Shown here in pieces: positions 1-64,000 of a stretch of 64,000 nucleotides of DNA (its first letter is position 1; every line of letters starts with the position of its first letter). The translations under genes were made by a program, and so were the position numbers. Location: contig NZ_OGTP01000004.1 in the NCBI RefSeq assembly GCF_900258035.1, positions 124,001-188,000 on the forward strand, given 5' to 3'. The stretch is from Caballeronia novacaledonica (lineage in GTDB: Bacteria; Pseudomonadota; Gammaproteobacteria; Burkholderiales; Burkholderiaceae). Under the pieces are notes generated by a model, which had not been told where the DNA came from, searched no databases, and saw only the letters and a list, made by a program, of their open reading frames with translations.

Positions 1-222
1 GCAGAAGGCCTTGTTTTTCTTGTAGCGCAGTGACCAGCCGCGCTTCTTTCCACCATATAGCCAATCGGGCGCGAAAACACCGGGATAGGATGCCTCGATC
101 CAGGTCCGCAGTTCCACCCAGTGCTGAAACGCCTCCGGCCCCATCCACGCCCGGACAGCGCGCTCATCGGGCTGTGAAGATCTGTCGGCGATTCTGTCGC
201 CGATCTGGGGGGCATGGTTCAT
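1..222 (-). CDS. DUF3788 family protein, 3' part outside window
   Basis: Reading from an ATG at 222 gives 74 codons open to the window edge. The last third reads PDWLYGGKKRGWSLRYKKNK, the conserved core of the DUF3788 family: an acidic/aromatic stretch followed by a GGKK-x-GWSLRYKK motif. An Shine-Dalgarno-like AGGAAAG lies a few bases upstream of the ATG. The family is small, soluble and of unknown function, so none is assigned. The gene is incomplete because its C-terminal part lies to the left of base 1. Family call from memory of the motif; the start is well supported. Confidence 0.75.
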   Translation of the reverse strand, partial: MNHAPQIGDRIADRSSQPDERAVRAWMGPEAFQHWVELRTWIEASYPGVFAPDWLYGGKKRGWSLRYKKNKAFC

Positions 223-352
223 GTTGCTTTCCTCTTCGTCCTGGTTGCGACGCCTTTAAAGTGCATCCCGCCATCGCTTCCGCCACCCGGGGTGCTCAAG
301 GAGAAGGTGAGCGTGATGAATCAAGTCGCAGCCGACAGCGAGCGTGTGCATT

Positions 353-802
353 TCAAGTGAATAGTTTCCGGTACTGAATAAAACCCGAGCGAGCACCGAC
401 GCTGTCGTAAAGCCGCCTGCCGGTATAGTTGGTTTCATGCGTGAGCCAGTGAACACGCGACACCCCGCGACGGTTCGCATCCGCATAAACATGCTCGATC
501 AGCGCGCGGCCAATGCCGCCGCCGCGTACATCAGGCGCGACATATAAGTCCTGAAGATAGCAGTAGTCGCTTGTTGTCCAGGTGGACCGATGGTAGATCG
601 AATGCACCAGGCCGAAAGCGTGTTCGCCCACCATCGCGAGCGCGGCATGCATCGGCTCAATGGGGTCCAGAAACCGCGCCCATGTCTCGAGTGTCACGGA
701 CGCGGGGATATCCACTTCGTAAAATCGCTGATAGCCTTTCCACAAAGGAAGCCAGATATCGAAATCCTTGCTATCAATGGCTTTGATCTCAATTGATTGC
801 AT
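353..802 (-). CDS. GNAT family N-acetyltransferase
   Basis: A 149-residue protein, the usual size of a single-domain GNAT enzyme that transfers an acetyl group from acetyl-CoA to an amine. The acetyl-CoA pyrophosphate-binding motif A is visible as LYVAPDVRGGGIGRALI at roughly residues 88-104 (the R-x-x-G-x-G/A signature). It is followed by the NxxGRRLYDSVG region near the C terminus that closes the fold. The substrate cannot be deduced; similar stand-alone proteins act on small amines, antibiotics or protein termini. It sits downstream of the cupin gene on the same strand, but no tight coupling is visible. Confidence 0.9.
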   Translation of the reverse strand: MQSIEIKAIDSKDFDIWLPLWKGYQRFYEVDIPASVTLETWARFLDPIEPMHAALAMVGEHAFGLVHSIYHRSTWTTSDYCYLQDLYVAPDVRGGGIGRALIEHVYADANRRGVSRVHWLTHETNYTGRRLYDSVGARSGFIQYRKLFT

Positions 803-845
803 TGAATGCTCCTCAAACCCGATTGATCCATAGCCAGGCTTTCGG

Positions 846-1265
846 CTATTTGATCGGCGTGGTCAGTGCTTTGTCATTCGTGTCGAGGACGAAGACTGCG
901 AGCAGCTTTGCCGGCTGGGTCTTACTCGCGTTGCGGCTGATCGAATGGGTCGCGCCCGGCGCTTCGGACCAGCTCTCGCCTGTCCGATAGACGCGCGTCT
1001 CGCCATCATTCACCTTCGACTCGATCGCACCCTCGATCACGTAGGCGTAAATGAAGGCCGACTTCGCGTGCGTGTGGGGCGGCGAAGCTCCGCCCGGCGC
1101 GTAATCGACTTCCACGACGATCATCGACTTGCCGGGAATATTGGGAACAACCGCATCGAAATTCGTGGCGACGGTTTGCCCTTCGCTATCATGGGCCGAG
1201 GCGGGACTGGCCGTCACGATGGCGAGCGTCACGTAGCCGGCAGCGATGATGGCTCGAATCTTCAT
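846..1265 (-). CDS. Exported cupin-domain protein
   Basis: The ATG at 1265 follows a GAAGGGG ribosome site and gives 139 residues beginning with a Sec signal peptide (MKIRAIIAAGYVTLAIVTASPASA, cleaved near residue 24). The open frame continues upstream to 1313, but that part would block the signal peptide. The mature part is a single cupin barrel with a PHTHAKSAFIYAYVIEGAIE stretch containing the histidines expected to hold a metal. A second conserved block follows (GESWSEAPGATHSISRN). Single-domain periplasmic cupins of this kind often occur next to oxidoreductases and regulators of stress responses. The reaction is unknown. Confidence 0.85.
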   Translation of the reverse strand: MKIRAIIAAGYVTLAIVTASPASAHDSEGQTVATNFDAVVPNIPGKSMIVVEVDYAPGGASPPHTHAKSAFIYAYVIEGAIESKVNDGETRVYRTGESWSEAPGATHSISRNASKTQPAKLLAVFVLDTNDKALTTPIK

Positions 1266-1462
1266 GGACTTCCCCTTCTCAATGTTGGCGAGTCGGCGCT
1301 CTTCCGTGTCCATGCCGGGGCTGCTTCAGGCCGTCGCCACTTCCAGCCCACGCAGCACCGCCGGACGCGCGAGACCACGGTCCAATCAGCGCGGGACATG
1401 CCCGAAGCGGTCGAAACCGACGCGCTTTTCCGGCTGCATCCGAACAGGAGCCATCGCCGCTT

Positions 1463-2380
1463 TCAAGGACGAACGCGGATAATCGTCTTCCCATTGAACC
1501 GCTTGGGCCCGTTGAAGGTGGCGATGGCGTCGTCGAGAGTCGAGACGTTGCCGATGTGTGTCCGCAACCGTCCGTCCCGCACCCGCTGGACGATCTCACC
1601 GAGTTGCGCGCGATTGGACTCGACAACGAAGTCGACCGTCAGGCCGTCGGCGGGCCGCGCCTCGGTCGGCCCGGCGATGGTCACCAGCGTTCCTCCGGCG
1701 CGAATCAGGGCTGCAGACCGCCTGGCAATGTCGCCGCCGAAGACATCGAAAACCAGATCGACGCCGCCGACGTCTTCGAGGGTGTCGTTCTCGAGGTCGA
1801 CGAACTCGTGCACGCCGAAGTCGAGCGCCGTTTGACGGTGGAGCGCGCGTCCAGTGCCGATGACGTAGGCGCCGTCCTCACGCGCAAGCTGAATCGCCAT
1901 CGACCCCACTACGCCCGCCGCGCCGTGCACGAGGACGCTCTGCCCCGACCGAAGGCCGCCGTGCTCGAACAGTCCCTGCCACGCGGTCAGACCCGGCATC
2001 GGCAGGCTGGCGCCCACCGTGAAATCGACGTCACCGGGCAGCGGAGCGAGGTTGCGGGCCTCGACGGCCACATACTCGGCCAGCGTGCCGTCGCGAGTCC
2101 AGTCCGTGAGACCGAACACCCGCTGTCCCACTGACAGCCCCGCCGTGCCATAGCCAAGAGCGGTCACCACGCCGGCCAGTTCGTGACCGGGAATCGATGG
2201 TGTCCGGTCACGGTTGAGGCGATCGGTCCAGGTCGGGGGCCACGTCAGCTCATCCCAGGTGAATCCCGAGGCATGAACCTGCACGACCACATCGTTTATC
2301 GCCGCCTGCGGCTCGGGGCGCACCGTCAACTGCATCCCGGCCGTTCCAGCGGCCTGGTCCGTCACAATGATTGCCTTCAT
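1463..2380 (-). CDS. NADP-dependent oxidoreductase, zinc-free MDR/quinone reductase type
   Basis: The ATG at 2380 is chosen because AAGGAGGT lies just upstream, inside the longer open frame that reaches 2398. The 305-residue product has a GroES-like N-terminal domain followed by a Rossmann domain with the NADPH motif HGAAGVVGSMAIQLAR. The catalytic and structural zinc ligands of classical alcohol dehydrogenases are absent, which places it with quinone oxidoreductase or enoyl reductase type medium-chain dehydrogenases. It probably reduces quinones or activated double bonds with NADPH. It lies with an AhpD-like protein and a nitroreductase on the same strand, suggesting a detoxification group. 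Confidence 0.88.
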   Translation of the reverse strand: MKAIIVTDQAAGTAGMQLTVRPEPQAAINDVVVQVHASGFTWDELTWPPTWTDRLNRDRTPSIPGHELAGVVTALGYGTAGLSVGQRVFGLTDWTRDGTLAEYVAVEARNLAPLPGDVDFTVGASLPMPGLTAWQGLFEHGGLRSGQSVLVHGAAGVVGSMAIQLAREDGAYVIGTGRALHRQTALDFGVHEFVDLENDTLEDVGGVDLVFDVFGGDIARRSAALIRAGGTLVTIAGPTEARPADGLTVDFVVESNRAQLGEIVQRVRDGRLRTHIGNVSTLDDAIATFNGPKRFNGKTIIRVRP

Positions 2381-2445
2381 CGTCCACCTCCTTTTCATCA
2401 GTACACGCTCGTCGCCGAATGCCTTCGCAGACGAGCGGGTAGCGT

Positions 2446-2991
2446 TCAGATCGAGCCGGCCGGCGCGACAGCGGGAAAGTCCTTGTCGGGATCGAACACG
2501 TTGTTGAAGAAGTTCGTCAGGGAGTACATGGCCACGAGCGCGACGATTTCCATCACGTTGGCGTCGGTGTAGCCTGCATCGCGGACGGCATTCAGATCAG
2601 CGTCGCTGACTTGCCCCCGGGTCTCGATGACCTTGCGCGCAAACTGGACGGCGGCGTCCCGCTTCGGATCGGTTGCATGGCCTCTGCGGGCCAGGATGAT
2701 TTCATCGGACGGCAGCTTCGCCATGTGCTCGGCTGTGAAGCTGTGAACCGTCAGGCAGTAGTTGCAGCCGTTCACTTCGGAGACCGCGAGGCCGATGCTG
2801 TCACGCGTCTTCACGTCGAGCACTTTGCTCAGCGAGCCAAGCAAGGTGGCCCATGCGTTGAACGCGATCGGGCTCTGCGCGAAGCTCGCCATCATATTCG
2901 GAGTGAATCCGATATTTTTGCTGAAGGCATCGAGTGTCGGTTTCGAATCGGCCGGCACTTGTTCAGTATTTAAAGTAGTAGTCCTTGACAT
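2446..2991 (-). CDS. Carboxymuconolactone decarboxylase/AhpD-like peroxidase-related protein
   Basis: From the ATG at 2991 the product has 181 residues; an in-frame ATG four codons upstream is possible. It carries the AhpD-type redox motif EVNGCNYCLTVH, with the C-x-x-C pair and downstream histidine used for thiol-dependent peroxide reduction. A helical region around it matches carboxymuconolactone decarboxylase-like proteins. The C-terminal stretch ending YSLTNFFNNVFDPDKDFP is typical of the uncharacterised peroxidase-related subgroup. It is probably cytoplasmic and linked to the adjacent oxidoreductase and nitroreductase in oxidative or electrophile stress. Confidence 0.88.
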   Translation of the reverse strand: MSRTTTLNTEQVPADSKPTLDAFSKNIGFTPNMMASFAQSPIAFNAWATLLGSLSKVLDVKTRDSIGLAVSEVNGCNYCLTVHSFTAEHMAKLPSDEIILARRGHATDPKRDAAVQFARKVIETRGQVSDADLNAVRDAGYTDANVMEIVALVAMYSLTNFFNNVFDPDKDFPAVAPAGSI

Positions 2992-3121
2992 ATTAAGCTC
3001 CATAATTTACTGGTTTAACTGGTTCAGGAAAGCTCATTTGGGAACTATCCTTCGGCCTGTTTCGTGTCCGGATCCCGGGTAGAAGAGAGCGTTCAGCGTG
3101 GTCGCTGCCGCGGCGAAGCGC

Positions 3122-3739
3122 TTACACGAGATCCAACACATCGTCCACGGGGCGGCGCGGCTTCTGCGCCCAGTTTCCTGCCCGTTCCGGTCCCACGGAC
3201 AACAGCAGGACCGGCACTTCGTCCGTGGCGAGTCCGAACTCGCGGTGCACGGCTTCGGCATCGAAACCGATCATCGGCGTCGAACCTAGACCCAGCGAGC
3301 GGGCGGCATAGATCATTGCCGACGCGCCAAAGGTCGCGGTGCGTACGGCCTCGTCTCGCCGGCGCTGCGGGTACGCCATGTACAGTTCGCGCGCCGGGTT
3401 CTCCCATTCCGGCACCATCGCGGCCGGCATGATGCCCGCTTTCACCAGCGGAGCCAGGCGCTCCGGAATGACACTCGTATCGACCAACTGGCCGCAGACG
3501 ATGAACGTAACAGCCGCGTCGGTGATTGCGGGCTGGCTCCAGGCGATCGGACTCAGCCGCGCCTTGGCCTCAGGCGTGCGTACGGCGATGAAGCGCCAAT
3601 TCTGCAAGTGGAAGGACGTCGGCGCACTGGTGCCGATTTGCACCAGTTCGCGGATCTGGTCGTCGCTCAAGTTGGCGGAGGAATCGTAGTACTTGGCGGC
3701 GCTGCGATTCAGGATGCATTCGATGACTGCATTGATCAT
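3122..3739 (-). CDS. Nitroreductase family protein
   Basis: A 205-residue protein of the FMN-dependent nitroreductase fold. The N-terminal RSAAKYYD and the SAPTSFHLQNWRFIAV segment match the FMN phosphate and ring-binding parts of the family. The C-terminal half contains the SLGLGSTPMIGFD motif. Members reduce nitroaromatics, quinones or flavins with NAD(P)H. It is the most upstream gene of a same-strand run (nitroreductase, AhpD-like protein, quinone-type oxidoreductase, cupin). The 194-bp gap upstream of it has no gene and probably holds its promoter. The AraC regulator at 3934-4980 is the likely local controller, by inference from position. Confidence 0.9.
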   Translation of the reverse strand: MINAVIECILNRSAAKYYDSSANLSDDQIRELVQIGTSAPTSFHLQNWRFIAVRTPEAKARLSPIAWSQPAITDAAVTFIVCGQLVDTSVIPERLAPLVKAGIMPAAMVPEWENPARELYMAYPQRRRDEAVRTATFGASAMIYAARSLGLGSTPMIGFDAEAVHREFGLATDEVPVLLLSVGPERAGNWAQKPRRPVDDVLDLV

Positions 3740-3933
3740 GGCGATTTCCTATGGCTACAAAGATAGATTGGATACGAGACGGATTTCGTTTTACGAAGTG
3801 GTTATGTCATTCATGGTCTTCAAATTGAAGGACGGCATCGGCGTTGTCCGGGGAGGCGGTTAGGAGCTTCCACTTTAGGCCTGCCGTTCCACAATCTCGA
3901 GACTGGATTTACTCAATAAAATATCCAAAAGGA

Positions 3934-4980
3934 TCAAGTTCCATCCCGGCGCGCGAGACGGCGCCATTGGCCCGGCGTCATGCCCGTCCGGTCGGCAAAC
4001 AGACGTCGGAATGACGACACGGATTGATACCCCACCGACTCGGCCACGGCCTCGGTGGTCATCGCCGGCTTCTTCAGTTCGTTGGCGGCCATGCTCATGC
4101 GGATATCGGTCAGAAAGTCGATGGCCGAACGTCCCAGTGTGTCTTGAAAGTGCCGCATGAAGGTGGCGCGTGACATGCTGCACAAAGCGGCAAGGTCAGG
4201 CAGATTCCAGGGCCGTGCGGGATCCCCCAACATGGCCGAAATGGCCGGAGCCAGCCGTGGATGGCCGGCGAGCGCCAACAAGCCCGCCGGAGCCTGATCG
4301 GATTTGCTGGCTTCGCGCAGAACCAGTGTGAAGAGCGCCGAGCTAAGCGAATTGAGGATGGCGTATCCGCCCACCTTATCGCCGTTAGACTCCTCGCGCA
4401 TAAGCTCAACGAAACTGGCCAGGTGGCTCGAAGCAGACGTGCTACGCGCTTCACCATCGCCGATCGTGGTCCGCACCACGAGATTGGTGGGCAGGTAATT
4501 GCGAATGAGCCGACCATGAAGCGGTCCGATGAAAAAACGGCCGCACAGCATGTCGAGGTGTTCACCCTGGCCGTCATTCTCGCTGAACGTCAATCCGGCA
4601 GCACTTTCGCGTTCGCACGTGGGTCCGGGCGCCTGTCCACTGCCATCGTGCAGAACGTGCGCCGACCCATGGGGCAGCAGGAGGATATCGCCGGCTTGCA
4701 GTTCCATAGCCGTCCCTGTTTCCCGATCCTCGATGATGGCCCGGCCCTCGAGCACGACGTGGTAGGGAATCTCGTGCGCTGCCGACGGACCCCAGGCCAC
4801 ACGCCAAGGTGCACCATAGGCGCAGCGCACCTCCGGTCGGCCGGTGATGGTTACCATTTGCAAAAGGTGGCTCAGCCAGTCGACTTGGGACGTCGGTAAG
4901 GGAAAGACGGTATCGAGATCGGCGTCGGCGCGCAGGCGCACGTCAGCGGCCGCCGTCGCAACCTTTCGTGATGTGCTCAT
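3934..4980 (-). CDS. AraC family transcriptional regulator with N-terminal cupin sensor
   Basis: A 348-residue protein. Residues about 20-210 form an AraC-type cupin ligand-binding domain (RCAYGAPWRVAWGPSAAHEIPYHVV, then GDILLLPHGSAHVL). The last 100 residues contain the two helix-turn-helix motifs of AraC regulators, ending in the signature SVGYQSVSSFRRLFADRTGMTPGQWRR. Regulators of this architecture often sit beside the oxidoreductases they control. Here the nitroreductase operon lies directly downstream on the same strand. Its start codon overlaps the stop of the DUF3331 gene by four bases, so the two are probably co-transcribed and translationally coupled. Confidence 0.92.
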   Translation of the reverse strand: MSTSRKVATAAADVRLRADADLDTVFPLPTSQVDWLSHLLQMVTITGRPEVRCAYGAPWRVAWGPSAAHEIPYHVVLEGRAIIEDRETGTAMELQAGDILLLPHGSAHVLHDGSGQAPGPTCERESAAGLTFSENDGQGEHLDMLCGRFFIGPLHGRLIRNYLPTNLVVRTTIGDGEARSTSASSHLASFVELMREESNGDKVGGYAILNSLSSALFTLVLREASKSDQAPAGLLALAGHPRLAPAISAMLGDPARPWNLPDLAALCSMSRATFMRHFQDTLGRSAIDFLTDIRMSMAANELKKPAMTTEAVAESVGYQSVSSFRRLFADRTGMTPGQWRRLARRDGT

Positions 4981-5273
4981 GATTCACTGTGTTCCAAGGT
5001 GATGGCGCACAGGCTGGAAACAGCGGAAGCGAGAATCATGCGATGGCGATTGATGGGCACCCGTGAACCATAGGCGCGCGGACGAAAGACGGAATCTCCA
5101 CGGCGGATTCGCTTACCTGACAGCACACAAGTCGCTTCCCCGCGCGCAGAACCGATTCCCCAGATCTGATTCGCGTAATGACCCAGACAAGGGTCGCTCC
5201 AGCACACGCTGATGGTCGTCGACGAAAGCTTTTCCACAATCGAGATATGCAAGGGCGAACGTTCGTTTTGCAT
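4977..5273 (-). CDS. DUF3331 domain-containing protein
   Basis: A 98-residue protein with the DUF3331 pattern: an SATTISVCWSDPCLGHY-like strand, then a stretch with a cysteine followed by SGKRIRRGDSVFRPR, then a terminal MILASAV. I know this family mainly from Burkholderia and close relatives, where it has no assigned function. The start at 5273 has no strong ribosome site. The stop overlaps the ATG of the AraC regulator by four bases (ATGA), so it appears to be a leader cistron of that regulator. It could be a small regulatory partner, but nothing in the sequence proves that. Confidence 0.75.
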   Translation of the reverse strand: MQNERSPLHISIVEKLSSTTISVCWSDPCLGHYANQIWGIGSARGEATCVLSGKRIRRGDSVFRPRAYGSRVPINRHRMILASAVSSLCAITLEHSES

Positions 5274-5321
5274 GGCCGGGTATCGCTCATCATGAAAATA
5301 TTGTCGCTGAGTTCGGACGCG

Positions 5322-5972
5322 TTACCGTCCTTCGTTCATGCAAACGGGACGGTGCACGAGGCTCGACACTGCCGGTTCAATCGCGGCGATGAGCGAGCCG
5401 CGAAGTTCGGCCGCGCGTGATTCATCGATGAAAGCGGTGGCCTGCATCGGCAGATAATGGACTGAGTTCAGACCGATGCAGCCGAGCACAGCGGAAAGGT
5501 AGGGCGTGAGGAAATCCGGCTGGTTGGCTCGATCGCCCGTGAACACACCACCCGAAGCGATACCGACGAATACAGGACGGTCCCGAAGCATTCCGACCTT
5601 GCCCGCCGGCGTCGACTTCATCGTGCGGCCGACACGGAGAATCTGATCGATCCACGCCTTCAGGACGGACGGGATCGTAAAGTTGTTCATCGGCGTTCCG
5701 ATCACGATGACATCCGAGCGCTCGACCTCACGAATGAGTTGCTCGGCCAGAAGCAGCGCGTCGGCCGACCGCCCGGCCGCAGCCAGCGAGGCCGGCGTCG
5801 AGAGCGCCGCGGCATAGGCGGCTCCTGCATGGGGTATCGGTTCATACCCCAGATCCCGGCGATGCACATGCGCGTCCGGGAGGACGTCGAGAAGCTTGCG
5901 AACGACCGCTGCCGACAGTTGTCGACTCTGCGACTCCGGTCGCGGGCTGCAATCGATATGCAGGATGTTCAT
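5322..5972 (-). CDS. azoR: FMN-dependent NADH-azoreductase
   Basis: A 216-residue flavodoxin-like protein of the AzoR family, which reduces azo bonds and quinones with NADH. The N-terminal SPRPESQSRQLS loop binds the FMN phosphate. The GTPMNNFTIPSVLKAWIDQILRVG segment is the family signature around the flavin ring. The IASGGVF loop closes the flavin site. It is divergent from a MocR-type regulator, and the 148-bp gap between them carries a perfect palindrome and repeats suited to shared control. AzoR enzymes commonly pair with LysR or MocR regulators in electrophile defence. Confidence 0.92.
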   Translation of the reverse strand: MNILHIDCSPRPESQSRQLSAAVVRKLLDVLPDAHVHRRDLGYEPIPHAGAAYAAALSTPASLAAAGRSADALLLAEQLIREVERSDVIVIGTPMNNFTIPSVLKAWIDQILRVGRTMKSTPAGKVGMLRDRPVFVGIASGGVFTGDRANQPDFLTPYLSAVLGCIGLNSVHYLPMQATAFIDESRAAELRGSLIAAIEPAVSSLVHRPVCMNEGR

Positions 5973-6110
5973 GGCTCTTTCTCCGGCTGCTTCAAGGGCG
6001 ATTGCGGTATCGAGTGCTTGTATAGGATCGGGCTGGCCGGTCTGCGGACGGCATCGGGCAGCTATGTCCGTGTTGGCCTTGCTTTTGTTTCAACTGCGAT
6101 GCAAGAATTC

Positions 6111-6166
6111 TGTACCATCGATGGTGCGGAATGAAGAACCAAGACTCCTTAATTTTGTGTGTACCA
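6111..6166. promoter_or_regulatory. Candidate MocR operator: palindrome plus direct repeat
   Basis: ACCATCGATGGT at 6114-6125 is a perfect 12-bp palindrome overlapping the assigned start codon at 6121. The heptamer TGTACCA occurs at 6111-6117 and again at 6160-6166, 49 bp apart in direct orientation. MocR/GabR-type dimers are known to bind spaced direct repeats near their own promoters. The overlap with the start codon suggests autorepression, or that translation really begins further downstream (a GTG at 6157). Confidence 0.45.
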
Positions 6167-7584
6167 AGATCGTGGAACCAGGTTTTCAGATTGAGCTTGA
6201 CCGGACAGCGAAGCTGCCCTTGGCGGAACAGATTCGCGAGAGCATCAGCAGGGCCATCGAGTCAGGCGTGCTCACACCCGACACTCGACTTCCCTCGTGG
6301 CAGGATCTGGCCGCACAGCTCGGCGTGGCGCGCGGTACGGTTCAAGCGGCATATGAACGCTTGTCCGACGCCCAGATGATCGAAACATTCGGGGCAGGGG
6401 GCACCCGCGTGGCCCCGCGGCCCCACGTGGCGGCGACTCGACCCAAAGCGCCGCGGCTCGGCGCGTTCATGAAGGCCTATGAGGAGATGAACGCGGGGCC
6501 GGCAATCTTTCAGCTCGGCGTTCCTGCGTTTGGAGGGCTACCGGACAACCTCTTTTCACGAGCGCGTTCGTCCAATCTACTGAAAACCGGATGTCTGTCT
6601 TCACTGCTCTATCCCGACCCAAGAGGGGAGTTCGAACTGCGCAGGGAGGTCGCGGGCAATCTCTCCATCGCCAGAAACTTTCATTGCCACCCTGAGCAGG
6701 TGTTCATCACATCGGGATACAGCTCTGGCCTGGGCCTGGCGCTGCGCGTGCTGAGTCTGGACCGCAAGAAAGTCTGGATGGAAGAGCCGGGTTTCATGGT
6801 TACCCGGAAAGGGTTGGAGCTCGCTCGCTTGAATATCGTGCCGGTCCCGGTCGATGCAGACGGCCTGAACGTCGACTATGGCATCGAGCACGCTGCGGAC
6901 GCCGCCTTGGCCGTCTTGACACCTGGTCAGCAGGCTCCCTTGGGCTCGACCCTGTCGTTGAGGCGGCGTCTTCAGTTGCTCGAATGGGCGGCCTCGAACG
7001 ATGCCTGGATCATCGAAGACGACTATCTCGGCGAGCTACAACTGCAGGGCAGGCCGGCACCGGCTATGGCGTCTTTGGGCGAGGGCCGGCGAGTCATTCA
7101 CATTGGTTCCTTCAGCAAGACTGTCAGCCCGGCTCTGCGCCTTGGTTTCGTCGTGGCGCCGATCGAACTGGCCAACGCGTTCGCCGAGGTGGCCGCAACA
7201 CTCGCTCCCGCGCCGTCACCCGTAGTTCAACTTGCCACGGCTCAATTCATGCATGACGGCCACTTCGTTCGCCGCGTGCGTCGGCTCAAGCGACTGTATT
7301 CCGCCCAACGTGACGCACTATGCGAGCAGTTGAGAATGCGCGACGCGGAGTGGGTCAATGCAGGCCTGGCAGTGCTTCTCCGCCTTCCCGACGGCGCACC
7401 CGATGTGCGGATCGTTCGCGAAGCGATGACCGCTGGCATGGCGCCATCGCCTTTCTCCGCGTGGTTCGCGAATCCGTCCTGGACTTTACCCGGCCTTTTG
7501 CTCGGGGTTGCCACGGCGCCTGAAGAGCATCTCGCCGCATCGTGTCAGCGACTGTTCGAGATCATCGACCGATATCGCTCATGA
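6121..7584 (+). CDS. MocR family regulator (GntR HTH fused to PLP aminotransferase domain)
   Basis: From ATG 6121 the protein has 487 residues, normal for MocR regulators. The open frame reaches back to 5896 but would overlap the azoreductase gene, so the later start is preferred. No good ribosome site is visible there. The N-terminal winged helix is clear (LPLAEQIRESISRAI, then LPSWQDLAAQLGVARGTVQAAYERL). The long C-terminal domain is a fold-type I aminotransferase with TPGQQAPLG, IEDDYLGEL and the PLP-lysine region IGSFSKTVSPALRLGF. It probably senses a PLP-reactive amine or amino compound and regulates the divergent azoreductase gene. Confidence 0.9.
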   Translation: MVRNEEPRLLNFVCTKIVEPGFQIELDRTAKLPLAEQIRESISRAIESGVLTPDTRLPSWQDLAAQLGVARGTVQAAYERLSDAQMIETFGAGGTRVAPRPHVAATRPKAPRLGAFMKAYEEMNAGPAIFQLGVPAFGGLPDNLFSRARSSNLLKTGCLSSLLYPDPRGEFELRREVAGNLSIARNFHCHPEQVFITSGYSSGLGLALRVLSLDRKKVWMEEPGFMVTRKGLELARLNIVPVPVDADGLNVDYGIEHAADAALAVLTPGQQAPLGSTLSLRRRLQLLEWAASNDAWIIEDDYLGELQLQGRPAPAMASLGEGRRVIHIGSFSKTVSPALRLGFVVAPIELANAFAEVAATLAPAPSPVVQLATAQFMHDGHFVRRVRRLKRLYSAQRDALCEQLRMRDAEWVNAGLAVLLRLPDGAPDVRIVREAMTAGMAPSPFSAWFANPSWTLPGLLLGVATAPEEHLAASCQRLFEIIDRYRS

Positions 7585-7759
7585 GACGTGCCGGGCGCAC
7601 GCGCTATCGTCGCGCAGTTGCAGGAATGCCTCCGATTGGCCACCTCAATGAAGCAAGATACGGTGACTGCGCACCGCCAGAAAACGTGCTTATCAGGTGT
7701 CATTTCTGCGCCGTGCAAAAGCCTCATACTGTGACGCGCCTTCAATCGAGAACTCAAAC

Positions 7760-8338
7760 ATGCGCAATCGCTATCTCTCTGCTTTGACGCTCAGCGGCAT
7801 CGCCTTTCTTCTGAGCGGATGTGCTGCCTCGCTGCAAACCCAGAACGCCGCAACGTCGGCTACAGCTTCATCGGACGGAAAGGTAACGCAGACCGGCATC
7901 GTGGTTCCGGCGGCTTCCACGCACACCATCGTGCTGCGAATGAGCGGATCGACCGTCGCCACTTCTGCGTCGGACTGGCCGCGGGTGCAGACCGAGTGGC
8001 GCGAAGCCATGGAAGGCGCATCCAAGGATGCCAGTTCCGCATTCGTCGATGAAACCGTCAAGCGCACATCACGCTCCGGCGCTGGCACGGTGGTCGATGT
8101 CTACGTGGAAGATTTTCATTTCGTTGCGCCGGGCGCGCGTTATACCTTGGGCATCATGACCGGCAACGCTTTCATTCAGGCGCGCGTGGCATTCCGTGAT
8201 CTTCAAAGCGGGCGAGTATTCGGCGAACGCAGCTACAACACATCGTCTTCAGCGTGGCAGGGCATCTTTGCCCCGACCTCGGACAAACAGGCACGCGCCA
8301 TCGCCGCCGATATCGTCAAGCAGATCGATCCACGCTAG
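7760..8338 (+). CDS. DUF4410-like lipoprotein
   Basis: The ATG at 7760 starts a 192-residue protein with a lipoprotein signal: MRNRYLSALTL, a hydrophobic core, then the lipobox LLSGC with the modified cysteine near residue 21. The frame extends upstream to 7697, but only the later start gives a signal peptide. The mature part has alternating strands and ends with TSDKQARAIAADIVKQI, a pattern seen in DUF4410 lipoproteins. It is probably anchored in the outer membrane facing the periplasm. No partner gene is obvious and the function is unknown. Confidence 0.72.
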   Translation: MRNRYLSALTLSGIAFLLSGCAASLQTQNAATSATASSDGKVTQTGIVVPAASTHTIVLRMSGSTVATSASDWPRVQTEWREAMEGASKDASSAFVDETVKRTSRSGAGTVVDVYVEDFHFVAPGARYTLGIMTGNAFIQARVAFRDLQSGRVFGERSYNTSSSAWQGIFAPTSDKQARAIAADIVKQIDPR

Positions 8339-8480
8339 CCATTCGGGCGGGTGCTTCGAGGACAGGAGGCTCTTGGGCCAACATCGCCGGCCTGCCCGAA
8401 AAATAGCTTCGACAAATCTCTTTGAATCCACCGCATGGCATGACCGATAAAATCGGGCGAATCATTCACCTTCTCATGCC

Positions 8481-8971
8481 ATGCCGCTCAATCCCGATTC
8501 CCCTCTCGCACGTCTCATGAATGCTCCGGTGAGGCCGGGCAAAGTCGTATGGATAGGCTTGCGCGGCGCGCGGCGCGAGCCGCTCGACGTGGTCGAATTC
8601 GCGCTCGCGCTGACGGACGGCGGTCTCGAAGGCGACCACTACAGCCGCAAGGGCGGCAATCGGCAAGTAACGCTGATGCGGAGAGCCTGCGCGCGATAGC
8701 GAGCCACCTCGGTCTCGATGACGTTTCGCCCCTGGATTTGCGGCGCAATATCGTTACGGCGGGCATGAATCTTCATGCGCTGAAGGACCGGCGCTTTCGT
8801 ATCGGCGGCGCGGTGCTGGAAGCGAGCGGGGAATGTCATCCGTGCTCGCGCATGGAAGAGGCGTTCGGCGTGGGCGGCTATAACGCGGTGCGCGGATTCG
8901 GCGGCATCACGGCGCGCGTCGTCGAAGGCGGCAGGCTCGATCTTTCGAGCATGATCGAGCCGCTGCCCTGA
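8481..8971 (+). pseudogene. MOSC-domain protein gene broken by a frameshift
   Basis: The first frame gives a MOSC N-terminal part (VRPGKVVWIGLRGARREPLD, then LTDGGLEGDHYSRKGGNRQVTLM) and breaks near 8680, ending at 8699. The next frame continues with the rest of the domain: ESLRAIASHLGLDDVSPLDLRRNIVTAG, then ASGECHPCSRMEEAFG with the conserved cysteine. The text at the junction fits loss of about four bases between LM and AESLRA. MOSC proteins handle sulfur from the molybdenum cofactor or bind metals. As written, the gene cannot make the full protein, unless this is an assembly error. Confidence 0.8.
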
Positions 8972-8985
8972 TCGCTCGCGCTGGC

Positions 8986-9046
8986 CGTCGCAAGTTGCGA
9001 CATCCTCATACGACAAAGCTTCGTCAATGTGTTCGAAACTGCGACA
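8986..9046 (+). promoter_or_regulatory. Paired activator-site candidates upstream of the adh promoter
   Basis: Two 17-bp near-palindromes fit TGTCGCA-N3-TGCGACA: 8986-9002 (CGTCGCAAGTTGCGACA) and 9030-9046 (TGTTCGAAACTGCGACA). They lie 44 bp centre to centre and about 100-160 bp upstream of the sigma54 promoter at 9144, the normal distance for enhancer sites. The reverse complement of the second site matches the site at 11000-11016 in 15 of 17 positions. Likely bound by the MimR-like activator; this is inference. Confidence 0.65.
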
Positions 9047-9143
9047 CGTCTCCCCGCAACCCGCCCGGAGTCATGCGCGTATCGCGTAGCCGATTGCCGC
9101 GAAGACGTGCAGGAATCCGGGTTCTCCGCGCAGAGGTCTTCAT

Positions 9144-9159
9144 TGGCGTAATCCTTGCT
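9144..9159 (+). promoter_or_regulatory. Sigma54 (-24/-12) promoter of the alcohol dehydrogenase gene
   Basis: The sequence TGGCGTAATCCTTGCT matches the sigma54 consensus TGGCAC-N5-TTGCA/T, with GG at 9145-9146 and GC at 9157-9158 separated by exactly ten bases. Transcription would start near 9170, about 50 bases before the GTG start at 9219. Two enhancer-like sites lie upstream. Confidence 0.75.
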
Positions 9160-9218
9160 CCAGAGGCTCCGCGGGCAGCTCTGCGCTGACTCGACGATAA
9201 CGCCCAAGGAGACATAAC

Positions 9219-10262
9219 GTGAAGGCTGCCGTGCTGCACGAGTACGACGAAACCTTGTCCCGCGACGAATTCGTTCGCTATGAAGACGTTGAAACGCCCG
9301 ACATCGTCAGACCGACCGACGTGATCGTCCGCATCGGCGGAGCAGGCGTGTGCCGCACCGACCTGCACGTCGTCGAGGGAATCTGGCGCGGCAAGGTCGA
9401 TGTCGCGCTCCCCTACATCATGGGCCACGAGAACGCCGGCTGGGTCGAGGCCGTCGGGCGCGCCGTCGAAAGCGTCAAGGTGGGCGATCCGGTCGTCTGT
9501 CATCCGCTCGTCACGAGCGGCCACTGTCTCGCGTGCCGGCGCGGCGACGACATGCACGCGACCGAGAGCCGCTTTCCCGGCATCAACGCGAACGGCGGTT
9601 ACGCCGAATATCTATCGACCGGCGAACGCTCGCTGATCCGTCTGCCATCCACGCTCGCGCCGAAAGACGTCGCGCCCTACACGGATGCCGGCCTGACCGC
9701 ATATCGCGCCGCGAAGAAGGCGTCGCGTCATTTGCTGCCCGGGCAGTTCGCCGTGGTGATCGGTGCGGGCGGACTGGGGCATATCGGCATTCAGGTGCTC
9801 AATGCGCTGTGCGCGGCGGAGATCATCGTCGTCGATCGTTCGGAAACTGCGCTGGCGCTAGCGAAAGAGTGCGGCGCGCATCACACCGTTCAAGCCGGGG
9901 AAGGCGATGTGGAACGCGTGCTCGAACTGATGCACGGCAACGGCGCGGAAGCCGTGATCGATTTCGTCGGCGAAGGCGATGCCATCGCGAAAGGTCTCGC
10001 GATGACGCGCAATGCGGGCTTCTATTACATCGTCGGTTATGGCGGGAAGATCGAGATTCCGACCATCGACATGATCACGAGCGAAAAGACCATCGTGGGC
10101 AATCTGGTCGGAACCTATCCCGAACTCGTCGAACTGATGGCGCTCGCGGATCGCGGGCTCGTGAATCTGGCCACGCGCGAATACCGGCTGAGCGACGCGA
10201 ATCAGGCGCTCAAGGATCTGCATCACGGCAGGATCAAGGGACGCGCGGTCCTCATTCCCTAG
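9219..10262 (+). CDS. Zinc-type NAD(P)-dependent alcohol dehydrogenase of the monooxygenase island
   Basis: A GTG start at 9219 follows AAGGAG. The 347-residue medium-chain dehydrogenase has the catalytic zinc ligands C45 (GVCRTDLH) and H70-E71 (GHEN), and the Rossmann motif VIGAGGLGHIGIQ. Its close relatives accompany Prm/Mim propane/acetone monooxygenases and oxidise the alcohol product, for example 2-propanol to acetone. The lobe that normally holds structural zinc reads VTSGHCLACRRGDDMHATES. Only C103 and C106 remain, with S100 and A114 at the other two expected cysteine positions. It is the first gene after the sigma54 promoter at 9144, while the monooxygenase genes begin 945 bp later. 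Confidence 0.9.
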   Translation: MKAAVLHEYDETLSRDEFVRYEDVETPDIVRPTDVIVRIGGAGVCRTDLHVVEGIWRGKVDVALPYIMGHENAGWVEAVGRAVESVKVGDPVVCHPLVTSGHCLACRRGDDMHATESRFPGINANGGYAEYLSTGERSLIRLPSTLAPKDVAPYTDAGLTAYRAAKKASRHLLPGQFAVVIGAGGLGHIGIQVLNALCAAEIIVVDRSETALALAKECGAHHTVQAGEGDVERVLELMHGNGAEAVIDFVGEGDAIAKGLAMTRNAGFYYIVGYGGKIEIPTIDMITSEKTIVGNLVGTYPELVELMALADRGLVNLATREYRLSDANQALKDLHHGRIKGRAVLIP

Positions 10263-10295
10263 TAGCCGGTCAACTGGATTCGAGCGGAGAGCGTC

Positions 10296-10601
10296 ATGGC
10301 GGCGCAAGGCAATGTCACGCCCATCTCGGAGCGCGTGCGGCTCGTGATCGCGCTGACGCAGATCAATTCGGATCATCTGCGCGGCAAGAGCCGCGTCGCG
10401 GGCGTCGAGATCGAGCTGGAAGGCGCGCTGGCGGCAAGTCCGCCCGAAGCGCGCACGTCGCAGCAATGTCTGGACATCGAGATGCTGCGCGAACGGCTAC
10501 ACGACGCGAACGAATCGATACGCGCGCTCGAGGAACGACGCGCGCGTCTCACTGCTGCACTGGCGGACGTGGAAGCGGCGCTGCGCCGCGAGTCGCGATG
10601 A
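10296..10601 (+). CDS. Hypothetical protein with C-terminal coiled coil
   Basis: A 101-residue protein following GGAGAG, starting 34 bases after the alcohol dehydrogenase stop. The second half (IEMLRERLHDANESIRALEERRARLTAALADVEAALR region) has heptad-like leucines and alternating charges, typical of a short coiled coil. No enzymatic motif is visible and I do not recognise the family. Its stop overlaps the ATG of a decayed CobW-like gene by four bases, so both may have been part of an older operon. Spacing and ribosome site make it more likely real than not. Confidence 0.5.
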   Translation: MAAQGNVTPISERVRLVIALTQINSDHLRGKSRVAGVEIELEGALAASPPEARTSQQCLDIEMLRERLHDANESIRALEERRARLTAALADVEAALRRESR

Positions 10602-10816
10602 AGCGCATGACCGGCTTTCCCGGCGCGGGCAAGACCACGCCGCTCGATTGTGTGCTGCGCCGGGCAGCCCGGGCGGCGCTTTGGAGTCGTCGAATTCCGC
10701 CAGCGCACCGAAGTCGATAGCGCGATCTGCGTCGCCGATGCGCTGCGTCTGTCGGCGATCCCGCGCTCGTGTATCTGCCGCACGCGTTATTCAGGATCTC
10801 GGGAACACGGAGATGA
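10598..10816 (+). pseudogene. Decayed CobW-like GTPase/metallochaperone remnant
   Basis: The first frame starts MKRMTGFPGAGKTTPLDCVLRRA, which resembles the P-loop start of CobW/COG0523 GTPases (TGFLGAGKTTLLNHVLR) with the loop GAGKTT intact. It ends after 40 codons. A second frame then reads RRFGVVEFRQRTEVDSAICVADALRL, and a third reads DPALVYLPHALFRISG. Both suit later parts of a CobW-type GTPase domain. At least two frameshifts and internal deletions are needed, so the gene is dead. Family assignment is moderate because so little is left. Confidence 0.55.
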
Positions 10817-10995
10817 ACATGACGACCGATGCAACCACGAAAGAAGCGTTCTTCGAACGGCTAGGCGCGCTGTCCGACGAGATGATCGGCGCGTACGGCC
10901 GCGACTTCGCGATGGGCGCGCTGATCGTCGCCGCGCGCTGCATCGCGCAAGGACAGCCGGTTGAGAACGAATCCACGCCCGCGAACAGCCCGTGA
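10813..10995 (+). CDS. Small hypothetical protein
   Basis: An open frame of 60 residues (MNMTTDATTKEAFFERLGALSDEMIGAYGRDFAMGALIVAARCIAQ...) starting at 10813, or two codons later at 10819. The composition looks like a folded helical peptide and the frame has good third-position GC. No family is recognised and the ribosome site is weak. It ends just before the enhancer-like site at 11000. It could also be a leftover of the decayed region. Confidence 0.4.
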   Translation: MNMTTDATTKEAFFERLGALSDEMIGAYGRDFAMGALIVAARCIAQGQPVENESTPANSP

Positions 10996-10999
10996 ACGA

Positions 11000-11048
11000 T
11001 GTCGCAGATTCGGACACCGCAGGAACGCACACGTCGCGTTCCACGACA
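11000..11048 (+). promoter_or_regulatory. Paired activator-site candidates upstream of the mimA promoter
   Basis: Sites at 11000-11016 (TGTCGCAGATTCGGACA) and 11032-11048 (CGTCGCGTTCCACGACA) fit the same TGTCGCA-N3-TGCGACA pattern as the pair upstream of the alcohol dehydrogenase. They are 32 bp apart centre to centre and end about 40 bp before the sigma54 promoter at 11090. The repeat of the arrangement at both promoters supports a common activator. Confidence 0.65.
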
Positions 11049-11089
11049 CGCTCGCGAGCGCGGCCTTGCTGCATGGGGACCGAAGCGCA

Positions 11090-11105
11090 TGGCACGCTTG
11101 TCGCT
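11090..11105 (+). promoter_or_regulatory. Sigma54 (-24/-12) promoter of the monooxygenase operon
   Basis: TGGCACGCTTGTCGCT has a perfect -24 element TGGCAC. The -12 GC at 11103-11104 lies ten bases after the GG, with TCGC in place of TTGC. Predicted start is near 11116, leaving a 90-base leader before mimA. It agrees with the sigma54-type activator encoded at the end of the same gene cluster. Confidence 0.7.
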
Positions 11106-11206
11106 CTATATCGGACCGCGCCGACGAAAGCGGCGCATGTGTTGACGATCACGGGCCTGCGCGCGAGAAGCCGCCGGTCTCCCTGTAACCGGACAAGGAG
11201 AGCTCG

Positions 11207-12877
11207 ATGTCAGAAGCATTAACGCTCAACAAGATCACGTCCCAGCGAGGAATCAGCATCGGCGAGGCGGCCAAACGCGTCGCGGATCTCGGCTGGACAC
11301 CCAGTTACGTTCAGGAAGCGATGACCTTCCCGACCGACTACAAGATCAGCAAGGCGCCGCGCGATCCCATGAAGCAGGTTTTGCGCTCGTATTTCCCGAT
11401 GCAGGAGGAGAAGGACAACCGCGTCTACGGCGCGCTCGACGCGGCGTTGCGCGGCGATATGTTCCGTAATGTCGAGCCGCGCTGGGTCGAGTGGATGAAG
11501 CTGTTCCTCGCGATCATCCCGTTTCCGGAAATCTCGGCCGCACGCTCGATGGCGATGCTCGGCCGTCTTGCGCCCGGAGAAGAACTGCGCACCGGCTTCA
11601 CGATGCAGATGGTCGACGAGTTTCGCCACTCGACGATCCAGATGAACCTGAAGAAGTGGTACATGGAGAACTACATCGATCCGGCGGGCTTCGATATCAC
11701 CGAAGCCGCGTTCGGCAAGTGCTACGCGACGACCATCGGCCGGCAGTTCGCGGAAGGCTTTCTGACGGGCGATGCCGTGACGGCCGCCAACGTGTTCCTG
11801 CAGGTGGTCGCGGAAACCGCCTTCACCAACACGCTGTTCGTGGCGATGCCATCGGAAGCGGCGCGCAACGGCGACTATGCGTTGCCGACCGTGTTCCTTT
11901 CCGTGCAGTCGGATGAGAGCCGGCACATTGGCAATGGTCATTCGCTGATGATGTCGGTCATCAACGATCCGGACAATCATCTGCTGCTCGAACGGGATCT
12001 GCGCTATGCGTTCTGGCAGAACCACGCCATCGTCGATGCGGCCATCGGCACGTTCATCGAGTACGGCACGACCGATCGCGACAAGAAGAAGGAGTCGTAT
12101 GCGGAGTTGTGGCACCGGTGGATCTACGAGGATTACTACCGCACCTACATGCTGCCGCTCGAAAAGTACGGCATCAAGATTCATCACGACGATGTCGCCG
12201 CCGCGTGGGATCGCCTCGTCAAGAAGAACTACGTGCACAAGGTCGCGCAATTCTTCTCGGTCGGCTGGCCGGTGAACTTCTGGCGCATCGAGGCGCAGAC
12301 CGAGAAGGACTTCGAGTGGTTCGAGCATAAATATCCGGGCTGGTATGCGGAGTTCGGCGACTACTGGAAGTGGTATGCGAAGAAGAGCGTGCCGGGCGAG
12401 ACCAACATGCTGTTCGATCAGGAGAACGGCTATGTGTATCCGCATCGGTGCTGGAGCTGCCTCGTGCCGTGTCTGATCCGCGAGGACTTCTGCGTCGATG
12501 AAGTCGACGGCAAGCTCTACACGTACTGCTCGGAGTTATGCCGCTGGACACACAAGGTCGCGTTCGCGTCGGAATACGAAGGCCGTCCGACGCCCGCGAT
12601 GGGCCGCTTCAGCGGCCGCCGCGAATGGGAAGAGGTCTATCACGGCTGGGATCTCGCGGATTGCATCAAGGATCTCGGCTTCGTTCGCAGCGACGGCAGG
12701 ACGCTCGTGCCGCAACCGCATCTGCGCTTCGACAACCGCGACATGTGGACGCTCGACCATGTTCGCGGCCACACCATCCAGAGCCCGATCGTGCTGTTGC
12801 GGGAGATGACGCCGGAGCAGCGCGAGAAGCACATCGCGGAATATCGCGCGGGCTTCACGATCAATCCGTGCAGTTGA
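11207..12877 (+). CDS. mimA: Soluble diiron monooxygenase hydroxylase alpha subunit (Mim/Prm type)
   Basis: A 556-residue catalytic subunit of a binuclear iron monooxygenase that inserts one oxygen atom of O2 into propane, acetone, phenol or similar small substrates. The six iron ligands are all present: E108, E138 and H141 (DEFRH), E203 (AETAF), E237 and H240 (DESRH), each six positions earlier than the methane monooxygenase numbering I recall. A C-terminal cysteine-rich stretch (CWSCLVPC, then YCSELC) is typical of the group. The sequence strongly resembles mycobacterial MimA and Rhodococcus PrmA. AAGGAGAG precedes the ATG. It is the first gene of the sigma54-driven operon. Confidence 0.95.
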   Translation: MSEALTLNKITSQRGISIGEAAKRVADLGWTPSYVQEAMTFPTDYKISKAPRDPMKQVLRSYFPMQEEKDNRVYGALDAALRGDMFRNVEPRWVEWMKLFLAIIPFPEISAARSMAMLGRLAPGEELRTGFTMQMVDEFRHSTIQMNLKKWYMENYIDPAGFDITEAAFGKCYATTIGRQFAEGFLTGDAVTAANVFLQVVAETAFTNTLFVAMPSEAARNGDYALPTVFLSVQSDESRHIGNGHSLMMSVINDPDNHLLLERDLRYAFWQNHAIVDAAIGTFIEYGTTDRDKKKESYAELWHRWIYEDYYRTYMLPLEKYGIKIHHDDVAAAWDRLVKKNYVHKVAQFFSVGWPVNFWRIEAQTEKDFEWFEHKYPGWYAEFGDYWKWYAKKSVPGETNMLFDQENGYVYPHRCWSCLVPCLIREDFCVDEVDGKLYTYCSELCRWTHKVAFASEYEGRPTPAMGRFSGRREWEEVYHGWDLADCIKDLGFVRSDGRTLVPQPHLRFDNRDMWTLDHVRGHTIQSPIVLLREMTPEQREKHIAEYRAGFTINPCS

Positions 12878-12937
12878 GACGGGCCTGCGGCCCGCTGCGT
12901 TCGTGCGCATCGGGCCGCGACGAGCATGGGAAAACCT

Positions 12938-13981
12938 ATGAGCGATTCGAATCAGACGCATACGGTCCGCTTCGAGCCGGTCGGCGTCGAGATGTCCGTC
13001 GAGGAGGGCGAGACGGTGCTGGAGGCGGCGTTCCGGCAGGGCATCGCCGTCATGCACGGATGCAAGGAAGGGCAGTGCAGCAGTTGCAAGTCGCTGCTCG
13101 TGGAGGGCGACGTCGAGTTGAAGAAGTATTCGACCTTCGCATTGCCGGACTACGAAAAGGAGTCGGGTCATATTCTGCTGTGCAGGACGCTCGCCTACAG
13201 CGACCTGACCGTCGAGCTGCTGAACTACGACGAAGACCTGATGCGCCGCTCGATACCCGTAGCCGAATACGACGCGACGGTCACGAGCATCGCGCCGCTC
13301 ACGCACGACATCCGTCTGCTCGAAGTCGAACTGAGCCGTCCGCTGCGCTTCTGGGCCGGCCAGTACGTCGATCTGACGATGCCGTCCGCGGGCATCACGC
13401 GCTCGTTCTCGATGGCCAATCCGCCCGATGGCGAAAGGCGGCTGCGCTTCATCATCAAGAAGTATCCGAACGGCGCGTTCTCTTCGCTGCTCGACGACGG
13501 CCTGAAGCCCGGCGACCGGCTCGTTGCCAAAGGCCCTTACGGCACGTGTTTTCGGCGCGAGGATCAGCCCGGCCCGATGGTGCTGGTCGGAGGCGGTTCG
13601 GGCATGTCGCCGTTGTGGTCGATCCTGCAGGATCACGTAGAGAGCGGCGAAGAACGGCCCGTGCGTTTCTTCTACGGCGCGCGCGCCCGCCGCGACCTGT
13701 TCTATCTCGACGAGTTTGCGGACTTCGCCGGCCGGCTGCCGGACTTCCGCTTCATTCCGGCGCTGTCGAATGCCGAACCCGGCGACGACTGGACGGGCGA
13801 TACGGGTTTCATCCATGAAGTCGTGAGCCGCAGGTTGCGCGAGGAATCGCTCGCGGGCGATATCGACGCCTACGCATGCGGTCCCACGGCGATGATCGAC
13901 GCCGTGATTCCGGCGCTGCAGATGGCGGGCGTGGAACCGGAGCGGCTCTTCTTCGACAAGTTCACTCAGGCGGTCCGATGA
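12938..13981 (+). CDS. mimB: Monooxygenase reductase component (2Fe-2S, FAD, NADH)
   Basis: A 347-residue electron-transfer protein carrying electrons from NADH to the diiron hydroxylase. Residues 1-95 are a plant-type ferredoxin domain with cluster ligands C42, C47, C50 and C82 (HGCKEGQCSSC ... ILLC). An FAD-binding domain with TRSFSMANPP follows, then an NADH domain with LVGGGSGMSPLWSIL and a terminal ACGPTAMID. An in-frame ATG at 12926 is also possible; 12938 is preferred because the protein then starts where I expect relatives to start. It lies between the alpha and beta subunit genes, the order typical of Mim and Prm operons. Confidence 0.94.
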   Translation: MSDSNQTHTVRFEPVGVEMSVEEGETVLEAAFRQGIAVMHGCKEGQCSSCKSLLVEGDVELKKYSTFALPDYEKESGHILLCRTLAYSDLTVELLNYDEDLMRRSIPVAEYDATVTSIAPLTHDIRLLEVELSRPLRFWAGQYVDLTMPSAGITRSFSMANPPDGERRLRFIIKKYPNGAFSSLLDDGLKPGDRLVAKGPYGTCFRREDQPGPMVLVGGGSGMSPLWSILQDHVESGEERPVRFFYGARARRDLFYLDEFADFAGRLPDFRFIPALSNAEPGDDWTGDTGFIHEVVSRRLREESLAGDIDAYACGPTAMIDAVIPALQMAGVEPERLFFDKFTQAVR

Positions 13982-14022
13982 TCGATTCATCGGTGCACAA
14001 GGCTAAGTAAAGGAGACGCGAC

Positions 14023-15108
14023 ATGAGTACAGTGACGGAGCATTCGGCAACGGTTAAGTCGGGTGCCGCGGGCGCGGCGCAATTCGCGGGCTGGGACAGC
14101 CGCAAGTACAACTATTTCGAACCGAAGGGCCGCAAGGCGAGCCATTACGAGGACATGACCGTCGACGTGCAGCCGGACCCGAAGCGCTATCTGATTCAGG
14201 ACTGGATCCTTCAGTTCGCCGACGGCACGCCGACCTACTCGGAAACGTGGACAGCGGCGAAAAGCTCGGACTGGCACACGTTCCGCGCGGTCGACGAGGA
14301 ATGGGAGCGCACGCATTATCAGCGTCAGTCGACTATCGTCGGAATGGTTACGAATGCGATCGCCAATGCGCGGCGCACGGGCGCGGTCAAGCGTTTCGAC
14401 AAGGCGTGGGTGAAGGTTCTGGAGCAGCATCTGGGCGCCTACAAACATGCGGAATTCGGCCTCGGCACCGCGACCATGCACGCGCAACGCTACGGCTACA
14501 CGCAGATGATCAACAGCGCGATCCTGACGAACGCGTCGTACAAGCTGCGTTTCGCACAGGACCTGACGCTGTATCTTGGCGAGATCGCGCTCGACCTGCC
14601 CGGCTTCGATCTCGATGCCGGCAAGAAGCACTGGCTCGAAGATCCGGTCTGGCAGCCTACGCGTCTGGCCATCGAGACGATCGGCGGCGCGACCGATTAC
14701 CTTGAAAAGTATTTCGCCGTCAATGTGGTCTTCGAGCCGCTGGTGGGAGATCTGTTCCGCAGCGGTTTCATCATGCAGATCGCGGCTGCGCAAAACGACT
14801 TCGTGACGCCGACCGTCGTGTCCGCCGCCGAAGGCGACTACGAGCGCAATCTCGCCAACGCGGTCGAGCTGTTCCACATGCTCGCGAACGACCCGGCGCA
14901 CGGCGAAGCGAACCGCGCGCTGTTCGGGGCGTGGCTCGAAAAGCACGGCGCGCTCGCCGCCGACGCGGCCAGGCACTTGCAGCCGGTCTGGTCGATTCCC
15001 CATGCGAAGGCGGCGCAATTCACCGATTGCCTGAACAGTTCCATCGAGCGTGCGGAACTGATCGCAAAGGAAATCGGCATTCCGTCTTCACTCGCGACCG
15101 AAGCCTGA
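14023..15108 (+). CDS. mimC: Monooxygenase hydroxylase beta subunit
   Basis: A 361-residue small hydroxylase subunit. It shares the helical ferritin-like fold of the alpha subunit but not the iron ligands, and it supports the alpha subunit in an (alpha-beta)2 core. Features shared with toluene and propane monooxygenase beta subunits include RKYNYFEPKGRKASHYEDMTVDVQPDP at the N terminus, the DWILQFADGTPTYSE block, and the central HMHAQRYGYTQM-like helix (here TATMHAQRYGYTQM). An AAAGGAGAC ribosome site precedes the ATG. The gap to the reductase gene is about 40 bases, so the genes are co-transcribed. Confidence 0.94.
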   Translation: MSTVTEHSATVKSGAAGAAQFAGWDSRKYNYFEPKGRKASHYEDMTVDVQPDPKRYLIQDWILQFADGTPTYSETWTAAKSSDWHTFRAVDEEWERTHYQRQSTIVGMVTNAIANARRTGAVKRFDKAWVKVLEQHLGAYKHAEFGLGTATMHAQRYGYTQMINSAILTNASYKLRFAQDLTLYLGEIALDLPGFDLDAGKKHWLEDPVWQPTRLAIETIGGATDYLEKYFAVNVVFEPLVGDLFRSGFIMQIAAAQNDFVTPTVVSAAEGDYERNLANAVELFHMLANDPAHGEANRALFGAWLEKHGALAADAARHLQPVWSIPHAKAAQFTDCLNSSIERAELIAKEIGIPSSLATEA

Positions 15109-15143
15109 GACTCGTTTGAATCCACCGCGAACAGGAGCAGCTC

Positions 15144-15497
15144 ATGTCAGTGCATACCGACAACATCTTCAAGTCGATCAAGGATCTTCGCTTCGAGCAG
15201 ACCATCTCGCATCAGTGCGGCGTGACGATGAACGACAGCGTCGAGGCCCGCGCGATCGCCGAGCTCATGGGAAGCAAGCCGGGCATCACGGTCACGTATC
15301 TGCCGGCGATGATCCGCATCGACGGGCAGGACAAAATCGAGTTCAGGATGGGCGAAATCAGCGAAGTGCTGGGCCGCGAGATGACGCCTCATCTGTTCGA
15401 GATATCGACGTCGACGCATTACGGCCGCATGGTGATGATCGACGACGACACCGTCGTGCTGTTCGGCAACATGGAAGACGCGATGGCCTACGAATGA
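15144..15497 (+). CDS. mimD: Monooxygenase coupling/effector protein (MmoB/DmpM family)
   Basis: A 117-residue cofactor-free protein of the MmoB/DmpM family, which binds the hydroxylase and tunes O2 activation and substrate access. The family pattern is visible: NDSVEARAIAELMGSKPGITVTYLPAMIRIDGQDKIEFRM, followed by a short C-terminal strand region. The ATG at 15144 follows AACAGGAGCAG. It completes the four-component set alpha, reductase, beta, coupling protein, with about 35 bases to the upstream gene. Confidence 0.94.
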   Translation: MSVHTDNIFKSIKDLRFEQTISHQCGVTMNDSVEARAIAELMGSKPGITVTYLPAMIRIDGQDKIEFRMGEISEVLGREMTPHLFEISTSTHYGRMVMIDDDTVVLFGNMEDAMAYE

Positions 15498-15555
15498 AAG
15501 CGCGCGACGGCGCGCCGCGCGCGCCGCTGTCCGGCAACCCCACGGAGACACAGAC

Positions 15556-16581
15556 ATGTTCAGAACTCAGGACGGCGAGGAGATTTTCATCATCGACGGG
15601 CACGTTCACCTATGGGACGGCAGCAAGGCGAATCTGAAGAACGTGCACGGCCAGCAGTTCATCGACTGCTTCTATGCGTATCACAGCAATCTGAGCCCGA
15701 AGGAATATCTGTGGCCGAAGGAGAAGTTCGACAAGTACGGCGAAGAAGTGATGTATGAAGACCTGTTCGTCACCGGCTACGACGACATGGCGATCTGCCA
15801 GCCGACCTATCTCACCGACTTCTACAAGAACGGCTTCAACACCACCGAGGCGAACTACGTGGTGAAGAAGAAGTATCCGCACCGTTTCATCGTGAACGGC
15901 GCGTTCGATCCGCGCGATGGCGAAGCGGGGCTGGAGCGCCTGAACGAGCTTGCCGAGCTTTACAAGATTCAGGGCGTGAAGCTCTATACGGCGGAATGGC
16001 GCGGCGACAGCAAGGGCTACAAGCTGTCCGATCCGGGCGCGTATCGCTTTCTGGAGCGATGCGAGCAACTGGGCATCAGGAACATTCACGTGCATAAGGG
16101 CCCGACGATTCTGCCGCTCAACCGCGATGCCTTCGACGTCGCGGATATCGACGATGTCGCAACGAGCTTCCAGGGACTGAACTTCATCGTCGAGCATTGC
16201 GGGCTGCCGCGCCTGGACGATTTCTGCTGGATCGCCACGCAGGAAACGAACGTCTATGGCGGGCTCGCCGTTGTGCTGCCGTTCATCCACACGCGGCCCG
16301 AATACTTCGCGCACGTGATTTCCGAGCTTCTGTTCTGGATCGGCGAGGACCGCATTCTCTACGGCAGCGATTACGCGATCTGGTCGCCCAAATGGCTGAT
16401 CGAAAAGTTCATGGCGTTCGAGCTGCCGGAATCGGTCAGCAAGGAAACGGGCGTGAAGCTGACGCTCGAGGCGAAGAAAAAGATCCTCGGGCTGAATGCG
16501 GCGCGCCTGTACGGCATCGATATCGACGCGCAGAAGAAGCTGCTCGAAGAGGCGCCGCACCCTGCGGTGGCGCACGCATGA
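15556..16581 (+). CDS. Amidohydrolase-superfamily protein of the monooxygenase operon
   Basis: A 341-residue metal-dependent hydrolase of the amidohydrolase-2 type, with the barrel metal motif IIDGHVHLWD near residue 20, HVHKGPT and FIVEHCGLPRLDDF in the middle, and the catalytic aspartate region ILYGSDYAIWSP near the C terminus. A gene of this type follows the four monooxygenase genes in Mim/Prm clusters. It is thought to matter for enzyme function or maturation rather than as an ordinary hydrolase, but its reaction is not established to my knowledge. Its stop overlaps the start of the DUF59 gene by four bases, indicating translational coupling. Confidence 0.9.
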   Translation: MFRTQDGEEIFIIDGHVHLWDGSKANLKNVHGQQFIDCFYAYHSNLSPKEYLWPKEKFDKYGEEVMYEDLFVTGYDDMAICQPTYLTDFYKNGFNTTEANYVVKKKYPHRFIVNGAFDPRDGEAGLERLNELAELYKIQGVKLYTAEWRGDSKGYKLSDPGAYRFLERCEQLGIRNIHVHKGPTILPLNRDAFDVADIDDVATSFQGLNFIVEHCGLPRLDDFCWIATQETNVYGGLAVVLPFIHTRPEYFAHVISELLFWIGEDRILYGSDYAIWSPKWLIEKFMAFELPESVSKETGVKLTLEAKKKILGLNAARLYGIDIDAQKKLLEEAPHPAVAHA

Positions 16582-17357
16582 GCGGCGATCGCGCGCAGCA
16601 GGTCTGGGCGCGACTCGCATCCGTCATCGATCCGGAACTCGACGAGTCGGTGACGGAGCTCGGCTTCGTCACCACCGTCGAAGTCGATGCCGAAGGCGGC
16701 GTGGACATCGCATATCGTCTGCCGACTTACTGGTGCGCGGCGAACTTCGCGTATCTGATGGCGGCGGACATGCGCGCGGCCGTCGCGGGCCTGCCGTGGG
16801 TGACGCGCATCGGCCTCACGCTCGACGAGCACATGTACGCGGACGAGATCAATCGCGGCATGGCGCAGAACCTGTCGTTCCAGCGAGCCTTCGGCGACGC
16901 CGCCAGCGACGATCTCGACGAGGTGCGCCGGACGTTTCTCGTCAAGGCGTTCCAGCGCAGGCAGGAGGCGCTGCTGTCGCATCTGCTCGCCCGAGGGCAC
17001 GAAGGGGCGAAGCTGCTTGCGCTCGCCACGGACGAGCTTGCCGCGCTTGACGGCGATCCCGAAACCGCGCGTCTCATCCGGCGATACCTCGAGCGCCGTC
17101 ATGTCTGCGCGCACGAACTCGCCTTCGTCGATACCAACAGCGCGCCCATCGATCCCGCGGCACTCGGCGCTTATCTGCGCGCGTTGCGGCGCGTGGGCGT
17201 GAATGCCGAATTCAACAGCGCGCTCTGCCGTGGCCTGCTTGCGGCCCGCTACGGCGAAGTGGAGGCGCAGCCGATTCATTTTTTCCCGCGACCGCTCGAA
17301 CCAGACAACCATAAACCGGAGACAGGAGCACACGATGCCCAACATCATGCTGCATGA
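16578..17357 (+). CDS. DUF59/MIP18-like iron-sulfur or metal-assembly protein
   Basis: A 259-residue protein. Residues about 8-95 form a DUF59 (MIP18/PaaD/SufT) domain: ASVIDPELDESVTELGFVTTVEVDAEG, then a reactive-looking LPTYWCAANFAYL with one cysteine. Known relatives help assemble iron-sulfur or other metal centres. A helical C-terminal extension of about 150 residues, with HVCAHELAFVDTNSAPIDP, has no recognised motif. It overlaps the amidohydrolase gene by four bases upstream and the GroEL gene by 23 bases downstream. The context suggests loading or maturation of the diiron hydroxylase, which is inference. Confidence 0.85.
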   Translation: MSGDRAQQVWARLASVIDPELDESVTELGFVTTVEVDAEGGVDIAYRLPTYWCAANFAYLMAADMRAAVAGLPWVTRIGLTLDEHMYADEINRGMAQNLSFQRAFGDAASDDLDEVRRTFLVKAFQRRQEALLSHLLARGHEGAKLLALATDELAALDGDPETARLIRRYLERRHVCAHELAFVDTNSAPIDPAALGAYLRALRRVGVNAEFNSALCRGLLAARYGEVEAQPIHFFPRPLEPDNHKPETGAHDAQHHAA

Positions 17358-18972
17358 CGAAGAAGCGCGCGCGGCGCTCGGACGCGGCGTCGGCAAGCTC
17401 GCGCGCGCGGTGAGCGCCACGCTCGGGCCGAAAGGCATGAACGCGATCATCGACCGGCCGATCGGCTCGCCGATCATCTCGCGCGACGGCGTGAGCATCG
17501 CGAGCGAGATCGAGCTGGAAGATCCGTTCGAGAACATCGGCGCACAGGTCGTGCGCGAAGTCTCGAAGCAGACCAACGAAATCGCGGGCGATGGCACGAC
17601 CACGGCCACCGTCCTCGCGGATACGCTCGTGCAGCAAGGTCTCGAATGTCTCGCGGACGGCGCGAACCCGGTCGAGCTCGTGCAGGGGCTCGACGCGGCG
17701 GTAATCGAAGTCATCGCTGCGCTCAGGCGCGCGGCCACGCCGCTGCGCGGGCCGGAGGAAGTGCGCGCGGTCGCCGTGGTCGCGGCCAACGACGACTTCA
17801 CCGGCGGTCTCGTTGCAGAGGCGCTGGAGCGCGTGGGGCCGGACGGCATCGTCGATGTCGAGTACGGCACGACCGTGGAGACGCGGCTCGAAGTGGTCGA
17901 CGGCATGGCGTTCGATCGCGGCTATCTCTCGCATCACATGGTCACGGACATCGAACGCATGCAGGTGGTGCTCGACAGCCCGCTCATCCTGATGACCGAC
18001 CAGCGCCTGCAAAACCAGGCCGAAGTGACGGCGCTGCTCGCGCTCGCGAACGCAAGCAAGCGGCCGCTGCTGATCATCGCGGAGGAGGTCGCGCCCGCGT
18101 GCGTCGTCACGCTGCTGGCGAGCCGCGACAACGGCGGCCCGGCGGTCGCGGCGATTCATCCGCCCGAATACGGTCACTGGCGCAAGGCCATGCTGGAAGA
18201 CATTGCGATCGTCACCGGCGGGCGCGTCATCGCACGCGATCTCGGCGGCAGGCTCGAAGCCGTCGAAATGCGCGATCTGGGCAGCGCGCGGCAGGTCCGC
18301 GTATCGTCCAATCAGACCATCATCACCGCGGGCGGCGGCGATCCGGCGGCGGTGGCGGCGCGGCGTCAGCAGGTTGCGCGTCAGTACGAGATGGCGCCGG
18401 AGAACGTCGAGCGCGACAAGTTCGAAGTCCGGATGGCGAAGCTTTCCGGCGGCACCGCGATGATCCTCGCCGGCGGCGCGACGCCGGTCGAGCAGAAGCG
18501 CCGTCTGCATCTGATCGAGGATTCGATCAACGCGGCGCGCGCGGCGATCGCGGAGGGGATCGTGCCTGGAGGGGGCACGGCGTTGCTGCGCGCATCGGCG
18601 CAACTGGATGACCTGATCGGACGCACGCGCGGCGCGGCGCAACTGGGCGCGCTGCTGCTCAAGCGGGCGCTGGAGAAGCCGCTGTTCACGATCGCGTCGA
18701 ATTGCGGACTGGACGGCCATGCGATCGTCGCGCAGGTGGCGGCGGCCGGCCGCGGTGCCGGGCTCGATGCGCGCACCGGCGAGATCGTCGATCTGCTGGA
18801 GCGCGGCATCATCGATCCGGTGAAGGTGACGTATAGCGCGGTGCGCAATGCGGCATCCGTCGCCGGGCTGATTCTGACGACCCAGACGCTGATCGCCAAG
18901 AAGCCCGATCTCGCCGATCCGACAGCCGGGCCGGCGCTCGGTGCGGGCGCCGAACTGCTCGGGAGAAAATAG
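17335..18972 (+). CDS. mimG: Dedicated GroEL-type chaperonin of the monooxygenase operon
   Basis: A 545-residue Cpn60 subunit with the ATPase motifs of group I chaperonins (ATLGPKGMNAII, AGDGTTTATVLAD, and VPGGGTALLRA near the C terminus). The start at 17335 follows AGGAG and lies within the end of the DUF59 gene. No groES gene is adjacent, and the C terminus ends GAGAELLGRK without the GGM-rich tail of housekeeping GroEL. In mycobacterial Mim systems a GroEL-like protein in the operon is required to fold the hydroxylase large subunit (established for MimG). The same role is likely here. The housekeeping copy should lie elsewhere. Confidence 0.93.
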   Translation: MPNIMLHDEEARAALGRGVGKLARAVSATLGPKGMNAIIDRPIGSPIISRDGVSIASEIELEDPFENIGAQVVREVSKQTNEIAGDGTTTATVLADTLVQQGLECLADGANPVELVQGLDAAVIEVIAALRRAATPLRGPEEVRAVAVVAANDDFTGGLVAEALERVGPDGIVDVEYGTTVETRLEVVDGMAFDRGYLSHHMVTDIERMQVVLDSPLILMTDQRLQNQAEVTALLALANASKRPLLIIAEEVAPACVVTLLASRDNGGPAVAAIHPPEYGHWRKAMLEDIAIVTGGRVIARDLGGRLEAVEMRDLGSARQVRVSSNQTIITAGGGDPAAVAARRQQVARQYEMAPENVERDKFEVRMAKLSGGTAMILAGGATPVEQKRRLHLIEDSINAARAAIAEGIVPGGGTALLRASAQLDDLIGRTRGAAQLGALLLKRALEKPLFTIASNCGLDGHAIVAQVAAAGRGAGLDARTGEIVDLLERGIIDPVKVTYSAVRNAASVAGLILTTQTLIAKKPDLADPTAGPALGAGAELLGRK

Positions 18973-19180
18973 GCGGCCCGCCTTGTGCGTCGCCACACGC
19001 GGCCGGCGCCGGAAGCGTTTCCCCGAAAGGACGTGGCGCACGCGTGAGGTCTATACTCAGCGGACGATGTCGCGCAGCCACCGGGCGCTCTGCCCGGGGC
19101 TGGCCGGCACGTCCTCGCGAGTCGCGCCGAGTTCCGCCACAGAGCGGGCTGCGCGTCCCCACCTCGCACGGAGGAGACAC

Positions 19181-21238
19181 ATGACGAGGCGCCTCATCGG
19201 CATGCCGGCTGGCGACGATTCCGCGGGCGAAGGCGGCATCGCCGGGCGGACACGCCCCGACGTGAACGCTGGATTTCAATCGGACAGCAGCACCATGCTC
19301 GCGTGGGAACGCTTTCTGGCGGGCGAAATCACGACCGCCGCACCGACCGAGCTCATCGCGTCGTGGAAGCGGAGTCTGCAATCGGGCGTCAATCCGACCT
19401 CGGGCGCGGCGCCGTTCGCGGTGCATGGCGATGCGATCGACGCGCTGCGCTGGCGTCATCGCGAACTGTTGGCGGCATCGGACCGGCTGTTCGCGGCGAC
19501 GGCGGATCTCTTCGTCGGTTCGTCCTCGATTCTGCTGCTCACCAATGCCGACGGCGTCATTCTGAAGGCCGCCGGCGACCTGCACACGCTCGACGCGGGC
19601 GAAAAAATCCATTTGATGACGGGCGGCGACTGGCGCGAGGCGACGGCCGGGACCAACGGCATCGGCACGGCGCTGGCGACGCGCCAGCCGACCTATATTC
19701 ACGCCTCCGAGCATTTCTGCGAAGGCATCAAGGCGTGGAGCTGCGCCGCCGCGCCGATCTGCGAGCCGGGAACGGGCGCGGTGCTCGGCGTCCTGGACAT
19801 TTCGGGGCCGCCATCGACGTATCAGATCAACAATCTGACGCTCGCCGTGACGGCCGCGCGGCAGATCGAAATGGTGCTCGCGGAGCAGGTGGCGCGCGAG
19901 CAGATGCGCCTGCTTGCGTTTTGTCTGCAACGGCTGTCGTCGGCGGATGCGGCGGGGCTCATCGCCATCGATCGGCGCGGGCGCTTCGTGCACACCACCG
20001 CGCGCATTCCGCTGCCCATCAACCTGGGCGAGCGGTTTCCCGGCATGAGCGAGCATTGCCCGATCGAAGACTGGCCCAATCATCTTCCGCAAGGCTTGCG
20101 GCCGGAATGGTTCGATCCGGTCGTCGCGGACGGCGAAGCGATCGGGGCGATGCTCATCGTCCCGGCGCAGTCCGGGCTTGCGGGCGCGTCGCGTCTGACG
20201 AGCGGTGCGCGGCGCGTCGGCGTGCAGGTTCAGGGGCGCAGCGAAGCCGATCCGAAACGCAACTGCTTCGGGCAGATCATCTGTCAGAGCGCGGCGATGC
20301 AGCGCGCCATCGATCGCGGACGGCAGCTTGCGCGGCGCCGGGTGCCGGTGCTGATCGAAGGGCAGACGGGCGTCGGCAAGGAGCTTTTCGCGCGTGCGAT
20401 CCACGGCGAGGAGTCCGGCGAAGGTCCGTTCGTGGCGTACAACTGCGGGGCGGCGTCGAAGGAGCTGATCGGCGCGGAACTGTTCGGGCACGTGCGCGGC
20501 GCCTACACGGGCGCGACGGCGGAAGGGCGGCCCGGGCGCTTCGAACTCGCGCACGGCGGAACGCTGTGCCTCGACGAAATCGGCGAATTGCCGCTCGATC
20601 TCCAGCCCATTCTGCTGCGCGCGCTGGAAGAGGGCGTGATCTACCGACTCGGCGATACCCAGCCGCGCCGCGTCGATGTGCGGCTCCTCGCCATGACGAA
20701 CCGGAACCTGCGCGAAGAGGTCGAGTGCGGGCGTTTTCGCGCGGATCTCTACTATCGCGTCGGCGTGACGCGGATCTGCATTCCGAGCCTGCGCGAACGC
20801 GACGGCGACGTCGATCTGCTGATCGAGCACTTCAATCGCGCGCTTGCGCTGCGGCATGGCGTGCCCGCGAGAGAGTTTGCGGACATCGTGATGGAAGTGC
20901 TGCGCGCTTACTCGTGGCCTGGCAATGTGCGCGAGCTGCGCAATCTCGTCGAGAACCTGCTGCTCACGTCCAATGACAAGCGCGTGATGCTGGCCGAATT
21001 GCCCGCCGAGGTGCTCGACGAATCTCCCGCCGCGCGCGACAGCGTGACATCCGGCGCCGCGCCGGGCACGGGAAGTCTGGAGGAAACCGAGCGATTCGCC
21101 ATTGCGCGTGCGCTGCGGCATGCGCAGGGCAACATGGCGCAGGCCGCGCGTGCGCTGGGCGTGTCGCGCAGCACGCTGTATCGAAAGATGGAGCAGTACC
21201 GGATTCGCGCCGAGGCTTCGGCGATCTCGTCCCATTAG
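19181..21238 (+). CDS. mimR: Sigma54-dependent activator of the monooxygenase operon (AcoR/MimR type)
   Basis: A 685-residue bacterial enhancer-binding protein starting at the ATG after GGAGGAGAC. The N-terminal 330 residues form an AcoR-like sensor region with a GAF-type domain ([18 protein letters not shown]-like, then [14 protein letters not shown]). The AAA+ domain has Walker A GQTGVGKE near residue 392, the sigma54-contact loop GAYTGA near 440, and [12 protein letters not shown] as Walker B. The C terminus carries a Fis-type helix-turn-helix ([19 protein letters not shown]). It lies downstream of the operon it should activate. The paired 17-bp sites at 8986-9046 and 11000-11048 are its probable targets. 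A weak -10-like TATACT is at 19052. Confidence 0.93.
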
Positions 21239-21266
21239 TTCCTTTCCGATTTCCGCGTATTGCAAG

Positions 21267-21304
21267 CGCGCCGGTCCCGATGCACTCGCGTTCTGACCGG
21301 CGCG
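21267..21304 (+). terminator. Terminator-like hairpin after the regulator gene
   Basis: CGCGCCGGTC at 21267-21276 pairs perfectly with GACCGGCGCG at 21295-21304, a 10-bp stem with an 18-base loop, 29 bases after the mimR stop. No T-run follows, so it is a weak intrinsic terminator at best or a transcript-stabilising hairpin. Confidence 0.45.
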
Positions 21305-21520
21305 GATTCTCGCCTGCTTCAATCTGACAGGCCACCCGCTTGCGGGCGTCGGGTACTCGATCGTGTCGCTGTTGCCCTGTCTTGCCGTCACGTTCTTCTG
21401 GGGACTACGGCAGGATCGGCTCATCCGTCAGCGCCATCGCGAAGTACAGTGCGCAAGCCCTGCGGACGCGAGCCAGTTGCCGGTACGCTGAGTCAACCAC
21501 GACACGAGGCGCGGCATCGT
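21305..21520. other. Intergenic stretch with a short hydrophobic reading-frame remnant
   Basis: No complete gene. A plus-strand frame near 21340-21420 reads VGYSIVSLLPCLAVTFFWG, which looks like a transmembrane segment of a lost membrane protein, and then stops. It lies between two convergently ending genes. Nothing else is recognised. Confidence 0.3.
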
Positions 21521-22897
21521 TCAGGCAAGACCGCCCATCAGCGTGTATTTGACGTGCACATATTCCTCGATTCCATGATGACTGCCTTCGCGCCCGTAAC
21601 CGGATTGCTTCACGCCGCCGAACGGCACCGAAGCCGTGCCGACCGAGCCGGAGTTCAGGATCACCATGCCCGCCTCGAGGTTGCGCGACAGCCGGAACGA
21701 GAGGCCCAGTTCGCGCGTGAACGCATAGGCGACGAGACCATATTCGCTGTCGTTGCTGCGTGCAATGACTTCGGCTTCGGTGGAGAAGCGGTAGAACGGG
21801 AAGACGGGTCCGAATATTTCGGCGGAGGCGATCGGCATATTGTCCGCGACATCGACGAGGATGGTGGGCGCATAGAAAAGCCCGCCTTTCGCGTGCGGAC
21901 ATCCGCCGAGCACGACCTTGGCGCCGCGTTCGCGCGAATCGTCGACAAGCTGGCCGACCTTCCCGATGGCCGCGCGATTGATCAGCGGACCGACGACGAA
22001 CCCCTCCTGCAGCCCTTGATCGACGGGAATTGCCTCGACGAGCGCCTTCACGCGCTGAACGAACGAGTCATGCACGCCGGCCTGAACATACACGCGGTTC
22101 GGCGAGATGCAGACCTGCCCGCTGTTGCGCAGCTTGGCGGACACGAGCGCCTTTGCGGCTTCGTCCAGATCGGCGTCGTCGAAAACGATGAACGGTGCGT
22201 TGCCGCCCAGTTCCATCGTCATCTTCTTCAGCGTCCCGGCGCATTGCGCGGCGAGCAGCTTGCCGACCGCGGTCGAACCGGTGAACGAGATCTTGCGGAT
22301 GCGCGGATCGTCGGTGATGAGCTTGCCAATCTGCGCGGGGTCGCCCGTGACCATCTCGAACACGCCTTCCGGAATACCGGCGCGGCGCGCGTACTCGAGC
22401 AGCTTGTACGCGGTCAGGGGCGTTTCCTCTGCGGGCTTCACGAGGATCGTGCAACCTGCCGCGAGCGCGGTCGCCACCTTGCGCGTGATCATCATGAACG
22501 GAAAATTCCATGGTGTAATCGACGCCACTGGCCCGACAGGTTCTTTTGTGACGATCACCGCCGCGTCTTTCGAGTGAGTGGGGATGGTATCGCCGTACAC
22601 TCGTTTCGCTTCCTCCGCGTACCATTCGACGAAGCCCAACCCATATTCGATTTCGCCGAAGGCTTCCGACATGCACTTGCCGTTCTCGCGGCACACCAGT
22701 TCGGCGAATGCGGTCTTGTCGGCGCTGACGAGGTCGAACCATTTGCGCAGCAGTTCGCTTCGCTCGCGTGCCAAGGTGCGCGACCAGGCCGGAAAGGCCG
22801 CGCATGTGCGATCGATCGCCGCGAGCACCTGCGCTTCCGAATGATGTTCGACTTGCCCGACGCGCGTGCCGTCGGCGGGATTAAACACATCGATCAT
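21521..22897 (-). CDS. NAD(P)-dependent aldehyde dehydrogenase, succinate-semialdehyde type
   Basis: A 458-residue aldehyde dehydrogenase. Catalytic residues are in place: N131 (PWNFP), E229 (MELGGNAPF) and the nucleophile C263 (NSGQVCISPNRVYV). Overall sequence and length resemble succinate-semialdehyde dehydrogenases, but such enzymes are promiscuous. Being next to the monooxygenase island, it could oxidise a downstream aldehyde such as lactaldehyde or methylglyoxal; this is speculation. It is convergent with mimR and divergent from an AraC regulator 163 bp away, which probably controls it. No sigma54 promoter was seen in front of it. Confidence 0.92.
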   Translation of the reverse strand: MIDVFNPADGTRVGQVEHHSEAQVLAAIDRTCAAFPAWSRTLARERSELLRKWFDLVSADKTAFAELVCRENGKCMSEAFGEIEYGLGFVEWYAEEAKRVYGDTIPTHSKDAAVIVTKEPVGPVASITPWNFPFMMITRKVATALAAGCTILVKPAEETPLTAYKLLEYARRAGIPEGVFEMVTGDPAQIGKLITDDPRIRKISFTGSTAVGKLLAAQCAGTLKKMTMELGGNAPFIVFDDADLDEAAKALVSAKLRNSGQVCISPNRVYVQAGVHDSFVQRVKALVEAIPVDQGLQEGFVVGPLINRAAIGKVGQLVDDSRERGAKVVLGGCPHAKGGLFYAPTILVDVADNMPIASAEIFGPVFPFYRFSTEAEVIARSNDSEYGLVAYAFTRELGLSFRLSRNLEAGMVILNSGSVGTASVPFGGVKQSGYGREGSHHGIEEYVHVKYTLMGGLA

Positions 22898-23060
22898 GCT
22901 TTATTCTCCGAAGTAAGTAAGCCTTCTCAGCGCATCGACGCATGGTGATGCGCATGCGGATGCATGATCGAATGTTAGGGACGTTGCAACGGGACGAGAA
23001 CGTATGATCGTCTGCGAAGCTTGCCCGATTCTATGAACCCACTGTTATCGAACTCGAAGG

Positions 23061-24047
23061 ATGAAAACGCACCGCTCTCCCAAACTGCCGACGATGGAAA
23101 CCGAAGCCGCTGCAATGGCTCGTGTGCACGCTTCGATGGTGAACCGCCTGCTGGAACTCGCGCCAAACGAAGGCTATAACGCGACGCCGATGCCGGACAT
23201 TCGCCTGTTGCGATCGAATCGTCCGCTCGCGCGCACGCCCGTGCTCTACGAGCCGGGTATCGTGGTCATCGCGCAAGGCCGTAAGCGCGGTTATCTCGGC
23301 AGCAAGGTCTATGTCTACGATGCGCAGCATTATCTTGCTGTCGCCTTGCCGCTGCCGTTCTCGATGGAAACCGACGCCACTGCAGACGAACCGTTGCTCG
23401 CGGTGTACGTGCGCCTCGATCCGACGCTTGCAGCCGATGTGTTGCTGCAAATCGACGAGCGCAACGGCGTGGTGCCGGGCGAGCCGGGCGGCATGGCCAC
23501 GACGAAGCTCGATGTGGCGCTCGGCGAAACCATGCTGCGCTTCCTCGATGCGATGCGCGATCCGCTCGAAGCCGCGGTTCTGGGGCCAACCCTCGTGCGG
23601 GAGGTCTACTTTCGCGTGTTCATCGGAGAGCAGGGCGCTTCGATGCGTGCGGCGCTCAACCTGGATGGAAACTTCGGGCGCATATCGAGAGTGCTGCGCA
23701 TGATTCATTCGAATTATGCCGAGCCGCTGACGATCGAAACGCTCGCAAGGGAAGCGGCAATGAGCGTGCCGTCGTTTCATCTGCACTTCAAGGCGGCCAC
23801 GAACACTTCGCCGCTGCAGTACATCAAGTCGACGCGACTCCATCAGGCGAGGCTATTGATGGCGCGGCAAGGCATGACGGCTGCTGCGGCCAGCGCACGG
23901 GTGGGCTACGAGAGCGCGTCACAGTTCAGCCGCGAGTTCAAGCGGCTCTTTGGTGGCACGCCTTCGGAAGAATTGCGGCGAATGAAACGGCATTTTGCAG
24001 TCCCGGAAGCGGATCCGGGGTCGTCGCTATATGTTTCGTCGCATTGA
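23061..24047 (+). CDS. AraC family regulator, YqhC-like N-terminal domain
   Basis: A 328-residue regulator. The N-terminal 190 residues match the AraC_N domain of YqhC-type proteins (LYEPGIVVIAQGRKRGYLGSKVYVYDAQHYLAVALPLPFSMET). The C-terminal domain has both helix-turn-helix motifs, ending ARVGYESASQFSREFKRLFGGTP. YqhC-type regulators respond to aldehydes and control aldehyde reductases. Here the divergent neighbour is an aldehyde dehydrogenase, which fits aldehyde sensing. The ATG used is the first in the frame; a second (MARVHASM) is possible. Confidence 0.92.
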   Translation: MKTHRSPKLPTMETEAAAMARVHASMVNRLLELAPNEGYNATPMPDIRLLRSNRPLARTPVLYEPGIVVIAQGRKRGYLGSKVYVYDAQHYLAVALPLPFSMETDATADEPLLAVYVRLDPTLAADVLLQIDERNGVVPGEPGGMATTKLDVALGETMLRFLDAMRDPLEAAVLGPTLVREVYFRVFIGEQGASMRAALNLDGNFGRISRVLRMIHSNYAEPLTIETLAREAAMSVPSFHLHFKAATNTSPLQYIKSTRLHQARLLMARQGMTAAAASARVGYESASQFSREFKRLFGGTPSEELRRMKRHFAVPEADPGSSLYVSSH

Positions 24048-24120
24048 TGCGGTGGTTGCGTGGTTTCGACCATCGTCTGTCGAGGCCCTTTGACAGATCC
24101 GGCTGGCGAGGTTCGAATTC

Positions 24121-24510
24121 GTGGCGTCGCGAGCAGCGACGAAAGGGGTGGACGTGGGCAGTGTTGGCGGTTCTGTCGCAGGCGACGATGACGATCACAC
24201 GCCATCGGGCAAGACATCAAGCAAAGCCGCACGGACCCGGAAAGCGGCTACATGGTGCGCGAGGACAAGCCCAAAGGGTTTTTCTATCTGGATCACCGTA
24301 CGGTGGATGCCAGGCACGCGATCATCACCGATACGCACGTCACGCCCACCTCGGTGCACGACAGTCAGCCGTATCTGGCCAGGCTGGAGCGGCAGCGCAA
24401 GCGTTTTGGATTCGAGGTTCGCCGAGCAGTGTTTGCTGGCGGCTGCCGCGCAGAACATCAAGAAGATTGCGCTGCTGTTGAGCCGCCTGCGGCGGCTTTT
24501 AACTCATTTA
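24121..24510 (+). pseudogene. IS1182-family transposase remnant
   Basis: Pieces of an IS1182-type transposase are spread over two frames. First comes GDDDDHTPSG near 24180. A second frame from about 24213 reads SRTDPESGYMVREDKPKGFFYLDHRTVD, then ITDTHVTPTSVHDSQPYL and RKRFGFEV. A jump in the first frame gives CLLAAAAQNIKKIALLLSRL, the usual C-terminal end. The catalytic core between the last two pieces is deleted and both ends of the protein are incomplete, so the element is dead. It lies just beyond the 3' end of the glp operon. Confidence 0.8.
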
Positions 24511-24703
24511 TCGGGCGCTCAGACGCGTATCGGAGAGCTTGCCGGACGCCTGCCGGTTTGCCTGATGCCCCATCGAGACGGGCGCGTTTTAATTCGACTT
24601 GCTTGCAAATGAAAAACCCCACGTCTGAAAAACGTGGGGTTGGTCAGCAGTCTGAGGCGGCACTATCAAGTGCCGCCCATCCATAAGCGCGCCGTCAAAA
24701 ACC
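24511..24703. terminator. Terminator-like hairpin between IS remnant and glp operon
   Basis: AACCCCACGT at 24615-24624 pairs with ACGTGGGGTT at 24632-24641, a perfect 10-bp stem with a 7-base loop. The stem lies beyond the stop of glpV (minus strand) and after the transposase remnant (plus strand), so it can end transcription from either side. No further gene is seen in this gap. Confidence 0.6.
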
Positions 24704-26443
24704 TCACCGCACCTTGCCCGCCTTCCACGCCGACAGCAGTTGCTCATACTTCACCGTCTCGCCCTTCGGTTTCTCGTTGGCGAGCGCCTTCCACGGCGCG
24801 TGCTGGTCGGACAGCCATTTGGACGGATCGCTTTGCGGATTCAGTTCCGGCGCGCAAACCTTCATCCCGGCCCGCTGCAAACGGGACAACACCTGATCCA
24901 TTTCCTTCGCGAGGGTGTCCATTGCAGCCTGCGGCGTTTTCTCACCGGCGACGGCGGTGCCGACGTTCTTCCACCAGAGTTGCGCCATCTTCGGATAGTC
25001 GGGCACGTTGTTGCCGGTCGGCGTCCACGCGACGCGCGCCGGGCTGCGATAGAACTCGATCAAGCCGCCGTACTTGTCCGCGTTTTTCGTGAAGTAGTCG
25101 CTATGAATGTCGGAGTCGCGAATGAACGTGAGACCGACAATCGACTTCTTGAGCGACACGCTCTTCGACGTCACGAACTGCGCGTACAGCCACGCGGCGG
25201 CGCGCTGATTCGGCGGCGTCGATTTGAAGAACGTCCACGAGCCTACGTCCTGATACCCGTTTTGCATGCCTTCCTTCCAGTAAGCGCCGTGCGGGGAGGG
25301 CGCCATGCGCCACTTCGGCGTGCCATCCGCATTCGTGACGTTGCCCGGCTTGAGCATCGACGCCGTGAACGCGGTGTACCAGAACACCTGTTGCGCGATC
25401 CGGCCTTGCGCGGGCACGGGGCCCGCTTCGCTGAAGGTCATGCCCGACGCTTCCGGCGGCGCGTATTTCTTGAGCCAATCGATGTATTTGGTCGTCGCGT
25501 AGACCGCTGCCGGGCTATTGGTGCCGCCGCCGCGCGACACCGACGCGCCCACCGGATGACAACCATCAGGCGTCACGCGAATGCCCCATTCGTCGACGGG
25601 CATGCCGTTCGGAATACCCTTGTCGGCTTCGCCCGCCATGGAAAGCCAGGCGTCCGTGAAGCGCCAGCCGAGCGACGGGTCTTTCTTGCCGTAATCCATA
25701 TGTCCGTAAACCTTTTCTCCGTCGATGTTTTTCACGTCGTTCGTAAAGAATTCGGCGATGTCTTCATACGCGGACCAGTTGACCGGCACGCCGAGATCGT
25801 AGCCGTATTTCGCCTTGAACTTGTCCTGCAAATCCTTGCGTGCGAACCAGTCCGCGCGGAACCAGTAAAGGTTCGCGAACTGCTGGTCGGGAAGCTGATA
25901 GAGCTTTTTGTCCGGCGCGGTCGTAAAACTCGTGCCGATAAAGTCTTTCAGGTCGAGACCGGGGTTCGTGTAATCCTTGCCTTCGCCTGCCATGTAATCG
26001 GAGAGCGGAACGATCACGCCATAGCGATAGTGCGTGCCGATCAGGTCCGAGTCCGAGATCCAGCCGTCGTAAATGCTTTGCCCGGATTGCATCGAGGTCT
26101 GCAATTTCTCGACGACATCCCCTTCCTGAATGATGTCGTGCTTCACCTGAATGCCGGTGATTTCACTAAACGCCTTGGCAAGCGTTTTGGATTCGTAGGT
26201 ATGCGTGTCGATGGTTTCCGACACCACATGAACTTCCTTGACGCCTTGCGATTTGAGTTTCGCCGCGGTGTCGATGAACCATTTCATCTCGTCCATCTGC
26301 TGCTGTTTCGAAAGCGTGCTCGGCTGAAACTCGCTGTCCACCCATTTCTGCGCCTCGGGCGTGCCCGCCAGAGCCTGGTTCGCGAAGGCACTCGACACGA
26401 TGCTTGCCACTGCCAGCGCGACGATCCGTCTCCTCTGATGCAT
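24704..26443 (-). CDS. glpV: ABC transporter substrate-binding protein, glycerol type
   Basis: A 579-residue periplasmic solute-binding protein. The ATG at 26443 follows AGGAGA and starts a Sec signal peptide (MHQRRRIVALAVASIVSSAFANQALA). The frame continues to 26500 but would bury the signal. The size, larger than most binding proteins, and the sequence (VHVVSETIDTHTYESKTLAKAFSEITGIQVKHD, then DQQFANLYWFRADWF) match the GlpV binding protein of the rhizobial GlpSTPQUV glycerol importer. It is the last gene of the operon and is separated from glpU by about 100 bases. Confidence 0.88.
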   Translation of the reverse strand: MHQRRRIVALAVASIVSSAFANQALAGTPEAQKWVDSEFQPSTLSKQQQMDEMKWFIDTAAKLKSQGVKEVHVVSETIDTHTYESKTLAKAFSEITGIQVKHDIIQEGDVVEKLQTSMQSGQSIYDGWISDSDLIGTHYRYGVIVPLSDYMAGEGKDYTNPGLDLKDFIGTSFTTAPDKKLYQLPDQQFANLYWFRADWFARKDLQDKFKAKYGYDLGVPVNWSAYEDIAEFFTNDVKNIDGEKVYGHMDYGKKDPSLGWRFTDAWLSMAGEADKGIPNGMPVDEWGIRVTPDGCHPVGASVSRGGGTNSPAAVYATTKYIDWLKKYAPPEASGMTFSEAGPVPAQGRIAQQVFWYTAFTASMLKPGNVTNADGTPKWRMAPSPHGAYWKEGMQNGYQDVGSWTFFKSTPPNQRAAAWLYAQFVTSKSVSLKKSIVGLTFIRDSDIHSDYFTKNADKYGGLIEFYRSPARVAWTPTGNNVPDYPKMAQLWWKNVGTAVAGEKTPQAAMDTLAKEMDQVLSRLQRAGMKVCAPELNPQSDPSKWLSDQHAPWKALANEKPKGETVKYEQLLSAWKAGKVR

Positions 26444-26545
26444 GGTCTTCTCCTGTGTCTTCCGCGCCCCTTCGATTATGTCGGCGCCCGCTGGGGGCAT
26501 CAGCGGAACCGGCAGTTGTCAGTCTTCATTGCATGCGTCGGCTTT

Positions 26546-26827
26546 CTAGCCCTTCCACATGATCGCGAGCAGCACCAGCACCGAGGCCGTGAAGCCCGGC
26601 CAGGAACTCGAGCCCTCGGCGCTGACTGCGAGCCACGCGAGATTCACATACGCGGCAGTCAGCAGGCCGATGAACAGGCGATCACCGCGAGTCGTCGCGA
26701 TAGGCAGAAAGCCCTTGCGTTCATGAGTGGGCGAGCGCAGTTCCCATACCGTCATGCCGGCCAGCATCACGACGATGCAGCCGAAGAAGATCGCCACCTC
26801 GGGAGTCCAGTACATCCAGGTGAACAT
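26546..26827 (-). CDS. glpU: Small membrane protein of the glycerol transporter (DUF2160)
   Basis: A 93-residue membrane protein of the DUF2160/GlpU family. Two to three hydrophobic segments are visible: PEVAIFFGCIVVMLAGMTVW, then RLFIGLLTAAYVNLAWLAV, then ASVLVLLAIMW. Its ATG shares one base with the glpQ stop (TGATG), so translation is coupled. The start lies inside a longer open frame that reads through the permease gene in another frame. In Rhizobium the gene is part of the glp transport operon, with a role not clearly defined. Confidence 0.85.
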   Translation of the reverse strand: MFTWMYWTPEVAIFFGCIVVMLAGMTVWELRSPTHERKGFLPIATTRGDRLFIGLLTAAYVNLAWLAVSAEGSSSWPGFTASVLVLLAIMWKG

Positions 26828-27628
26828 CACACTCTCCCCATCGCGAAACCCTTCGCGATGTAGTTGCGCACGAAGTAGATCACCAGCGCGCCGGGGACGA
26901 TAGTCAGCACGCCCGCCGCCGACAGCACGCCCCAGTCCATGCCGGCCGCCGACACGGTGCGCGTCATCACGGCAGCGATCGGTTTCGCGTTGACCGAAGT
27001 CAGCGTGCGCGCGAGCAGCAGTTCGACCCAACTGAACATGAAGCAGAAAAAAGCCGTGACGCCGACGCCCGACTTGATGAGCGGCAGGAAAATCTTCACG
27101 AAGAAAGCGGGAAACGTATAGCCGTCTATGTACGCGGTTTCGTCGATTTCGCGCGAGACGCCCGACATGAAGCCTTCGAGAATCCACACGGCGAGCGGCA
27201 CGTTGAACAGCATGTGCGCAAGTGCGACGGCAATGTACGTGTCGGTCAGACCGACGCTCGAATAGAGCTGGAAAAACGGCAGCAAGAATACGGCGGGCGG
27301 CGTCATGCGGTTGGTGAGCAGCCAGAAGAACATGTGCTTGTCGCCGAGAAAGCGATAACGCGAGAACGCGTACGCGGCCGGCAGCGCGACCAGCACCGAC
27401 ATCACCGTGTTCATCAGCACGTAGATGATCGAATTGATGTAGCCCCAGTACCACGAGGGATCGGTGAAGATCACCTTGTAGTTTTCGAACGTCACGTGCT
27501 GCGGCAGCGTGGCGAACGTGGACATGGTTTCCTCGTTCGTGCGCAGGGAGATCGAGAACATCCAGTAGAGCGGAATCAGCGCGAACAGCATATAGACGAC
27601 GAGCATCGACGTCCGCATCCAGCGGCGC

Positions 27629-27639
<11 letters not shown>
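26827..27639 (-). CDS. glpQ: ABC transporter permease, glycerol type
   Basis: A 270-residue inner-membrane permease of the MalG-like family, with six predicted transmembrane segments starting MLVVYMLFALIPLYWMFSISL. The EAA loop that contacts the ATPases is visible as ETAYIDGYTFPAFFVKIFLPLIKSG. It pairs with the permease encoded just upstream and overlaps that gene by 11 bases. The set glpS, T, P, Q, U, V is in the same order as in the rhizobial glycerol import operon. Confidence 0.9.
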
Positions 27640-29632
<1,993 letters not shown>

Positions 29633-29646
<14 letters not shown>

Positions 29647-30724
29647 GAGCTGCCTCCGGGCTGGACACCAGTTGGGTCTGCGCGCCGAACACGAACAGTT
29701 CGTCAGGGTCGATGAAAACGTCGAGCTGCGTGCCGAGCTCGATCTGATGCACGCCCTGCAACTGCGCAACGAGGTCGACCGCGCCGGTCAGCGTGCGCAA
29801 GTGCAGGTACGTTTCCGAGCCGCTCAGTTCGGCGAGTTCGAGCCGGCACGGAACGGCGATCGCATGAGCGGCCTTCGCCTGAAGACGCAGATGCCCCGGC
29901 CGGATGCCGATGCGGCATGCGCCGCTCGCAGCGAGACCGTTGCGGACTGGAACCTCCACGCCGATCGGCAGACGCGCGCGGCCGTTGCCGCAGTCGCTCT
30001 CCAGCATGTTCATCGGCGGGTCGTTGAAAACGGCGGCGGCCGCGACGTTGACCGGTGCGTTATAGACATCGAGCGTGGGACCGAACTGCAGAACCCGGCC
30101 TTTATCGACGATCGCCGTATAGCCGCCCAGCAGTAGCGCTTCGAGAGGTTCGGTGGTCGCGTAGACGACGGTCGTCTTGCCGTCAGCGAAAAGCGCGGCC
30201 AGTTCCATGCGCAATTCCTCGCGCAGTTTGTAGTCGAGATTGACGAGCGGCTCGTCGAGCAGCACCAGCGACGTGCGCTTCACGAGTGCACGCGCGAGCG
30301 CGCAGCGCTGCTGCTGGCCGCCCGACAGTTCGCCGGGCCGCCGCTGTAGCAAATGATCGATATGCAGTCTGGCTGCGACTTCCTGCACGCGCCGGCGGAT
30401 TTCGGCAGGGTCGATTTTTTGCAGACGCAAAGGCGAGGCGATGTTCTCGGAGACCGTCATCGCCGGGTAGTTGATGAACTGCTGATAGACCATCGCGAGA
30501 TTGCGCTGGCGCACGCTGACGCCTGTCACGTTCTGGCCATCGACGAGCACCCGGCCTTCGTTCGGCCTGTCCAGACCCGCCATCACGCGCATCAGCGTGG
30601 TTTTGCCGGCCTGGGTGGGTCCGAGAAGCACATTGATGGCGCCTGGGACGAGGCGCAAATCCACGCCGTACAGATACGGTTGCCCGCCAGAAACGACACT
30701 GACTCGCTCCAGTTCCAGGACCAA
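29633..30724 (-). CDS. glpS: ABC transporter ATP-binding protein, glycerol type (TTG start)
   Basis: A 363-residue ATPase and the first gene of the glp transporter operon. Walker A is LLGPTQAGKTTLMR, the signature is [15 protein letters not shown], and Walker B is LVLLDEPLVNLDYKL. The expected switch histidine position reads YATTEPLEALLL, with threonine-glutamate instead of the usual THD/THNQ. The start is a TTG at 30724 with AAAGGAGAG just upstream; no ATG fits. The last 14 bases overlap glpT. The roughly 270 bp upstream contain no gene and presumably the operon promoter. No glpR, glpK or glpD is present nearby. Confidence 0.88.
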
Positions 30725-30994
30725 ATTGCTCTCCTTTGCGGCGTGCGCGACGCCAGACCGCAGAGGCCGGCGTTTTAGGGGGTGTCAATTGGGTTGCACT
30801 TTGATTACATGCAGCAGCCAAAATGTCCCTTTTGTTGGTTTCCGTTTAAATCGGGGTAAACCTTACGACAGTGCGAAATAGGGAAATCGTCGGCGGATTG
30901 GGGGAGATCGGCGATTCGGCACAGGGCGACGACGCCGCTCTAAAATGCCAGGCTGGCGAAACCAAGGTGAGTTAGCCGGTTGATTTTGTTGCCG

Positions 30995-31985
30995 CTAAGT
31001 TGAAATGTCCGGGTTACGAGGGCTTCGATTGCGTTTCTTTCTGGGTTGAATCCACGTGGCGTCGAAGGATGACGCCTGATCGGGCAGGGCGCTGATGCCA
31101 ATGTCGCTGGCGTGCGCGAACTGGTGAGCCGGTGGCTGCGCGGTCAATGGCGCGGCGTTGCGTCGCGCCCGTTGCAAGATCACTTGCTCAACATCCGCCT
31201 GCGTGATTTCGCGCTGCTTCTTCGTGCCAGGCAAACGAGTTTGCGACCTGAGCGCCTCACCCCGATGCGCCGGTTATCGCGCTGCGGCTGAAGCGCCTGT
31301 GAGATCTCGAGCGCGTGCGCCAGACGCTTATGCTCGATGATGGCGCCCTGATCGACCGCAGCCAGCCGGTCATACGCACGCGACACAATCAGCCGTCCAT
31401 TGGCGCGGATCTCCGTGCGCCCATCCGGATATTCCCGGACGTCGACGTATCGATCGCTTAACCTGCGATTCTCAAGTGTGTCGTCCAGCAGATACAGCAC
31501 CCGGTCGTACTGCACGCTCAGCATCTTTGACCTTGCGTGGCTCGCGCCACATCAACGCCCACTCCAGATGCTCGTCCTCGCGCACCGGCCGATGCGCATT
31601 AAACGCATTGCGCGCCGGCTTGGCAAAGCGCGCATTGTAGGCGGCCATGAAGCAGGGCGCATACGCGTTCGCTTGCGCCACCGTGCTGATGCCGCGCAGG
31701 TGCAACTCCTTCACGAGCCGGTCCTGCAAGGTCAGGTGCGCGCGCTCCACTCGGACATTGGCCGAGCTCGAATTGGCGCAGAACGTATCGATGTTCAGCT
31801 CATACATCGCCCGGCCGAACTGGGTCGTGCTGTGGCCGGTCCTACCGGCCGTCGCATGCGAAACACCGTGAACTTGTCGCTGAGAACGCCCCGGGCTTGC
31901 CGTAGCGTTCGATGTACGCACGCGTGGCCTCATCCGCCGTGGTCTACGACTTCTGCGCCTATTGACGCGTCCATGAGCGGGATCG
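30995..31985 (-). pseudogene. ISNCY-family transposase remnant
   Basis: Minus-strand fragments in several frames make up the C-terminal two thirds of an ISNCY-type (DDE) transposase. LSDKFTVFRMRR comes first, then TQFGRAMYELNIDTFCANSS, then RVERAHLTLQDRLVKELHLRGIS and ANAYAPCFMAAYNARFAKP. A shifted frame follows with LSVQYDRVLYLLDDTLENRRL and RTEIRANGRLIVSRAYDRL, and finally GTKKQREITQADVEQV. At least three frameshifts are needed and the N-terminal part is absent. The remnant sits directly between the glp promoter region and the 3' end of the AtzH-like gene. Confidence 0.85.
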
Positions 31986-32017
31986 GATAACCCGCGAACC
32001 GCTGACCCAAAATCTCG

Positions 32018-32455
32018 TCACGAAGATGCCCGCGGCATGCCACCCGCGCACGTTGTAAGCGGACGCACACCGTCTGTGCCACCCATCCAGCTCACATGCG
32101 CGCTCACCACGCGCCAACCGTCCGGCATCTTCACCCACGTCTGGCTCTGTCTGCCGATCCGCGGATCGCCATCGCGCCGAAACTCGATATTGGCGACGGC
32201 GAAAGCGTCGCCGTATGTCGTCACGACGCGCGCCGTGATCGTTCGCGCGAGGCCCTGGCCGGGCCGGGCGGCGCGAAACGCGCGAATCGCGTCGTAGCCG
32301 TAGAGGTTTTCGGTTGCGCCGTAGCGCAGCGTGTGCGACGAGTCGAAGAAAAGCGTATCGAGCACGGCGACGTCGTTGGTGACGAGCGCGTGCTCGTAGG
32401 CGTTGAAGGCCGCATCGACTTCGGCGAGCACGTCCGGCCGGTTGATCTCGATCAT
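32018..32455 (-). CDS. atzH: AtzH/HpxZ-like protein (DUF3225)
   Basis: A 145-residue NTF2-like protein starting MIEINRPDVLAEVDAAFNAYEHALV, the signature of the AtzH/HpxZ family (formerly DUF3225). AtzH was described as the 1,3-dicarboxybiuret hydrolase acting with AtzG/AtzE in cyanuric acid breakdown; HpxZ-annotated copies occur with oxalurate metabolism. Its ATG overlaps the stop of atzE by four bases, and the longer open frame upstream is only a shadow of that gene. It is the last gene of the minus-strand operon that begins with the cysteine hydrolase at 36018. Confidence 0.88.
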   Translation of the reverse strand: MIEINRPDVLAEVDAAFNAYEHALVTNDVAVLDTLFFDSSHTLRYGATENLYGYDAIRAFRAARPGQGLARTITARVVTTYGDAFAVANIEFRRDGDPRIGRQSQTWVKMPDGWRVVSAHVSWMGGTDGVRPLTTCAGGMPRASS

Positions 32456-33876
32456 GCGTCCGCTCCTGAAGAAAGCAACGCCTCGTCCAACGATGGCGGC
32501 GGCGGACAATGCGCGACCTGCGCCGCTTCGAGTCTGCGCGCAGCTTCGAACGCCAGATCCTCGCGCCACGGCGGCGCGATCAGTTGCACGGCGATCGGCA
32601 GGCCGCTTCTCGTGCGCATCGGCGCGGCGACGACCGGCAGGCCGAGGCACGACACCGGCTGCGTCAGCAAGCCGAGATTGGGCCGCACACCGAGCCGCTC
32701 GCCATTGATGTCCATGAACTCGTCGCCGATGCGCGGCGCGACCACCGGCGTGGCCGGCGCGACGAGCACGTCGTAGCGTTCGAACAATTCGAGCACGCGC
32801 GTTCTCAACGCCGCGCGCACGCGCTGCGCCTGCACCACCCACGCCGCGGGCAGGAGGGCGCCTGCGATCAGACGATCGCGCGACAACGGTTCGCGCTCGT
32901 CGTATCGCGCACGCAGGTTCGCCATGTGCAACTGACCGCCCTCAGCCGCCGTGATGAGAAACGCCGCGCCGCGCGCGGCAGCGGGATCGGGATAGTCGAC
33001 GGTCTCCGACGCGCCCAGCGCCTCGGCCGCCGCATGCGATGCGCGATGCGCGTCGTCGTTCGCGTGTTCGTCGAAATAGCCACCCAGCCGTGCGACTCGC
33101 AATACGCCGTGCTTCGCATTCGCAGATTCGAACGCCCGCTGCGCGCACGCGGGATCGAGCGGATCGGCGAACTGCAATGCATCGTAGGTGGCCGCAAGGT
33201 CGTCGACGCTACGCGCGAAAGCGCCCATGTGATCCAGGCTCGCGACGAATGGATAGACGCCGTGGCGCGAAAGACGTCCATAAGTCGGTTTCACGCCGAA
33301 CACTCCGCACAGCGACGCGGGCACGCGCACCGAGCCGTTTGTGTCGGTACCGAGCGTGACCGGGACGAAGCCCGCTGCGACCGCGGCTGCACTGCCGCCC
33401 GACGATCCGCCCGCCGAGCGCGTGAGATCGTGCGGATTGCGGCACGGCCCCGCATGATGATTCTCGGTGGTGAAGCCATAAGCGAATTCGTCCATGTTGA
33501 GCGCCCCGATCAGAATGGCGCCCTGACCGGTGAGACGCCTGACGAGCGTTGCATCGCAGGCGGCGGCCGGCGCGTCCCTGAGCACGCGCGAACCGGCTAG
33601 CGTCGCGATGCCCTCGATATCGAAGAGATTCTTCGCAGCGAACGGCACGCCCGCGAGCGGCGGCAACGTGTGGCCACGCGCGCGGCGGGCATCGAGCGCG
33701 TCCGCTTCGACGAGTGCGCGTTCGCGTGTGACGGCAGTGAATGCGTTGACCTGTACGTCATATGCGTCGATGCGCGCAAGTGTCACCTCGATCAGTTCGC
33801 GCGCGCTGAAGTCGCCGTTGGCATAGGCGCGCGCGATGGCGAGTGCGCCGAACGGAAAATGGTTCGATGTCGTCAT
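32452..33876 (-). CDS. atzE: AtzE-family amidohydrolase (amidase signature)
   Basis: A 474-residue amidase-signature enzyme. The catalytic triad is complete and correctly spaced: K82 (FAAKNLFD), S158 (GGSSGGSAAA) and S182 (TDTNGSVRVPA). Together with the small AtzG subunit it forms the 1-carboxybiuret hydrolase described for the cyanuric acid pathway; related copies are annotated in oxalurate or purine breakdown. It overlaps both neighbours by four bases (atzG upstream, atzH downstream). No cyanuric acid hydrolase (AtzD) is present in the window, so the true substrate is uncertain. Confidence 0.9.
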   Translation of the reverse strand: MTTSNHFPFGALAIARAYANGDFSARELIEVTLARIDAYDVQVNAFTAVTRERALVEADALDARRARGHTLPPLAGVPFAAKNLFDIEGIATLAGSRVLRDAPAAACDATLVRRLTGQGAILIGALNMDEFAYGFTTENHHAGPCRNPHDLTRSAGGSSGGSAAAVAAGFVPVTLGTDTNGSVRVPASLCGVFGVKPTYGRLSRHGVYPFVASLDHMGAFARSVDDLAATYDALQFADPLDPACAQRAFESANAKHGVLRVARLGGYFDEHANDDAHRASHAAAEALGASETVDYPDPAAARGAAFLITAAEGGQLHMANLRARYDEREPLSRDRLIAGALLPAAWVVQAQRVRAALRTRVLELFERYDVLVAPATPVVAPRIGDEFMDINGERLGVRPNLGLLTQPVSCLGLPVVAAPMRTRSGLPIAVQLIAPPWREDLAFEAARRLEAAQVAHCPPPPSLDEALLSSGADA

Positions 33877-34052
33877 GGGCGATATAACGGCGCGGGTTCG
33901 TCGGTTGCATCGACGGGATACGCGAGCGCGGGCGCGGCCAGTTGCGCAATGCGCGCGAACTGCGCTTTCACGCGCGCGGCGGCTTCGTCGGAAAGTGACG
34001 GAAAATGCAACGCGAGCGCAGCTTCAACATAGGCATCGATGGAAGAGGACAT
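33873..34052 (-). CDS. atzG: AtzG-like small subunit (DUF4089)
   Basis: A 59-residue protein beginning MSSSIDAYVEAALALHFPSLSDEAAARVKAQFARI, matching the DUF4089/AtzG family, the small partner of AtzE that resembles GatC in amidotransferases. The ATG at 34052 follows AGGAAG-like bases poorly, but the family match and four-base overlap with atzE (ATGA) fix the start. It lies 11 bases after the stop of the amidase gene. The open frame that extends to 34235 is a shadow of the amidase gene. Confidence 0.88.
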   Translation of the reverse strand: MSSSIDAYVEAALALHFPSLSDEAAARVKAQFARIAQLAAPALAYPVDATDEPAPLYRP

Positions 34053-34063
34053 GGCGTTCAGGC

Positions 34064-35215
34064 TCACGAAACAGCGGGAAAGAGTTGGCGCACGCGGGCG
34101 ATCAGCGCGCGATCGCTGCCGCGCGGACCGATGAACGACAGCGCGAGCGGCCTGTCGGGTTCGTTCACGACCGGCACGGTGACTTGCGGCAAGCCGCCGA
34201 ACGCGGCGACCGCGTTCATCGTGAGCGCATCGCAATAGAACGCGCCGATGCCGTCAGGCGACTCGTTCTTGTCGAGCAGCGCGCGTGGCGTCGTCGGCAG
34301 CACGATCAGCGCTTTCGCCACGATGTTTTCGACGTGCGCGGCGAGCGTCTTACGCATGGCGCGACAACGTTCGACTTCCGCGTCGTCGAGCGACTTGATC
34401 CGCGCAAAGCGCGTTGCGATGTCCGCGCCGAAGCGCGGCGCATGCGCATCGATCCATGCGCCGAGCGAGGCGCGAATGGCATCGTCCTGCAAGTGCTGAT
34501 ACACGTGCAGCCAGCGTGCGCGATCGCCTGCGAAGATCTCGATCTCGTCGTGCGCCATCGAGAGTTCGCGCAGGCGTTGTGCATCGTCCGGCTCGCGCTC
34601 GGCGCGCGTATCGAACGCTTCCTTGAAGAGCACGAACGATGCGGGCGCGTCGAGTGCGGTGACGTCATCGAGCATTACGTCGGCGACGCGCGCGAGCAGT
34701 TCGCCCGAACGCGCGAACCAGCCCACCGTATCGAAGCAGGGCGCGAAGGGTAGCACGCCGTCGAGCGCGGCGTCGTCGTGCGTCGGGCGGATGCCCCACA
34801 GGCCGCAGAACGCGGCGGGCACGCGCACGGAGCCGCCGGTATCGGTGCTGAGCGCGAAATCGACATCGCCGTTCGCGACCGCCGATGCCGAGCCGCTCGA
34901 AGATCCGCCCGGCAACGCGTGCGGCCAGCGCGGATTGACCGGCGTGCCGTAATGCGCGTTCACGCCTTCGAGGCTGTAGGCGAGTTCATCGGTGATGGTC
35001 TTGCCGTCCACGCTCGCGCCGGCGGCCAGCAGTTTCGCGACACAAGGCGCATGGCGGGCGGCGGGCTCATGCGTGGCGAGCCAGTCGGGATTGCCGCCGC
35101 CCGTCGTGACGCCCGCCACGTCGATCAGATCCTTGACGGCAAAGTGCAGACCATCGAGCACACCGCCCGAAGTTGCGGCGAGGTGCACGCGCGGGCCGGG
35201 AACGAAGGCGCTCAT
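34064..35215 (-). CDS. Amidase (amidase-signature family)
   Basis: A 383-residue amidase with the lysine-serine-serine triad K28 (FAVKDLIDVAG), S105 (LPGGSSSGSA) and S129 (TDTGGSVRVPA). It is somewhat shorter than AtzE and differs throughout, so it is not a duplicate. Enzymes of this type hydrolyse small aliphatic or aromatic amides to acid and ammonia. The ATG at 35215 overlaps the stop of the cysteine hydrolase by four bases, placing both in one operon with atzG, atzE and atzH. The substrate is not deducible, but the surrounding genes suggest an amide or ureide intermediate. Confidence 0.9.
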   Translation of the reverse strand: MSAFVPGPRVHLAATSGGVLDGLHFAVKDLIDVAGVTTGGGNPDWLATHEPAARHAPCVAKLLAAGASVDGKTITDELAYSLEGVNAHYGTPVNPRWPHALPGGSSSGSASAVANGDVDFALSTDTGGSVRVPAAFCGLWGIRPTHDDAALDGVLPFAPCFDTVGWFARSGELLARVADVMLDDVTALDAPASFVLFKEAFDTRAEREPDDAQRLRELSMAHDEIEIFAGDRARWLHVYQHLQDDAIRASLGAWIDAHAPRFGADIATRFARIKSLDDAEVERCRAMRKTLAAHVENIVAKALIVLPTTPRALLDKNESPDGIGAFYCDALTMNAVAAFGGLPQVTVPVVNEPDRPLALSFIGPRGSDRALIARVRQLFPAVS

Positions 35216-36018
35216 TGATTCGCTCCCCTCAACGCATCGGCGAACTGGAGCGAGTCCGCGACGAAGCCATAGCACTTCTTCACGTTCCAGATGCTCGCCT
35301 CGGTGCAAAACTCGGGCGATGACGTCGCGCAGCAGTCGGTCAGCATCACGCAGCCATAGCCGAGGAAGTTGGCGTCGGTGAGCGTGTGCATCACGCATTG
35401 ATCCGTGTTCACGCCCGCGAAGAAGAGCGTGCGCGCGCCGAGATTGCGCAGGATGCTGTCGAGCGGCGTGTCCCAGAAGCCGCTGATGCGGTACTTGTCC
35501 ACGCGAATGTCCTGCGGCTCGATCATCAGTTCATCGACGACGGCGGATGCCCACGAGTCTTTTTCCAACACGCGCGCGCCGTGTTCCGGCAGCGCCTCGC
35601 CGAGGCCGATGCCCGTGCCCTTCGGCTTGTACAGATGAAGCTGGTTCGGCGGCATGTTGGCGAGATCAGGCCGGTTGCCCCAGTTGACCCAGATCACCGG
35701 CACGCCGCTCTTACGCGCGATCGGCAGCAGGCGCTGGAGTGGTGCAATCGGCGCGCGGTCCGCACCGTAATCGCCCCCGATATGGTCCACCCACCCGCCT
35801 TTGGTGCAGAAGTCGTTCTGCATGTCGATGATGACGAGCGCCGCTTTTTCGATGTCGAAGCGCACTTTCTGCGGCGCGGAATCGAGTATCGCAATGCGCG
35901 GCGCGGGCGCTTGCACGGCCATGTCGACAAGCGCATCCGTGGCGTGCCAGCGGGTCTGCGCAAAGACGCCGAGCGGGCCGCCGGGCATTGTCCGGTCTGG
36001 GTTTGAAGCGTGGTCCAT
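35212..36018 (-). CDS. Cysteine hydrolase (isochorismatase family), possibly biuret/ureide amidohydrolase
   Basis: A 268-residue isochorismatase-fold hydrolase. The catalytic triad is D65 (VIIDMQNDF), K175 (VDKYRISGFWDT) and C208 (GVNTDQCVMHT), typical of N-carbamoylsarcosine amidase, ureidoacrylate amidase and biuret hydrolase. A 55-residue N-terminal extension precedes the core. It is the first gene of the operon amidase-atzG-atzE-atzH and is divergent from a BMP-type importer, which suggests imported ureide or purine/pyrimidine-derived substrates. Biuret hydrolase is attractive next to AtzGE, but specificity cannot be read from the sequence. Confidence 0.88.
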   Translation of the reverse strand: MDHASNPDRTMPGGPLGVFAQTRWHATDALVDMAVQAPAPRIAILDSAPQKVRFDIEKAALVIIDMQNDFCTKGGWVDHIGGDYGADRAPIAPLQRLLPIARKSGVPVIWVNWGNRPDLANMPPNQLHLYKPKGTGIGLGEALPEHGARVLEKDSWASAVVDELMIEPQDIRVDKYRISGFWDTPLDSILRNLGARTLFFAGVNTDQCVMHTLTDANFLGYGCVMLTDCCATSSPEFCTEASIWNVKKCYGFVADSLQFADALRGANQ

Positions 36019-36141
36019 CGGGTTCTCCGAAACGTTGGATCAATGGAGTACGAGTGCATCGGAGACGCGGCGCAAGCGCGTCATCCGTCGGCGTTCTGCG
36101 TGGCATCGAGGAAGCGGTTCTTCATCGCACTGACGGCGCAT

Positions 36142-36157
36142 TGGCATCGAAGTTGCA
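36142..36157 (+). promoter_or_regulatory. Sigma54 promoter upstream of the BMP transporter operon
   Basis: TGGCATCGAAGTTGCA matches the -24/-12 consensus TGGCAC-N5-TTGCA with one mismatch and correct GG-N10-GC spacing (36143-36144 and 36155-36156). Predicted start is near 36168, about 50 bases before the ATG at 36219. A weaker copy, TGGCATCGAGGAAGC, lies at 36101. No clear NtrC site was found in the gap. Confidence 0.7.
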
Positions 36158-36218
36158 ATGAGCGTTTCAGTCATGAATAACCTACTTACCGAAAGTCAAC
36201 GCAAAAGGAGTGCCAGTG

Positions 36219-37241
36219 ATGTTGAGCTTGCAACAGGCTTCTCGCGAAAAATTGCGCCGTCGTCTCGTGTCGCGCCTCGTCGTGACGGCCGGTGTCGTCG
36301 CGCTCGCCGCGCCCGCGTTCTTTCTCTCCGATGCGCACGCCGCCGATGACGCGATGCGCGTCGGCGTGCTGATTCCCGGCTCGAAGACGGACAAGGGCTG
36401 GATGGAGTCGGGCTACGACGGCGTGCTCGCCGCGCAGAAGGAGTTCGGGCCGAAGCTCAAGACGCAGATCATCGAGAACATCAACTACGCGGACATGGAG
36501 CAGGCGCTCACCAATCTCGCGACGAAGAATCAGCTCGTGATCGGCATCGGCGGACAGACGCAGGCGGCCGTGCTCAAAATCGCCAAGCGCTTTCCGAACG
36601 TGAAGTTCTCCGTCGTCGGCGGCAACAAGGGCGAGAACATGCCGGCCAATGTCGCTGGCTATGACGTTAAGCAGGCCGAGATCGCGTTCGTCGCGGGCGC
36701 GGCGGCCGCGATGCTGTCTAAGAATGGCGCGGTGAGTTATGTCGGCGGCATGGAGATTCCGTCGATCGTCAACGCGGGCAAGGAGTTCGGCAACGGCGCG
36801 CGTTACGTCAACCCGAAGATCAAATACTTCGAGAGCTATACCGGCGACTTCGATAACGTCGCGAAGTCGCGCGAAGCGACGGCGGCGGCCATCGCGCAGG
36901 GCGCCGACGTGCACTACCACATCCTGAACCTCGGCTTGCGCGGGCTCGAACAGGCCGCCAAGGAGAAAGACACGCATATCATCGGCAGCTATACGGACCG
37001 CTGCGGAAGCGATCCGCTCTATATCGCGTACAGCATCACGGGCGTCGGCTATCAGGCGCAATACGCGATCGAGCAACTGGAGAAAGGGCAGTGGCAGCCC
37101 GGCTACAAGGCGTTCGGCCTCGCAATGGGACCGAAGGCGTCGGGCATGGTCGTCTGCAAGTCGACGCCCGCGATGGACGCGAAGCTCAAGCAGATCGAAG
37201 ACGACATCCTGAGCGGCAAGATCAAGGTGTCCGAGGGATGA
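36219..37241 (+). CDS. BMP family ABC transporter substrate-binding protein
   Basis: A 340-residue periplasmic protein of the BMP/PnrA (Med) family, whose members bind nucleosides or related purine compounds. The ATG at 36219 is chosen because AAAGGAG lies eight bases upstream; a GTG at 36210 is in frame. A long Sec signal ends near DAHAADD. The family start MRVGVLIPGSKTDKGWMESGYDG and the later NLATKNQLVIGIGGQTQ are typical. It lacks a lipobox. Its stop overlaps the ATPase gene by four bases. Import of purine/ureide compounds for the divergent hydrolase operon is a reasonable inference. Confidence 0.92.
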   Translation: MLSLQQASREKLRRRLVSRLVVTAGVVALAAPAFFLSDAHAADDAMRVGVLIPGSKTDKGWMESGYDGVLAAQKEFGPKLKTQIIENINYADMEQALTNLATKNQLVIGIGGQTQAAVLKIAKRFPNVKFSVVGGNKGENMPANVAGYDVKQAEIAFVAGAAAAMLSKNGAVSYVGGMEIPSIVNAGKEFGNGARYVNPKIKYFESYTGDFDNVAKSREATAAAIAQGADVHYHILNLGLRGLEQAAKEKDTHIIGSYTDRCGSDPLYIAYSITGVGYQAQYAIEQLEKGQWQPGYKAFGLAMGPKASGMVVCKSTPAMDAKLKQIEDDILSGKIKVSEG

Positions 37242-38809
37242 GCACGCTGCCTTCTCCTTCGGTCGATGCCGCGCCGATCCTCGCGCTCACGGACATCGGC
37301 AAGCGCTTCGGCACGTTCACCGCGCTCGAAGGCGTCTCGCTCGACCTGATGCCGGGCGATGTCCATTGCCTGCTCGGCGAAAACGGCGCGGGCAAGTCTA
37401 CGCTGTGCAACGTCATCTTCGGCGTGCATCAGCCGGATTCCGGCGCCATGCGCGTGAACGGCGCGCCGTATCGTCCGCGCAATCCGCGCGAGGCGCTCGC
37501 GCACGGCATCGCGATGGTGCATCAGCACTTCAGTCTCGTCGACGACGCCAGCGTGCTCGACAATCTGCTGCTCGGGCAGGCGCGCGGATGGCTTCATCGG
37601 CAGCGCGAAGCCGAACGCGTGCGCGCCGTGCTCGCAGGCGTCGGGCTGGAACTGGCGCTCGAAGCGAAGGTGGCGGATCTTTCGGTCGGCGAGCGGCAGC
37701 GCGTGGAGATCGTGAAGTGCCTGATGCGCGAGCCGCGCCTCCTGCTGCTCGATGAACCGACCGCCGTGCTCCTGCCCGCCGAGATCGACGCTTTGCTCGA
37801 CACCTGCGAGCGCGTGGCCGCGCGCGGCTGTGCAGTGGTGCTCGTCACGCACAAGCTGAAGGAAATCAGCCGCATCGCCACCCATGCGACCGTGCTGCAA
37901 TCGGGCCGCGTGGTGGCGCGCTCCGCATCGCCCGCGACGGAGATCGACCGGCTCGTGCACGCGATGATTCATCGCGAAGGCGACGACACCCCCGACGATC
38001 TTGCCGGGCGTCTGTCGCTCGTGAAAAGCGCCTCGCCGTACTCGCGCCCGTTGCAGGACGAAGTGCTGCAGATCGATGGACTCAGCGCGCGCGATGCCGA
38101 AGGCGTCGCGCGCCTGAGTGACTGCACGCTCGTGGTGAATCGCGGCGAGATCGTCGGCATTGCGGGTGTTGAGGGCAATGGACAGAGCGAACTCGGCGCG
38201 GTGCTCGCGGGCATGTCGGGCGCATCGGCGGGACGCTTTTTCATCGCCGGTCGCGACATGACTCAGGCGAGTCCGCGCGAACTCACGCAAGCGGGGGTGG
38301 GCATCGTGCCGGAAGACCGGCACGCGGTCGGCTGCGTCACCGGCATGAGCCTCACAGACAATCTGCTGCTCAATCATCTCGACCGCTACACGCGCGGCGG
38401 CTTTCTGAAGCGCCGTGCGATGCGCGCCGCGGCGCTCGAACTGATGCAGCGTTTCGATGTGCGCGCGAGCGGTCCCGATGCGCTCTTTGGCGGCCTTTCG
38501 GGCGGCAATCAGCAAAAGGCCGTGCTCGCGCGCGAACTGACGCTCGATCCGCTGATCTTTCTGCTCGCCGCGCAGCCGACGCGCGGTCTCGATGTCGGCG
38601 CGGTCGCCGCCGTGTATTCGCACATCCGCGCGGCGCGCGATCGCGGCGTGGGCGTGCTGCTTATTTCCTCCGAACTGGACGAGCTGATGAGCGTTGCCGA
38701 TCGCATCGTCGTGCTGTATCGCGGACGCATCATGGGCACGTGCACGCCCGATGCGAGCAATCGCGGACGCATCGGCGCGTGGATGGCGGGCGCGGGAGAG
38801 ACTGCATGA
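37238..38809 (+). CDS. ABC transporter ATP-binding protein (double ATPase, nucleoside type)
   Basis: A 523-residue protein with two ATPase domains, like the RbsA/YufO class used by BMP transporters. The first domain has Walker A GENGAGKSTL, signature LSVGERQRVEIV and LLLDEPTAVLLPAE. The second begins near residue 275 with the degenerate nucleotide loop GVEGNGQSELGAV, signature LSGGNQQKAVLAREL and FLLAAQPTRGLDVGA, where the usual DEP/SQP is altered. It starts four bases inside the end of the binding-protein gene and ends four bases inside the first permease gene. Confidence 0.92.
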   Translation: MSTLPSPSVDAAPILALTDIGKRFGTFTALEGVSLDLMPGDVHCLLGENGAGKSTLCNVIFGVHQPDSGAMRVNGAPYRPRNPREALAHGIAMVHQHFSLVDDASVLDNLLLGQARGWLHRQREAERVRAVLAGVGLELALEAKVADLSVGERQRVEIVKCLMREPRLLLLDEPTAVLLPAEIDALLDTCERVAARGCAVVLVTHKLKEISRIATHATVLQSGRVVARSASPATEIDRLVHAMIHREGDDTPDDLAGRLSLVKSASPYSRPLQDEVLQIDGLSARDAEGVARLSDCTLVVNRGEIVGIAGVEGNGQSELGAVLAGMSGASAGRFFIAGRDMTQASPRELTQAGVGIVPEDRHAVGCVTGMSLTDNLLLNHLDRYTRGGFLKRRAMRAAALELMQRFDVRASGPDALFGGLSGGNQQKAVLARELTLDPLIFLLAAQPTRGLDVGAVAAVYSHIRAARDRGVGVLLISSELDELMSVADRIVVLYRGRIMGTCTPDASNRGRIGAWMAGAGETA

Positions 38810-39924
38810 ATCCGCACATGAAGCTGCAAACACCGCTCGCGTCCGCGCCCGGTCCGCAAAGCTGGCGCGCGCGCTGGCCGCACTTGCGCGTGGCATGCGT
38901 GATCGCGGCGGCCGTCGCGTTCGCGATGCTCGCCGCGCTCGCGTTGATCGCACTGATGCACGTTTCCATCGCCGAGGCGCTCGCCGCATTCGCCGATGGC
39001 GCGTGGGGCTCGCCGTATGCGATCGGTGCGTCGATCAATCGCAGCCTCGCGTTCGCGCTCGTCGGCACGGGCTTCGTCATCGCGAACCGCGCGAAGCTCA
39101 CGAACGTCGGCGGAGAAGGGCAACTCGCGATCGGCGGCATCGTCGCGACCGCGATGAGTCTCTATGGCGGTTGCGCGCATCTTCCCTTCGGTCTCTCCTT
39201 CATCGTGCCGATGCTGTGCGCGGCCGCGGCGGGCGCGGTGTGGGGCGGCGTGCCGGGCGTGCTGAAGGCGAAGGCCGGCACCAACGAAGTCATCAGCACG
39301 TTGCTGCTCTCGTTCATTGCGGTATGGCTGCTCTACTGGTGCGTGCAGAGCGAAGCGCTGCTGCGCCAGCCGATGACGAACGGCGCCACCTTGCCCGAAT
39401 CGCTCGAAATCCCCGATCCGACCAAGCTGCCCGCGATCCTCGCCGCGAACGGCATGAACCTGAACATCGGCTTGCCGGTGACGATCGTGCTCGCCGTCGC
39501 ATCCGCGATCCTGCTCGCGCGCACGCGCTTCGGTCTCGCGCTGCGCGCCGCCGGGCTCAACGCCATCGCGGCGAAACGCGCGGGCTTGCCGATCACGTCA
39601 TCGCTGGTCGGCGCGCTGGCGCTCGCGGGCGCGTTCAGCGGACTCGCCGGCGCGCTGATGCTGCAAGGCGATCAATACTCGCTCAAGGCGGGTTTTTCGT
39701 CGGGCTATGGTTTCGACGGGCTCGTGGTCGGCCTGCTCGCGCGCGGATCGATCACCGGTGTGTTCGCGGCGGCGCTGCTGTTCGGCTTTCTGCGCTCGGG
39801 CGGCATCAACATGGAGATGGTCGCGCAGGTGCCTTCGGCGCTCGTGCTGATCGTGCAGGGCATCGTCACGATCGCGCTCGCGGGCGGCGCGTTGTGGCTC
39901 GACAAGGGAGAGGCACGGCGATGA
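38806..39924 (+). CDS. ABC transporter permease (BPD_transp_2 type)
   Basis: A 372-residue inner-membrane permease of the branched-chain amino acid/ribose class used by BMP-type nucleoside importers. It has a long cytoplasmic start, then many transmembrane helices (LRVACVIAAAVAFAMLAALALIALM; LPFGLSFIVPMLCAAAAGAVW). The conserved GTNEVISTLLLSFIAVWLLYW and the G-x-N--A--AG loop (AAGLNAIAAKRAGLPITSS) are present. The start at 38806 gives ATGA overlap with the ATPase gene; the earlier ATG at 38740 lies inside it. It pairs with the next permease. Confidence 0.92.
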   Translation: MNPHMKLQTPLASAPGPQSWRARWPHLRVACVIAAAVAFAMLAALALIALMHVSIAEALAAFADGAWGSPYAIGASINRSLAFALVGTGFVIANRAKLTNVGGEGQLAIGGIVATAMSLYGGCAHLPFGLSFIVPMLCAAAAGAVWGGVPGVLKAKAGTNEVISTLLLSFIAVWLLYWCVQSEALLRQPMTNGATLPESLEIPDPTKLPAILAANGMNLNIGLPVTIVLAVASAILLARTRFGLALRAAGLNAIAAKRAGLPITSSLVGALALAGAFSGLAGALMLQGDQYSLKAGFSSGYGFDGLVVGLLARGSITGVFAAALLFGFLRSGGINMEMVAQVPSALVLIVQGIVTIALAGGALWLDKGEARR

Positions 39925-40838
39925 ATCTCGAACTTCTCGCGGTCTTCGCGGGTGCGTCCATTCGACTCTCCGCACCGATGATGCTTGCCGCGACCGGCGA
40001 ACTCGTGAGCGAGCGCGCGGGCGTCCTCAACATGAGCGTCGAAGGCATGATGCTCACCGGCGCGTTTCTCGGCGCGACGTTTTCATGGCTGACCGGCAAC
40101 CCGTCCATCGGTCTGCTGTGCGGCATGCTCGGCGTGATTCCGCTCGCGCTGCTGCAGGCGTTCCTGAGCGTGACGCTGCGTGCTAACCAGATCGTGACGG
40201 GCATCGGCATCAACATTCTCGCGCTCGGCGGCACGACGCTCGCTTATCGCGAGATCTTTGGTGAACGGTCGAGCGCCGCGATTCCGGGACTCGCGCACTG
40301 GTCGCCGCCCGTGCTCGGAAAATTGCCGCTGATCGGCGAACCCGTGTTCGGGCAAGTGTGGCTGCTGTATGCGGGACTCGCGGTGCTGCTGGCGACCTCG
40401 GTCATCATGCGCCGCACGGCGCTCGGCGTCGCGCTGCATGCAACGGGCGTCGCGCCGCGCTCGGTCGATCAGTCGGGCCTGCCCGTCGCGCGCATCCGTT
40501 ACGGCGCGGTGCTGTTCTCCGGCGTGATGTCGGCGGCGGCGGGATGCTTCATCTCCATCGGCGATATTCACACGTTTACCGAAGGCATGACCAACGGCAC
40601 GGGTTATCTCGCGATTGCGGCGATCATCTTCGGCAACTGGAAGATCGGCCGCACGGCGCTCGCATGCCTGCTGTTCGGCGCGGCCACCGCCATGCAGTTC
40701 CAGTTGCCGATGTTCGGCCTGCACGTGCCGACCGCGCTGCTCATCATGCTGCCGTACCTGCTCGCGCTGGTCGCGGTAGCGGGGCTGATCGGCCGGCAGA
40801 CCGCGCCGCCCGCGCTTACGCAGCCGTTCAAACGCTAG
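39921..40838 (+). CDS. ABC transporter permease (BPD_transp_2 type)
   Basis: A 305-residue inner-membrane permease, second half of the channel. It starts MNLELLAVFAGASIRLSAPMMLAATGELVSERAGVLN, the classical beginning of the YufQ/NupQ-like partner. The conserved loop ATGVAPRSVDQSGLPVARIRYGAV is in the middle. The ATG overlaps the previous gene by four bases (ATGA). With the binding protein, double ATPase and first permease it forms a complete importer of the nucleoside/purine class. Confidence 0.92.
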   Translation: MNLELLAVFAGASIRLSAPMMLAATGELVSERAGVLNMSVEGMMLTGAFLGATFSWLTGNPSIGLLCGMLGVIPLALLQAFLSVTLRANQIVTGIGINILALGGTTLAYREIFGERSSAAIPGLAHWSPPVLGKLPLIGEPVFGQVWLLYAGLAVLLATSVIMRRTALGVALHATGVAPRSVDQSGLPVARIRYGAVLFSGVMSAAAGCFISIGDIHTFTEGMTNGTGYLAIAAIIFGNWKIGRTALACLLFGAATAMQFQLPMFGLHVPTALLIMLPYLLALVAVAGLIGRQTAPPALTQPFKR

Positions 40839-40864
40839 CGGCGGCGGTGCGACGGAGTACCATC

Positions 40865-41596
40865 GTGTTTCGTCGCGCCGTGTTCAACTCATCGATCGAA
40901 TTCATGTCACGTACCGCTGTTCCCGCGAAGAACAAGAAAGACGAGCCCACACGCCGCCAGCAGCTCGCTGCCAAAACCCGCGAGCGCATCTTCAGGATCG
41001 CCATCAGGGAGTTCGCCGACAAGGGTTTCAGCGGCGCGCGCGTCGAGACTATCGCGAGCCGCGCGAAGGTGAACATCCGCATGATCTATCACTACTTCGG
41101 CGGCAAGGAAGCGCTCTATGTCGAAGTGCTCGAGCACGTGCTCGCGCGGCTGCGCGAAGCGGAACTCGCGGTGACGCTCGACGTGCGGAGCGTCGATCCC
41201 GCGAGCGGCATTCTGCAGCTCTACGATTTCACCGAAGGCCACTTCGCCGCGCATCCGGAATTGCTGTGCCTGCTGTCGTGGGAGAACCTGAATCGCGCGC
41301 GCTTCCTGAAGCGCTCGAAAGTGATTCAGGCGATGTCATCGCCCGTGCTCGACAAGTTGCGCACGCTCATCAGGCGCGGCGAAACCGCGGGCACCTTGCG
41401 TCGCGGCATCGATCCCCTGCATCTGTACGTGACGCTCGTGAGCCTGGCCTATTTCCACAAGTCGAACGCGTACACGATCTCGCGGATGTTCGATACCGAC
41501 ATGCTCGCGCCTTCATGGCAGGCCGCGCACAAGGCGCAGGCGCATGAACTGGTGCGCGCGTTCCTTGCCGGAGAGCGTGTGCTCGAACTGACCTAG
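40865..41596 (+). CDS. TetR/AcrR family transcriptional regulator
   Basis: A TetR-type repressor of 243 residues if it starts at the GTG at 40865, which follows GGAG by seven bases. The ATG at 40904 gives 230 residues but has no ribosome site. The DNA-binding helix-turn-helix is RIAIREFADKGFSGARVETIASRAKVNIRMIYHYFGGKEALY. The C-terminal half is the ligand and dimer domain and resembles RutR-type regulators in layout (Ala-His-Pro-Glu-Leu then a tryptophan-asparagine block). RutR senses pyrimidines, which would suit the upstream importer, but the identity is not proven. It follows the permease gene by 26 bases. Confidence 0.88.
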   Translation: MFRRAVFNSSIEFMSRTAVPAKNKKDEPTRRQQLAAKTRERIFRIAIREFADKGFSGARVETIASRAKVNIRMIYHYFGGKEALYVEVLEHVLARLREAELAVTLDVRSVDPASGILQLYDFTEGHFAAHPELLCLLSWENLNRARFLKRSKVIQAMSSPVLDKLRTLIRRGETAGTLRRGIDPLHLYVTLVSLAYFHKSNAYTISRMFDTDMLAPSWQAAHKAQAHELVRAFLAGERVLELT

Positions 41597-41600
41597 GCCT

Positions 41601-42497
41601 TCAGTTGACGAGCTTTCGGCGCCTGGCAATCGATCTCACGATCAACAGGCCGCCGACCATCACCGCAAGCGACATCAGCGTCGTCACCGTGCCGAGCGCG
41701 TAGATGACGGGCGTCGTCACCGATGTCGTCAAGCCCTGCAATTCGAGCGGCAGCGTGTTCTGATCGCCTATCGCCTGCGAGGTTCGCGCGATTTCATCCC
41801 ACGAGAGCGTGAAGCCGAACATGCCGACGCCGATCACGGAAGGCCCGATGATCGGCAGCACCACATGTTTGAACGACTGCCACGGCGAAGCGCCGAGATC
41901 GCGCGCCGCTTCCTCGTACGCCGGATTGAATCGGTTGAACACGGCGAACATCACGAGCAGGCCGAACGGCAGCGTCCACGTGAGATGCGCGCCGAGCGCC
42001 GAGGTGAAGAGACCCATCGATGTGGTCCAGCCGTCCGCGAACGACTGGAAGCCCCATTCGTTCGCCAGATATTTGATGAGCGTGTCAAGCAGGCGAAAGG
42101 TGAGGCCGATACCGAGCGACACGATGATCGACGGCATGATGAGGCTCGCCACGGATACGTAGAACACCGCGGTATCGCCGCGAAAGCGCCGCCTGAACGC
42201 AAGGCCCGCGCTCAGGGAAAACAGCACGGTCAGCACCGTCACCGCGAGCGCGAGCTTCACGGAGCGCCCGAACGCGGCCCAGATGTCGATATCGCCGACG
42301 CCGGCGCGCAATGCAGCGAACCAGTGCAGCGAGACGCCGCGCATCGGGAAGGTGAGACCGCCTTCCGGACCCTGGAAGGACAGAATGAAGATCGTGATGA
42401 CCGGCCCGTACAGGAACAGCACGAATATCCCGAAGAGGAGCGCGAGCCAGTAGAAGCTCGCGGGCCGATGTTCCCGATGCGCGACTGCACCCGCCAT
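41601..42497 (-). CDS. ABC transporter permease (PotC-like)
   Basis: A 298-residue inner-membrane permease of the spermidine/putrescine class. Six transmembrane segments are visible, beginning FYWLALLFGIFVLFLYGPVITIFILSF. The EAA loop reads EEAARDLGASPWQSFKHVVLPIIGPSVIG. It starts one base after the stop of the partner permease and is the last gene of the operon, ending four bases from the convergent TetR gene. The transported compound is likely a polyamine or other organic cation; the sequence does not fix it. Confidence 0.9.
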   Translation of the reverse strand: MAGAVAHREHRPASFYWLALLFGIFVLFLYGPVITIFILSFQGPEGGLTFPMRGVSLHWFAALRAGVGDIDIWAAFGRSVKLALAVTVLTVLFSLSAGLAFRRRFRGDTAVFYVSVASLIMPSIIVSLGIGLTFRLLDTLIKYLANEWGFQSFADGWTTSMGLFTSALGAHLTWTLPFGLLVMFAVFNRFNPAYEEAARDLGASPWQSFKHVVLPIIGPSVIGVGMFGFTLSWDEIARTSQAIGDQNTLPLELQGLTTSVTTPVIYALGTVTTLMSLAVMVGGLLIVRSIARRRKLVN

Positions 42498-42498
42498 G

Positions 42499-43413
42499 TC
42501 ACAGCTCCTTTCTGATATCGACGACGCGCGTCAGCGCCCATACGATCATCAGCACGACGGCGAGCAGGATGATCGCATTGGCCGCCGCGGCGGGAAACTG
42601 CAGATAGCCGGTCTGCACCTGGATGATCTTGCCCACCGAGGCGATTTGCTGTCCGCCCATCACGCCCACGGTGAGGAAGTCGCCCATCACGATGGTGACG
42701 ACGAAGATCGAACCGATCACGATGCCCGTCTTCGAAAGCGGCAGCACTACGTCGCGGATGACCTGCCAGCCGCTTGCGCCGGCGTCGCGCGCCGCTTCGA
42801 GCAGCGCGCGATCGATGCGCATCATCGCGTTGAAGATCGGCACGATCATGAAGAACGTGTAGAGATGCACGAACGCGAGCACGACCGAGAAGTTCGAGTA
42901 CAGCAGCCATTCGATCGGCCGGTCGACGAGATGCGCCGACATCAGCGCATGATTCACGAGTCCGTTGCGTCCGAGAAGCGGAATCCACGAAATCATGCGG
43001 ATCACGTTCGAGGTCCAGAACGGAATGGTGCAGACGAGGAACAGCACGGTCTGCATTGCGGTGGTGCGCACGTGAAAGGCGAGGAAGTACGCGATCGCGA
43101 AGCCGAGCACGAGCGTCACCGCCCACACGATCGCGCAGAACCTGAGCGTCGACCAGTACGTCTTGAACGTCACGCAGACGTCCGTGAACGAACCGCAGCC
43201 GTCGAATATCGCCGCGTAGTTCTTCAGCGTGAAGGCAGGGATGATCTGATATTCGTTGAAGTCCCAGAAGCTCACGATCAGCGTGATCACGAGCGGCACG
43301 ATGAAAAACAGCAGGAAGGTCAGCGTGAGCGGCGTTGCTTGCAGCCACGCGCTCACGCGCCGGTGACGCACCGGCGTCTGCTTTGCCTGCTGGAGATATT
43401 CGACCGAAGCCAT
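42499..43413 (-). CDS. ABC transporter permease (PotB-like)
   Basis: A 304-residue inner-membrane permease, partner of the PotC-like protein. It begins with a cytoplasmic stretch and a first helix TPLTLTFLLFFIVPLVITLIVSFWDF. The EAA loop is EAARDAGASGWQVIRDVVLPLSKTG. The segment FWTSNVIRMISWIPLLGRNGLVN is characteristic of PotB-type permeases. It is 16 bases downstream of the binding-protein gene and directly abuts the second permease. Confidence 0.9.
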   Translation of the reverse strand: MASVEYLQQAKQTPVRHRRVSAWLQATPLTLTFLLFFIVPLVITLIVSFWDFNEYQIIPAFTLKNYAAIFDGCGSFTDVCVTFKTYWSTLRFCAIVWAVTLVLGFAIAYFLAFHVRTTAMQTVLFLVCTIPFWTSNVIRMISWIPLLGRNGLVNHALMSAHLVDRPIEWLLYSNFSVVLAFVHLYTFFMIVPIFNAMMRIDRALLEAARDAGASGWQVIRDVVLPLSKTGIVIGSIFVVTIVMGDFLTVGVMGGQQIASVGKIIQVQTGYLQFPAAAANAIILLAVVLMIVWALTRVVDIRKEL

Positions 43414-43429
43414 CGTGAGCGGCGCTCCC

Positions 43430-44719
43430 TTATGCGGCGATGAACTCGTTCCATTTCTGGACCATGTAGATGTTCTCGTCCATCACCGCGTTCCAGCAGG
43501 CGATCGCGCCCATGCGCTGGGTGTACGAGCCGCCGTCGCGCACGGTGCCGGCCTTCTCCAGCAACTGGCCGTCGGGTGCCTTGATATCCTGAGCGGCGGG
43601 CTTGCCTTCCATCCAGTAGTCCCACTCGTAGGCCTGCATGTGCGACTTGGCCGTTTCGGTCACGCCGGGGTAATAACCCTGGCGCATCAGATACGCGCCC
43701 GCCCAGCCGTCCTGGAACCAGTTGACGAATTCATACGCGGCATCGAGTTTCTTGCCCTGCAGCGAGCGCGGAAAGCCGAAGCCCGAGGCCCACGAGCGAT
43801 AGCCTTCCTTGAGCGGCTGGAACTTGCACGCGATGCCCATCGTGCGGACCTTGGTGACGGCGGGCGACCACATCGACTGGATCACCACTTCGCCCGAGGC
43901 CATCAGGTTCACGCTCTCGTTGAAGTCACGCCAGAACGCGCGGAACTGTCCGGCGCGCTTCGCTTCGATCAGCACCTTGATCGTCTGGTCGATCTCCGCC
44001 TTCGTCATGTTGCCTTTGTCGCCGTACTTGACGTGACCCGTCGCCTCGATCGCCATGGCCGCATCCATCACGCCGATGGCCGGAATGTTGAGCAGCGCCG
44101 CCTTCCCCTTGAACCGCGGGTCGAGCAGATCGGCCCATGTCGTCACCGGCCGCGAGATCAGATCCGGGCGGATGCCGAGCGTGTCCGCGTTGTACGTCGT
44201 GGGGATGAGCGTCATCCATTCGGTTGGCGTCGCGCTGAACTCGGTGGAGCGCGGGCCCTTGAGGAACATCACCTTCTTCGGCGCGGTGCCCTGGTCGCCG
44301 ATCTTCTTGCCGTTCACTTCGCCCTTGGTCAATACGGGCGTGATCTTGTCCGCAAGCTTGATGCGCTTCGCATCCATGCCGGCAAGCGTGCCGGCGGGAA
44401 TCAGCTTCTTGAGCGAGAAGTATTCGGTATCGACGATATCGAACGAGTTGGGTTGCGTGATGATGCGCTTGGTCACATCATCGGTCGTGACGGGAATGTA
44501 CTGAATCTCGATGCCCGTATCTTCCTTGAACTTCTTCGCGATCTCCGCGCTCTGGTTCACCGCGGTGCCGAGATAGCGCAATGTGATCTTCTCCTGCGCG
44601 TGGACATACGGAAACCCGGCGATGCCCGCCGCCGCCACCGCGCCCTTGATGAACGTGCGGCGTGAAATGCCTGCGTTCGTGGTGTCTGCATCGCGTGCGT
44701 TGGCTTGTTCGTCGTTCAT
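43430..44719 (-). CDS. ABC transporter substrate-binding protein, polyamine type, Tat signal
   Basis: A 429-residue extracytoplasmic solute-binding protein of the PotD/PotF-like family. The N terminus carries a twin-arginine signal ISRRTFIKGAVAAAGIAGFPYVHA preceded by about 17 polar residues, so export should go through the Tat system. The mature part begins KITLRYLGTAVNQSAEIAKKF and includes the two-lobe hinge typical of the family. It follows the ATPase gene by 37 bases. The ligand may be a polyamine, opine or amine-like nitrogen compound. Confidence 0.88.
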   Translation of the reverse strand: MNDEQANARDADTTNAGISRRTFIKGAVAAAGIAGFPYVHAQEKITLRYLGTAVNQSAEIAKKFKEDTGIEIQYIPVTTDDVTKRIITQPNSFDIVDTEYFSLKKLIPAGTLAGMDAKRIKLADKITPVLTKGEVNGKKIGDQGTAPKKVMFLKGPRSTEFSATPTEWMTLIPTTYNADTLGIRPDLISRPVTTWADLLDPRFKGKAALLNIPAIGVMDAAMAIEATGHVKYGDKGNMTKAEIDQTIKVLIEAKRAGQFRAFWRDFNESVNLMASGEVVIQSMWSPAVTKVRTMGIACKFQPLKEGYRSWASGFGFPRSLQGKKLDAAYEFVNWFQDGWAGAYLMRQGYYPGVTETAKSHMQAYEWDYWMEGKPAAQDIKAPDGQLLEKAGTVRDGGSYTQRMGAIACWNAVMDENIYMVQKWNEFIAA

Positions 44720-44756
44720 GGACTCTCCTCGAATTTGAAGTTGTGATTGCCTGATC

Positions 44757-45812
44757 TCACGCGGCGAGCGGATGCGCGTTCTGCTCGTCCCACCACACCG
44801 TTACGCGCGCGCCGGGGCCGGCGCGTTGCGCGTCGTAGTCGGCGTCGCTGATCATCGAGACGAGCTCGGCAGAGCCGTCGAGCGGATCGAGCGTCATGCG
44901 CAGATGCGTGCCCTGATACTCCGCTTCGCGCACCGTGCACGCGAGTCCGCCGATGCGCAGAAGACCGCTGTCGCCCGCGCTCGTGCCGGGCGCGACGCCC
45001 TGCGGCGCGATGCGCAGATGATCCGCGCGCACCGTGAAGAGCAGACCGTCCGAGCCGAGCACGTTATGACCGCCCAGAAAGCGGGCGACGAATTCCGTGC
45101 GCGGCCGGTTGAATACGTCGAAGGGCGTGCCGCTCTGCTCGATATGACCGTGACTCATCACGACGACGAGATCCGCGAGCGCCATCGCTTCCTCCTGCGA
45201 ATGCGTGACGTGCACGAAGGTGATGCCGAGCGCCTTCTGCCAGCGCTTGAGTTCGGCGCGCATCTGCACGCGCAGGAAGGGATCGAGCGCGGAGAGCGGT
45301 TCGTCGAGCAGCAGGCAGCGCGGCTCGTTGAGGAGCGCGCGCGCGAGCGCAATGCGCTGCTGCTGCCCGCCCGAGAGTTGCGCAGGCTTGCGGTCCGCGT
45401 AGGCCGACATCGCGACGAGTTCCAGCAGTTCGCCCGCGCGCTTGCTGCGCGCATCCTTCGCGACGCCGCGCACCTTGAGGCTGAACGCGACGTTGTCGAG
45501 CGCCGAGAGATGCGGGAAGAGCGCATAGCTCTGAAACACCATGGCGGTGCCGCGCGCGACCGGCTGCTCGCGCGTGACATTGCGCCCGCCGATCAGCACA
45601 TCGCCTTCGGAGACCCACTCGTGGCCCGCGATCATGCGCAGCGTCGACGTCTTGCCGCAACCGGACGGCCCGAGCAGACAGCAATACGCTCCGCCGGGAA
45701 TGCGCAGGTCGATGGCGTCGACGGCGAGCGCATCGCCATAGCGCTTCGAAACATGCACGAGCTCGATATCGGCCGGGCTCGCGCGAACCACCGTGGATGC
45801 CGGTTGAACCAT
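44757..45812 (-). CDS. ABC transporter ATP-binding protein (PotA-like)
   Basis: A 351-residue ATPase. Starting at 45812 (MVQPASTVV) the frame gives Walker [16 protein letters not shown], signature [16 protein letters not shown], Walker [14 protein letters not shown] and the switch [14 protein letters not shown], followed by a TOBE domain. AGGAC lies nine bases upstream of the ATG. The open frame continues far upstream but without family similarity. It is the first gene of the operon and is preceded by a sigma54-type promoter at 45862-45877 on the same strand. Confidence 0.9.
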
Positions 45813-45861
45813 GAAGGCTTGTCCTGTTGAAGACGCTGATGGAATACAGCGGGCAAGCCAT

Positions 45862-45877
45862 TGCAAGACATATGCCA
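45862..45877 (-). promoter_or_regulatory. Sigma54 promoter of the polyamine-type transporter operon
   Basis: On the minus strand the sequence reads TGGCATATGTCTTGCA, matching TGGCAC-N5-TTGCA with one mismatch and exact GG-N10-GC spacing. Predicted start is near 45851, about 40 bases before the ATPase start codon at 45812. Confidence 0.7.
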
Positions 45878-45880
45878 TTC

Positions 45881-45894
45881 GTGCCCAGGAGCAC
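45881..45894. promoter_or_regulatory. Short palindrome between divergent promoters
   Basis: GTGCCCAGGAGCAC has complementary ends GTGC/GCAC around six central bases. It lies between the two divergent sigma54 promoter matches and could be an activator or repressor site. It does not match the NtrC consensus, which has GCAC first and GTGC second. Confidence 0.3.
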
Positions 45895-45951
45895 GGCCGA
45901 GTCGCAGGACCAGAACGCTGCCACATACGCTGACAGCAGGTGTCGACGAAT

Positions 45952-45967
45952 TGGCGCGCATATTGCA
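45952..45967 (+). promoter_or_regulatory. Sigma54 promoter of the deacetylase-GntR operon
   Basis: TGGCGCGCATATTGCA matches TGGCAC-N5-TTGCA with one mismatch (TGGCGC) and exact GG-N10-GC spacing (45953-45954 and 45965-45966). Start would be near 45978, about 105 bases before the ATG at 46083. It is divergent from the promoter at 45862-45877. Confidence 0.65.
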
Positions 45968-46082
45968 CACGATCGCGGAGCTCGATCGTCAGCATCCGCA
46001 GACACCTGACGTGTGCGATCGAGGTGCGGATCACGTCCGCCATGGGGCATGACCTAACCAAACCGGTTCATCACATTTGACA

Positions 46083-47000
46083 ATGAACGACTTTGCTCCA
46101 TTGAAGACGCATGGGCGCTTCGACTATCGGCCGATCCACGAAAGCGATGGTTATCGCTGGCCGAACGGCGCGGGCCTCGCGGTCTACCTCGGCTTCAACC
46201 TCGAACACTTCGCGTTCGGCGAGGGGCTGGGCGCGGCGCTCGGGCCGTTGTCGCCGCAGCCCGATGTGCTCAATTACAGCTGGCGCGAGTACGGCAACCG
46301 TGTGGGCGCGTGGCGCTGCATCGAACTGTTTGATGCGCTCGATTTGCCCGCGGGCACGCTCATCAATACGTCGCTCTATGATCACTGTCCCGCGCTCGTC
46401 GAAGCATGCGCCGCCCGTGGCGACGAACTCATCGCGCACGGTCACACGAACGCGCAGCGCCAGAGCGATCTCGACGAAGACGGCGAACGCGCGCTGCTCG
46501 CGCACTGCCGCGCACGCATGCTCGAATGTTCCGGCGCAATGCCCTCGGGATGGCTGTCGCCGTGGATCTCCGAATCGCATCGCACGCCGGACCTGCTCGC
46601 CGAGACGGGTTTCCGTTACACGCTCAACTGGTGTCACGACGACCGGCCCGTGCGCATGAACACGCGCGGCGGCCCGCTCTGGTCGATTCCGTATCCGCAG
46701 GAGTTGAACGACCTGCCGATGATCATGGCGCGTCACATGGACATGCGCGACTTCGCGGACATCATCATCGACCAGTTCGACGAGATGCTCGAACAGACGC
46801 TGCGCGCGCGCACGCCGCAGGCGCTCGTGATGGGCATCGCGCTGCATCCGTATATCGTCGGGCAGCCGTACCGGTTGCGGCATTTGCGGCGTGCGCTTGC
46901 GCATATCGCAGCGGCGCGCGAGGAGATCTGGCTCGCTACGCCCGGAGCGATAGCGCGTCATGTCGAAGAAGCCGTGCCCGTGCCGGCGCAGGCCGCATGA
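46083..47000 (+). CDS. Polysaccharide-deacetylase-family protein, PuuE (allantoinase) like
   Basis: A 305-residue NodB-fold protein. The segment YSWREYGNRVGAWRCIELFD and the DELIAHGHTNAQRQSDLD block resemble PuuE-type allantoinases, which were recruited from polysaccharide deacetylases and open the ring of allantoin. The classical deacetylase motif TFDDG is replaced by NTSLYDHCP, as expected for the non-sugar branch. The start at ATG 46083 is used; a TTG two codons earlier is also in frame. It overlaps the GntR gene by four bases and follows a sigma54 promoter. Substrate is inferred only. Confidence 0.8.
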   Translation: MNDFAPLKTHGRFDYRPIHESDGYRWPNGAGLAVYLGFNLEHFAFGEGLGAALGPLSPQPDVLNYSWREYGNRVGAWRCIELFDALDLPAGTLINTSLYDHCPALVEACAARGDELIAHGHTNAQRQSDLDEDGERALLAHCRARMLECSGAMPSGWLSPWISESHRTPDLLAETGFRYTLNWCHDDRPVRMNTRGGPLWSIPYPQELNDLPMIMARHMDMRDFADIIIDQFDEMLEQTLRARTPQALVMGIALHPYIVGQPYRLRHLRRALAHIAAAREEIWLATPGAIARHVEEAVPVPAQAA

Positions 47001-47701
47001 CGAGCGGGAAGGAGAGCGCGGACGCGCGCGTCTATCGATCGATCTTCGAGGGTGTGCTGAATCGCAGGCTCGCGCCCGGCACGAAACTGCCCGAGCCCGA
47101 GCTATGCGCGCTTTTCGGCGTAGGACGTGCGGTGGTGCGGCGCGCACTGGAAAAGCTCGCGTACGACGGCATCGTCGTGCTGCGTCCGAACAAGGGCGCG
47201 GTGATCGCGCAGCCGACCCGCGAGGAGACGCGCGCGATCTTCGAGGCGCGGCGTTCGGTCGAGCGTGCGCTCGTCGAACTCGCGGCGGAGCGCGCGAGTG
47301 CCGCCGATATCGTCGCGTTGCGCGGACAACTCGACGAGGAACACAAGGCGATGCATCGCTTCGATCAGCCATCGTGGGCACGGCTTGCGAGCGCGTTCCA
47401 TCTGCGTATTGCGGCGCTTGCGGGCAATGCGATCCTCGAACACTATCTCGGCGAACTGATCTCTCGCTGCTCGTTGATCGTCGGCGCTTACGAGCCGGTC
47501 GGCAACGCACCGTGCGAGCACGACGAGCACACTGCCATTCTCGATTGCCTCGAAGCGCGCGATGTTGCGGGCGCGATCGCCCACATGATGGCGCATCTGC
47601 GCAGCCTGGAGGCGCGCATCGAGACATCGCGCATGCCGCGCGCAAACGGGCTTGCGCATCTCCTCGGCCTCGATCCCGCGCAAAAAACCGCAGAGAAGTG
47701 A
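46997..47701 (+). CDS. GntR family transcriptional regulator (FadR/FCD type)
   Basis: A 234-residue regulator. The N-terminal winged helix reads RVYRSIFEGVLNRRLAPGTKLPEPELCALFGVGRAVVRRALEKLAYDGIV. The C-terminal FCD ligand-binding domain spans about residues 85-215 with the metal-binding acidic/histidine pattern (FHLRIAALAGNAIL, then HDEHTAILDCLEARD). It starts four bases inside the end of the deacetylase gene and is followed one base later by the flavin-reductase-like gene. It probably controls this operon and perhaps the divergent transporter. Confidence 0.9.
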   Translation: MTSGKESADARVYRSIFEGVLNRRLAPGTKLPEPELCALFGVGRAVVRRALEKLAYDGIVVLRPNKGAVIAQPTREETRAIFEARRSVERALVELAAERASAADIVALRGQLDEEHKAMHRFDQPSWARLASAFHLRIAALAGNAILEHYLGELISRCSLIVGAYEPVGNAPCEHDEHTAILDCLEARDVAGAIAHMMAHLRSLEARIETSRMPRANGLAHLLGLDPAQKTAEK

Positions 47702-47702
47702 C

Positions 47703-48290
47703 ATGGAAATCGATTTTGAAGCGATTACCGAGTACCAGCGTTACAAGCTCATGGCGAGTCTGATCGTGCCGCGGCCCATCGCCCTCGTCACCACGCTCGG
47801 CGCGGACGGCACCGTGAACGCCGCGCCGTTCTCGATGTTCAATATGCTGGGCGAAGAGCCGCCCATCGTCATGATCAGCATCAACCGCCTGGCGGACGGC
47901 ACGCTCAAGGACACCGCGGTAAATGTCCCGCGCGAGAAGGAGTTCGTCGTGCATCTCTCCGATGAAGCCATCGCGCAGCAGATGCATCGCTGCGGCGAAC
48001 GCTTCGCCGCGGATGTCTCCGAGCTCGAACAGGTGGGTTTGAGCGCGCTTGCCTCGACGCGTGTCAAGCCGCCACGCATCGCCGAGGCGCCTGTCGCGTT
48101 CGAGTGCGCGTTGTGGGAGACGCTCGAAACGGCGAGCCGCCACATCTTCATCGGCCGCGTGCTGATGCTGCATGCGCGTGACGAACTCATCGATATCGAT
48201 GCGTGGCGCGTCCGCCTGGAGCATTACTTTCCGGTAGGCCGCTTCGGCGCGAGCGACTACGTGACGACGCGTGACCGCTTCCAGTTGTGA
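47703..48290 (+). CDS. Flavin-reductase-like domain protein (DIM6/NTAB type)
   Basis: A 195-residue protein of the flavin reductase-like fold. The signature region VPRPIALVTTLGADGTVNAAPFSMFNML binds FMN, and PREKEFVVHLSDEAIAQQM with a terminal HYFPVGRFGASDYVTT completes the split barrel. Such proteins reduce flavin for a partner monooxygenase or act as stand-alone FMN proteins. The ATG at 47703 is one base after the GntR stop. No two-component monooxygenase is found adjacent, so its partner is unknown. Confidence 0.88.
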   Translation: MEIDFEAITEYQRYKLMASLIVPRPIALVTTLGADGTVNAAPFSMFNMLGEEPPIVMISINRLADGTLKDTAVNVPREKEFVVHLSDEAIAQQMHRCGERFAADVSELEQVGLSALASTRVKPPRIAEAPVAFECALWETLETASRHIFIGRVLMLHARDELIDIDAWRVRLEHYFPVGRFGASDYVTTRDRFQL

Positions 48291-48292
48291 TG

Positions 48293-48308
48293 GCGCATGG
48301 CCATGCGC
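48293..48308. repeat. 16-bp perfect palindrome after the operon
   Basis: GCGCATGGCCATGCGC reads the same on both strands and begins three bases after the stop of the flavin-reductase gene. It has no loop and no T-run, so it is more like a binding site than a terminator. Role unknown. The rest of the roughly 240-bp gap before 48531 shows no gene. Confidence 0.4.
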
Positions 48309-48530
48309 GGCTGACCAGACCTTTCACCATTAGATGCGATGCTTTTCATCGGTTTAACGATGAGGTTGGTCGTTGTCGATATCGAGGTAATGGCTCGCCG
48401 TGACGATCATCCTTTTCTGTACTCGACGAAGTCGAGCGGCACGCACTTCGCTCGCTGGTGCAAAAGCTCGCCGATCTTCATCAGATTCGACACATCCCGA
48501 TCGAATAGCCCTTTGAGATACGGAGAGGCA

Positions 48531-48933
48531 ATGAGCCAGGCAATCGAGAATTTTGCCACTGCCCGACAATGCAGGGCAGACTGAAGTCCGGCGCGTTTCC
48601 GTACTCGCCGAAGTACTTCGGCAAGCCGGCGTGACCAGCAATGTCTGTTATCTTCCCTTATGCCCGAGTCTGTACGTGACGACGCTCGGCGCCGTGATTC
48701 AGCAAGTCGCGCCACTACCGCAGGGCGCGCTCGACGTGCCGGCGTTCGATCGCAAGGCATTGGTCGAAGCGCTGCGGACGGATCAGGCTGGCCGAAGCAC
48801 TTACTCCGAATTTCTGAGAAGCGCATGGCATGCCGGAGTGGTCCGTTACGACATCGATCTTATTCGATCCGTGATCTATTCCGGCTGCAACGTTGAGGAA
48901 TACATTGAATACTATCCTGAAGTGATGGTTTGA
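48531..48933 (+). pseudogene. DUF1398 protein gene with two frameshifts
   Basis: The ATG at 48531 gives MSQAIENFATARQCRAD, the normal start of DUF1398 (YbcV-like) proteins, and then stops. A second frame carries LKSGAFPY. A third carries AEVLRQAGVTSNV, LYVTTLGAVIQQ and the typical end STYSEFLRSAWHAGVVRYDIDL ... EEYIEYYPEV. Each junction is explained by loss of one base (near 48579 and near 48605, where FPY-F-AEVLRQ is expected). The gene therefore appears recently inactivated, or there are two base-call errors. An alternative short protein from a TTG at 48553 is unlikely. Confidence 0.8.
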
Positions 48934-48953
48934 CGCGAACTGCCCGATCTTTT

Positions 48954-49970
48954 ATGCCATCCGCAACCCATCCATCTGAAAAGACAAAACATCGGCATTC
49001 CGGCCTGCACGACTTGCGTGTATTGCGAATTGGCTTTCTGCTTCTGGAGAATTTTTCGCTGATCGCGCTTGGCACGGCTGTTGATCCGCTGCGGATTGCC
49101 AATATGCTCGTCGAACGCGTGGTCTACGAGTACACGCTGATCGGCGCGAATGGCGATGTCGTGCGCTCGAGCGATGGCATTCGCGTCATTCCTGATGTCT
49201 CGATGCCCGAGGCGAGCGGCTTCGACGCGGTATTCGTTGTCGGACCGAATCCGATTCCGCGCAGGGGCATCGGCGCCATCATGGACTGGCTACGCTTGCA
49301 GGCGCGTCGCGGCAGCGCTCTCGGCGGCCTCGACACCGGTAGCTATTTTCTCGCGCGCGCCGGCCTGCTCAATGGCTATCGCTGCACGATTCACTGGGAG
49401 GACCAGGACACGCTGCTGGAGCAGTTTCCGAAGCTCACTGTATCAAACCGGCTATATGAAGTCGATCGCGACCGCTACACGTGCAGTGGCGGCGTCGCGC
49501 CGCTCGACCTGATGGTGCATCTGCTCGCGCTCTCACCGGGCAGTCCCGCGCTCGCGGCGCGCGTGCTCGAATTGCTCGTCGCCGAGCGGCGCGGTCATGA
49601 AGAGCGACAGGTGACTTCGCTCAGGCAATACATCGGCGATGCGCACGCGAAACTCGACGAAGCATTGCAGGTCATGGAAAGCAATATCGAAGAGACGCTC
49701 ACCATTGCGGAAATCGCGGCCTTCGTGAAAGTTTCTCAGCGTCAACTCGAGCGATGGTTTCAGGAGCGCCTCGACAAGACACCGGCGCAGGCTTACCTCG
49801 AAATACGTCTGCTGCGCGCGCGTCAATTGTTCTATAGAACCGGGCTCACGCTCGAGGACGTATGTGCGCGCACCGGCTTCACATCCCTCACTCACTTTTC
49901 CACTCGCTACAAGGCCCAGTTCAATATCTCGCCGATCGCCGATCGTCGGCGGTATCAAAAGACACTTTGA
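48954..49970 (+). CDS. GlxA-type AraC regulator (DJ-1/PfpI sensor)
   Basis: A 338-residue regulator. The N-terminal 190 residues form a DJ-1/PfpI-like domain (RIGFLLLENFSLIALGTAVDPLRIANMLV; FVVGPNPIP; GSALGGLDTGSYFLARAGLL). The usual cysteine position is not obvious. The C terminus holds the two AraC helix-turn-helix motifs (TIAEIAAFVKVSQRQLERWFQERLDKTPAQAYLEIRLLRARQL). GlxA-type proteins such as GbdR, SouR and CdhR control glycine betaine, sarcosine and carnitine use. Lying 142 bp upstream of creatinase on the same strand, it likely activates creatine breakdown. The ATG at 48954 is used. Confidence 0.92.
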   Translation: MPSATHPSEKTKHRHSGLHDLRVLRIGFLLLENFSLIALGTAVDPLRIANMLVERVVYEYTLIGANGDVVRSSDGIRVIPDVSMPEASGFDAVFVVGPNPIPRRGIGAIMDWLRLQARRGSALGGLDTGSYFLARAGLLNGYRCTIHWEDQDTLLEQFPKLTVSNRLYEVDRDRYTCSGGVAPLDLMVHLLALSPGSPALAARVLELLVAERRGHEERQVTSLRQYIGDAHAKLDEALQVMESNIEETLTIAEIAAFVKVSQRQLERWFQERLDKTPAQAYLEIRLLRARQLFYRTGLTLEDVCARTGFTSLTHFSTRYKAQFNISPIADRRRYQKTL

Positions 49971-50060
49971 AAACGGCCTAAATAGGCGTCGTTCGTGGTT
50001 TACCCTCGACGTCGAAAATAGGAATTTTGGCGTCGAATTAAGAAATATTCTAAATTATCA

Positions 50061-50106
50061 AGCTCCTACCATTCACTCACACCGATGGACTTTCCACCCA
50101 GGAGCT
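50061..50106 (+). promoter_or_regulatory. Inverted repeat that could mask the creatinase ribosome site
   Basis: AGCTCCT at 50061-50067 is complementary to AGGAGCT at 50100-50106, which contains the Shine-Dalgarno AGGAG used by the creatinase ATG at 50113. A stem with a 32-base loop could hide the ribosome site. It may be chance. Confidence 0.3.
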
Positions 50107-50112
50107 GAGTGC

Positions 50113-51324
50113 ATGAAAATGGAGAACCTCATCCGCATCGAGAACGGCGATAAAGCGAAGCACACGTTCTCCGAGGCCGAATATGCGAATCGCCACGGGA
50201 GGCTGCGTGAACTGATGGCCCGTGAAAACATTGATGTCGTCCTCTTCACGTCGTATCACAACATCAACTACTACGCGGACTTTCTGTATTGCTCGTTCGG
50301 CCGAAAATACGGGCTTGTCGTGACGCCGAACAAAGTCGTGTCAATCTCCGCGAACATCGATGGCGGCCAGCCGTGGCGGCGTACCGTGGGCGACTACAAC
50401 GTCGTCTACACCGACTGGGAGCGCGATAACTTTTTCCGTGCCGTGCAAGCCGAAATCGAAAACAAGGGACGTGTGGGCGTCGAGTTCGATCAGCTTCCGG
50501 TCGAGATGTTATCGAAGCTCAAGGCTGCGCTGCCATCGGTCGAATTCGTCGATATCGGCGTGAAGACGATGCGCATGCGCATGATCAAGTCGGCCGAAGA
50601 AATCGATGTCATCAAGCATGGTGCGAACGTGTGCGATGTCGGCGGCGCGGCGCTCGCAAAGGCCGTTCACGAAGGCGTGCCCGAGCACGAAGTGGCACTC
50701 GCATCGACGCAGGCGATGGTGCGCGAGATCGCCCGCCGCTTTCCCGATTCGGAACTAATGGATACCTGGACCTGGTTCCAGTCCGGCATCAACACAGACG
50801 GCGCGCACAATCCCGTCACGACACGCAAGGTGGAAAAGGGCAACATCCTCAGCCTCAATTGTTTTTCGATGATCGCGGGATATTACACGGCGCTCGAGCG
50901 AACGATGTTCTTTGATCATTGCTCCGACGCGCATCTGCGCCTGTGGAAGATCAACGTCGAAGTCCATGAGGCGGGGCTCGCACTCATCAGGCCGGGCGCG
51001 CGATGCAGCGATATCGCGAGCGAACTCAACAAGATCTATGCAGAGTATGGCGTATTGCAATACCGCACTTTCGGCTATGGTCATTCGTTCGGTGTGCTTT
51101 CGCATTATTACGGACGCGAAGCGGGGCTCGAGTTGCGCGAAGACATCGACACGGTGCTCGAACCGAACATGGTCGTATCAATGGAGCCGATGATCATGCT
51201 GCCGCAGGGCCTGCCCGGTGCGGGCGGTTATCGCGAACACGACATCCTCGTCGTCGGCGAGAGAGGCACCACCAACATCACGGGCTTCCCATACGGACCG
51301 GAGCACAACATCATCGCGGCCTGA
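50113..51324 (+). CDS. Creatinase (creatine amidinohydrolase)
   Basis: A 403-residue pita-bread fold enzyme that hydrolyses creatine to sarcosine and urea. It matches the Pseudomonas putida enzyme over its whole length and has the same size. FTSYHNINYYADFLYCSFGR, ISANIDGGQPWRRTVGDYN and LMDTWTWFQSGINTDG are shared blocks, and the catalytic histidine falls at position 232 (GAHNPV) as in that enzyme. Unlike M24 aminopeptidases it lacks the five metal ligands. The ATG follows CAGGAGCTGAG. The neighbours are a GlxA-type regulator upstream and an MHS transporter downstream. No creatininase or sarcosine oxidase gene lies in the window. Confidence 0.95.
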   Translation: MKMENLIRIENGDKAKHTFSEAEYANRHGRLRELMARENIDVVLFTSYHNINYYADFLYCSFGRKYGLVVTPNKVVSISANIDGGQPWRRTVGDYNVVYTDWERDNFFRAVQAEIENKGRVGVEFDQLPVEMLSKLKAALPSVEFVDIGVKTMRMRMIKSAEEIDVIKHGANVCDVGGAALAKAVHEGVPEHEVALASTQAMVREIARRFPDSELMDTWTWFQSGINTDGAHNPVTTRKVEKGNILSLNCFSMIAGYYTALERTMFFDHCSDAHLRLWKINVEVHEAGLALIRPGARCSDIASELNKIYAEYGVLQYRTFGYGHSFGVLSHYYGREAGLELREDIDTVLEPNMVVSMEPMIMLPQGLPGAGGYREHDILVVGERGTTNITGFPYGPEHNIIAA

Positions 51325-51404
51325 ACACGCCATGCACGAACCGGCGACGGTGTCGTCGCCGGTCTGCGTGAAGGCTATCGAGTCATCATCTCCGGAGACA
51401 GTCG

Positions 51405-52748
51405 ATGAACACGGAAAGAGCAGTAAGCGCGCAGGTCGCGATGCCCGAGGTGTCGCACAAGGAAAGCACGCAAATCGACCCAAAGCTATTGAAGCGTGCC
51501 GCGTGCGCGAGCTTCATCGGCAATTTCGTCGAGTGGTTCGACTATGCATCTTATGGCTATCTGGCGACGATCATCGCGGTCGTGTTCTTCCCGAAGACCG
51601 ATGGCGCGACGGCTTTGCTCGCCACTTATGGCGTGTTCGCGATTTCGTTCATCGTGCGGCCGATCGGCGGCATCGTATGGGGCCATGTGGGCGACAGGAT
51701 AGGTCGACGGACTTCCCTGTCTTTGTCGATTCTTATCATGTCGTGTTCTACGTTTTTGATCGCACTGTTGCCGACCTACGCGCAGGTCGGCGTGATCGCG
51801 CCGGTTCTGCTGCTTCTCGTGCGCGTGGTGCAGGGCTTCTCGGCATCGGGCGAATACGCAGGCGCGGCAGCGTTCCTCGCCGAATACGCGCCGGACAAGC
51901 GGCGCGGCATTTATACGAGCATCGTGCCCGCCAGCACCGCGGCGGGACTGCTGTTCGGCTCGATTCTCCTCGCGCTGATGCATGCCGCCCTCACGAGCGA
52001 ACAATTGCAGTCCTTCGGCTGGCGGCTGCCGTTTCTGCTGGCCGCGCCATTCGGTCTGATCGGGCGATATATCCGCGTGAGGCTAGAAGACACGCCGCGT
52101 TTCAAGGCTATGGAACAGCATCACTATGCAGCGCAGGCGCCAATAGCCGAATTGCTGTCGAAGCATCGCGGGCGGATGCTGATCGCATTCGGCGTGACGT
52201 GCCTGAATGCAGTGGCGTTTTATCTGGTGCTGAGCTATATGCCGACGTATCTCTCCACCGAGATGGGCATGAGCGAGACGGCATCGTTCATTGCGGCGAC
52301 CATTTCGCTTGCGGCGTATATCGGCCTGATCTTCGTGATGGGGGCACTTTCCGATCGCGTGGGACGCAAGTCGATGCTTATCGGCGCATCGATTCTGTTC
52401 GCGGTGTTGACGGTGCCGCTTTTCAAGGGGTTGGCAGGCGCGAGCTTCGCGATGATCGTTGCGATCCAGGTCGCTTTCGGCGCGCTGCTCACAATGAACG
52501 ACGGCACGCTGCCGTGCTTTCTGTCGGAAATCTTCCCGACGCGTGTGCGCTACAGCGGATTCGCGTTCTGCTTCAATGCAGCGAATGCGCTCTTCGGCGG
52601 GACCGCGCCGCTCGTCGCCACATGGCTGATTGGCGTGACGGGCAACACGCTCGCACCCGCGTGGTATCTCGTTGCGGCAGCGGGCGTGGCGCTGATTGCG
52701 ATGCTTGCTAGCCGCGAGACTTCCCATGCGCCGCTCGCGGATGAGTGA
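51405..52748 (+). CDS. MHS-type MFS transporter, probable creatine/metabolite uptake
   Basis: A 447-residue proton-coupled transporter of the metabolite:H+ symporter group. The first helix region ASFIGNFVEWFDYASYGYLATIIAVVFFP and the loop IVWGHVGDRIGRRTSLSLSIL carry the family signature. ADYAPDKRRGIYTSIVPAST-like (AEYAPDKRRGIYTS) follows helix 4. Twelve hydrophobic segments are visible. The gene starts 80 bases after creatinase and is closed by an intrinsic terminator at 52866. The likely substrate is creatine or a related compound, by context only. Confidence 0.9.
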   Translation: MNTERAVSAQVAMPEVSHKESTQIDPKLLKRAACASFIGNFVEWFDYASYGYLATIIAVVFFPKTDGATALLATYGVFAISFIVRPIGGIVWGHVGDRIGRRTSLSLSILIMSCSTFLIALLPTYAQVGVIAPVLLLLVRVVQGFSASGEYAGAAAFLAEYAPDKRRGIYTSIVPASTAAGLLFGSILLALMHAALTSEQLQSFGWRLPFLLAAPFGLIGRYIRVRLEDTPRFKAMEQHHYAAQAPIAELLSKHRGRMLIAFGVTCLNAVAFYLVLSYMPTYLSTEMGMSETASFIAATISLAAYIGLIFVMGALSDRVGRKSMLIGASILFAVLTVPLFKGLAGASFAMIVAIQVAFGALLTMNDGTLPCFLSEIFPTRVRYSGFAFCFNAANALFGGTAPLVATWLIGVTGNTLAPAWYLVAAAGVALIAMLASRETSHAPLADE

Positions 52749-52781
52749 GGAGTCCCCCTTCATAATGTACGATTAAGGTGC

Positions 52782-52804
52782 AAACACGGGATCACTTCGT
52801 GTTT
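52782..52804 (+). terminator. AT-rich hairpin after the MHS transporter gene
   Basis: AAACACG at 52782-52788 pairs with CGTGTTT at 52798-52804. Adjacent As and Ts on both sides would let it work in either direction. Confidence 0.5.
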
Positions 52805-52865
52805 TTCTGCGGAAGCTATCAGTTCGATGGTTTGCCTGATTCTCGTAGGACATTCCCCGATACGG

Positions 52866-52892
52866 CGGGCGCGACAAGGCGCCCGTTTTTTT
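52866..52892 (+). terminator. Rho-independent terminator
   Basis: CGGGCGC at 52866-52872 pairs with GCGCCCG at 52879-52885 over a 6-base loop and is followed directly by seven Ts. It is the clearest intrinsic terminator in the window and ends the creatinase-transporter unit. Confidence 0.85.
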
Positions 52893-53395
52893 GTTTCTCC
52901 ACACGTAGTGGACGCTAACCGGACAATTAAAAAGTTATTTGACCGCCCCGAACCTTTGACGATCTTGATCGGATGACCTTCGAATTCATGCGGATCGGGA
53001 GCAGCCCTTCGATTTGCTCGAGGGGCCATACGACTCTCGCGCACGAACGTCCGCGATCCGCGATACAGTTCGCCGGAACGGCAAGTCTCATTCAAGGTCC
53101 GTTGCGGCAGATGACCCGTCAGCGAGGGCTGGAACGAGTGACCGTTGCGCTTCATCAAGCGACGTCCGGTCTACCGCATGTCGACGGACCGAAAAGTGTC
53201 GGCATGCGTCGCATGTCCCGCAACTGCGCAAGACTGTCGATGCCGACATCGTACTGAACCAGTCGCCGACGCAAATATGATCCAATCCGAAAGAGCGCGA
53301 AGCCGCCAGTCCGAAGAAGGGTTCGGCATCAACCCGCTCAGTTGCATCTCCACATCAAGATCGAACCCCGAGGAGGTGGCTACAACAGCCGTACG
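52893..53395. other. Gene-free stretch before an IS630 remnant
   Basis: Only short unrelated open frames are present on both strands, with poor codon character and no family I recognise. The stretch lies between a terminator and a transposase fragment, so it may be decayed mobile-element sequence. No tRNA, small RNA or promoter could be supported. Confidence 0.5.
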
Positions 53396-53516
53396 ATGGA
53401 CACTAAGACGCAGGTCATGGGCAAAATGAATCTGGCCGAGACTGAACGCGAGCAACTGCTGTCGGCGGCGCGGAGCCGAACGGTGCGTGCGGAGAACGCA
53501 CCGCTCGGCAAGGTTC
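53396..53516 (+). pseudogene. IS630-family transposase N-terminal fragment
   Basis: From 53396 the frame reads MDTKTQVMGKMNLAETEREQ then LLSAARSRTVRAENAPL. It matches the start of IS630-type transposases (MGKLNLTESEREQL...ARSRTVRAEDARRA), including the ordered E-R-E and SRTVRAE core. After about 40 codons the similarity stops and the rest of the gene is missing. The element is dead. Confidence 0.65.
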
Positions 53517-53595
53517 ATCCCCGTTGTTTTAGGATTGCGAATCGCGAGACGGCATCATATGCAAAGTTCGGACATCGGCCTAACCTATTCCGGGC

Positions 53596-55686
53596 TTAAG
53601 GCAGAACCGGCGCTGCCTGCGCTGCCGAGACGGCGACATCGGCGTCGGTCTGCAGCATGAAGCGCCGACTGACCAGATCGTTCGCAGCGGCACGCAGTGC
53701 TGCAATGTAGCCGGCCTGATTGCCGTAGCGCGCAATGACGGACAGGCGCGGATCTCCTGACGCCAGACGGTCCGCATCGGTCTTGGCGAACGGGAACATC
53801 GAGCCCGACAGACCGGCCTGATCGATTCGTCCTGGAAAGGCCGTCGTGTTCCATCCGGTGTTGGTGGCCACCGGCACGGCGACATCGAGACTGCGAATGC
53901 CTCCGAGATCATTGCCATCCGCATCGACCTGCGGCACTAGAATCCCGTAGTCACGTCCCGCGTAGCTCGGCGGCAATTGTGTCGCGACACCAGTTTCGTC
54001 CTGCGGCTCGTACTGGGGACCCCAGCTAAGCATCGGGAAGGTGTTCGCGAGGCCGGTAAATCGCATCCCCGGAATGGCTGGGAAGTTCACCTGGTTCGGC
54101 CGTACGAGCGTGCCGTTGTCGATTCGCGGCAACTGGTTGTCAGGCGGCTGCGTTCCATTGACCACCCATTGTTCCATGTCCTGGTACAACGCCCTGACGA
54201 CCAGCGTGACCGAGGTGTTGCCGTTGGTTTTGTACATGCCGTTGTACATCGGTCCGAGAAGTGCAGCGATCTGGGTACCTGTCATCGAAGGCAGCCCGAG
54301 CAGGTGATGCGCGCTGGCAAAGAAGTAGATGCGCGCGTTGTCCGGCTGCCGCAGATCGCGCGTGCCCAAGGCGTCAGTCAGCAGCGGCGATACGGTCGAG
54401 GTCCAGAATTCATTGCCCGTCAGGCCGACAAAGAACTTGGGGCAAGTATCGGTCGCCGTACAGCGTGAGAATATGCCGCCGCTTTGCTGCGTGAGGTCGT
54501 CGAATGAGTCCGAAGCCAGGGCACGCGTGCCCGCTATGCCATATGCGGTGTGGTCGGAGCGTACGCCGGCGGCGCCCCCCGGAATTGCGAAGCGCATGTT
54601 GATATTGTTCTGATTCGCGCCTATCAGGTCGAACACACCATCAAATACTTTTGCGCCCGAGAGCGTTTTGTTGAAGCCGAGGTGCACGAAGGTCTTCAGA
54701 AACGCTCCACTTTGGGAAACACCTGATCCGATGGTGTATCGGATCGCGCCGGCCACGGGATTGGCGACGCCTTGCGAGTCCGCCGTCTTGCCGCGGAAGA
54801 AGTCGATCATGTCACGAAGCGTGGCGAGCCCTACGCCCATCACTTTTGGATCCTTCGCGACATAGACCAGCTCGTACATGTATGCGGGGTCCCAGCCGCC
54901 CTTGACGCAGACGTTGCCGCCATCCGGCGTACCCGGGAAGGGCTGGCCGGCGTCGCACTTCGCAAACCGCCAGTCGCTTGCAGGAACGAGCTGGCGCGGA
55001 TCGCCCTCGTTGACTCGTCGGGTCAGAACATAGCCGGGCTGGGTATTGTCCAGGCTGGCTGGCGCGTAGGGCTGCATTGCATAGTTGTACGCGCCACCGG
55101 GCAGCGGTAGCGAATCCGTCGTGGCTACGCTAGGAAGGAGCTCGGAACGGTAAGGCCCGGTAATGCTGCTGCCGTCCGGATTCTTGGCCACCGGCACCTG
55201 AAGCGCGACCTTCCCGGAGACGGAAGGTACATCACCCTGCCAGGCTCCGCTCAGGAAGACATAGCCTCGCGAAGCGAAGTACGTATCGATGTCGACGGGC
55301 GTACCGCGATTCGGGGCATCATAGCGCAAGACGCCGTTCGCCTTGCTCATGTCCTTGGGCTTGAACAGAATGAAGTCCGAGCGGTATTCCACCATGCCGT
55401 TGGCGTTGCGCGGAGCAAGGGAAAGGTCCTGGATGATGCCATTGGCGACATCGCCGGGATCGACTTCGCCGGTGAGTGTGCCCGTGATCTTTTGGTACGC
55501 GCCAATGCTGCCGAACGTGCCGGGGACGTCCGTGGTGCTGGTTATGGCGAGCTTGAACTGCGGTGCAGCGCTCTTTGTGGACGCAGCAGACCTGTCCGTC
55601 CCGGACCCGCTATCGCCACTGCCGCACGCGCTGAGCACAGAGAACGCCATCGCGGTCGCGACAATTCGAAGGTGCTTCTGAATCAT
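53596..55686 (-). CDS. Alpha/beta-hydrolase-domain lipoprotein (Abhydrolase_10 type)
   Basis: A 696-residue exported protein. The ATG at 55686 follows GAGGAGAGG and starts a lipoprotein signal (MIQKHLRIVATAMAFSVLSAC, lipid cysteine near 21). The long domain carries FLSGAWQGDV and a candidate nucleophile elbow YTIGSGVSQSGAFLKTFVHLGF (G-x-S-x-S-G), with WGPQYEPQDETGVATQLPPSYAGRDYGILVPQVDADGNDLGGIR towards the C terminus. This is the pattern of alpha/beta hydrolase domain-containing proteins of unknown substrate. It should sit in the outer membrane or periplasm. It lies downstream of an MFS transporter and an M20 peptidase on the same strand. Confidence 0.85.
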   Translation of the reverse strand: MIQKHLRIVATAMAFSVLSACGSGDSGSGTDRSAASTKSAAPQFKLAITSTTDVPGTFGSIGAYQKITGTLTGEVDPGDVANGIIQDLSLAPRNANGMVEYRSDFILFKPKDMSKANGVLRYDAPNRGTPVDIDTYFASRGYVFLSGAWQGDVPSVSGKVALQVPVAKNPDGSSITGPYRSELLPSVATTDSLPLPGGAYNYAMQPYAPASLDNTQPGYVLTRRVNEGDPRQLVPASDWRFAKCDAGQPFPGTPDGGNVCVKGGWDPAYMYELVYVAKDPKVMGVGLATLRDMIDFFRGKTADSQGVANPVAGAIRYTIGSGVSQSGAFLKTFVHLGFNKTLSGAKVFDGVFDLIGANQNNINMRFAIPGGAAGVRSDHTAYGIAGTRALASDSFDDLTQQSGGIFSRCTATDTCPKFFVGLTGNEFWTSTVSPLLTDALGTRDLRQPDNARIYFFASAHHLLGLPSMTGTQIAALLGPMYNGMYKTNGNTSVTLVVRALYQDMEQWVVNGTQPPDNQLPRIDNGTLVRPNQVNFPAIPGMRFTGLANTFPMLSWGPQYEPQDETGVATQLPPSYAGRDYGILVPQVDADGNDLGGIRSLDVAVPVATNTGWNTTAFPGRIDQAGLSGSMFPFAKTDADRLASGDPRLSVIARYGNQAGYIAALRAAANDLVSRRFMLQTDADVAVSAAQAAPVLP

Positions 55687-55918
55687 TGCCTCTCCTCTTG
55701 GTTGTAGAAACGAGCCGCCGGTTTGGTCGGACTCCCTGCGTGGCGTTATTCGTCGAGCTTTCCGCAGGCCGCGCTCTCGATAAATCTGGTCCCGGCGTTC
55801 TTGCAATCAGCACTTCAAGTCTGGGGGCGCGGCCATCCACCGGCACGTGAAGCATGCCGGTGCCGCGGTGGACGGGCCCATCTCACCGATGAAGCAGACT
55901 CAAATCCGAGAAACGGGT

Positions 55919-57193
55919 TCAGGCAATGGCGGTCGTCCGGCTACGCGATGGTTGTGTTTTGCTGATAGCCAGCAGCGTGGCGAGACTGAGGACAGCGGTG
56001 AACATCAGATAGAAGCTGGGCGCACTCTTGCTGCCCGTCGCGCTCAACAACCAGATGACAATGGCCGGCGTGAAGCCTCCGAATATCGTTACGCCAACGT
56101 TGTAACCGATGGACATCCCTGTCGCGCGTGTCGATACCGGGAAGATTTCCGACATCAAGGCAGGCAACGCACCGAAATAGATCGCTTTCAACAGGGCGAG
56201 CCACCCGACAAGTACGAACAGGGCCGACACTGAAACGTGGTTCACGACGTACGAGAATGCGGGATATCCGGTTACGAGAAAGAGCGCCGCCGTGACCGAC
56301 ATCTGCTTCAGGCGTCCGATGCGGTCGGACAGATATCCTGCGAACGGGGTGACGACCGTGAGAATCACGCCCGCGACGATGCTGGCGGCGAAGCCAGTCG
56401 ATGCGTCCAGATGAAGCTCGCGGATAGCGAAGGTTGGAACATACTGGAGGAGATAGTTGACAGCGGTCGAAACTGTCAGGGCACCTATGGAAATCAGCAG
56501 CAGCACCTTTTGCGTTCCGAGCACGTCGCGAATTGGGGTAGCTGTGTGTTTCGCTTCGGTGAAGTCCGGCGCGTCTTCCAGATATCGACGCAGGTACAAA
56601 CCTGCCGGCCCGATCAGCAAGCCGAAGAAGAACGGCAACCGCCAGCCCCAGGCCGCAAGCGCGTCCGCCGGCATCAATTTGGCGAGTGCGAAACCGAAGA
56701 CCGATGCCATCAAGGTCGCAAGTCCCTGGGTCGCAAACTGCCAGCTCGCCAATAGTCCGCGGCGATGCGGTGCGTGTTCGATGAGCATGGCGGTCGACGC
56801 ACCAAACTCACCACCCGCCGAGAAACCCTGTATCAGTCGTGCGACGAATACGCCGACAGGCGCGACCAGTCCGATTTTCGCGTAGGTCGGAATCAAGGCA
56901 ATGATCGCGGTTCCCACCATCATCAAGCCGACAGTCAACAGCAGGGCCGCCTTGCGGCCACGCTTGTCGGCGTACGCCCCGAGCACCATTCCTCCAAGCG
57001 GCCGAACCAGGTAGGAAGCTCCAAACGAACCGAACGTGAGCAGCATCGAAGCCGTCTCGTTGACAGTCGGAAAGAAGTTCTTGGCAATATAGACCGCGAA
57101 GAACGCATAGATGGCGATGTCGAACCATTCGAGCGCGTTGCCGACCGACGTCGCAACAACTATCTGCATCAGACTGAGAGGCTTTTTCTGCAT
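55919..57193 (-). CDS. MHS-type MFS transporter
   Basis: A 424-residue metabolite:proton symporter-type protein. The start at 57193 (MQKKPLSLMQIVVATSVGNALEWFD) has a weak GGCGGA upstream; an in-frame ATG at 57205 is the alternative. Family features include ALEWFDIAIYAFFAVYIAKNFFP, the loop GAYADKRGRKAALLLTVGLMM and RLIQGFSAGGEFGAS. It follows the M20 peptidase gene by 38 bases and precedes the lipoprotein hydrolase by 232 bases. The substrate may be an N-acyl amino acid or peptide-like compound hydrolysed by the M20 enzyme; this is inference. Confidence 0.9.
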   Translation of the reverse strand: MQKKPLSLMQIVVATSVGNALEWFDIAIYAFFAVYIAKNFFPTVNETASMLLTFGSFGASYLVRPLGGMVLGAYADKRGRKAALLLTVGLMMVGTAIIALIPTYAKIGLVAPVGVFVARLIQGFSAGGEFGASTAMLIEHAPHRRGLLASWQFATQGLATLMASVFGFALAKLMPADALAAWGWRLPFFFGLLIGPAGLYLRRYLEDAPDFTEAKHTATPIRDVLGTQKVLLLISIGALTVSTAVNYLLQYVPTFAIRELHLDASTGFAASIVAGVILTVVTPFAGYLSDRIGRLKQMSVTAALFLVTGYPAFSYVVNHVSVSALFVLVGWLALLKAIYFGALPALMSEIFPVSTRATGMSIGYNVGVTIFGGFTPAIVIWLLSATGSKSAPSFYLMFTAVLSLATLLAISKTQPSRSRTTAIA

Positions 57194-57231
57194 GATTCCG
57201 CCCATGGGAAGAAGGGGATCTGACTTTGGGG

Positions 57232-58656
57232 TTATTGGCTGTTCCGACGGTTTGCGACAATTGAACGTGCGTGCGCGCCGAGGTCCCACCAGATGCCGGC
57301 CATCACTGCGAGCGCTTCACGAACAACGGAGCCCAAAAGGTGCTCGTTGGGTGCATGCTGATTGCAGGCGGGGTATGAGTGCGGCACCCAGAGCGTTGGC
57401 AAACTGAGCGTTTCGGCGAATACGTCGTTCGGCACCGTTCCGCCCAGGTTCGGCAAGAGCGCAGGTTTCTTGTCGGTCGTCAGCCGCATCGAATCGAGCG
57501 CCCAATGAACCCACGGATCGTCAAGGTCGAGCCGCGTGGCCGGCGTTCCCGGCGACACCTTCACTTGAACCTCGCTGAATCCTCGTTCGGCGAAATGCGC
57601 CTCCAGATGCTCGCGCAGATGCTCCCAGTCCGTGCCGACGACAAACCGCAATTGGCAAACCGCCTTCGCGGCCGGCGGAATCGCGTTGACTGGCGCGTCG
57701 GCATTGCCGGATTTGAAGGCGAGGACTTCGAGCGCATTCCAGCCGATGACACGTTCGATCGGGGTCAGTCCGGGCTCGCCCCAGGTTGGATCGATTTTGG
57801 GGGAGCTTTCATCGCGTCCAAGTTCGATATCGGCGAGTGCGGTGCGCACCGCGTCGGTGATCGCCGGCGGGCGCAACCCGTCGACGGCGATGCGGCCGTC
57901 GCGATCGACCAAACTTGCGATGGCATGCGCGAGAACCACCGCCGGATTGCGGAGCACGCCGCCCCAGTTGCCCGAGTGGTGGCCGCCTTCCCGCAGATCG
58001 ACAACGAGGTCGAAGAGCACTCCGCCCCGTGACCCCAGAAACAAGGTTGGCCGTTCGGCCGACACGCGCGGCCCGTCTGACGCGAGGAAGACATCGGAGG
58101 CGAGCGCTTCGCTTTCCGCCGCGCACACTTCTTTCAGGCCCGGCGAATTGATTTCCTCACCTGTTTCGAAGATGACCTTGACGTTGTAGCCCAGCTTTGC
58201 ATCACGCGCGTCGAGCACGGCGGCGAGAGCGGCGAAATTGATCGAATGCTGCCCCTTGTTGTCCGCGGTGCCGCGCCCATACCACCGGTCACCGTCGACG
58301 ACGATTTCCCAAGGCTTCAGGCCGCTCCGCCACTGTTCGTCGTAGCCGCGCACCACGTCGCCATGTCCATAGGTCAACACTGTCGGCAGTTCGGGCGCCT
58401 CAAGGCGTTCTGCGATGAGAAATGGCGCGGATTCGCGAACGGGATTTGGGACCATACGGCTCGTAAATCCCATCCTGGCCAGCACTGGACCGATTTCATC
58501 CGAGAGATAGGCATGCAGCGACTGCGACTGCGCCGGATTCTGGCTTTCGCTGCGAAACGCGACCCTTCGCCGAAGGTCAGCGAGGAACGCACCGGAATCG
58601 AACGTTCGAACGGCGTTCGAGATTGCGCCAGCGCGGGTGTTTGCGGTTTCTTTCAC
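57232..58656 (-). CDS. M20 family metallopeptidase
   Basis: A 474-residue metal-dependent hydrolase of the M20 (ArgE/DapE/carnosinase) family. The GTG at 58656 is taken as start because CAGGAGACGCT lies just before it; an ATG at 58704 is in frame but has no ribosome site. Zinc ligands appear in TYGHGDVVRGYD (histidine and its neighbouring aspartate), the bridging aspartate in GRGTADNKGQHSINF, the catalytic glutamate pair in FETGEEINSPG, and the final histidine region in CNQHAPNEHLLG. It cleaves dipeptides, N-acyl amino acids or carbamoyl compounds. It is divergent from a LysR regulator 90 bp away. Confidence 0.92.
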   Translation of the reverse strand: MKETANTRAGAISNAVRTFDSGAFLADLRRRVAFRSESQNPAQSQSLHAYLSDEIGPVLARMGFTSRMVPNPVRESAPFLIAERLEAPELPTVLTYGHGDVVRGYDEQWRSGLKPWEIVVDGDRWYGRGTADNKGQHSINFAALAAVLDARDAKLGYNVKVIFETGEEINSPGLKEVCAAESEALASDVFLASDGPRVSAERPTLFLGSRGGVLFDLVVDLREGGHHSGNWGGVLRNPAVVLAHAIASLVDRDGRIAVDGLRPPAITDAVRTALADIELGRDESSPKIDPTWGEPGLTPIERVIGWNALEVLAFKSGNADAPVNAIPPAAKAVCQLRFVVGTDWEHLREHLEAHFAERGFSEVQVKVSPGTPATRLDLDDPWVHWALDSMRLTTDKKPALLPNLGGTVPNDVFAETLSLPTLWVPHSYPACNQHAPNEHLLGSVVREALAVMAGIWWDLGAHARSIVANRRNSQ

Positions 58657-58746
58657 AGCGTCTCCTGAGGCTTTGGGATGTAGCCCAGACTCTAGAAACG
58701 CCAAAAATTCGTCACAATTTCAAAATTTGCGGATAGCATTGCCGAA

Positions 58747-59742
58747 ATGGCAACGCTCGGAGAGGCTAGTTTGCTACACGGAATCGGGTTGAGATACTTC
58801 GTCGAAGTTGCGCGCAGCGGTTCGCTTGCAGCGGCGTCCGAGAATATGCACGTTGCGATCTCTGCTATCAGTCGGCAGATTGCCAAGCTCGAGCAGGAGG
58901 TGGGTACGCCCCTTTTCGAACGAATGGCACGCGGCATGGTTTTGACCGAGTCGGGCGAACTCCTGGCTCAGCATGCACGTCGCGCGTTGATGGACGCGGA
59001 GGCGGTCATCAACGAAATATCCGAGGCGCATGCGCTTGGGAAGGGAATCGTACGTGTTGGTTGCACGGAGGGATTCTCGCGCTACTTTCTCCCAAGTGTG
59101 CTGGCCACCTTCTACGCCGAGTATCCTCGAACGCGATTCGTTTTGAGATCTGGCACGCCTGCTCAGGTCGAGAACTGGGTCGCGATAGGCGAAGTCGACC
59201 TAGGGGTAGCCTTCTCCACGGCTACATCGACGGCGTTGAACGTCGAATACAGTGAAAACGCGCCCGTGTGCGCGCTGCTGCAAGTGTCGCACCCCCTGGC
59301 GAAGAAAGACGTCCTCTCGCTCGAGGATTTGCTCGCTTATCCCGTCGCCGTCCTCGAGCGCGGAACAACCGTACGGCAATTGATAGATTGGTGTTGCTCG
59401 CTTCGCGGAAAGCATCTTGAACCATTGCTCACGAGCAACAACTCGAGCGCAATGCACCATTTCGCTGCGTTGACAGGGACAATTACGCTCGGCAGTGCCA
59501 TCTCACTCAGGGGCATGAAAAGGGATGCTTCGTGGCTCGCAAAGCGAATAGACGAACCCTTGTTGAATGAGCGGCATCTTCAGGTCACCGCCATGAAGGA
59601 ACGTCGTTTGCCGACGCCGGTACAGCAGTTTCTGGCAGCGCTGAAGGATGCGTTTCGCGAGGGGTTGCCGGGAGAGCCAGCTATCGGCGCCCAAGTCAAG
59701 CAACGTCGCACCGGAGCGCGAACTGGCAGGCGAAACGGATAA
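58747..59742 (+). CDS. LysR family transcriptional regulator
   Basis: A 331-residue regulator. The N-terminal helix-turn-helix is LRYFVEVARSGSLAAASENMHVAISAISRQIAKLEQEVGTPLFERMARGMVLTESGE (residues about 15-75). The inducer-binding domain fills residues about 100-300. The C terminus ends in a basic tail. It is divergent from the M20 gene, the classical LysR layout. The AT-rich gap between them (tttcaaaatttgcgg) is a likely operator. It probably controls the M20-MFS-hydrolase operon. Confidence 0.93.
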   Translation: MATLGEASLLHGIGLRYFVEVARSGSLAAASENMHVAISAISRQIAKLEQEVGTPLFERMARGMVLTESGELLAQHARRALMDAEAVINEISEAHALGKGIVRVGCTEGFSRYFLPSVLATFYAEYPRTRFVLRSGTPAQVENWVAIGEVDLGVAFSTATSTALNVEYSENAPVCALLQVSHPLAKKDVLSLEDLLAYPVAVLERGTTVRQLIDWCCSLRGKHLEPLLTSNNSSAMHHFAALTGTITLGSAISLRGMKRDASWLAKRIDEPLLNERHLQVTAMKERRLPTPVQQFLAALKDAFREGLPGEPAIGAQVKQRRTGARTGRRNG

Positions 59743-60178
59743 TGCCGCAAGCGCGCTTACCCTGCCGCTTCCGGTATTGAGTCCGACTAAGGTACCGCGC
59801 CTGTCTGGAGGGAACGTCGATTGGTTCCACAGCGAGCTACGGCGCGCGAGATCGGAAATCAAGATTAGTGTGCATTGAATACCTTCCAGCCTTTCTCGGC
59901 TGACATAACCTGATGGGCGTCGACAAGCGATCTTTCGCTAACGGTGGGGCACCGGCCATTGCTTGGCTGACGACCCAGACGAAGATGACAGGTGCTGGTC
60001 GGCAACTCGAGCTTACCCAACTCGAACTGACGCTTTGGCCATATCTCGGCCGTTCGACCACGCCCTCCGATCCGACGTTAGAAGGTCCGTTTCACTCATT
60101 GAGCGGTCATTGACGCCTCAAATGTCCAGTTCGTCGGAGGACGCTATCAAATTGCACTGCCCTGGGGTGGGGCGTTCC
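59743..60178. other. Gene-free stretch
   Basis: No convincing gene on either strand; only short open frames without family similarity or ribosome sites. It separates the LysR gene from the 3' end of the DUF1254 pair, so both flanking genes end into it. No intrinsic terminator with a T-run was found. Confidence 0.5.
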
Positions 60179-61690
60179 TCAGACGGGCTGAAAGTCCGGT
60201 AGCTTGAAGGTTTTGTTGTTGAGGGCTTCCGTCGGGCCGTACAAACGCATGGCAGGCAATGGACGTTTGCCGGACGTCGGAATCCAGTTGGCCTCAAATC
60301 CCTCTGGCGCTTTGGGTCCCACGTAAATCGTTACACCGCCGTCAGCGTTCTTTCTCATCTTGTCGAGATCGTAAGAAGAAAGCGTCGTGCGGTTGGACTC
60401 GCTGTAGATGAACGCATTAGTGGCCCGGTCATAGACGGTCAACGCCCAGAATTGTTTGACTGGCATTCGGGCAGGAACGTTAAGCTTATATAGCTTACCG
60501 GCCTCAAGCAGATTGCCGCCACTATCGGCTACCGCCATCAGATACTGCGTTGCAGGATCGTCGCTCAGTACCTTCGGCATGTAGGTGCACCAGAAGTACT
60601 CGGCGGCTCGGTTGACCAGGTCGATCCTGTCATCGTAGGTGAACGTGAAGGTCTTGTTCTCGTCGGCCTGGAGAAGCGATGCGTAATGCCGATCCGGCCA
60701 GAACAGTTTGTCTTGCGGGAAGTGGTCGAACCAGTACTGCATATAAAACCATGCATCGATCGCCGCCTGGCGCATTGCCTTCTTCGCATTTTCATCGGGT
60801 GTGAACGGCTTGCCTTTCTCGATCCCTAGTGACAAGAGCATCCCCATCATCACCTTGTCCTGAGTGTTGACTGGCTCGACGCTGATAATCTCGTGCATAT
60901 CGTCGAAGTAGCGTTCGTCGTAAAACGGAAGCGTCGGATAACGCTTGTCAATCGGATCGATGAAACGCTGCTTTGGCGGATGCGCGGCTTCGGAGAGGTA
61001 GTACATTTTCAGTCGCTGGGCATATTGATACGCGTCCGCCGCGGTCTTGCCGGGTGCTCGGACAGAGCGGAATGCGAGCGCGATTCTGAAGTTCGGTGAG
61101 GCTACATGCAGGTACCCCTTGGGAATGGAGCCCTTATAGCCTGGTGCCGTAAAAAGAAATCTCGCTCCGTGGCCCTTGTCGAGCCCGGACGGTCCCACGT
61201 CCGCGATCGTGAATTGCCAGGCGTCAACAACCTGTCCGTAGACGCTTCCCTCCGAGCTTGCGGCGGGTACCTCCAAAACCACCGGGCCCTTTCGCAGATC
61301 GGTAAAGGCAGTGATGTAAGGCGTCGTACTATTGGCGGTAATCGCTTCGAGCTTTGGCGTAGCAGGTGCCGAGTAGGCAATGATATCGTTGTCTTTAACA
61401 CCAAGATCGTCGAACGCTGCCCTTCGAAAAGTGTAAATCGCGTTTGCGGGCAAATTCCATAGAACCGCCTCGAACGCGCGTTGATACTTTATCTGGTAGT
61501 CGAAGTCCTTGACTGAGGCGGTCGATCCAGCCGGAGGTTGTCCACCTAGCGGCTCCATCGGACTACCCGCGCCCGAGGCCAAAGGCGTTGCGCCCTGTTG
61601 AGCGGAGACATCGAGGATTTTTCCTGCGGCTGCGATTCCCGCTATTGCCCGCATGCTCATGCGATGGAAGTCTCTACGCGAAAAGGTCAT
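60179..61690 (-). CDS. DUF1254/DUF1214 protein, Tat-type signal
   Basis: A 503-residue exported protein with a DUF1254 domain followed by DUF1214. The ATG at 61690 gives the twin-arginine-like start MTFSRRDFHRMSMRAIAGIAAAG, and GGAGAG lies nine bases upstream; a TTG at 61726 is less likely. Conserved blocks include NTTPYITAFTDLRKGPVVLEVP-like (here NSTTPYITAFTDLRKGP), GQVVDAWQFTIADVGPSGLDKG and YWFDHFPQDKLFWPDRHYAS. The family is poorly characterised; some members affect envelope or virulence functions. It is clearly paralogous to the gene 47 bases upstream of it. Confidence 0.9.
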   Translation of the reverse strand: MTFSRRDFHRMSMRAIAGIAAAGKILDVSAQQGATPLASGAGSPMEPLGGQPPAGSTASVKDFDYQIKYQRAFEAVLWNLPANAIYTFRRAAFDDLGVKDNDIIAYSAPATPKLEAITANSTTPYITAFTDLRKGPVVLEVPAASSEGSVYGQVVDAWQFTIADVGPSGLDKGHGARFLFTAPGYKGSIPKGYLHVASPNFRIALAFRSVRAPGKTAADAYQYAQRLKMYYLSEAAHPPKQRFIDPIDKRYPTLPFYDERYFDDMHEIISVEPVNTQDKVMMGMLLSLGIEKGKPFTPDENAKKAMRQAAIDAWFYMQYWFDHFPQDKLFWPDRHYASLLQADENKTFTFTYDDRIDLVNRAAEYFWCTYMPKVLSDDPATQYLMAVADSGGNLLEAGKLYKLNVPARMPVKQFWALTVYDRATNAFIYSESNRTTLSSYDLDKMRKNADGGVTIYVGPKAPEGFEANWIPTSGKRPLPAMRLYGPTEALNNKTFKLPDFQPV

Positions 61691-61737
61691 CGTCACGCTC
61701 TCCGGAGGTGCATTTAGCGGCGTCAAAAACCGTTCGA

Positions 61738-63231
61738 TCAGTGGTAGTTCGAAGATTTTTCGTTGACCGGTTCAAAGTCCGGCAACTCAAAGGTCTTATT
61801 CATAAACTCGTCCTTCGGCCCATAAATGCGGATCGTAGGCGCGGGTCGCTTACCAGCAGTCGGAAGCCAGTTCGACTCTAGGCCCTTGGGTGCGCGAGGG
61901 CCGATATAGATGGTTACGCTGCCGTCAGCGTTTTTCTTCATCTTGTCCATGTCATATGACGACAGCGTTGAGCGGTTGCTGTTGCTGTAGATGTACGTCC
62001 ACGTAGCATGGTCATACGCTGTAATCGCCCAGAACTGCTTGGCAGGCATGTTGACCGGCACAGTAATTTTGTAGGTCGTCCTGGCGTTGAGCAATTTACC
62101 GTTCTTGTCGGCCACGGCCACCATATACATGGTAGCGGGGGAATCGCTCAACTTCCTGGGCATGTAGATGCACCAGAAGAAGGCCGCCGCCCGACCCATG
62201 TAGTCGACGCGATCGTCGTAGATATAGTTGAATTCCTTATTCGCATCGGGCAGCAACAGCGATACGTAGTGTCGATTCGGCCAATACAGAATGTCTTTCG
62301 GAGGATGGTCGAAATATGATTGCAGATTGAACCATGCATCGGCTGCGCCTTGACGCAACGCACGTACAGTGGTGGCGTCGGGCTTGAACGGCTTGCCTTT
62401 CTCAATGCCGAGTGACGCCAGCATGCCCATCATCACCTTGTCTTCAGGCTTGACAGGCTCTACGTTGATGATGTCGGCGAGATCGTTAAAAAAGCGCTCA
62501 TCATATCGGGGAAGCGTCGAGTAACGCTGGTCGATTGGGTCGAGGAAGCGTTGCTCGGGAGGATTCGCCGCTTCAGAGAGATAGTACATTCGGAGCCGAT
62601 GCGAAAACTTAAAGGCATCCTCGGCCGTCTTGTCAGGCACCACGATTGATCGGAAACCCAAGATGATTCTGTAGCTTGGCGATTCGACGTGAATGTAGCC
62701 CTCAGGGATTGGCCCCGTATACCCGGGCGGTGTAAACAGGTATTTGCCCCCTTTGCCCTGATCCAGTCCCGAGGGGCCGACATCTGCGATCGTGAACTGC
62801 CACGCATCGACCACTTGCCCATAGAGACTGCCGTCGGGTCCTGAAGGTGGAATTTCCAGCACGACGGGCCCCTTTCGCAAATCCGTGAACGCGGAAATGT
62901 AGGGTGTCGAACTGTTGCCGGTGATTATTTCCAGTTTCGGTGTGGCCGGCTTGGAGTAAGCGAGGATATCGTTGTCTTTAAGGCCAAGGTCCGCGAGACC
63001 GGCGGCCCGAAAGCGGTAGATTTCCACCGCGGGCAACGCCCAGTTCACTGCCTCAAAGGCCCGCCGTAGCTTTATCTGATAGTCAAGGTCCTTGGCCGAT
63101 GGCTTACTACCCGCCGGTGGCTGGCCTCCAAGCGGCTCTCGTCCGTCCTGAGCGATGGCAACGCTGGCCGTCACGAAAAGTGCCACCAGAATCGACAGAT
63201 ACGAAAAACGCGGATTCGTGGAAACCGACAT
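61738..63231 (-). CDS. DUF1254/DUF1214 protein, Sec signal
   Basis: A 497-residue paralogue of the next gene. The N terminus MSVSTNPRFSYLSILVALFVTASVAIAQDG is a Sec signal peptide, unlike the twin-arginine start of its neighbour. The body aligns along its full length with the neighbour (GQVVDAWQFTIADVGPSGLD, DKVMMGMLASLGIEKGKPFKPD, NADGSVTIYIGPRAPKGLESNW), with clearly more than half of the residues identical by eye. The pair arose by tandem duplication and is likely one transcript with this gene first. Confidence 0.9.
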   Translation of the reverse strand: MSVSTNPRFSYLSILVALFVTASVAIAQDGREPLGGQPPAGSKPSAKDLDYQIKLRRAFEAVNWALPAVEIYRFRAAGLADLGLKDNDILAYSKPATPKLEIITGNSSTPYISAFTDLRKGPVVLEIPPSGPDGSLYGQVVDAWQFTIADVGPSGLDQGKGGKYLFTPPGYTGPIPEGYIHVESPSYRIILGFRSIVVPDKTAEDAFKFSHRLRMYYLSEAANPPEQRFLDPIDQRYSTLPRYDERFFNDLADIINVEPVKPEDKVMMGMLASLGIEKGKPFKPDATTVRALRQGAADAWFNLQSYFDHPPKDILYWPNRHYVSLLLPDANKEFNYIYDDRVDYMGRAAAFFWCIYMPRKLSDSPATMYMVAVADKNGKLLNARTTYKITVPVNMPAKQFWAITAYDHATWTYIYSNSNRSTLSSYDMDKMKKNADGSVTIYIGPRAPKGLESNWLPTAGKRPAPTIRIYGPKDEFMNKTFELPDFEPVNEKSSNYH

Positions 63232-63684
63232 GAGTTCGCCCTCTCAACTGGAATTACGTCGTTAGTTTCGTCTTGGCGCTCCGCATCGAAGTAACTGACC
63301 ATCGAGGCTTCGCTCTCGAAGAGTATTACAGATTGGAAAAGAGCATCCACAACCAAGGCAAAGGGCAAGCGATACGGCCCTCTTGGGGCAACTTTAAGCC
63401 GTTGTTGAGGGTGCATGCGCCGCCGAAAGCTGGGGCGGCTTCATGTGCAATGCCTAGCTGCGGGCGGCCGTTGATCCGTCGAAAGCTGACGCTCGGTGCG
63501 CTTTAGCTGGAATGGTCGTAGAGGGTTGCTTTTTGCCCGATGCGGCACGATCGCTGGCGGCCACGTCGGCGGGTCAGCGTCGGACCGGGTGCGGCCCCAA
63601 CTGAGGTAACCGACTGCTGCGGGTCGGAGATTGACCACTCGCCCAGCGCACAATCGATCTCCCTTCGTTGAAGAGGAGGTTGTC
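63232..63684. other. Gene-free stretch between DUF1254 pair and integrase
   Basis: Divergent intergenic region of about 450 bp. It should hold the promoters of the DUF1254 pair (minus strand) and of the integrase (plus strand). A GAGGAGGT ribosome site for the integrase lies at its right end. No gene, tRNA or att-like repeat could be supported. Confidence 0.5.
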
Positions 63685-64000
63685 ATGGAAACGCTTAATG
63701 CTTCTGGCGCACGTCGGGCGCCGTGGAATAAGGGGAGGCTAACCGGCCAGAAGCCTCCGCTGAAGCTCCGGGAAATCTGGGCGATTCGAACGAGGCTGCA
63801 GATGTCCTCCAACGCTCGCGAGTTGGCGATGTTCAACCTTGCGCTTGACAGTAAGCTTCGAGCGTGCGACTTGACGCGACTGCAGGTGCAGGACGTCTAC
63901 ATGGGAGGTCATGTCGTAGCTCGCGCGACTTTCATGCAGCAGAAAACGCATCGACCAGTGCAGTTCGAAATCACGGAGCAGACTCGTCAAAGTGTCTCCG
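63685..64000 (+). CDS. Tyrosine recombinase/integrase, 3' part outside window
   Basis: From an ATG at 63685, preceded by GAGGAGGT, the frame is open to the window end (105 codons). It reads METLNASGARRAPWNKGRLTG, then KPPLKLREIWAIRTRLQMSS and ELAMFNLALDSKLRACDLTRLQVQDVY, and continues MQQKTHRPVQFEITEQTRQSV. This matches the N-terminal half of short tyrosine recombinases; the first catalytic arginine is in SKLRACDL. The C-terminal HxxR and tyrosine box lies beyond base 64000. It suggests an integrative element or recombinase block to the right. Confidence 0.82.
   Translation, partial: METLNASGARRAPWNKGRLTGQKPPLKLREIWAIRTRLQMSSNARELAMFNLALDSKLRACDLTRLQVQDVYMGGHVVARATFMQQKTHRPVQFEITEQTRQSVS

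Follow-up and report, generated by a model that had tools for sequence, protein, structure and literature searches.

Organization of the Mim-like gene cluster

The window, by which we mean the whole 64-kb stretch of DNA analysed, carries a gene cluster encoding a diiron monooxygenase together with a zinc alcohol dehydrogenase (ADH), a GroEL-like chaperonin and a sigma54 activator (Table 1). The mimA-like protein was 83–99% identical to those of the 80 GTDB loci kept out of at least 589 confirmed, and the ADH was 75–94% identical in relatives with a match, except in L080–L083 (52–65%). For the small ORF between them, 13 of 15 loci (L005–L019) gave a match, at 47–76%, the two without one being L018 and L019. 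The mimD-like protein scored 114 bits against the NCBIfam equivalog PropMonoxMimD, under the 150-bit cut-off, and the enzyme is therefore called Mim-like here.

Table 1 Genes, promoters and candidate activator sites of the cluster (positions in the window).
Feature	Position	Strand	Families or sequence
Zinc alcohol dehydrogenase (ADH), GTG start	9219..10262	+	ADH_N, ADH_zinc_N
Small ORF between ADH and mimA	10296..10601	+	no Pfam family
mimA-like, large oxygenase subunit of diiron monooxygenase	11207..12877	+	Phenol_Hydrox
mimB-like reductase	12926..13981	+	Fer2, FAD_binding_6, NAD_binding_1
mimC-like small oxygenase subunit	14023..15108	+	Phenol_Hydrox
mimD-like coupling/effector protein	15144..15497	+	MmoB_DmpM
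Amidohydrolase-family protein	15556..16581	+	Amidohydro_2
GroEL-like chaperonin	17335..18972	+	Cpn60_TCP1; GroEL subfamily models
Sigma54 activator (bEBP), MimR/AcoR type	19181..21238	+	GAF, Sigma54_activat, HTH_8
Sigma54 (-24/-12) promoter of ADH	9144-9159	+	TGGCGTAATCCTTGCT; GG-N10-GC spacing
Sigma54 (-24/-12) promoter of mimA	11090-11105	+	TGGCACGCTTGTCGCT; GG-N10-GC spacing
Distal candidate activator site, ADH promoter	8986..9002	.	CGTCGCAAGTTGCGACA
Proximal candidate activator site, ADH promoter	9030..9046	.	TGTTCGAAACTGCGACA
Distal candidate activator site, mimA promoter	11000..11016	.	TGTCGCAGATTCGGACA
Proximal candidate activator site, mimA promoter	11032..11048	.	CGTCGCGTTCCACGACA

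As originally predicted, the cluster encodes its own sigma54 activator, in which GAF (residues 119–232), Sigma54_activat (PF00158, 366–532) and HTH_8 (632–673) domains were identified; none of the 10 families listed is a receiver domain. Its sequence contains GAYTGA and Walker motifs, and its recognition helix, SRSTLYRK, is common to relatives. The AcoR name is applied for architecture alone: AcoR is the acetoin-responsive regulator of acetoin catabolism, and family matches showed no acetoin enzyme among the cluster proteins scanned. Two RpoN genes are present in the genome (PF04552 matches over the cut-off).

Paired near-palindromes upstream of two sigma54 promoters

The sigma54 promoter consensus is TGGCACGN4TTGCW, from which the promoters at 9144 and 11090 differ at three positions and one position, respectively. 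A near-identical consensus is printed in PMC5874634. Each promoter follows two 17-bp near-palindromes, and the 11000 site shares 15 of 17 bases with the 9030 site read on the reverse strand, both as had been predicted from the letters. Spacing is 44 bp between the 8986 and 9030 sites and 32 bp between the 11000 and 11032 sites, and each pair lies in the gap that separates a plus-strand ORF, ending at 8971 or 10995, from the gene that follows. The mechanical ORF list also has ORFs on the opposite strand that overlap the sites.

The predicted form, TGTCGCA-N3-TGCGACA, described the 8986, 11000 and 9030 sites with one, two and three mismatches but proved too strict for the 11032 site, which has four mismatches (read by eye) and matches TGTCG-N7-CGACA at 9 of 10 positions. 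With up to three mismatches the predicted form occurs five times in the window against 6.5 expected (sd 2.7), so single sites are not significant there. With up to two mismatches it occurs at 33 places in the 6.78-Mb genome, two of them at this locus, and a reversed control pattern at nine; at six of the 31 other genome places, located in four stretches scanned, no suitably placed sigma54 site was found. In L098 a sigma54 site with two mismatches lies ~280 bp from the pattern, and in L097 one lies ~2.5 kb off. The sigma54 promoter pattern with one mismatch gave 76 matches against 60 expected, a weak excess.

Scored with a matrix trained on 45 mimA regions from outside the Burkholderia clade, the 8986 site is the highest in the window, and the four sites rank 1, 6, 10 and 11 within the 64 kb and are thus singly unremarkable. 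Pairs of sites 28–46 bp apart were a different matter: the two described here had no rival at threshold 9 (24 places) or threshold 8 (45 places), and threshold 7 (93 places) added one further pair, 22897/22936. The evidence for the sites rests on pairing, geometry and conservation and not on the pattern alone.

Conservation and geometry of the paired sites

The check proposed with the original prediction gave support: sites preceding -24/-12 elements recur upstream of mimA in other genomes, and in the Burkholderia clade upstream of ADH as well. When the non-Burkholderia matrix was applied to held-out promoters of the Burkholderia clade, the window's own among them, it found a pair in 15 of 16 for mimA and 16 of 16 for ADH; of 6574 background tiles, two had one. 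Dyads were also counted without a seed in the DNA preceding sigma54 sites, with arms allowed to differ at one base. Of 54 non-redundant mimA regions, 24 contained GTCCC-N5-GGGAC, and the highest count in base-composition shuffles (n=20) was 7.

Comparisons with L005–L007 showed that invariant positions comprise 30 of 34 site bases, 16 of 16 sigma54 bases and 61 of 190 remaining bases at the mimA promoter, and 29 of 34, 14 of 16 and 37 of 190 at the ADH promoter. The 11032 site is invariant at 17 of 17 bases; the 8986 site is invariant at 16 of 17 and is a perfect palindrome in L005–L007. The sites were kept among four relatives while the flanking DNA diverged. Across the 15 loci L005–L019, homologues of the 9030 site read TGTCCGATTTTGCGACA or CGTCCGATT[T/C]TGCGACA in 14, and the -24/-12 elements are also kept at homologous promoters of relatives.

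Among pairs 28–46 bp apart, spacing was 30–34 bp in 46 of 48 mimA pairs and either 32–34 or 42–45 bp in all 39 ADH pairs. Of 87 pairs, 86 have a proximal site that starts 58–117 bp ahead of the -24 element and one has it 159 bp ahead, with offsets clustering near 58, 70, 80, 91 and 114. Helical periodicity of the 26 distinct offsets (resultant 0.67 at 11.25 bp) is suggestive only, because offsets are shared among relatives and the period was scanned.

The exact strong form TGTCSCA-N3-TGSGACA was found at 14 places in the genomes of 14 relatives, 13 of which had been picked for having a strong site; all 14 places are mim-cluster promoters, and a reversed control gave none in the same genomes. 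Of 41 loci whose regulator is SRST-type, 39 had a sigma54 site by the filter used, and these 39 mimA promoters all had at least one site (a pair in 30, a single scoring site in nine), the matrix having been partly trained on these loci. Later SRST-type loci had a pair in four of four cases (L120, L124, L128 and L132, with L124 near training loci), as did L130, in which no regulator was seen. Searches for mimA loci across the order (399 genomes) and the phylum (398 genomes) yielded only two and four, respectively, the window's own included in each, so later loci were drawn mostly from plasmids (13 of 28 plasmid records taken in) and one family. A candidate operator precedes the regulator gene in only 1 of 44 loci, and autoregulation through the same site was rejected. 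No IHF consensus was found between operators and promoters.

Operator class follows regulator type

The pattern follows SRST-type regulators, and mim clusters with Bradyrhizobium-type or SRPTLYRK-type regulators do not show the TGTCSCA operator. We compared 69 ADH promoters. With an SRN-type regulator (helix SRN[T/M][I/V]Y) within 4 kb of ADH, 35 of 36 promoters carried TGTT-class sites and one carried none. With a MimR-type but no SRN-type regulator, 21 of 24 were TGTC, one was T and two were mixed (Fisher test on 35/0/1/21: 1e-14, a value that ignores shared ancestry). Where neither regulator was seen (n=9), two were C, two T and five had none. Two of the 21 TGTC promoters (L080 and L083) have weak sites, and the activator on their ADH side has the helix SRTTVYK.

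The same relation was observed inside single loci having an ADH-side SRN-type regulator and sites at both promoters, in which the ADH sites were T class in 16 of 16 and the mimA sites C class in 15 and mixed in one; the MimR-type regulator was seen in 13 of these 16 and is off the contig in L044, L057 and L059. Class purity was incomplete: where both promoters were located but no SRN-type regulator lies on the ADH side (n=32), the mimA sites were C class in 18 loci, mixed in eight and T in two, and four loci had none. Base 4 of the half-site was C in 89 of 109 for SRST regulators (mimA and ADH promoters) and T in 56 of 57 for SRN regulators, the half-sites having been chosen by matrices favouring C or T, though blind to regulator type. 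SRPTLYRK-type regulators go with a third dyad, TGTAA-N7-TTACA, found as one imperfect dyad per promoter in 9 of 11 genomes of this group; the SRPT helix was seen in six of them, five of which have the dyad. All these indicated that operator type tracks regulator type across loci and within two-regulator loci.

A broader reading, which we offer tentatively and hold to be somewhat less probable than its alternatives, is that proteobacterial mim-type clusters reveal a small code by which sigma54 activators of the GAF type recognize their operators. On a common frame TGT-N11-ACA, base 4 of the half-site would be set by the residue after SR (S giving C, TGTCSCA; N giving T, TGTTCCG; P giving A, TGTAA), and the ADH promoter would have switched regulator in evolution. 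Beside an SRN-type activator this promoter would carry T-class sites 32–34 bp apart, and in Burkholderia-type genomes without one it would carry C-class sites 42–45 bp apart, captured by the mimA activator. Counting against such a code, further helix residues vary too, L082 combines an SRSTLYRK helix with TGTGCCA half-sites, and the classes may be few lineages.

Candidate mechanism and alternatives

Similar pairs at similar promoter distances recur before the same genes in many bacteria, and the palindrome pairs are therefore very probably docking sites of the cluster's activator. We are confident, on comparative grounds, that both pairs act as upstream activating sequences of the GAF-AAA+-Fis protein encoded at 19181-21238, serving sigma54-polymerase at both promoters. 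Activator dimers would bind each TGTCSCA-N3-TGSGACA palindrome, two of them on one DNA face (~32 bp being three turns and 43–44 bp four turns), and the paired dimers may seed the ATPase ring. In response to a ligand sensed by the GAF domain, this ring would loop to RNA polymerase-sigma54 at -24/-12 and open it. The 9144 promoter is expected to transcribe ADH, and the 11090 promoter mimABCD and probably the genes behind. By analogy with mycobacterial MimABCD, a guess at the ligand would be acetone or an alcohol. A MimABCD-type enzyme is linked to acetone in PMC7176365.

It is improbable, though the best of the alternatives, that the paired sites are real but bound by an activator encoded elsewhere, with the cluster's regulator working at other DNA. 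The cluster's own protein is a predicted binder, and other bEBPs occur nearby: in L005–L007 an additional one, with the helix ISKTTLWR, lies upstream of ADH. However, operator class goes with the type of regulator encoded next to it, both between loci and within those that have two regulators, and loci with SRPTLYRK regulators carry a different dyad. Repressor operators or global-factor sites are a very unlikely identity for the dyads: 17-bp palindromes are typical of many dimeric regulators, but these lie upstream of sigma54 promoters without covering them, and the exact strong form is absent elsewhere in the 14 genomes searched. Chance palindromes of a G+C-rich genome, with the pattern picked after being seen, would suit the single-site counts and the 33 genome places but are largely refuted, and almost negligible in probability, given the unseeded dyad recovery, the pairs in 31 of 32 held-out promoters and the invariance of the sites inside diverged flanks.

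Relation to known systems

The NifA upstream activating sequence, TGT-N10-ACA, is likewise a TGT...ACA palindrome upstream of -24/-12, but it is one base shorter than the TGT-N11-ACA found here and its activator differs. MimR was reportedly first described by Furuya et al., and mycobacteria are not known to possess sigma54, whereas both promoters here are sigma54-type. By gene neighbourhood the mycobacterial system is alike, with mimABCD, groEL and a regulator gene; mimR is named beside a mimABCD cluster in PMC8394569, and the portions of the literature searched gave no description of a MimR operator. In two Rhodococcus loci, GTCTCA-N3-TGAGAC lies 67–69 bp before mimA with no sigma54 site near.

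Excerpts of PMC10018347 describe Bacillus subtilis AcoR as a bEBP with a ligand pocket, an ATPase and an HTH, and with a palindromic operator upstream of its targets. That operator is one ~30-bp palindromic region with two pairs of sites, unlike the two separated 17-bp palindromes here. In the part of PMC8899819 available, the alcohol-responsive bEBP BmoR of Thauera butanivorans activates the sigma54 promoter of the monooxygenase PBMO and has been suggested to bind an inverted repeat further upstream; this single hairpin is separated by 193 bp from the -24/-12 boxes downstream, its deletion gave a wild-type-like response, and no conserved paired geometry like that found here was seen described. 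Soluble methane monooxygenase, in contrast to the Mim-type enzyme here, has the MmoR/MmoG system, with a sigma54 promoter and, in two species, a GAF-type bEBP; the GroEL-like MmoG was reported to be necessary for MmoR binding in another species, and no operator sequence was found in the sections of PMC5874634 at hand.

The promoters are thus of a known kind, and the operator is undescribed in the literature searched. For sigma54 activators of the GAF/AcoR type, operators are still poorly defined, the AcoR-DNA interaction itself being called 'not fully characterized' in the same excerpts of PMC10018347. The comparative data give a concrete predicted operator with rules for its spacing, and two natural classes to contrast it with, which makes binding, helical phasing and specificity directly testable. 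The regulated enzyme class carries out solvent and gas oxidation, and the promoters could become sensor parts.

Paired predicted operators at the two promoters

The window (C20:124001-188000) is Burkholderia-like in appearance. Direct reading of its sequence located the two sigma54-type promoters and the four palindromes (4/4) where the original prediction had placed them, with a pair of near-palindromes resembling TGTCGCA-N3-TGCGACA, the putative activator sites, ahead of each promoter. The closest MimA among the matches listed in a protein scan was that of Caballeronia zhejiangensis (99%), whose regulator is 89% identical to that of the window. The host genome carries two rpoN (sigma54) genes (C22:10150 and C40:67574).

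Features of the mim cluster in the window and sigma-54 genes on plasmids carrying other mim loci
Feature	Position	Remark
ADH sites; promoter	8986, 9030; 9144	
ADH	9219-10262	
Small ORF between ADH and mimA	10296-10601	Conserved in relatives; no match in the Pfam scan
mimA sites; promoter	11000, 11032; 11090	
mimA	from 11207	Followed by mimB, mimC, mimD, amidohydrolase, FeS-assembly-domain ORF, GroEL-like protein
GAF-Sigma54_activat-Fis regulator	19181-21238	GroEL-like gene directly ahead
Plasmid sigma-54 gene, L126	9180-10439	Annotation
Plasmid sigma-54 gene, L129	6825-8087	Annotation
Plasmid sigma-54 gene, L131	5491-6777	Annotation

Single sites were uninformative, as the 17-bp pattern with up to three mismatches occurred five times in the window against 6.5 expected; with up to two mismatches, the 6.78-Mb genome held 33 places and the reversed control 9. 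Since such counts give nothing and the claim depends on both pairing and conservation, these two properties were tested. The exact strong form was found at 14 places across 14 genomes (about 79 Mb, one genome without any), all 14 in mim-cluster promoters when coordinates were compared by hand with the loci. As 13 of the 14 genomes had been picked for a strong site, the informative part is that none occurred elsewhere; on a rough estimate, chance would have given only about one.

Conservation and geometry of the pairs

We collected relatives by protein scan (80 loci, MimA identity 83-99%, the best 80 of 589 confirmed) and took up to 250 bp before the sigma54 site, giving 61 mimA and 65 ADH regions, window included. 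Inverted repeats were counted unseeded, with one mismatch tolerated between the arms and 20 base-composition shuffles as control. GTCCC-N5-GGGAC (24/54) and TGTCC-N7-GGACA (21/54) led in non-redundant mimA regions (shuffles at most 7), and TGTTC-N7-GAACA in ADH regions (31/57; shuffles at most 8). Seeded EM matrices gave TGTC.CA-N3-TG.GACA at mimA, base 5 being G or C, and TGTTCCG-N3-CGGAACA at ADH. The latter palindrome was seen at alphaproteobacterial ADH promoters (for example L043, L071 and L073), alongside a second sigma54 activator (bEBP) beside ADH.

For a held-out test, a matrix was built from the 45 mimA regions that do not belong to the Burkholderia clade, starting from two seeds, one of them just TGT-N11-ACA, which yielded nearly identical consensus sequences. 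With sites 30-35 or 42-45 bp apart counted as pairs, the held-out Burkholderia-clade promoters, window included, had a pair in 15/16 cases at mimA and 16/16 at ADH, compared with 2 among 6574 background tiles, each 200 bp long, which bears out the expected conservation of paired sites before homologous promoters. The same matrix found pairs in 19/45 training mimA regions and 6/49 other ADH regions. Across the window it marked 24 places at threshold 9 and 45 at threshold 8, with 8986/9030 and 11000/11032 as the sole close pairs; threshold 7 gave 93 places and one further pair (22897/22936). As individual sites, the four take ranks 1, 6, 10 and 11. In alignment with the relatives L005-L007, site bases were invariant at 30/34 (mimA) and 29/34 (ADH) positions and sigma54 elements at 16/16 and 14/16, against 61/190 and 37/190 for other upstream bases.

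Among site pairs 28-46 bp apart, mimA spacing was 30-34 bp in 46/48 and 37 bp in 2/48, and ADH spacing was 32-34 bp (19) or 42-45 bp (20). The mimA pair of the window, at -90/-58, is about 33 bp (near three helical turns) closer to the promoter than most pairs of L009-L019 (about -125/-91), a shift that may reflect selected helical phasing.

Operator type follows regulator type

The motif follows the regulator type, as named by recognition-helix residues. All 39 SRST-type loci (n=41) with a detected mimA sigma54 site had at least one operator site and 30/39 a pair, by a matrix partly trained on these loci; of the other two, L022 has its mimA start 111 bp from the edge of the contig and L066 nonetheless contains a TGGT-type element. 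Where the contig end truncated the regulator, 7/8 loci had a mimA pair. The 39 loci with no MimR-type regulator seen comprised 9 with a pair, 2 with a single site, 9 with none and 19 without a sigma54 site; in at least seven of the nine paired loci, the contig stops short of the regulator's usual place. SRPT-type loci (n=5) had no site in four and a single site in one.

We also compared 69 ADH promoters, counting SRN-type regulators within 4 kb of ADH and assigning MimR-type regulators from the helix or, if it was cut off, from their identity. With an SRN-type regulator, ADH sites were of the TGTT (T) class in 35/36 and absent in 1/36; with a MimR-type regulator and no SRN-type one, they were of the TGTC (C) class in 21/24, T in one and mixed in two. 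Nine loci with neither regulator seen gave C 2, T 2 and none 5. Where an ADH-side regulator accompanied sites at both promoters, ADH was T class in 16/16, and mimA was C in 15 and mixed in one; both regulators were present in 13 of these 16, and L044, L057 and L059 are cut off ahead of the second. Five further loci with an ADH-side regulator had T-class ADH sites and no mimA site. Without that regulator, the 32 loci with both promoters found divided at mimA into 18 of class C, 8 mixed, 2 of class T and 4 siteless. The within-locus class contrast is independent of overall phylogeny, with fewer events than loci. That sites track the MimR-type regulator, at 39/39 SRST-type promoters with a detected sigma54 site, supports their reading as activator operators, with binding predicted from sequence.

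A third operator class and other mim loci

Seeded EM matrices applied to 17 later loci (L120-L136) found site pairs in L120, L124, L128, L130 and L132. Sites were single or weak in L129, L131, L133 and L135 and absent from L121, L122, L123, L125 and L127; L126, L134 and L136 had no usable sigma54 site. Rhizobium, Aminobacter and other genomes carry TGTAAAATAACGTTACA-like imperfect dyads 69-92 bp upstream of the promoter. Their form, TGTAA-N7-TTACA, lies upstream of mimA in L121-L123, L125, L127 and L139-L142: initially in 5/6 loci (exception Paracoccus L129), then in 4/5 new genomes (exception L143), hence 9/11 overall, one site each. An SRPTLYRK helix was found in 6/11, five of them with the dyad; in the remaining five of the 11 genomes, the regulator lies beyond the stretch covered.

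On three Rhodobacterales plasmids, an RNA polymerase sigma-54 gene is annotated upstream of mimA at a distance of no more than about 6 kb, as though these clusters carried their own sigma factor. The Rhodococcus loci L134 and L136 share a GTCTCA-N3-TGAGAC palindrome 67-69 bp before mimA in conserved context, with no sigma54 promoter near it, which makes it a possible actinobacterial operator. L024, titled Mycobacterium sp. KBS0706, has the mim layout of Inquilinus limosus (L020) and a near-identical ADH operator, so the Mycobacterium name may be wrong.

Implications for the regulator

Ligand-sensing bEBPs act on upstream sites and loop to RNA polymerase-sigma54, an established mechanism for these activators. 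Published accounts give BmoR and MmoR as examples of the class (PMC8899819, PMC5874634) and, for sMMO, report MmoG as required for MmoR binding (PMC5874634). By analogy, the GroEL-like partner encoded just before the regulator may matter for its action. The literature searched, largely without subscription papers, yielded no operator for a MimR-type regulator, which does not establish absence from print. New here are the predicted operator, the pairing rules and the match to regulator type, and together they give a good, directly testable operator model.
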